IMG/VR virus record: IMGVR_UViG_3300035698_000885
Location: 1 to 24,185 of that record
Reading direction: 5' to 3' (one strand)
DNA from: a virus
Length of the DNA: 24,185 nucleotides
Shown here: piece by piece, positions 1 to 24,185 of the stretch
How positions within the stretch are numbered: the first letter of the stretch is position 1
Layout of the letters: every line of letters starts with the position of its first letter
Program-made: the position numbers and the translations under genes
Notes under the pieces: generated by a model
Database searches by the model: none
Told to the model about the DNA's origin: nothing
What the model saw: the letters and a program-made list of their open reading frames with translations, nothing else

Positions 1-476
1 AAATTTATTCAGTATTTGAAAACGCCCCCCTTTGTCTTTACGGCTCACCAGAATCAGAAATATTTACAAGGTATACCAAGCTGAAAAGTGGAGTTAGAAG
101 CACGAAGAGAGTCAACTGTAATGGTAATAAATCTGTTATCAGAGTTGCAATATGTGGCACACTTCTTGAAGATGGTAGCATATGCCAAGAGAAGAAAGCC
201 GGATGGATTACGAATAGCCAGTGTAAAGAATGCCATGACAAGAGACACACTATTCAAATGCGTACTGCTTATCATACGAGAAAAACAAGCCCAAAGAAAA
301 AGCAAAGAGTTATAAGTTCTATGTATTTTAAAACAGATAAGTCAGAGCCGTTTTTTAGTAGCAAGGCACTTAAAACAGCTTATTCTATTACCAAGTATTA
401 CCCTAAAGTTCCGGACTACCATTATAATAATTTGCCTGTTTTTGATACTTTTGATGAAATAGAGGCGTTGTTATAA
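1..476 (+). CDS. Partial Cys-rich, probable zinc-binding protein (5' end outside window)
   Basis: The frame is open from base 3 to a TAA at 474-476, about 157 codons, with no ATG, GTG or TTG before the ATG at 258, so the gene most likely begins left of the window. The middle has cysteines spaced C-x9-C-x12-C-x2-C followed by His (codons at 153, 183, 222, 231 and 234, ending CKECHDKRH), which looks like a structural zinc site of the kind found in HNH nucleases and DNA-binding phage proteins. The C-terminal half is Lys/Tyr-rich and ends acidic (FDEIEALL). No catalytic motif can be assigned. It lies 29 bases upstream of the PLA2-like gene on the same strand and is probably co-transcribed with it. 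Zinc binding is inferred from spacing only. The family is unknown to me. Confidence 0.6.
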   Translation, partial: IYSVFENAPLCLYGSPESEIFTRYTKLKSGVRSTKRVNCNGNKSVIRVAICGTLLEDGSICQEKKAGWITNSQCKECHDKRHTIQMRTAYHTRKTSPKKKQRVISSMYFKTDKSEPFFSSKALKTAYSITKYYPKVPDYHYNNLPVFDTFDEIEALL

Positions 477-491
477 TTAACAATAAATAAA

Positions 492-498
492 AAGGAGG
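492..498 (+). promoter_or_regulatory. Strong Shine-Dalgarno site for the PLA2-like gene
   Basis: AAGGAGG is followed by a 7-base spacer and ATG at 506. It fixes the start of the downstream gene and supports its being translated. Confidence 0.8.
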
Positions 499-505
499 AA
501 GAGTA

Positions 506-982
506 ATGGAAATAACAAGTAGCACAGTATCAACAGACGGTATAATAATAGCAGAGAATCAAGAGTTTTTTAAAAATCTACCATTCAATTCAAAGTATGA
601 CGCTTGTATTTTTATGTATGGATCACAATTAAAAGCACCCTTTTCATTCTGGCAGACAAATAGAGACATAGTTGATGCTATAACAGGCGGTTGTGGCCCT
701 GGTGGGTTCGGTGACAAGTTTGTACCTGATAAAATATATGGGTTGAGCGTAACTGCTGCCTGTAAGGTTCACGATTGGACATTCGGAGTATGGAATGATG
801 AGGAATCTTTTAATGTTGCTAACGAATTGTTTAAAGAGAATATGTATATAATAATAAAGGAGCATGGTGGTTATAAGTGGCTTCAGTGGCTAAGAAGAAG
901 AAGAGCATATAAATATTACTTAGCTGTAGCAAAACTTGGGATGAGTTCTTATCTTGATAATCACTTGAAGTATATTGTTTAA
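506..982 (+). CDS. Putative phospholipase A2-like phage protein
   Basis: This 158-residue protein has a segment reading GGCGPGGFGDK (about residues 61-71) followed by TAACKVHDWTFG (about 85-96). In secreted and parvoviral phospholipases A2 the calcium loop is CGxGG or GPGN and the catalytic helix carries CCxxHDxxY; here the corresponding parts are CGPGG and ACKVHDWTF, with the His-Asp dyad kept. If active it would hydrolyse the sn-2 ester of phospholipids with calcium. There is no signal peptide. The C-terminus has a basic aromatic stretch (WLQWLRRRRAYKYY) that could touch membranes. Start and ribosome site are clear. Its stop overlaps the stop of the convergent holin-like gene. A role in lysis or membrane disruption is inferred from position. 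It may instead be an inactive member of a phage family. Confidence 0.6.
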   Translation: MEITSSTVSTDGIIIAENQEFFKNLPFNSKYDACIFMYGSQLKAPFSFWQTNRDIVDAITGGCGPGGFGDKFVPDKIYGLSVTAACKVHDWTFGVWNDEESFNVANELFKENMYIIIKEHGGYKWLQWLRRRRAYKYYLAVAKLGMSSYLDNHLKYIV

Positions 983-1170
983 TCTTTCTCTTTATGTAAG
1001 TATGCAATAATACCTATCACAAATGGGGCTATCATAGTCACAGCATCTCCGTATGTTAGTCCCTTAAATACTGTCATGAAATCTACTATCTTAACGTCTT
1101 GATAGATTGCTAAGAATCCTGATAAGATTGCTAATGTTCCTATGTTTGTGGACACTTGTGGCTTCTTCAT
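979..1170 (-). CDS. Small membrane protein, holin-like
   Basis: This 63-residue protein has a short N-terminal tail (MKKPQVSTN), a first moderately hydrophobic segment at about 10-24 (IGTLAILSGFLAIYQ), a polar loop, a second at about 43-58 (AVTMIAPFVIGIIAYL) and a charged tail HKEKD. Size, two possible membrane spans, charged C-terminus and position at the end of the late operon fit a holin. ATG overlaps the upstream TGA as ATGA, and AGGAG lies 9 bases upstream, so it is translationally coupled to the XhlA-like gene. Holins have little sequence conservation, so this rests on topology and context; any two-span membrane protein is possible. Confidence 0.5.
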   Translation of the reverse strand: MKKPQVSTNIGTLAILSGFLAIYQDVKIVDFMTVFKGLTYGDAVTMIAPFVIGIIAYLHKEKD

Positions 1171-1463
1171 TTATCTATCTCCTGTAAGTATTTAAGTTCA
1201 ACGCCTTGCTCTGATATACAAGTCTTATTTGTAACAACAACACCGCCTGTTGCAATTAAAACAATAACTAAAATCATTATAACTTTCCAAAATGTATTAG
1301 TATCTAACTTTCTGTCCATCTCAGTATCTGACTTATCAATATGAGCTTGTATTTTATCGTCAAGTTTATCAATACGAGTGGTTACTTTTTCATCGAACCT
1401 ATCAAGTTTCTTGCAAATATTCTCTACATTAGCTGCTGTTGTAATTAGTAAGTCGTGTTCCAT
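1167..1463 (-). CDS. XhlA-like coiled-coil protein with C-terminal membrane anchor
   Basis: This 98-residue protein has an N-terminal heptad-like region (about residues 8-55, rich in KLD, KVTTRIDKLDDKI, AHIDKSD) followed by one strong transmembrane segment at about 61-80 (VIMILVIVLIATGGVVV). This is the layout of hemolysin XhlA-type phage proteins, which sit beside holins and help them. It is preceded by AAGGGA and overlaps the holin-like start by four bases. Unlike a typical XhlA, about 18 residues follow the membrane span, including a cysteine and an acidic tail, so it may only resemble that family by architecture. Confidence 0.5.
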   Translation of the reverse strand: MEHDLLITTAANVENICKKLDRFDEKVTTRIDKLDDKIQAHIDKSDTEMDRKLDTNTFWKVIMILVIVLIATGGVVVTNKTCISEQGVELKYLQEIDK

Positions 1464-1509
1464 GTTATTCCCTTTTCTTAATACTCATGTCTGATAGTTT
1501 GTTTAACCA

Positions 1510-2160
1510 TTATAATAATGCTGCATGATATCTTTCTTTTCCGATTGTAACTATTGAAGCTCCTGTATAATGTATATTATCACCGACATCTGCTAATTCT
1601 TTACAAGTTGCTGTGTAAACATATTGATCTGTTATATATGTTGCTAAGTCATCAAAGACAACATTTTGAGCGTCCTCACCACCTTCTCTCAATTCTCCAA
1701 CAATCATAGGTGCTGTAGCTGATATGGTACTCTCTGCTCTTAACTGAGACATAAGAGTGTTGAAGTCAGTAGCATAATCAGCGTTTGACCTCGCATCATC
1801 AGATTCCCCTTGATTCCAAAGAACATAATCCACAGTAGTTACAGAGCTACATGTCAATTCACTCATAGCAGAAGCATACCTTGTTGATGTTGTCCCTGAA
1901 TCAACCCACTCTGAGATAGCCCTACTTCCAACTGCATCTAAAACAATTCTAACATTATCGCCTGTATCCACCTGTAACTGTTTTGCAAAGTGGAAAGCTA
2001 TATTGTTATGGTCAACCCCACCCATACTGGCTAAATTAGGGTCTGCTACCTCCCATTTTTGTCCATTCCAAAAGAAAACCTTGTTATTTACTGTTAAATC
2101 GCCACCACCTGTGGCTTTTGACCCTACCATATTAGATTGCCCCATTGCAAGTATGGTCAA
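1510..2160 (-). CDS. SGNH / sialate O-acetylesterase-like domain, in frame behind a stop codon
   Basis: The domain carries the serine-nucleophile block GQSNMVGS (Ser codon 2134-2136), the WNQGESDD block typical of sialate-O-acetylesterase-type SGNH hydrolases, and a C-terminal DNIHYTG with the Asp-His pair, so all catalytic residues are present. These enzymes remove acetyl groups from sugars; on phage fibres they trim host surface polysaccharide. The first possible start is TTG at 2160 with AGGG directly abutting it, and the first ATG (2145) falls right at GQSN, which would cut off the first strand (LTILAMGQSN). The frame is open back to the TGA at 2185-2187 that ends the LamG-like fibre. It was therefore probably the C-terminal domain of that fibre, reached by readthrough or recently separated. 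Confidence 0.75.
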   Translation of the reverse strand: MTILAMGQSNMVGSKATGGGDLTVNNKVFFWNGQKWEVADPNLASMGGVDHNNIAFHFAKQLQVDTGDNVRIVLDAVGSRAISEWVDSGTTSTRYASAMSELTCSSVTTVDYVLWNQGESDDARSNADYATDFNTLMSQLRAESTISATAPMIVGELREGGEDAQNVVFDDLATYITDQYVYTATCKELADVGDNIHYTGASIVTIGKERYHAALL

Positions 2161-2184
2161 CCCTGAATATGGAACAGCGTCAGG

Positions 2185-2187
2185 TCA
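2185..2187 (-). other. In-frame TGA between fibre and esterase domain
   Basis: The codons read ACA TGA CCT. Removing this one stop joins 404 upstream codons to 224 downstream codons in the same frame. TGA ends other genes here inside ATGA overlaps, so general reassignment of TGA is unlikely. Candidates are programmed readthrough, a nonsense mutation or a base-calling error. Confidence 0.7.
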
Positions 2188-3399
2188 TGTGATTGTCTCC
2201 CACTCTGCCTGTGTTTTTGGGTCACGTGGATAAAATATTATTTTTGATATTACTCCATTAAATCCACCAGAACCACCCGCATTATATGATCCTATATATA
2301 AAGCGCCAGTACCAAAAGCACCATCGTATGTAGATGTAGATGATGATGAAGTGTTTGAAGTTATTTGCATAACTGATCCACCCCAATAAAATACCGATTT
2401 AGAATAACCAATTAAACCAAGAGGCATCGTCCTTGAATTAGTACCATCTGTTGCAAGTAAAGACCCATTTGTTGAATAAAGAATCCTTACTCCGTTCGCA
2501 AATATTTGTGCAATACCATTTGTGGTATCGTTTGGTAGTAGTTGTGATTCCACATATATAGCACCAGAAGTATTCGTTATTAAAGTAGCCATATTAGTTG
2601 CATCTGCCCCTGCAAAAACCTGTACTTCTTTTGTCGCTCCACCCTCTATTGGATGAACACTCACTAATGTTTTACCATCATCCATCTGCGCCCAATCAAG
2701 ATAAACGGCATCTCCACTCGTAACAAGCCTAACTCCTAATTGTGGGTCTGTGACTGTTGGTAAAGTAGTCTGTGTCAAGTGCCAACCTGAGTCAGAATCA
2801 ACCTGAGTAGTCACATCAACCCATGTAGCTCCATTGTCCACGCAAACCTCGACTACTCCTGTACCAGTTTTACGTTTTATAAAAAATCCAGCAGCATGTG
2901 TACCACTTGCAGAAGTATAAACGTCATGGATTAAAGTACAATTCGCTCCAGAAGCAGTTAAAGTATTTTTATCAGCAACGGTTGTACCATCTATTAAGAC
3001 AACATTCCCAGCCGTTACAGAACCGTTTGCTGCTGTCCATTCCGCATGAGTGAAATCTCTATATGAAGCTGAGGTTACTACATTTGTTGCTTGAGGCCAT
3101 TCTGCAAGACCCATGCCCCCTGTAATAGGATCACCACCAGCATCAGTATTATAAAAATCTGAGCCATCCCATCTTGCTCCGTAAATCGCAGGTTTATTAA
3201 TAGGTATCTCGTTATAAACTCCCAAATTGTCTTTAACCCATATTACACTTGAACAAGCGTATGAACCTGAATAAGCCGTTAGCCAAGCCTCTATACTGGC
3301 TGATGATGTTAGGTCAAGTTCTATTGCACCAACTCCTGAACTCCCATCTATTGGAACAACAGCATCTCTTATCACATCTCTTATTATATTTCGTATCAT
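2185..3399 (-). CDS. Tail fibre/appendage protein with LamG-like C-terminal domain
   Basis: This 404-residue protein begins with a short amphipathic repeat (MIRNIIRDVIRDAV), a motif common at the start of phage appendage proteins. A beta-rich central part (about 115-250) resembles a carbohydrate-binding fold, with DNGATWVDVT and VYLDWAQMDDGK. A C-terminal concanavalin/LamG-like region (about 255-404) ends GFNGVISKIIFYPRDPKT. The ATG at 3399 follows AAGGTGG. The product is probably a receptor-binding appendage. It stops at TGA in the linker that would normally lead into the SGNH domain. Domain names are from fold-like patterns, not from a search. Confidence 0.7.
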   Translation of the reverse strand: MIRNIIRDVIRDAVVPIDGSSGVGAIELDLTSSASIEAWLTAYSGSYACSSVIWVKDNLGVYNEIPINKPAIYGARWDGSDFYNTDAGGDPITGGMGLAEWPQATNVVTSASYRDFTHAEWTAANGSVTAGNVVLIDGTTVADKNTLTASGANCTLIHDVYTSASGTHAAGFFIKRKTGTGVVEVCVDNGATWVDVTTQVDSDSGWHLTQTTLPTVTDPQLGVRLVTSGDAVYLDWAQMDDGKTLVSVHPIEGGATKEVQVFAGADATNMATLITNTSGAIYVESQLLPNDTTNGIAQIFANGVRILYSTNGSLLATDGTNSRTMPLGLIGYSKSVFYWGGSVMQITSNTSSSSTSTYDGAFGTGALYIGSYNAGGSGGFNGVISKIIFYPRDPKTQAEWETIT

Positions 3400-3413
3400 A
3401 AATCCACCTTTAA

Positions 3414-5009
3414 TTACCGTACAATTTCACAGACTACATCTCTGACAACAGGTTGAACAACATCACTCACCATACTTAGTCCTGTTGATTCTCCGCTATA
3501 ACTTAAATCAGCATTGCCACCAGCGCATAAATATTCTCCTGGATCACATATAATAACTATATCACCAGCATATATTAGGGTGGCATTTGAACCAGTATGT
3601 ATAAAGCTACCACTATCACTTCTTAATATTCTATTTGTACTAAGATTGTTATCAGTTCCTGTTAGAGAGAACGTGCCATTTTCAATATCTATAAGACTGT
3701 TTTCTCGTAGCGTAACATCAAAACCAGTTTGAGTATATGTTCCAGAGTCAGCAGAGATTGTTTTTGCTCCACCAAAGTTTACATCTGAACCTGTTAATAA
3801 ATACTCGCCTGTTTCTATGTCTATTACTCTGTCATAAAGAAATGATATGTCTGAGCCTGTTTGAGTATAAGTCCCACCATCTGCTGTTATTTTTCTATTA
3901 AAAAGTAAGCTTGCATCTGTACCTGTCTGAGAATATGTGCCTGAGTCAGCACCTACAAGAGAACCTTTTAATAAATCTGCTGCGATTCCTGTTTGTGCAA
4001 ATGTACCACTGTCTGCTGTTAATGTGTAACCGCCACTTGCTACTGGAAACTCAAAAGCACCAATATCAGTTGTTGTATCTTGTGGTCTTGATGTGCCTAT
4101 TATATCATCACTTGGTGCGCCTGTATTTGTTCCTGCATTATATAATTCAGAACTTGCATCTTTTACAGAAAAATCACCATTTGGTGCATCTGTTACAAGA
4201 GCTGCATAATCACTTGCTGTTTGTGTTATTTGAAAATTTCCTGTTCCTGTTTGAGCATCATCAGATGCGCTATATGTTACTGTATAAGTTGTAGCGCCTC
4301 TATCATCAAAATCATCTTGTGTATTAAATACCAGGGCATTTAAAATTGTAACAGTAACTAAATCAGCAGATGTAAAAATTCCATCATTCAAACAATCATA
4401 AACAGTAATATTCTTACAAGTTAAAGTAGAACCAGTAAAATCAAGTGCTCGTCTACTAATTGCATATATAATAGTATTTTCTATTTCTAAATTTGTAGTT
4501 GTCTGAATCCCTGAGATACCATGAGAAAGACCACCAGAGGCTGAACCGTTTGTTGTAATAATACAATGAGTAAGTCTTATTAAGTTATTTGTAGCAGTTT
4601 GGCTCCTTACAATAACACAAGTTTTATAAGTAGAAGATGAGTAAATAGTTTTTATTTGTAAGCCGATAACTGTTATATAATCTTCTCTAAGTTGTATAAC
4701 AGTATCATCTGTAACTTCAAGCCTATAAGCTGAAGTATCCCAAGAACCATCATGTCTATCAGCAGAATCAACTTGTATAACAATATCGTAAGTATCTGAA
4801 GTTGTCCAGCCAAGCCCAATTAATACAGTGGTTGTGTCAGCCGTTCCGGAGCTTGATTTACAATGGAAAATTATATTATCTTCATCAGAAACAAGGTCAG
4901 ATTCTCTTGCTGCTTCTGCTGCACTTAAAGAGGTATAAGCGTTTGTCCAATCAACACCAGTACCGCCACCAGTTGCATCAGGATCAATATATGCATTAAT
5001 TTCTGCCAT
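3414..5009 (-). CDS. Beta-helix tail protein with eight 22-residue C-terminal repeats
   Basis: In this 531-residue protein, residues 1-320 look like a right-handed parallel beta-helix of the pectate-lyase or Q-anchored type: an N-terminal AYIDPDATGGGTG cap, short strands such as LRLTHCIITT, LEIENTIIYA and LTCKNITVYD, then the TDIGAFEF ending found in such proteins. Residues 328-508 are eight repeats of about 22 residues with consensus ADSGTYxQTGxDxxLxxxRxI. The last 23 residues (VVQPVVRDVVCEIVR) resemble the first residues of the next gene product. It is probably a tail spike or fibre contacting polysaccharide. The start ATG overlaps the previous stop as TAATG. Confidence 0.7.
   Translation of the reverse strand: MAEINAYIDPDATGGGTGVDWTNAYTSLSAAEAARESDLVSDEDNIIFHCKSSSGTADTTTVLIGLGWTTSDTYDIVIQVDSADRHDGSWDTSAYRLEVTDDTVIQLREDYITVIGLQIKTIYSSSTYKTCVIVRSQTATNNLIRLTHCIITTNGSASGGLSHGISGIQTTTNLEIENTIIYAISRRALDFTGSTLTCKNITVYDCLNDGIFTSADLVTVTILNALVFNTQDDFDDRGATTYTVTYSASDDAQTGTGNFQITQTASDYAALVTDAPNGDFSVKDASSELYNAGTNTGAPSDDIIGTSRPQDTTTDIGAFEFPVASGGYTLTADSGTFAQTGIAADLLKGSLVGADSGTYSQTGTDASLLFNRKITADGGTYTQTGSDISFLYDRVIDIETGEYLLTGSDVNFGGAKTISADSGTYTQTGFDVTLRENSLIDIENGTFSLTGTDNNLSTNRILRSDSGSFIHTGSNATLIYAGDIVIICDPGEYLCAGGNADLSYSGESTGLSMVSDVVQPVVRDVVCEIVR
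3486..4028 (-). repeat. Eight protein-level repeats of about 66 bases
   Basis: Imperfect tandem units encode x-ADSGTYxQTG-x-D-x-L repeats at residues 328-508 of the beta-helix protein. Units are 22-25 residues. The DNA has diverged, so the repetition is clear mainly in translation. This repeat type is, to my knowledge, recurrent in phage appendage proteins. Confidence 0.8.
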
Positions 5010-5404
5010 TATCTACTGTCCTCTAATGTTGACAAAACAACTTCTGTTTTTGTATTTATTGTTAGAGTGTCGACTATAGCTATTTTATCAGTAGCATCAA
5101 TAATATTTGTGACTTGATATTTTCTTTTTTCTATTACCACTGTATCAAAAACATCCTTTTCAACAGTAGCAACCTCTTTTGTGAATGGTTCTGCATACTT
5201 CTCAGCAGACTCGACGCTCATACCTGTTTTTTTAACTACTGCAAAGGATTCTTTATCAAAACCCCTTTTGTCCCAATACCCGTCAGGGCGAACTTCAATA
5301 ATATCACCTTTTTTATAACAAGAAGAAAATTTTTTAATTTGTGCTTCTGTCAACTTCACACCTACTGACCAGTGATTTTTATTATATATTAGAAATTCAG
5401 CCAT
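5009..5404 (-). CDS. Conserved-looking small phage protein of unknown function
   Basis: This 131-residue protein starts MAEFLIYNKNHW. The first 60 residues include KGDIIEVRPDGYW, a pattern I associate with small proteins in phage tail regions. The rest is alternating beta-like and acidic. The frame is open to an ATG at 5440, but that would begin inside the zinc-ribbon gene, whose TAA lies two bases before the ATG at 5404, so coupling to the upstream gene favours the shorter form. An AAAGGTGG lies about 13 bases upstream. It overlaps the next start as TAATG. No enzymatic motif is visible. Confidence 0.6.
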   Translation of the reverse strand: MAEFLIYNKNHWSVGVKLTEAQIKKFSSCYKKGDIIEVRPDGYWDKRGFDKESFAVVKKTGMSVESAEKYAEPFTKEVATVEKDVFDTVVIEKRKYQVTNIIDATDKIAIVDTLTINTKTEVVLSTLEDSR

Positions 5405-5406
5405 AT

Positions 5407-5556
5407 TTACTTTCTTTCCACCTTTACTTTCTTGCTGCATTTTCTACACTTTAAAACTTTTCCTTCCATTGGTTCTTCTATATCGTTATTACAGAACCCA
5501 CACTCTGGACAAGTAAAACCGCATATAGTTCTTTCAAAAATAGATACTTTTTTCAT
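5407..5556 (-). CDS. 49-residue zinc-ribbon protein
   Basis: A short gene with a very good ribosome site (GGGGGAGG directly before TT-ATG). The product has six cysteines: C12, the CPEC pair at 16-19, C22, and the CRKC pair at 37-40. Two CxxC knuckles about 20 residues apart form a zinc-ribbon or rubredoxin-like site. The tail is lysine-rich (KKVKVERK). Such small ribbons may bind nucleic acid or serve as folding modules; the role here is unknown. It is tightly packed, 9 bases after the FN3 protein's stop and 2 bases before the next start. Confidence 0.75.
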   Translation of the reverse strand: MKKVSIFERTICGFTCPECGFCNNDIEEPMEGKVLKCRKCSKKVKVERK

Positions 5557-5565
5557 AACCTCCCC

Positions 5566-5934
5566 CTATTCAATAGTTATTGTTATGATTGTTGGAGCTG
5601 TTATAGAGATTGGTATATTATTAGGTGGTGGTGTATACCCTTCTGTTGTGGTGTATATGACAGTATTGCTTACAGGAGATTCACCAACATTGTTATATGC
5701 TTTCATCGTAAAAGTATAAGTTGTATCTGCAAGTAATTGTAAATTCGTATCAATATCAAGTATTTCCAATACATTTCCTGCATCAAAATTAAAATCAGTT
5801 ATCTCATCTGTATAATAGACATTATAGCCGTCAACAATTCCTGTTGAAGCATCCCACCTTAAATCTGTTGCACTTGCTATCCCAAAACTTACCAGTAAAA
5901 ATATTAAAACTAAAAATAATTTCTTCATGTTCAT
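5566..5934 (-). CDS. Secreted fibronectin type III-like protein
   Basis: This 122-residue protein begins with a Sec signal peptide: MNMKK, a hydrophobic core LFLVLIFLLVSFGIA, and a likely cut near ASA-TD (residues 21-24). Residues about 25-100 form one FN3 domain: LRWDAS, VDGYNVYYTD, YTFTMKAYNNVGES and SNTVIYTTT are the usual conserved positions. A proline-rich linker and a short Ile/Thr-rich tail follow. The start ATG overlaps the upstream TGA as ATGA. An exported FN3 protein in a phage late operon could be displayed at the host envelope or carried on the particle; which is unknown. An unusual point is the true signal sequence among cytoplasmically assembled tail proteins. Confidence 0.65.
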   Translation of the reverse strand: MNMKKLFLVLIFLLVSFGIASATDLRWDASTGIVDGYNVYYTDEITDFNFDAGNVLEILDIDTNLQLLADTTYTFTMKAYNNVGESPVSNTVIYTTTEGYTPPPNNIPISITAPTIITITIE

Positions 5935-6062
5935 TTTTCTCTTTCCAGCTTAACTATTTCAACCCTTATGGCTTTTAGCTTTACTTGTCTTTTATGAACT
6001 CTAATTATTTCCTTCTCCTCTTTCTTTCTCAACTCAGCAAGAGTTTTCTTTTTACCAAACAT
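5931..6062 (-). CDS. 43-residue highly charged basic protein
   Basis: ATG at 6062 follows a GGGGG-rich site (AAAGGGGG-TTTT), and the frame ends in TGA that overlaps the next start by four bases. The product is lysine/glutamate/arginine-rich throughout (for example KKKTLAELRKKEEKE), predicted as one helix. Gap-filling position, ribosome site and ATGA coupling support a real gene. Function is unknown. Confidence 0.55.
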   Translation of the reverse strand: MFGKKKTLAELRKKEEKEIIRVHKRQVKLKAIRVEIVKLEREK

Positions 6063-6072
6063 AAAACCCCCT

Positions 6073-6489
6073 TTACGCTAGTGTTAATACACTTGCACCA
6101 AAGTCAATATCAAAAGTTTCGCCATTAGCCAATGTTACTTCTGAGCCGTAATCCCACCATCCAATCAATGGATCTGTTAGTGCTGCTGTTGTATCATTAT
6201 AGAGTACAACATACTGGAAAGGGCCAACTGCTCCTGTAGCTGTCACTGTAATATCAACACCTGTTAAAGTTCCTGTTCCACTTGTCTCAGACCAATCATT
6301 CTGAATGTCTGCTGCTGCATAACCATTCTGTTCTGTTGCTCCTGCGAGGTCTCCTTTAACAGAATCAGCTGATGCTGATGGAACATTATTAGTAAGATAA
6401 ACTCTTAGTGTATCTCCTGTTGCTGCTAAGTCATGTACTTGGTCGCCCAAATCTCCTACAAAGCACTCAAATTTATTAAACGTGGCCAT
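6073..6489 (-). CDS. Phage structural protein of unknown function (MATFNKF type)
   Basis: This 138-residue, acidic, Thr/Asp-rich beta protein starts MATFNKFECFVGDLGDQVHDL, with LRVYLTNNVPSA soon after. This opening recurs in small phage proteins found near tail genes. The C-terminal half (GPFQYVVLYNDTTAAL, ANGETFDIDFGASVLTLA) looks like a beta sandwich. It has a good ribosome site (AAGGAG) and a TAA stop. It is probably a minor virion or appendage component; no enzymatic motif is seen. Confidence 0.6.
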   Translation of the reverse strand: MATFNKFECFVGDLGDQVHDLAATGDTLRVYLTNNVPSASADSVKGDLAGATEQNGYAAADIQNDWSETSGTGTLTGVDITVTATGAVGPFQYVVLYNDTTAALTDPLIGWWDYGSEVTLANGETFDIDFGASVLTLA

Positions 6490-6505
6490 TCTTTACTCCT
6501 TGTTA

Positions 6506-6844
6506 TTAATTAACTATTACTATTCCACTTATATGAACTGTAAGTTGGTCTGCTGTCTCTGCTATTGCTGATATTAAGTCCCCTGCTTCAAGTACTTGTC
6601 CTGCTAATTCCCATAATGCAACCGACTCTCTATTACCAACACTCTTTTGATTAACTATGATAGTATCGTCTCCAACCGCACCACCAGAAGGTACTCTATG
6701 TGCTGATATATACTTAGTAGTGGTTGTGTCGTTCGTTACAACAGCTTTCGTTATCGTAACTATGCTACCAGTAGGGCAAGTGTATAAAGTAGTATCTGTA
6801 GCTGCTGGTTGACCGTTGTATATGTCTATAAAAGTATTACTCAT
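6506..6844 (-). CDS. Small beta-rich virion protein, paralogue of the 14118-14450 product
   Basis: This 112-residue protein resembles the 110-residue product at 14118-14450: both have a short lead with Thr-rich strands, an ITKAVVTND/IQKATFTND motif, a later S/T-GG-A stretch, then G-x-E-x-x-x-LWELAGQVLEAGD against GETWSCPDIVNHELESGG, and an IS-A/ML-A-x-x...ISG ending. They are probably paralogous components of the tail or capsid surface. A weak AGGA ribosome site precedes ATG. Function is not known. Confidence 0.6.
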   Translation of the reverse strand: MSNTFIDIYNGQPAATDTTLYTCPTGSIVTITKAVVTNDTTTTKYISAHRVPSGGAVGDDTIIVNQKSVGNRESVALWELAGQVLEAGDLISAIAETADQLTVHISGIVIVN

Positions 6845-6852
6845 ATATTATC

Positions 6853-7662
6853 CTAATGTTTTGGTTCATGTTCATACCATGTAGCTTTAAAACTCACAAT
6901 ATTAGCAGCACTACCAGATGTAAATGTTCTTAAATAGGTTGTATTTCTTTTTAATATAATCTCATCTGTTCTTTTAGCTTCTCCACCAACATCAGCTTTC
7001 CAACCCTCACCACCAACATTTGCTATACTAATATTTAATCCGTTTGTAGTTGCTGCATCGGTATCAGAATTGATAATCATTTGGGAATTGTTAATTTCAT
7101 ACACATCGTCTTGCTCAAAGTTATTACCAGTACCACCTATTAAAGCAGCAACGGTTACTGTTGTGGCATCATTATCTGTTATAATAGCACTACTCAAATC
7201 TGTTTGGTTAAATACTTGTAAACCAATCAATTCATCAATAGTCCATGCTTGAGATGTGTCTGTAAGAACAGTTGAACTTGCTCCTGCTGGTGTATGTGTA
7301 CCACTCCAACAAGTCTTATTTCTATTATTAGCGTGTATGGTAATTCTATCACCATTTGCCATTCCACCTACTGGATTTTCATATAATGCAGATGTTAGTA
7401 CACCATTGCTTGATATCATCCAAACAAAGTGTGACTCTTTATCTGAGTCGGGGGTCATTATAGAAGCTCTCAATACACCACCATCACCAAGAGTTGCAGT
7501 CCCTTCAATATAATAGTGGCTACCAGAATGTATTTCATGGTGTTCATATCCTACTGTCTGTAATGAATTAGTAGAGGCATCTATTCTAACTTGGTCTATT
7601 TCACCATCACCGCTACCCCATCTACCAGTTAAGACTTTCCAAAATCCACCCACTATCTCCAC
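6853..7662 (-). CDS. Tail/appendage structural protein of unknown function
   Basis: This 269-residue protein is Gly/Thr/Asp-rich and predicted all-beta. It opens GGFWKVLTGRWGSGDGEIDQVRID and ends FTSGSAANIVSFKATWYEHEP. A middle insert (about 115-195, SSTVLTDTSQAWTIDELIGL...) looks like a small Ig-like or phage-insert domain. The start is uncertain: GTG at 7662 overlaps the upstream gene by ten bases, and another GTG lies three codons inside. Position among fibre genes suggests a virion role. Confidence 0.55.
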   Translation of the reverse strand: MEIVGGFWKVLTGRWGSGDGEIDQVRIDASTNSLQTVGYEHHEIHSGSHYYIEGTATLGDGGVLRASIMTPDSDKESHFVWMISSNGVLTSALYENPVGGMANGDRITIHANNRNKTCWSGTHTPAGASSTVLTDTSQAWTIDELIGLQVFNQTDLSSAIITDNDATTVTVAALIGGTGNNFEQDDVYEINNSQMIINSDTDAATTNGLNISIANVGGEGWKADVGGEAKRTDEIILKRNTTYLRTFTSGSAANIVSFKATWYEHEPKH

Positions 7663-8276
7663 CCCTCAGTAGAATTATATTTAACAATAGCACCTTCTTC
7701 ATCTTCAAACGTAGCCGATACTCCATCACCACCACCTAATAGTGTTTCTGTTCCATTAGGGTCTACTGTAAGAGTGTTACCACTTGAACCTACATTGTAC
7801 CATTCATAACAAGTACCAGCGACACCAACAGGGATATTAATAGTTATATCACCACCGTCTGTATCTGCGAATATAACACCATCTGTAACTAACAATGTAT
7901 AAGGAGAATCTGTGTTGATAATCCTTGTTTCGCTATGTATTCTACCACTATCTGTTTCTAACACACCAAGAGTTTTATCCCATAATAATCTTGAATCAGA
8001 ATACAAAGAACCTTGATTATTAAACTGTACCTCTTTGTTATTACCAGTTAGAGAAACGTCTTTAGTCATATTAGCAAGTGCTTGTAGTACATCACCAGTA
8101 GAATCATCACCACCAGAACCATCTCCAGAACCAACAGTAGATACTGTATTGGACTCTTTAGATTCATTTACAGCTTTCTCGACTGCAATAAAGAACCTAT
8201 GCCAAGTAGGCTCAACCCTGCCAGCTTTATCTATTAATAATACCTGTCTTGGTGGTACGCTTGCTATCTTACCCAT
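7653..8276 (-). CDS. Probable tail fibre protein, short
   Basis: The N-terminus RQVLLIDKAGRVEPTWHRFFIAV (about residues 10-32) matches a lead found in many phage fibre or appendage proteins, where it likely binds the tail. A Gly/Ser/Asp-rich linker follows (about 48-62). The C-terminal half (about 118-207) is beta-rich with TDSPYTLLVTDGVIFADT and TLTVDPNGTETLLGG, a pattern common to fibre tips. It is 207 residues, with a weak ribosome site and a TAG stop inside the next gene. Assignment is by pattern and location. Confidence 0.65.
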   Translation of the reverse strand: MGKIASVPPRQVLLIDKAGRVEPTWHRFFIAVEKAVNESKESNTVSTVGSGDGSGGDDSTGDVLQALANMTKDVSLTGNNKEVQFNNQGSLYSDSRLLWDKTLGVLETDSGRIHSETRIINTDSPYTLLVTDGVIFADTDGGDITINIPVGVAGTCYEWYNVGSSGNTLTVDPNGTETLLGGGDGVSATFEDEEGAIVKYNSTEGWR

Positions 8277-8279
8277 ATT

Positions 8280-8612
8280 CTACCACTCAAATCCAAAAGT
8301 TAAGTCGCCTGATGTATAATCACCCTGTTTGCAAATAGCTCTCCATAATCTATCGTGTCCAATAGAATCTATTACTTTAGCGGTTACTGCTGTGTAAGGA
8401 CTACCATCTTCATCTACAAAGGTATCTTCTCCTGCTCCCTTAAACTGTAATGTAACATCACCAGAACCTTCTGACACGCTGAATGATATTCTCTTGTCAC
8501 CATCTACTACTACTGACTCAGGTATCTCTTGTGTGAAATATCCTGATACTCCTGGTGCTGTGTCTACAATTACTTTTGCGTAGTATTTTCCATTTAATTC
8601 AGCATTAGCCAT
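8280..8612 (-). CDS. Small beta-rich structural protein
   Basis: This 110-residue protein starts MANAELNGKYYAKVIVD and ends SGDLTFGFEW. The predicted fold is a beta sandwich; a VTLQFKGAGEDTFVDEDGSPYTAV stretch is a recognisable phage-type pattern, but I cannot name the family. The AAGGAG ribosome site is 8 bases upstream. It follows the giant ejection protein and precedes the fibre genes. Confidence 0.55.
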   Translation of the reverse strand: MANAELNGKYYAKVIVDTAPGVSGYFTQEIPESVVVDGDKRISFSVSEGSGDVTLQFKGAGEDTFVDEDGSPYTAVTAKVIDSIGHDRLWRAICKQGDYTSGDLTFGFEW

Positions 8613-8624
8613 TGTTGTTTCTCC

Positions 8625-11600
8625 TTATTTTAATCTTTTTTTTTGTTCTCGTATCGCCCTATTGCGTTCAAACTCTCTAATTCTTCTCATATATTTCTTA
8701 ATAGTCTTTTCGTGAAGCTTATCATTCTTCCCTCTTTGAGAAGATTTCTGGTATTGAGGTGTATTTATCATAGCGTTCATTTTATTTTTAGCCTTAAATC
8801 CAAAAGTTTGAACGTACTTTCTATAAATGTCATCATCTAATTTGACTCGTTTACCATTTATATTTACAGTTTGGTCTGGAACTCCAGGATAAAACCCAAG
8901 CTTTTCAAATTCATCTTCTACTGCATCTGATTTTTTATCAGTCCACTTGAACGGTAGCCATTGTCTTAACATACCACCTGGAATAATAGCATCTTCACCC
9001 CATACATTAAGTTTTGCAGGAGGCTTATCTACCAACCAAGGCAATACAGAACTAAAAGATTTTTGGTACTCATTACCTTCCCTTGCTTTTGCGTTACCTT
9101 CTGTACCAACTTCATAAGCTCTACTCATAGACCTAAAGAAAGAAGAATAAGGAACAAATGATGCCCCGAACCTTGCTATTGAACCTTTAGTTTTTTGATG
9201 TCTATTCATAACAGCCTGCAATCCTTGAAAATAAGAACCATCTATTACATTATTTTTCATTCCTTGTGCAACTTCAAAGAAAATATCATCTATCTTTTTC
9301 TGGTCTGTCTCTTTAGTCATTGCTTCTCTTGCAACATAAGCTGAAGCTATTACTGTGTTAAATGGTTCGATGCGTCTATAAGATACCCATTTATCACCCA
9401 TCTTAATCGACCAAGGTAGCTTGCCTTGTCTATACCATGCTTCTCTTTCTGCTTTTGAGTTAGGTAAACTTCCTGTTATTTGACCACTATCCATCTTATC
9501 GAATACATAAGCAGCTAATACAGCACCTTCTATTTGTTTTGCTATAACAGAGGGTGTACTATGTCCTCTACCCATTCCTCTTGAGACTGCTTCTTTAGCT
9601 AATCCAAGTCCAGGTGTTAATTCAATCCCTCGTTTCATTAGATTAGAAATAGTATTGACAAAAGGTAAAACCGTAAACTTTAAAGTTGGCCCAAGTACAG
9701 GTAAATTCCTTACTTTTATGATTGTAGAAGTAGCAGGGTCAGGATTATCCATGAAAGTAAAATGTTTAGCTTGCTCCATTGCTTCTAAATGCTGAGAATC
9801 TGTTAGTTTTTCTGCAAACTTATTCTCAAAAATAGCTCTTTCTGTGCCTTTTAATCCTTTATTATTAGAAACTCTCCTTGCCATTTGTCCTATTGCTGCA
9901 TCATAAGCCATTGCATTTGCCCAAGCGTCTAAAGCTCTCAAGGCATTTGTAGGAGGAGTTATAAACTTACCAATTTTTCTAACAGTAGCATTAGGACTTC
10001 TATCGAAAGCACCTAAAGATGAACTCATCTCTTGCGCCCATTTAGTTTCAAACTCTTGAATTTTACCTGTCCTTATTACTTGTCCTGCCATTGTCCTACC
10101 ACGCTTAAAACCTGATTTATATCCAAGTAGCATAGGTAAAAGCTCATTAATAAATCGTGTTCTTGGCTTGCCTGTTAGTTTTGAATATGGCATATCAACA
10201 ATGGCTGTTGCCATAGCATGAGGTATTTGATACATAGACCATAAAGTGTTTCCTACTGTATTCACAACATGAGTAGGTGGGCCAGAAAGTATTGAGTTAT
10301 ACCAATATTCTAAAGCATAGTCAGAAAGTTTAGGATTCCCAAGACGTTTAATAAACCGCTTGACTTCCATGGGGTTAGACCTGTCTAATTCTGTTAATTC
10401 TTTTAACTCTCTTTTGTTTAACCCACGTTTCAACTTAACAAAAGCTGATGCCATCGCCCTAACAGAAACTTCTTTCTTTTGTGCATTTAAGTCTCTACCA
10501 GCTTCGCTTGCTGCTTTGTTTAAAGGTTCCCATATTTCTTTATTAAACTTATCAAACTCAGCATTGAATTTTTCTGGTGTTTCTTTTAAGACATCTTTAA
10601 GATTATCAATAGAAGCAACTTCTATTTTACGCATAGCGTCTTTCTCTACTACGTTTAGCTTCTCCCCTGCTTGTGCTTTTTTTAAAACTGCGTCTGTGGC
10701 TATTTTATTTGATAATAATTTTTCACTTAAAACATCAAGCTCTTCCCATGTCTGAACTTTTTTCTTAGACCCTTTAGCTATCTCAGCTTGAAATTCTTTA
10801 AACTCTCTTGGCACGTCTTGTTTCTCAAGATTAACTGATTTAGCATACTTTTTAAGCTCAGTTGTTTTCTCTCCTAATAGAGCTGCTACTTTTGGGTCTA
10901 TTTTTAAATCAATAAGGTATTCTTCAACAGTCTTGTTTACTCTCTTAGCGTTTCTCTTGAATACTGTTAAATCCTTTTTAAGCCTATTATAAGCCTCGTT
11001 TTGTCTAAGGGTACGAGTAGCATTGCCTATTTCTCCACGTTCGCCTAATAGGGCATTAACGTCCTTTAAGGTGTCTTTTAACGTCCTTTCTTTATATGGT
11101 TCAAAGTCTTTTATTACACCTTTTTCTTTTAATGATGTCTCCATCTCTATTCTATCTTTTTCTAATGGTATCTCTTTAAAAGTAGATTTAAGTTCAGCTT
11201 GCTTAGCATTATATTCACTCTCAGCTTTTAAACTTTCTTCTTCTCTTGCAAGTTTCTTTAAAGGTTTACCTTGTATTTTTTGCTTTGCACGTCTTATGTT
11301 AATTTCGTTTGCGTTAATTTCTTTAAATTCATTTTTTGTTTTTAAAGAGACTTCTTCTACTGGTATTTCTTCAAACACTCCTTTATATTCATCAACTTTT
11401 GTTTTATATTCAGTCTCGGCATTTAGGCTTTCTTCTTCTCTTGCAAGTCTTTTTATTGGTTTCCCTATAACCTTATTCTTAGCTCTACGGATATTAATCT
11501 CGTTCATCTTTTTTTTCTTAAACTCAATACCTTCTGGAGTTTGCAAGTAACCTTCAAGTTCTTCTGTACTTTTATCAAGTAAGCTTTTAGCCTCTGCTTC

Positions 11601-12365
11601 TGCTTTAGCTCTTTCTTGACCTTTTAGTTTTTTAGCATTATCAAACATCTCCCTTGATTTCTTAATCCCTGTTTTCCAAGTAGCGTGTGAACCAGCAAGG
11701 ACACCTACCTCAAGAGTAGACACAAGAAAATTATGTGCGTTAGGGAAAGCGTCTTTATTAATCCAAGGCTCGACTACAACTCCTAATCCTTTATGAAGTT
11801 TATCGAAACCTTTTCCGACAAGTCCTGTACTTGTTTTACCTGACTCTGATTTAGCACCTTCAACCAACCCACCAAGAGAAGATATATATTCAGCTACTTT
11901 ATGACCCATTTCCTCTTGTTCTTCTGGAGTCTTTGGATTACCAAATCCTAAAGCCTTCTGTGCCTGTTTTACAAGTTCAAGTGGTTTCTCAACAGGAGTG
12001 TCTTTAGCAAGTTTCTCGATAGAATTTTGAATTTTAGAACCTGCGACAGTTCCAAATTGACCAGCTAAAGCAGGGAAGAACATTGCTGCTCCTACTCCAA
12101 GAGTTTTAGCAGTTTCATATGTTCCAACAGCTATATCTTTTGCTTCTTTTTTGTAATCTATATCACCGAATCCACGTTTAAGTTTACCTTCTTTTCTACC
12201 AAATACCATCTCAGCTCCACTTAATGGTTCTGTCTGGTAATCAATAGATTGTTTCATAGCATCACTATCAGGTGTGCCGAAGTTTAACTCAGGCAATGGT
12301 TCTGCATTACCAAAGTTTAATGGTGGTAGTTGTGAAGAACTAAAATCTAAAGCAGGAAGTGGCAA
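8625..12365 (-). CDS. Large internal virion (DNA ejection) protein
   Basis: This 1246-residue protein reads as follows: a Pro/Leu-rich lead with PLPxLNFG repeats (1-32); hydrophobic segments near 88-105 and 213-228; a charged coiled-coil region (about 235-600) holding a tandem 65-residue repeat; then a conserved core (about 700-960) with SILSGPPTHVVNTVGNTLWS, a motif I associate with large internal proteins of short-tailed phages; and a basic tail (RNRAIREQKKRLK). Such proteins are ejected with the DNA and help it cross the envelope. No peptidoglycan-cleaving motif is evident. TTG is the start, supported by AAGGAG with a 7-base spacer. It is the last of three adjacent putative ejection genes. 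Confidence 0.7.
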   Translation of the reverse strand: MPLPALDFSSSQLPPLNFGNAEPLPELNFGTPDSDAMKQSIDYQTEPLSGAEMVFGRKEGKLKRGFGDIDYKKEAKDIAVGTYETAKTLGVGAAMFFPALAGQFGTVAGSKIQNSIEKLAKDTPVEKPLELVKQAQKALGFGNPKTPEEQEEMGHKVAEYISSLGGLVEGAKSESGKTSTGLVGKGFDKLHKGLGVVVEPWINKDAFPNAHNFLVSTLEVGVLAGSHATWKTGIKKSREMFDNAKKLKGQERAKAEAEAKSLLDKSTEELEGYLQTPEGIEFKKKKMNEINIRRAKNKVIGKPIKRLAREEESLNAETEYKTKVDEYKGVFEEIPVEEVSLKTKNEFKEINANEINIRRAKQKIQGKPLKKLAREEESLKAESEYNAKQAELKSTFKEIPLEKDRIEMETSLKEKGVIKDFEPYKERTLKDTLKDVNALLGERGEIGNATRTLRQNEAYNRLKKDLTVFKRNAKRVNKTVEEYLIDLKIDPKVAALLGEKTTELKKYAKSVNLEKQDVPREFKEFQAEIAKGSKKKVQTWEELDVLSEKLLSNKIATDAVLKKAQAGEKLNVVEKDAMRKIEVASIDNLKDVLKETPEKFNAEFDKFNKEIWEPLNKAASEAGRDLNAQKKEVSVRAMASAFVKLKRGLNKRELKELTELDRSNPMEVKRFIKRLGNPKLSDYALEYWYNSILSGPPTHVVNTVGNTLWSMYQIPHAMATAIVDMPYSKLTGKPRTRFINELLPMLLGYKSGFKRGRTMAGQVIRTGKIQEFETKWAQEMSSSLGAFDRSPNATVRKIGKFITPPTNALRALDAWANAMAYDAAIGQMARRVSNNKGLKGTERAIFENKFAEKLTDSQHLEAMEQAKHFTFMDNPDPATSTIIKVRNLPVLGPTLKFTVLPFVNTISNLMKRGIELTPGLGLAKEAVSRGMGRGHSTPSVIAKQIEGAVLAAYVFDKMDSGQITGSLPNSKAEREAWYRQGKLPWSIKMGDKWVSYRRIEPFNTVIASAYVAREAMTKETDQKKIDDIFFEVAQGMKNNVIDGSYFQGLQAVMNRHQKTKGSIARFGASFVPYSSFFRSMSRAYEVGTEGNAKAREGNEYQKSFSSVLPWLVDKPPAKLNVWGEDAIIPGGMLRQWLPFKWTDKKSDAVEDEFEKLGFYPGVPDQTVNINGKRVKLDDDIYRKYVQTFGFKAKNKMNAMINTPQYQKSSQRGKNDKLHEKTIKKYMRRIREFERNRAIREQKKRLK
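11115..11504 (-). repeat. Tandem 65-codon duplication in the ejection protein
   Basis: Residues 288-352 and 353-417 align without a gap at their start: NEINIRRAKNKVIGKPIKRL against NEINIRRAKQKIQGKPLKKL, then LAREEESLNAE against LAREEESLKAE. The period is 195 bases. Similarity fades toward the C-terminal end of each unit. Confidence 0.85.
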
Positions 12366-12372
12366 AATATAT

Positions 12373-12378
12373 CTCCTT
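12373..12378 (-). promoter_or_regulatory. Ribosome site fixing the TTG start of the ejection protein
   Basis: AAGGAG on the minus strand ends 7 bases before TTG at 12365 and overlaps the stop of the preceding gene, so the rare TTG start is credible. Confidence 0.75.
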
Positions 12379-13309
12379 ATTGCTGAGAATTTTTATATGC
12401 GTTAATTATTTCTTCATCTGATTTATCAGGATACATTGTTTTATACTGTTCAAGAATAGCAGGGTCTATCTCTGCTTGTGGTGTTAATGCCCCTTGATTA
12501 GCTCCCATGTCTGCTCCCATTGCTGCTACTTGTACTGCTTGTGGTGCTGTTTCATTAGGGTCAGGTGGTGTCTCAGGTGGTAATGGTTCTGTTCCAAGCT
12601 TATTCCCAACCATACCCATAGATTGCTCATAGTTAGCTCTTATCTTCGGTGGCATCTCGTCAGGACTACCATACTTATTAAGAGATGTTTTTATAAATTC
12701 CTGTGCGAGACTTATCTTTTCATAGTTTTCTTTTGCATCAGCTTTTGTTTGTTCTGCTAATAATTTTGCATCAGCTTTTTTCTGTGCTTGTCTCTCAGCT
12801 TCTAAATCTTTAACAGTTTTATAATTAGCACCTGATAATGCAGCAGACCGTTTACTCATATAAGTCTTATATTCTACTGCGTTCATTGCTGAAATTTTAT
12901 CAGGACTTTTTAATATATTAGGTGACAAACCAGTTTCTTTTATTGCCCAACTATGTAGATCGGCATAATCTTCTTGACTTGTATTCGGTAAAAATGATGC
13001 AATATTTGTTAATGCTTTCTTCATATTGTCTAATTTCTTACCTCTTACATCAGCTTTAGCCATTGCATTTTTAGATTCGTTTTCTGTTCTTTTCTGTATA
13101 CGTTCGTTTAATTTAGTTAGGTCAGACTTACCTTCTGCTTTTATAGCAACAGCTCCACCTACTCCTTTACCACGAGTATTTGCCAATGCTTCTGCTCTTG
13201 ATGGTATTCCTCTATCTCTTTTACTTTTACCAACTCTCACTCCACCACTACCTTGAAAAGATTTTCTTGATGCTAAAGCCTGTGCCATTATTTCTGGATA
13301 ATCTGCCAT
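12377..13309 (-). CDS. Internal virion / ejection-associated protein
   Basis: This 310-residue protein has a basic N-terminal half (VGKSKRDRGIPSRAEAL), a long Ala/Lys-rich helical region (about 165-205) and a Pro/Gln-rich acidic tail (PLPPETPPDPNETAPQ, then DPAILEQYKTMYPDKSDEEI). The tail pattern is common in phage internal proteins. It sits between the p32-like gene and the giant ejection protein, overlapping the former's stop as TAATG. It is probably part of the ejected complex. The name rests on neighbourhood and composition. Confidence 0.55.
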   Translation of the reverse strand: MADYPEIMAQALASRKSFQGSGGVRVGKSKRDRGIPSRAEALANTRGKGVGGAVAIKAEGKSDLTKLNERIQKRTENESKNAMAKADVRGKKLDNMKKALTNIASFLPNTSQEDYADLHSWAIKETGLSPNILKSPDKISAMNAVEYKTYMSKRSAALSGANYKTVKDLEAERQAQKKADAKLLAEQTKADAKENYEKISLAQEFIKTSLNKYGSPDEMPPKIRANYEQSMGMVGNKLGTEPLPPETPPDPNETAPQAVQVAAMGADMGANQGALTPQAEIDPAILEQYKTMYPDKSDEEIINAYKNSQQ

Positions 13310-14118
13310 TAGAAGTCCTCCCCTGCTTGAAATGCTGCATAAGCATAGTCTCTCTTTGATTTAGCAGCTTCTTGTTGTGCTATGATATCACCAGCAGCAA
13401 CCTGTCCACCTGAGTAAGCATTAACACCTGTTGTTTCTTCATTAGCTGATGCCTGAGTACCTCTAAATCCTTCATTAGCTTGATCACGCGCTCCTGTCAT
13501 ACCTATGTTACCCATTTGAGTGGAAGCCGTCATACCGTGACCAGACATTCTTTCTAACGGCTCCATTGATTCGTAATAACGTCTTAGAAAATTATCATAA
13601 TCCTCAGTAGCAAGATTCTGTGAGTACCTTTGTGATTCCTTAATAGCTCTACCACTTAATACTCCACCTCTTGCAGCAGCAGACCTCTCTACAGCTTTTT
13701 GTGCTTCATCTTGTCTGAATTGATAACCAGGACTTTCTTTAAATTCTCCAGGGCCAGCATCAATCTTTGACTGTAATTTACCCAAAGCATCAGTACCAGC
13801 CTGTCTCCAAGGTTGTAAATATCCTTGTGCTTGTTCCGTAGCAGCTTTAGTTCTTGCTTTGGAAATAGCTAAATTCGCTTTATATGAAGCAGAGTTTTTA
13901 ACAGCTTGAGCCTGTTGGACACCGCTTGCCATTCTCATTATTTCTGCTTGTCTTTTAGCAGATGCTTTTGTCTCTTGGTCTACTTTCATACGAGCTTTTT
14001 TTGCATCTAATTTAATCTGCCATAACTCGCCAATCTGACCAGTACGTTTACCTGGATTATTTTTTCTATACGTCCAGTTATTTGAATTTTGTATACGTTT
14101 CTCTCTTGCGGTAGTCAT
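13309..14118 (-). CDS. DNA transfer / injection protein, p32-like
   Basis: This 269-residue protein is mainly helical. Its core is QGYLQPWRQAGTDALGKLQ (about 98-116), then GPGEFKESPGYQFRQDEAQ and RSAAARGGVLSGRAIKESQR, followed by YDNFLRRYYESMEPLERM. This string of motifs is typical of phage proteins annotated as DNA transfer protein p32, which are packaged in the head and ejected. The C-terminus is Ala/Gln/Gly-rich. ATG overlaps the upstream stop (TAATG). It is the first of three adjacent ejection-type genes. Confidence 0.75.
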   Translation of the reverse strand: MTTAREKRIQNSNNWTYRKNNPGKRTGQIGELWQIKLDAKKARMKVDQETKASAKRQAEIMRMASGVQQAQAVKNSASYKANLAISKARTKAATEQAQGYLQPWRQAGTDALGKLQSKIDAGPGEFKESPGYQFRQDEAQKAVERSAAARGGVLSGRAIKESQRYSQNLATEDYDNFLRRYYESMEPLERMSGHGMTASTQMGNIGMTGARDQANEGFRGTQASANEETTGVNAYSGGQVAAGDIIAQQEAAKSKRDYAYAAFQAGEDF

Positions 14119-14450
14119 TATATCACCTCATATCCAGAAATCCTGCATCCGATTTTATTCGTTACTGATGCTAACATAGAAATAAACCCCCCTGATTCTA
14201 ATTCGTGATTAACAATATCTGGACAAGACCACGTTTCTCCTGCTCCTATCGGTTTCTCTTTAGTTATTCTATTGGCATAACCAGCAGAACCACCAGACGT
14301 TATTAAATTTATCGTTACTGTCACAACACCAGTATCGTCATTAGTAAATGTTGCTTTTTGTATAACTGTTCTTTTCGTTGATGTATAATAAGTAACAGCA
14401 GCATTTGTTAAAGGCACACCATCTACTATGGCTATTGGTACTGTTGACAT
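14118..14450 (-). CDS. Small beta-rich virion protein, paralogue of the 6506-6844 product
   Basis: This 110-residue protein has a beta pattern and shared motifs (TFTND, GAGETW, LESGGFISMLAS, ISGYEVI) relating it to the 112-residue product at 6506-6844. It starts after AAAGGAG and overlaps the next start by TAATG. Because it follows the Kelch-gp10 gene it may decorate the tail hub. Function is unknown. Confidence 0.6.
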   Translation of the reverse strand: MSTVPIAIVDGVPLTNAAVTYYTSTKRTVIQKATFTNDDTGVVTVTINLITSGGSAGYANRITKEKPIGAGETWSCPDIVNHELESGGFISMLASVTNKIGCRISGYEVI

Positions 14451-14460
14451 TAGTTCTCCT

Positions 14461-15768
14461 TTAGAATTTGCATGGTTTTAAATTACCATAAGCACCTATC
14501 AATACTATCTTAACAGGTTCTGTAATAGTGAGTTCGTATATTCTATTTCTTGATTTACCAAGACTTCTCCATAATGCTCTTGTTCCATATCCTTGATATT
14601 CTCCGATTGATGTAGAATATTCAGAACTCCAAGTATTCCCACCATCATCTGACCATCTCAATACTGCTTGTGGGTCATATCCATCTGCTGTGCTTGCAAC
14701 ATCTAATCCAACTCCTGCTTCAAATTCAACCTCAATTTTATTGTGCATAACATTAACTCGTTCTTTATTTAAAATCTGAGTTCTTCTTCTACGTTTAATA
14801 GCATCGCCGTTGTCTGTGTAGATATCCATATCAAGATAATATAACTTACCATTTGTCCTGCTTCCGATAATAGTCTTTCCAGCAAACAATATCCCACCAT
14901 CTATACCACTAATACCTTTGTGTTGACCATAACTGGCAGAATATTTTTCTGTAGTAACAACAGCAGAAGCTCCAGAAAGATAACCACCAAATGAAAGTCC
15001 ATTAGTTAAAGTTCCTGTTCCAGCACCGTAATAAACTGCCGTAGCTAAATCTCCACCAGCAGCCCACGCAGTACCGTTATATTCTTCTGTGCTTTTTATT
15101 GCCGTACCTAACTTTCTTCCACCAAAACTTAAAGCTGCTGCTAGTTCTCCTGCTCCAGAATGAAGTTCAACAACCGCACTTAAATCACCACCTGCTGACC
15201 AAGCTGTACCATTATACTCTTCTGTATTTACATCTTCTGGTTGAGAATTAGAAGCTCCGCCAAATGATAATCCTGCTGTTTGTAATCCACAACCAGCATT
15301 TTTATCTGTTGGTGTGTTTAAATTTCCGCCATTTGTCCAAGTTGTTCCATTATATTCTTCTGTTATAACTGACGCACTACCAGAAACATACCCACCAAAT
15401 GTCAGTCCTGCTGCCTGTACACCAGCACCACCAAAACTATTTCTTGATGTAGTTAAATCACCACCTGCTGACCAAGCTGTACCATTATACTCTTCTGTTA
15501 AAACATAACCAGTAACTCCGTTTGTTCCACCAACAGAAACTCCAGCAGTATTTAACCCAAAACCAGCTGTACCATATCTATCTATACTTGTACTCCCACC
15601 GATGCTCCATGCTGAACCATTATATTCTTCTGTTACTTTAGAATCAGCAAGAGATGTTGCTATTGGATCAGAACCACCGTTAAAACTCAAAGCAGCAGCA
15701 TATGTACCACAAGCAGATAGTCTGTATTTGCCAGTATTTAAATCTCCTCCTGTTGACCAGTTACCCAT
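14461..15768 (-). CDS. Kelch-like propeller fused to the C-terminal part of a gp10-like tail protein
   Basis: This 435-residue protein has six Kelch-like repeats of 45-50 residues at 4-281, with consensus TEEYNGTAWSAGGDL...GAGxxxAALSFGG, enough for one six-bladed beta-propeller. Residues about 282-435 match the C-terminal region of P22 gp10-type packaged-DNA-stabilisation proteins: NGKLYYLDMDIYTDNGDAI, RWSDDGGNTWS, ALWRSLGKSRNRIYELTIT and IVLIGAYGN. In the usual family these follow directly on the part seen here at 16426-17376. It has its own ATG and a GGAGG site with a 7-base spacer, so it looks functional. It probably forms the tail hub with the gp10 N-part, the propeller projecting outward. 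Confidence 0.75.
   Translation of the reverse strand: MGNWSTGGDLNTGKYRLSACGTYAAALSFNGGSDPIATSLADSKVTEEYNGSAWSIGGSTSIDRYGTAGFGLNTAGVSVGGTNGVTGYVLTEEYNGTAWSAGGDLTTSRNSFGGAGVQAAGLTFGGYVSGSASVITEEYNGTTWTNGGNLNTPTDKNAGCGLQTAGLSFGGASNSQPEDVNTEEYNGTAWSAGGDLSAVVELHSGAGELAAALSFGGRKLGTAIKSTEEYNGTAWAAGGDLATAVYYGAGTGTLTNGLSFGGYLSGASAVVTTEKYSASYGQHKGISGIDGGILFAGKTIIGSRTNGKLYYLDMDIYTDNGDAIKRRRRTQILNKERVNVMHNKIEVEFEAGVGLDVASTADGYDPQAVLRWSDDGGNTWSSEYSTSIGEYQGYGTRALWRSLGKSRNRIYELTITEPVKIVLIGAYGNLKPCKF
15180..15225 (-). repeat. 46-base exact repeat, copy 1
   Basis: Identical over 46 bases to 15453-15498. It spans the TEEYNGTAWSAGGDL junction at the start of blade 5. Confidence 0.9.
15453..15498 (-). repeat. 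46-base exact repeat, copy 2
   Basis: Identical over 46 bases to 15180-15225. It spans the start of blade 3, 273 bases away, which is exactly 91 codons, so recombination between the copies would add or remove two whole blades in frame. Confidence 0.9.
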
Positions 15769-16429
15769 TACAGACCTCCATTAATTGTGTTTGATTGTCC
15801 GCACTGTATGGCTTTAAAACTATACTTAAAACACCTTTATCTTTACAAGCTATAAGACCAGATTTTAATTGTCCTATTAGATTTTGTTTCTCAGAAGGAG
15901 AACCATTCTCTCCCATCTCAATAGCTTGATTTATCCATCTTTGCGTATAACTTATTAATTGGTGATTATCTACATTATCAAGTTCTATCTCTGTCATTTC
16001 TGCTGATTCTATACCTTTGATATCAGACCATTCTAAAAGCTCTCTAACTTTATGGGCAGCAGCACGTTTCATTTCTTTCAGTCCATATTTCTTTTGTTCT
16101 ATTTTTATTTCTAACAATTCTTTTTCTAAATCGTCTGACTCATTTATTAACTTTCTTTGTAGTTTTTTAAGTTTAACTTGTCCTATCCTATATTCAAACG
16201 ATAACGCAAGAGTACCACCCATCATAGTGTTTTGTTCTCTCATGGCTTGCCAATACTTACTTGCATGAGTAGGGAATTTTAAGTTATTAAGAACAGATAC
16301 GTCCATTTCAGTTCTTGTTCTATGGACTTGTACTTTTTTAAATGTCTCAGCTAATTCCGTATCAAGATTTTGCAATATCTGTAAATCGTTCTTAGAAAAT
16401 AGCTTTGAAGTCGTTAATTCTTTTATCAT
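15761..16429 (-). CDS. Coiled-coil phage protein of unknown function, lying between the two gp10 parts
   Basis: This 222-residue, mostly helical protein has KFPTHASKYWQAMREQNTMM at about 52-71 and a strong coiled coil at about 80-125 (VKLKKLQRKLINESDDLEKE). The RTRTEMDVSVLNNLKFPT-type opening is one I associate with uncharacterised proteins beside phage tail genes. It starts with an ATG that overlaps the stop of the gp10 N-part (ATGA), and its stop overlaps the Kelch-gp10 start by 8 bases, so the three are translationally coupled. It may be a chaperone or joining subunit for the split gp10; that is conjecture. Confidence 0.55.
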   Translation of the reverse strand: MIKELTTSKLFSKNDLQILQNLDTELAETFKKVQVHRTRTEMDVSVLNNLKFPTHASKYWQAMREQNTMMGGTLALSFEYRIGQVKLKKLQRKLINESDDLEKELLEIKIEQKKYGLKEMKRAAAHKVRELLEWSDIKGIESAEMTEIELDNVDNHQLISYTQRWINQAIEMGENGSPSEKQNLIGQLKSGLIACKDKGVLSIVLKPYSADNQTQLMEVCNG

Positions 16430-17376
16430 TCCACACTACTCCATTCATGCCACATGCCTGTTTTAACATTACATACCCAAGTTTTATCCTCAGAAGGGAA
16501 ATCTATTACATAAAAAACCATACCCTCTAACGTGTATGTATACCCTACCGCATCATCAGTTGTACTATAGGTTGAGATTTGATAATTAATACCTATTGTA
16601 GACATAACTTCAAAGCCATATCCCTCTGATTTTCCTACTGTTAGGTCATCTGTAAGCCAATATAAAACACCTTCTATTTCTGCAAGTGATGTTAATGATT
16701 CACAACCTATGTCTATAATTGCTCCAGGTACTCTCTCAAATGGGAAATCTGCATTACCTGAGTTATAATAAATCTCTGTCGTGTGATCTCCGAATAACCA
16801 TATATTTTGTCGTGTTGAACCGATACCAACTAAATTATCAGGAGAGGCTTCTGCTGTAATAAAATCTAAAGCATCCCATGTATTACCATCATAAAGCTTA
16901 GAGATATTCATCTTCCCTGTATTTAAGACAGTTACACAAAAATAACCATCAAAGAATATACAATCTGTAGCTGCTGGAAAATCTGCATCTGCAATAACAA
17001 CCATTGCACCACCAGAAACTATATAACCAGAAGTAGTGCCGTCACATATTAATGTTTGTGTTCCGTTGGTAGCCATACCGACATGACCAGTTGCGGTTGT
17101 TATTGTCCCTAAACTTGTAGCAGTGCCAGCTTCTGTTACTTCATATACAGTAGCACCGACAACCGCATAGAGTTTATCTCTCATTACATGAAGTCCACGA
17201 ACAATAGCTGATGTAGCAGGTTCGCTGAATACTCCAAGTCCTGGTGTATTAAACATGGCAATAACAGATTTACTTTCCTCATTCGTATCAAGAACAGGAA
17301 ATAAATTTATGCTCTGTTGAGCATTTAAGCTCTTAGAACGCCCCTCATAAGCCATTCCTAAAAACGGAATCTCCAA
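16426..17376 (-). CDS. N-terminal part of a P22 gp10-like tail hub / packaged-DNA stabilisation protein
   Basis: This 316-residue protein opens IPFLGMAYEGRSKSLNAQQS and INLFPV, the usual start of the family, followed by FNTPGLGVF, beta repeats with IVRGLHVMRDKLYAVVG, NLVGIGSTRQNIWLFGDHTTEI and CNVKTGMWHEWSS. In gp10-type proteins the chain continues for roughly 150 residues with a WSDDGG domain; here it ends at TGA two residues after MWHEWSS, and that domain appears on the Kelch fusion at 14461-15768. The TTG start at 17376 keeps the conserved IPFLG and has GGGGG upstream. The family closes the portal and holds DNA in the head. Confidence 0.75.
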   Translation of the reverse strand: MEIPFLGMAYEGRSKSLNAQQSINLFPVLDTNEESKSVIAMFNTPGLGVFSEPATSAIVRGLHVMRDKLYAVVGATVYEVTEAGTATSLGTITTATGHVGMATNGTQTLICDGTTSGYIVSGGAMVVIADADFPAATDCIFFDGYFCVTVLNTGKMNISKLYDGNTWDALDFITAEASPDNLVGIGSTRQNIWLFGDHTTEIYYNSGNADFPFERVPGAIIDIGCESLTSLAEIEGVLYWLTDDLTVGKSEGYGFEVMSTIGINYQISTYSTTDDAVGYTYTLEGMVFYVIDFPSEDKTWVCNVKTGMWHEWSSVE

Positions 17377-17377
17377 T

Positions 17378-18316
17378 TTACACCCCCATATCTGGTTGAA
17401 AGTAAGTTGAAGCTTTCTCTGTATCGTATGTCTCTGCCATCCATAAAGCTGTCTTGGCTTCTTCTTTTAAATTCTTATCTACTTCTGCACCTTTTTTGAT
17501 AGCTATTCTGATAGCAAGATTTAACACTATTGCGTCTATCCATTCTTGTGGAAATTCAGCAGTATCCGCAGAAGCATCGAAATCTGATATTGGTTTTTTG
17601 ATAGTCATTTTGATAGTTGTTTTTGGTTCGATATTGGTAGGCCATACATAAAACTTTCCGTTAGATAGTTGTGGGTCATACCAAAATTGTGTTACAATCC
17701 CTGTACTTGTCTTGTCAGATAGTTGCATATATTCTTCTCTTGATATTCTCGTAAGAGGAATTTCATTACCACTATCAGCTACACTACGAGCCTCAACTAT
17801 CTCTATTGGTCTTTGTGCTTTTGATGTATAACTATATACGTTATTGTCTATTGCACAAGCTCCTGTTAAAGCTGCTGTTAAAGTCACTGTATTGACTGCT
17901 GGTGCGCCGTTTATAGTAGTCCATTGTATTGTGTTGTCATCAAGCTCTATGCCTATATAATCGCCTGTTGTGAGTCCAGAAATGCTATCTACGTCTATAG
18001 TTAAGTCTGTTGCTATCCCTGCCACTTTTAATTCAGTCTTTGAAGCATCTGAGGTAGTTGTAAAGTTATCTCCTGTTGCTCCCAAAGAATAAGATTCTCC
18101 TTCGTAAGAAAGGAATAGTGTGCATTTCTGATTAAGCCATAACCCTATATTACGAGTCTGCCAACCCTTTAGCATTGTATTTAAAGTAAACCTACCATCT
18201 GCGTATTCATTTGTAGTAGGAGTTTCACCAACAGCAACAGCACCAATATATTTATAAGCATCTGTTATAAGTTCATCGCTTGATGGATTAAAATCGTATG
18301 AGCCTGATATTGTCAT
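17378..18316 (-). CDS. P22 gp4-like head-tail adaptor
   Basis: In this 312-residue protein, residues about 10-70 are helical, as in the portal-binding part of gp4-like adaptors (ELITDAYKYIGAVAVGETPT, LNTMLKGWQ). A beta insert at about 88-165 (VDSISGLTTGDYIGIEL) looks like a small Ig-type domain. The region EEYMQLSDKTSTGIVTQFWY and GKFYVWPT, then EFPQEWIDAIVLNLAIRIA, is typical of this family. Adaptors of this type attach below the portal and are needed to close the filled head. It has a GGAG site and ends one base before the gp10-like TTG, consistent with partner genes made together. Confidence 0.75.
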   Translation of the reverse strand: MTISGSYDFNPSSDELITDAYKYIGAVAVGETPTTNEYADGRFTLNTMLKGWQTRNIGLWLNQKCTLFLSYEGESYSLGATGDNFTTTSDASKTELKVAGIATDLTIDVDSISGLTTGDYIGIELDDNTIQWTTINGAPAVNTVTLTAALTGACAIDNNVYSYTSKAQRPIEIVEARSVADSGNEIPLTRISREEYMQLSDKTSTGIVTQFWYDPQLSNGKFYVWPTNIEPKTTIKMTIKKPISDFDASADTAEFPQEWIDAIVLNLAIRIAIKKGAEVDKNLKEEAKTALWMAETYDTEKASTYFQPDMGV

Positions 18317-18324
18317 GTTATCTC

Positions 18325-18561
18325 CTACAAGTCACTACTTGTAACTTCGTTATCAGACAGAAAATAGTCTGTTGGTTGTGGTCTTGGTTCGTTTACAGCT
18401 TGTTTATCTGCTTTCGCTTTAACAAAGTCCTGTGGTTGTCTTGTTTCGAAATCTTCTTTACATACCCATAGACCATCCCAAGTCTTGCGAGTTTCACTTT
18501 GTCTAAAGCGTTTTCCGCATCTATCACAAATTCTCCAAAACTCTCCAGGTATATAAGTCAT
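18325..18561 (-). CDS. Small Cys-finger phage protein
   Basis: In this 78-residue protein, residues 11-45 contain ICDRCGKRF, a WDGLWVC stretch and DFETRQPQDFVK. This resembles a small finger protein often found beside phage adaptor genes, in which CxxC and a later CxxC or C-x-x-D hold zinc; here the second pair appears as CKED, one cysteine short. The C-terminus is polar. No strong ribosome site is seen. A structural zinc site is likely, but the role is unknown. Confidence 0.6.
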   Translation of the reverse strand: MTYIPGEFWRICDRCGKRFRQSETRKTWDGLWVCKEDFETRQPQDFVKAKADKQAVNEPRPQPTDYFLSDNEVTSSDL

Positions 18562-18563
18562 GT

Positions 18564-18752
18564 TTAATTCTTTTTATTAAATATTGTATTAATTATCTTT
18601 TGTGCTTTGTTTTCTTTAGCCTCTTTATTTATCTCTATATATATTTCTTTTGTGTCACTATTAAATATAACTTGTGTTACATCTAATATACCCACATCCA
18701 TAATATGCTCTTTCCCATCTACTTCATCTGGTTGGAAATTCAGTCTTGCCAT
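18564..18752 (-). CDS. 62-residue protein of unknown function
   Basis: It starts within the last 29 bases of the O-antigen-ligase-like gene, with a good AGGAG-TTATC-ATG signal. The product has a short polar N-terminus, a beta hairpin (VTQVIFNSDTKEIYIEIN) and a lysine-rich helix. No motif is recognised. The overlap and ribosome site support expression. Confidence 0.5.
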   Translation of the reverse strand: MARLNFQPDEVDGKEHIMDVGILDVTQVIFNSDTKEIYIEINKEAKENKAQKIINTIFNKKN

Positions 18753-19743
18753 GATAACTCCTATCTATTATTGCAATCCATGTTAAAATCATATAAGCTG
18801 TTACTGCAATATGTAATGGAAAGTTTACAAAGCAGTTTATTAATATTATAATTGATGCTACTACTAATATATCGTTTGCTTTCTTTAGCCTTATCCTTAG
18901 TGCTAATAAAAATCCTATTAATATAATTATAAAGGGCATACCCATTTCAAAAATTCCTTGGACATATTCGTTATGTGCTGTTGGCATCCATACACCTCTA
19001 CCACCTATATCAATATTCACAAATATATATTTCCAATGTCCGATACCTGACCCTAATAATGGGTGCTGGATATATAACTTAGCAGCTACTACCCATGTGT
19101 CCCATCTATGAATTATACCTGGGGTATCTATAAGTAAGAAACCTATTAGTAATAAAACGAATACTCCAACAACAACTCTTTTATCTATCTTATTCCAAGA
19201 GTAATATAACCCACCAATAATAACAGCAAGCACACCACCGAATGATTTAGATAATGCTAACCCTACCAAAACAATAGGTATTAATAACCACCATTTCTTT
19301 CTTAAAAAAGCAGGAAAGCATAGTGCTAATACGGCAGATGTCTCGTTTTGATTACCCATAACACCAGTGCAAAGGTCTTTAGCTCCATTACTTAATGGAT
19401 CGAACAATGGGTCTATATTTAAAAATTGTAAACATAAAAAGAAAACATTAACCATTGCAATTAAACACATTGCATTTAAGATTAAATCAACATCTCCTTT
19501 CTCATACACAACATAATACCAAAGCAACCCATAAAATACTGCGTGTGATGCTAAGAAAGTTGCTTTATCATATTGTGGGAATAAGGAGGATATACAAACA
19601 ATGATAGCAAACATAGCCATCCATTTATTTATCCCCCATAGTAAATACGCAAAAACAGCATAAGCTCCAACCTCTGCGAGAAGCTGAAACGATATCCTAA
19701 GATCATCTGTAGGAAATCTAAATACCGCAATAGTAAATAGCAC
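18724..19743 (-). CDS. O-antigen ligase / polymerase-like (Wzy_C) membrane protein
   Basis: This 339-residue protein has about ten hydrophobic segments. It carries two signatures of the O-antigen ligase/Wzy family: TGVMGNQNETSAVLALCFPAF in the middle and, in the large loop, GSGIGHWKYIF then TAHNEYVQGIFEMGMPFI, matching the HNxxLxxxxExG motif. The family joins or polymerises O-antigen chains at the periplasmic face of the inner membrane. The GTG at 19743 lies inside a hydrophobic stretch with no ribosome site. The frame is open upstream through KVIITKQYRILIPI, with no ATG, GTG or TTG, so an ATT or ATA start near 19776-19779 would give a proper basic-then-hydrophobic first helix. It may alter host surface sugars after infection. 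Confidence 0.75.
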   Translation of the reverse strand: MLFTIAVFRFPTDDLRISFQLLAEVGAYAVFAYLLWGINKWMAMFAIIVCISSLFPQYDKATFLASHAVFYGLLWYYVVYEKGDVDLILNAMCLIAMVNVFFLCLQFLNIDPLFDPLSNGAKDLCTGVMGNQNETSAVLALCFPAFLRKKWWLLIPIVLVGLALSKSFGGVLAVIIGGLYYSWNKIDKRVVVGVFVLLLIGFLLIDTPGIIHRWDTWVVAAKLYIQHPLLGSGIGHWKYIFVNIDIGGRGVWMPTAHNEYVQGIFEMGMPFIIILIGFLLALRIRLKKANDILVVASIIILINCFVNFPLHIAVTAYMILTWIAIIDRSYHGKTEFPTR

Positions 19744-19768
19744 TATTGGTATTAATATTCTGTATTGT

Positions 19769-20437
19769 TTAGTTATAATAACCTTGTATTCCTTTTATCT
19801 CTGTTGTGTTATCTGTAGTTCCAGCGTTCCAAATATCTACTGTTAAAAAGTCACCAGCAGTTATAGCTGCTTCACCAGTTGCATCTATTGTTAATGCTAT
19901 AACTTCATTCTCTGTTGCTAATGTTGTAGAAGTTGGCGATACAGCATCTTGAGCTATTGCTGCTGCATCAAATACAACATCATTTCTATTAACCCATAAC
20001 TGCCAATCTATTGATTGGTCTGCATATGAAGCAGAAGAACTTGAACTCATTAAAATTCTAAATCCCAATCCACTTACATAATCAGCAGGAACTCTAAACG
20101 TCCACTGACACTTTACTTGTTCCGCAGATGAAGCATACACAATAGCTGGAACACTATCTGCCTCTGCCATTCCTGGTGCAGTTGTCGCATCATTACCCAT
20201 TACCCCTGTACCGTCTAAAAAAGCACCTACAAGTGGCAAATCAAACGTCTTATCGCTATATACAGTTCCTTCAACGTATAAATCACCTGCACCTATTCCT
20301 GTTGGAGCTGTATCTGTATATGGAGCTATCCATACACCACTCTCAAACCCTGTCATGCCTACTGGCTGGTCTGAATAACCAACCACCGCAAATAATAACA
20401 CAGACATAACTATAACGAATATTTTACTTTTATTCAT
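19769..20437 (-). CDS. Signal-peptide-bearing beta-rich protein next to the capsid gene
   Basis: The ATG at 20437 follows GAGGAG, and the product of 222 residues starts MNKSKIFVIVMSVLLFAVVG then YSDQ, a Sec signal peptide with a likely cut after about residue 21. The frame also extends upstream into the capsid gene but with no ribosome site. The mature part is Thr/Asp/Ala-rich and beta-like (QWTFRVPADYVSGLGFRILM, DWQLWVNRND, FLTVDIWNAG), suggesting a jelly-roll. Family unknown. It lies between the major capsid gene and the O-antigen-like gene. It may be displayed at the host surface or, if the signal is inert, decorate the head. Confidence 0.65.
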   Translation of the reverse strand: MNKSKIFVIVMSVLLFAVVGYSDQPVGMTGFESGVWIAPYTDTAPTGIGAGDLYVEGTVYSDKTFDLPLVGAFLDGTGVMGNDATTAPGMAEADSVPAIVYASSAEQVKCQWTFRVPADYVSGLGFRILMSSSSSASYADQSIDWQLWVNRNDVVFDAAAIAQDAVSPTSTTLATENEVIALTIDATGEAAITAGDFLTVDIWNAGTTDNTTEIKGIQGYYN

Positions 20438-20453
20438 AATAATTCTCCTCTGT

Positions 20454-21362
20454 CTATGCTGGTTGTGAACCATAAAGACCTCTTGGGTCAGTATTACCAA
20501 CAGAAAATCTCATATAAGATTTTGCTTTCGCATTATCTGTATCGAAATCATTATCCTGTTTTAGAGCATCGTTTGTTCTGTCATACATTATCATACCTCT
20601 TGGTGCATTAGTTCTTACAAACCAAGCGTCAATATCAGTAAAATAATGATTCATCTTAATGCCTTTAGGTAGCGCATTTACAAGTTTAAGTACATTAACA
20701 GCGTTGTTAGCTGTATAATTCTGCAATGTAGATTTTAAAATTCTGTTAGCATTGTACCACTCACTCGGATGGATATGTAGACTCTCGCCCATTAATGATA
20801 TTTTAAGACCCTTATCATTAACAGCTGCCATAATCTGGATTTCAATATCTTCCAAAGAAGCCTCAGATAAATCAGCAGCAGTAGAGAGTACATTACTCCA
20901 ATCACCAGCAGTTGAAGGATGATCTGCAACACATAGTGCCTTACCATCTCCATATGTATAAGATGTATTAAAGGCTCTATTATAAGCATTAGCAGCTACA
21001 ATTTCTTTAGTCTGCCTCATAGAGAAAGCATTTGACTGCGCTCTACGTTTACTTACTTGCTCATATAAACCATCATCTTGTTCCTCACGAGTACAAATAT
21101 ACCCAAGTGCATAAGCAACATGAGTGTATCTTGTAACATACCCCTGAGTTTCATCATCATAAGAGACTGAACCTCCCTCACTTTTAATTGGTGCAAGTCC
21201 AAAACCTGTTAGCTGGACATCTTCCTCATATGCCCTACTTGAACCTTCAATATCGTATAAATCTTTAAACTCCTCAGCGTGTTCATCATAAGTACGTCCC
21301 CACCACGCCTTAACTCCTGGCCATAGTGCTTTAGGATGATTGTTTGTTGTTATAACGCCCAT
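20454..21362 (-). CDS. Major capsid protein (HK97 fold, Mu gpT-like group)
   Basis: This 302-residue protein reads in sequence KALWPGVKAWWGRTYDEH, GFGLAPIKSEGGSVSYDD, then QGYVTRYTHVAYALGYICTREEQDDGLY and KEIVAANAYNRAF, followed by DGKALCVADHPS and a C-terminal PRGMIMYDRTND. This pattern is typical of Mu-like major head subunits. ATG is preceded by AAAGGAG. It follows two cement-type genes and a scaffold-like gene, as expected for head genes. Its length is in the usual range and there is no sign of an internal protease domain. Confidence 0.75.
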   Translation of the reverse strand: MGVITTNNHPKALWPGVKAWWGRTYDEHAEEFKDLYDIEGSSRAYEEDVQLTGFGLAPIKSEGGSVSYDDETQGYVTRYTHVAYALGYICTREEQDDGLYEQVSKRRAQSNAFSMRQTKEIVAANAYNRAFNTSYTYGDGKALCVADHPSTAGDWSNVLSTAADLSEASLEDIEIQIMAAVNDKGLKISLMGESLHIHPSEWYNANRILKSTLQNYTANNAVNVLKLVNALPKGIKMNHYFTDIDAWFVRTNAPRGMIMYDRTNDALKQDNDFDTDNAKAKSYMRFSVGNTDPRGLYGSQPA

Positions 21363-21373
21363 TTAAAACTCCT

Positions 21374-21976
21374 TTAGATACCTGTAGTGTATCGTTGTGT
21401 ATGTAAATTAATCATAACTTCCCACTTAGCATTAACACCAATAGCGTTATCAACTCGGTTGACAAGTCTTAGTATTTTCAACTGTAATGCGTTAGTATGA
21501 ATAGTGCCTGTATCAAGTTCCGCTCCACTCTTTCCAGATGTGGTAGAACCAGAATCAGTATAAACCAAAGATGCGTTAAGCCCTACAGATGTAGCTGCTA
21601 ATTCGGCAGCAGCGTCACTCTCCTCCTGAATCTCAAATACAAGGTCAGGGTCATCTGCAACATAAGCAATACGTTCTGTGCTTGCTTCGTTATAAGTTTT
21701 TGTTAAGTCAGTTGGTAGCGGATTAAACCCTACTATTACTCCTGATATATAACTTGAACCAGCAGCAGTAGCTTTGTTAATAGTTGGTAATGTTCCAGGC
21801 ATATTCCCTTTATATTCCAAAAGGTTTGCCGTTCCAGTTATGATAACTGGATCACCAACGAACATAGCTGTTGCATAATCTGACCTAAGATAATACGCAG
21901 TAACCGCACCGTTGTAAGGCGCACCGTTCTTATCCTTTATTGGTACTAACCCCAATGGGGTATCTGTGTTAGCCAT
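21374..21976 (-). CDS. Capsid cement / decoration protein, copy 2
   Basis: This 200-residue protein starts MANTDTPLGLVPIKDKNGAP, with NKATAAGSSYISGVIVGFN, ERIAYVADDPDLVFEIQEE and a C-terminal KWEVMINLHTQRYTTG. It belongs to the small phage proteins annotated as structural cement protein Gp24-like, which sit next to the capsid gene and brace the capsid. It is a paralogue of the next gene upstream, with the same GGAGTGAAATAAATG start signal. Both are complete. Confidence 0.65.
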   Translation of the reverse strand: MANTDTPLGLVPIKDKNGAPYNGAVTAYYLRSDYATAMFVGDPVIITGTANLLEYKGNMPGTLPTINKATAAGSSYISGVIVGFNPLPTDLTKTYNEASTERIAYVADDPDLVFEIQEESDAAAELAATSVGLNASLVYTDSGSTTSGKSGAELDTGTIHTNALQLKILRLVNRVDNAIGVNAKWEVMINLHTQRYTTGI

Positions 21977-21989
21977 TTATTTCACTCCT

Positions 21990-22592
21990 TTAAAAACCTG
22001 TTGTGTACCTCTGAGAATGAAGATTTATCATAACTTCCCATTTAGCATGGTCGCCAATAAGATTCCCCTCTCTGTTAACAAGTTTCAATATTTTTAACTT
22101 AAAAGTAGCAGTAGTAGCAGCACCAGAACTATCAAGTTCCATGCCACTCTTACCAGATATAGTTGAACCACTATGTGTATAAACTAACTGGGCATTGTTA
22201 CCAACATCAGTTTCGTCCATTGCAGCCCCACCACTATCTTCTTGAATTTCAAAAACAAGGTCTGGATTATCTGCAACATAGGCAATACGTTCATTCTTAG
22301 CTGGATTATAAGTTTTCGTAAGGTCATCTGCATCTACATCGAACCCCACAATAAACCCAGTTAGATATGTACTTCCAGCAGCAGTCGCCTTATTAATCTC
22401 AGGTAACGTACCTGGTTCATTGCCTTTATATATAGTGTCATTTGATGTGCCTGATATTAGAACAGCATCACCGATAAACATTGCTACATCGTAATCAGCA
22501 GCAAGGTAATAAGCGTTTACAGCTCCATTATATGGCTCACCGTTCCTGTGTCTTATAGGCACTCCACCTAAAGGTGAATCATTGTTAGCCAT
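21990..22592 (-). CDS. Capsid cement / decoration protein, copy 1
   Basis: This 200-residue protein resembles its neighbour along the full length; by eye more than half of positions agree, with conserved GAPYNGAV/GEPYNGAV, NKATAAGS, KTYN, ERIAYVAD and WEVMINLH. The two have the same ribosome site and are adjacent with a 13-base gap, so they look like a tandem duplication that has since diverged. They could form a mixed shell or be used at different capsid sites. Confidence 0.65.
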   Translation of the reverse strand: MANNDSPLGGVPIRHRNGEPYNGAVNAYYLAADYDVAMFIGDAVLISGTSNDTIYKGNEPGTLPEINKATAAGSTYLTGFIVGFDVDADDLTKTYNPAKNERIAYVADNPDLVFEIQEDSGGAAMDETDVGNNAQLVYTHSGSTISGKSGMELDSSGAATTATFKLKILKLVNREGNLIGDHAKWEVMINLHSQRYTTGF

Positions 22593-23021
22593 TTATTTCA
22601 CTCCTATTTTAATGCCCTCCCTCGGTATATAGCGACCTCCAGCTCCTGGTCTCCCATGAGTGTCCTCACCATGTCGTAGGGCATTTTCCGTTTGATCTAT
22701 CATTTTCTGCTTCTCGTTTTGATCAGCAGTAAAGTGTACTATCGGTATTTCCATTAAGTATGCCTTAGAACCATCAGAGTTTACTACCTTAGACATAGAA
22801 TTATCTAAACTATCGTTACGGTTAGCTGTATCTTTGTCTGTAAAATCAGCATCTTCTCTTTCTACCAAACTATAACCGCCCTCAATAGCTTTGTTTATTC
22901 TATCGTCTCTATCGTTTATCCATCGTCTTTTATATCCAGCTTTGCTATTTACAGCAAGTCTTTGGCGTGGTACTCCTAATGGTGTTCTTTCTTTTTTAAC
23001 TGCCTTATTTTTACCATTCAT
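22593..23021 (-). CDS. Small basic phage protein of unknown function in the head region
   Basis: This 142-residue protein has a basic N-terminus (KNKAVKKERTPLGVPRQRL, then GYKRRWINDRDDRINKAIEGGYSLV) and an acidic middle, and ends GRPGAGGRYIPREGIKIGVK. The WINDRDDRINKAIEGGYSLV stretch is one I associate with uncharacterised phage head-region proteins. It overlaps the scaffold-like gene by 11 bases; GAGGAG lies about 13 bases upstream. No catalytic motif is seen. Confidence 0.55.
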   Translation of the reverse strand: MNGKNKAVKKERTPLGVPRQRLAVNSKAGYKRRWINDRDDRINKAIEGGYSLVEREDADFTDKDTANRNDSLDNSMSKVVNSDGSKAYLMEIPIVHFTADQNEKQKMIDQTENALRHGEDTHGRPGAGGRYIPREGIKIGVK

Positions 23022-23805
23022 AGCTTTTTAAATACTCCTCTTTTGTAAATCCTGGGATTTCCTTACAAAATCTATCACACGCTGCCTTTTCTCCTGCTGG
23101 CAATGATGCGTAGTTTTGTTTACCTTTAGGTGGAGTAGCTTGTTCTGTGCCACTCTCAACTGCGTTTGTAGTTGGTTCTACCTTTTTATCAAATTCATCA
23201 GGGAATTTTCTCATAACTTCTTCCTTAACTTCATCATAAAATGCTTTCCCTGTCTTGTTTGTCCGTTTAGCGATGTAAGAAGAAACCGATGTTGCATAAT
23301 CTCCTAACTCGCTATTTTTATTAAACCATTCGTTTCCGTCTGATATCCATTCATCTAATTCTTCTTGTAAGACATCATCAGTATTAACTTCTGGTACAGT
23401 AATCTTCTCTTGAAGAAGGTCTTTCTTTTCTTCCTCAATTTTGTCGAAAGTGTCAGTATCACCATCTTCAACAGCAGACCTCTGTTTTTTAGTTAAGTCT
23501 TTAATAGCTCTCTCAACTGATTTCTGTTCTCTGTCTTGTGCATAGCTTCTAAACTCTTTAAATGTATCTGTCATCTTAGAAACTTTTGTGTTTAAATTCT
23601 TAATTGTACTGTCATATTTCTTAAGCCGTTCTCGCATAATAGGCAATTCGTTCTTACCACGTTCTAAAAATTTCTCAGCATCTACCCATCTATCAGTATC
23701 GCCTTTAAACTTCTCTTGTTCTACCCATCCCATGCGCTTTGCTTCTGCGTCATGTTCTCCTGCTATTGGTATACCTTCGTCTTTTACTGCCTCTACTTCT
23801 CCCAT
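23011..23805 (-). CDS. Putative capsid scaffolding protein
   Basis: This 264-residue protein is highly charged and mostly helical, with EAKRMGWVEQEKFKGD and DRWVDAEKFLERGKNELP near the N-terminus (about 21-55) and a long coiled coil at about 58-135. The C-terminal part has a Pro/Thr-rich linker and a small helical end (GFTKEEYLKSYEW). This charge pattern and its position before the cement and capsid genes fit a scaffold. AGGAGGATAGT precedes ATG. Scaffolds are poorly conserved, so the call rests on composition and order. Confidence 0.6.
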   Translation of the reverse strand: MGEVEAVKDEGIPIAGEHDAEAKRMGWVEQEKFKGDTDRWVDAEKFLERGKNELPIMRERLKKYDSTIKNLNTKVSKMTDTFKEFRSYAQDREQKSVERAIKDLTKKQRSAVEDGDTDTFDKIEEEKKDLLQEKITVPEVNTDDVLQEELDEWISDGNEWFNKNSELGDYATSVSSYIAKRTNKTGKAFYDEVKEEVMRKFPDEFDKKVEPTTNAVESGTEQATPPKGKQNYASLPAGEKAACDRFCKEIPGFTKEEYLKSYEW

Positions 23806-23806
23806 A

Positions 23807-24115
23807 CTATCCTCCTATAACCGCTGCTATATCTTTGTCATTTAGCAACTGATATTTTACCTTGTCTATACCTGTAACTTGATATCCAGAGTATTTCCCT
23901 ATGTAAAGCCTATCTCCAACTTTTGGTATAGTACCTAACCAATTCTCGAATGCGTTTCCACCATGTGCTATCAGGGTGGCTTGCTCTTGCTTCATTTCTT
24001 GTTGTTCCTTGGCAGAAATTGGAATCCAAATTCCACCTTTTGTTTGATCTGCTACATCGTCTTTCTTGACCAGTATTTTAAACTCAACTGGACTCAGACC
24101 GCTCTGATTTGTCAT
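23807..24115 (-). CDS. GroES-like co-chaperonin
   Basis: This product of about 102 residues carries the GroES fold signature: an N-terminal VEFKILVKKDDV strand, a mobile loop with GGIWIP (comparable to GGIVL in GroES, the part that binds GroEL), then IPKVGDRLYIGKYSGYQV and a C-terminal YQLLNDKDIAAVIGG (comparable to the SESDILAIV end). It probably works with host GroEL to fold the capsid or other phage proteins, as T4 gp31 does. ATG at 24115 follows GGAGG with a 6-base spacer; a TTG one codon earlier is less likely. Its stop lies one base before the scaffold ATG. Confidence 0.8.
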   Translation of the reverse strand: MTNQSGLSPVEFKILVKKDDVADQTKGGIWIPISAKEQQEMKQEQATLIAHGGNAFENWLGTIPKVGDRLYIGKYSGYQVTGIDKVKYQLLNDKDIAAVIGG

Positions 24116-24185
24116 CAATTACCTCCATTTCTAAAAACATATCTAACCCAAAAATAATACCTATTTGCTTGCCTGTTTCCTCTGC
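24084..24185 (-). CDS. Partial gene at the right edge (C-terminal end only)
   Basis: The frame is open from the window edge for 33 codons to a TGA at 24084-24086, overlapping the start of the co-chaperonin. The visible residues include AEETGKQIGIIFGLDMFLEM and a polar end DDKSERSESS. It probably belongs to the preceding head or portal-region gene of the operon. Too short to identify. Confidence 0.45.
   Translation of the reverse strand, partial: AEETGKQIGIIFGLDMFLEMEVIDDKSERSESS

Follow-up and report, generated by a model that had tools for sequence, protein, structure and literature searches.

Gene order at the hub locus

The window analyzed here is the complete 24,185-nt stretch taken from IMG/VR virus record IMGVR_UViG_3300035698_000885. 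From the ORFs and profile matches, the order of genes on its minus strand was a gp4-type adaptor, the N-terminal half of a gp10-type hub (chain A), a 222-aa product labeled CC (a putative coiled coil), a Kelch propeller followed by the C-terminal half of the hub (chain B), ds1, and ds2 (Table 1). The three ORFs of the initial annotation were present with TTG, ATG, and ATG starts, with an overlap of 4 nt between the chain A and CC genes and of 8 nt between the CC and chain B genes. The TTG start of chain A occupies the same position as the MEIPF start of intact relatives, and the chain ends in MWHEWSSVE, two residues past the MWHEWSS motif, as had been annotated. The adaptor contains an extra repeat-like insert of ~75 aa. 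It adjoins the hub in the window and likewise in the split relatives described below, and is expected to be the partner of the hub platform.

Table 1. Features of the hub locus in the window
Feature	Coordinates	Strand	Basis
gp4-like head-tail adaptor	17378..18316	-	PF24175 (SU10_adaptor fold), E 3e-9; phrog_637 (Ad3 head-tail adaptor), E 2e-5
Hub chain A, 316 aa, N-terminal two-thirds of gp10-type hub	16426..17376	-	TTG start; phrog_578
ATGA stop/start overlap, chain A/CC gene	16426..16429	-	Sequence
CC gene, 222 aa, ATG start	15761..16429	-	ORF; aligns with four orthologues
GGAGG, ribosome-binding-like, 6 nt upstream of chain B ATG	15775..15779	-	Sequence
Chain B gene (Kelch and hub-C), 435 aa, ATG start	14461..15768	-	ORF
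Predicted six-blade Kelch head, N-terminal part of chain B	14950..15768	-	phrog_27227, E 6e-53; Keap1 fold match
hub-C, C-terminal third of gp10-type hub, behind Kelch head	14461..14934	-	phrog_578; 9vyg
ds1	14118-14450	-	
ds2, ejection protein	13309-14118	-	

Two chains match complementary parts of one hub

The initial annotation had proposed that the hub is split in two, with its C-terminal half placed behind a Kelch propeller, and the profile of the P22 gp10 family, phrog_578, bore this out. Residues 1 to 314 of chain A matched profile positions 4 to 325 of 486 (E 5.6e-72), and residues 293 to 430 of chain B matched positions 338 to 469 (E 9.7e-29), the two chains tiling the profile with zero overlap between the matched ranges. 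Both pieces also matched by sequence the solved hub chains of the cyanophages Pan3 and Pam1; against the Pan3 stabilization protein (9vyg), the E value was 2e-17 for chain A and 3e-5 for hub-C (9vyg 326-430). The search with PF11134 that had been suggested for both proteins gave only 19.9 bits for chain A, below the curated cut-off of 25, and zero match for the hub-C part of chain B. The gp10 identity of the proteins was upheld through phrog_578, but not through PF11134, which was set aside as an uninformative test of the C half in favor of phrog_578 and the solved gp10-type chains. Gp10-type hubs are otherwise single polypeptides; in the window, the CC gene separates the genes of two chains. 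The sequence comparisons confirmed a hub of gp10 type that would be made as two separate chains.

Location of the break within the predicted hub structure

Intact relatives of the hub (470 to 475 aa; L001, L002, and L008 to L014) were found, as the initial annotation had recommended checking. Their N halves are 61 to 62% identical to that of the window, and they share its C domain. Aligned with a 475-aa relative, the break falls between residues 316 and 323. The intact L001 hub, to which the window chains are ~62% identical, was modeled with AlphaFold2 from 81 sequences (pLDDT 91.6; pTM 0.90), and a Foldseek search with the model returned P22 gp10 (8eap; TM 0.85/0.86) as well as Pan3, Pam1, and Sf6 gp8. 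The model contains six four-stranded blades at residues 58 to 90, 99 to 126, 136 to 174, 182 to 221, 232 to 257, and 277 to 316, followed by three strands at 333 to 353 and then the C-terminal domain. By the strand pattern of this predicted structure, the break lies within the linker that follows the sixth of these blades. From the strand count and the analogy with T7 gp12 and SU10, hub-C would supply most of blade 7 and the platform. The split members keep the propeller strands with which hub-C starts (GKTIIG..NGKLYYLD). The AlphaFold2 model of chain B was discarded as a guide to the folding of hub-C, where its pLDDT was mostly <60.

Recurrence of the split and selection on both halves

Further loci (L numbers) were taken from pattern scans of IMG/VR and mapped with hub-N, hub-C, CC, and Kelch profiles; they form a biased sample in which several share contigs. 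The identical break was found in 15 other IMG/VR contigs from different samples. It was accompanied by CC and Kelch in L004, L005, L007, L081 (which ends before hub-C), L083, L085/L137, L092, L095, and L153, and occurred without CC, with an RCC1-type head (Pfam RCC1, E 5e-22 to 5e-58), in L138, L144, L146, L149, L152, and L164. With the window included, there were thus ten Kelch-headed and six RCC1-headed split loci. A single origin of the split was not rejected on the N-half tree (AU p 0.50). L170 was considered as a headless split and left out of the count: its halves share one frame, with a single in-frame TGA between them (L170:6001-7458), for which a nonsense mutation, a sequencing error, and recoding are all possible.

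In split sister pairs, omega was 0.04 to 0.12 in both hub halves, synonymous changes far exceeding amino acid changes, which indicates purifying selection on each half. No second intact gp10 was found in 12 split contigs of up to 47.6 kb, which are possibly incomplete, and no Rfam family matched window positions 14000 to 18400, so that no intron or RNA element was found there. Among 50,697 isolate phage records (INPHARED), no split hub was seen; among the matches listed, the N and C matches adjoin as in an intact gene. The same records gave zero matches to the CC family and to the Kelch part of the window.

Propeller heads and their exchange

By its predicted fold (AlphaFold2 and Foldseek), the window head is a Kelch propeller of six blades, matching the Kelch domain of Keap1 (E 9e-16; TM 0.77 on the target) and KLHL Kelch domains as well. 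None of the Pfam Kelch models matched it, and the Kelch assignment of the initial annotation is therefore supported by fold and not by Pfam sequence profile. The C half carries a propeller head in all cases, which is of Kelch type in ten loci and RCC1 type in six, with both in tandem in one contig.

On the N-half tree (50 rows), opposite heads were found in the sister pairs or nearest kin L092/L149, L004/L146, L007/L152, L005/L164, and L137/L138, and the number of head changes was at least 6, no fewer than with shuffled labels. In the pair L092 (CC and Kelch) and L149 (RCC1), which come from one sample, identity was 94.6% across 944 nt of the N gene and 92.6% across 217 nt at the start of hub-C; the rest was unalignable. 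Hub-C identity tracked hub-N identity (rho 0.57, for pairs that are non-independent) and was 66% in same-head pairs versus 67% in different-head pairs; the C half thus appears to follow the N half rather than the head. The CC genes of L092 and L137 were 88% identical but their N halves only 69%, which suggests that the CC-Kelch cassette has moved between hub lineages. Since the head types are scrambled, the L092/L149 pair differs in its head, and the C half tracks the N half, the comparisons strongly support a swappable head on a two-chain hub. The suggestion in the initial annotation of a swappable propeller is in keeping with this alternation of Kelch and RCC1 heads on closely related hubs.

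Modular exchange of a head on a constant anchor, a criterion of phage receptor-binding proteins, was found here. From their fold and exchange pattern, the heads most likely bind a variable cell-surface ligand, i.e., act in direct adhesion. The window also has other fiber-like genes at 1510 to 5009, so that the role of main receptor-binding protein does not necessarily fall to the Kelch head.

CC accompanies Kelch heads

CC fills the slot between the hub halves in 10/10 Kelch-headed split loci and in 0/6 RCC1-only loci. It was also absent from the remainder of four RCC1-type contigs searched; in the search of RCC1-type and intact-hub contigs, which found no CC, the alignment was built from true members and run without a positive control. 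A Kelch gene was present in 57/64 CC loci (not deduplicated), mostly in phages without a gp10-type hub, and in 0/146 hub loci without CC. A scan of genome contigs with the CC profile gave three matches, none with a split hub in the profile map. CC is best read from these gene associations as a Kelch-specific partner, possibly a chaperone or accessory of the head. This uncharacterized family, found in many phage contigs, would thereby gain its first functional context. In the unrelated phages L096 to L130, genes of the CC family are flanked by Kelch tail genes on one side and by runs of ~200-aa genes on the other; the ~200-aa genes scanned from L126 and L115 are 2OG-Fe(II) oxygenases.

Possible tandem heads

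In L085 (L085:5672-8134), a gene for Kelch and hub-C is followed by a gene for RCC1 and a second hub-C, which runs off the contig end. Contig L006, from the same sample, starts with a hub-C (positions 1 to 402) and shares an exact 78-nt overlap with the end of L085. The first hub-C of L085 is 90% identical to the L006 copy over 406 nt, and the two copies inside L085 share 99% identity across 132 nt at the hub-C start. The sequences are consistent with two heads in tandem, joined across two contigs. Two hub-C copies are present both in L085/L006 and in L164. It is conceivable, if on balance doubtful, that L085 with L006, and possibly L164, encode alternative hub-C chains that give mixed heads on each virion or allow switching by hub-C recombination. 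If so, the tail hub would be a multihead or switchable adhesin platform, with the near-identical hub-C segments as recombination sites.

A probable two-chain hub and its alternatives

The gp10-type hub of these podoviruses is probably a two-chain protein, reassembled in trans, with an exchangeable head on chain B that serves adhesion. The platform strands at the N-terminus and six blades of the propeller would come from chain A. Chain B would complete the propeller with its final strands, provide the C-terminal platform, and carry a separate propeller head on its new N-terminus. In this proposal, the chains join in trans beneath the gp4-type adaptor to rebuild the usual ring, from which up to six heads might hang, in six-fold display, where the chains cross between blades 6 and 7. 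Kelch heads would bring their own partner gene, CC, and RCC1 heads would come without it. Heads would be swapped by recombination at two points, the end of chain A and the beginning of the hub-C segment, with both hub halves retained. Adhesion by the head would thus be built into the hub, replacing or adding to separate tail spikes.

One objection is that an insertion merely broke gp10, or that the break is an assembly artifact, as might be thought from the isolate phages matched at both ends, which have an intact hub. This is scarcely credible, given the recurrence of the break in 15 further contigs of different sample origin, omega values well below 1 in both halves, the coupled starts of consecutive genes, and the lack of an intron or RNA family in the region and of a spare gp10 in the split contigs searched. 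Decay was ruled out on the recurrence, omega, and the absence of a second gp10, in agreement with the initial annotation, which had read the locus as a working rearrangement. Its further suggestion, that the coiled-coil protein joins the parts, fared differently. CC does lie between both chains in all ten Kelch-headed loci, but a bridge between chain A and chain B is very improbable, because RCC1-headed split hubs exist without CC and CC accompanies Kelch genes in unrelated tail contexts that have no gp10; the protein was accordingly rejected as a joiner.

More weight attaches to the idea that chain A alone closes as a hub and chain B is a separate fiber, with hub-C serving only as an anchor on the adaptor. 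Because the break coincides exactly with a blade boundary, chain A might form a full propeller of six blades by itself, and hub-C might be a domain in its own right; the two hub-C copies of L085/L006 and L164 would also fit an anchor more easily. This arrangement is nevertheless unlikely, as the split members conserve the starting strands of hub-C, which would be expected of strands that still close the propeller, and hub-C co-evolves with chain A. Rather less likely still is a real two-chain hub whose heads serve another role, such as blocking of the hub, virion stability, or attachment of a further fiber. Head function is argued from fold and exchange pattern, and other fiber-like genes are present in the window, but the repeated exchange of unrelated propellers on near-constant hubs is the usual signature of a host recognition module. 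The two-chain hub with an adhesive, exchangeable head is preferred to all of these.

Comparison with known tail proteins

In podovirus tails, the gp10-type hub is a conserved component, made as a single chain, that seals the packaged DNA. The hubs of P22 (gp10), Sf6 (gp8), Pam1, and Pan3 (phrog_578, PF11134; "head closure Hc3" or "packaged DNA stabilization protein") belong to the same family and fold as that of the window, and P22 gp10-type hubs likewise lie beside a gp4-type adaptor and upstream of ejection proteins. The known hubs are one chain and headless, whereas the hub of the window is divided between two chains and bears a propeller head at the N-terminus of the second. No account of a split gp10, or of Kelch or RCC1 heads on the hub, was found in open-licence papers.

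T7 gp12 and the SU10 nozzle combine a propeller with a platform and take extra domains at the boundaries between blades. Their propeller is seven-bladed, with one blade closed by strands from both chain ends (PMC6702177, PMC9509320). In T7, a fiber dock at the end of the propeller connects it to the platform; in SU10, the dock is on blade 1 (PMC6702177, PMC9509320). Unlike the split hub, both are single chains, their extra domains are Ig-like or at the tip, their fibers are separate proteins, and head exchange does not appear in the passages compared. Modular tail fibers and spikes generally have a conserved N-terminal anchor and a swapped C-terminal receptor domain (PMC10386132). The split hub shares with them a constant anchor and a frequently exchanged head but with reversed polarity, the head being N-terminal and the anchor C-terminal, and its anchor is a piece of the hub. 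Kelch tail proteins of phrog_27227 with CC neighbors (e.g., L088 and L089) have the same Kelch repeats and CC family but are not fused to a hub half and occur in other tail contexts.

The viruses with the split hub form a family of uncultured short-tailed bacterial viruses in which the head resembles a natural plug-in system for altering what the virus binds. A core podovirus tail part could then survive being broken between blades and make use of it. Such a natural two-piece design would allow the adhesive head to be exchanged with the hub untouched, and the swap pairs make the idea testable in vitro.

Related hub elaborations and other genes

Inserts near residues 120 to 170 of the N half were found in the unsplit hubs of L040, L049, L051, L058, and L075, and also, with EPTP-like repeats, in the split L005 and L164. 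Other hubs had inserts within hub-C (L062, L171, and L175) or N-terminal extensions (L035, L063, and L184). L060 and L072, considered as members of the same split, were kept separate, being distant hubs that break elsewhere and carry different heads. In L072 (L072:3354-9424), the distant hub has foreign domains at its end and is accompanied by two more genes, each ending in a hub-C fragment, one of them with a weak SPRY-like domain (PF00622, E 1e-4); by its gene layout, this appears to be another multihead arrangement with a different break point.

The gp4 adaptor has a repeat-like insert (TIDVDSITGLSSGDSIGIKLDDDTIQWTTINGAP and variants) that is also present in several copies in the hub insert of L005 (window 17378-18316; L005:2024-4525; L085:2452-4053), so that one domain seems to decorate two structural proteins. 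The structural module of the window also contains a 339-aa membrane-like protein (18724-19743) weakly resembling O-antigen ligases/polymerases (PF04932, E 9e-4, below the cut-off), which could modify host surface glycans. The fiber-like region begins with a SASA-family carbohydrate acetylesterase (1510-2160; PF03629, E 2e-25), for which the phrog_17635 annotation is tail fiber, followed by two further fiber-like genes at 2185 to 5009. Beside the capsid gene, the adjacent genes at 21374 to 21976 and 21990 to 22592 encode tandem paralogues of 200 aa with 68% DNA identity over 631 nt.
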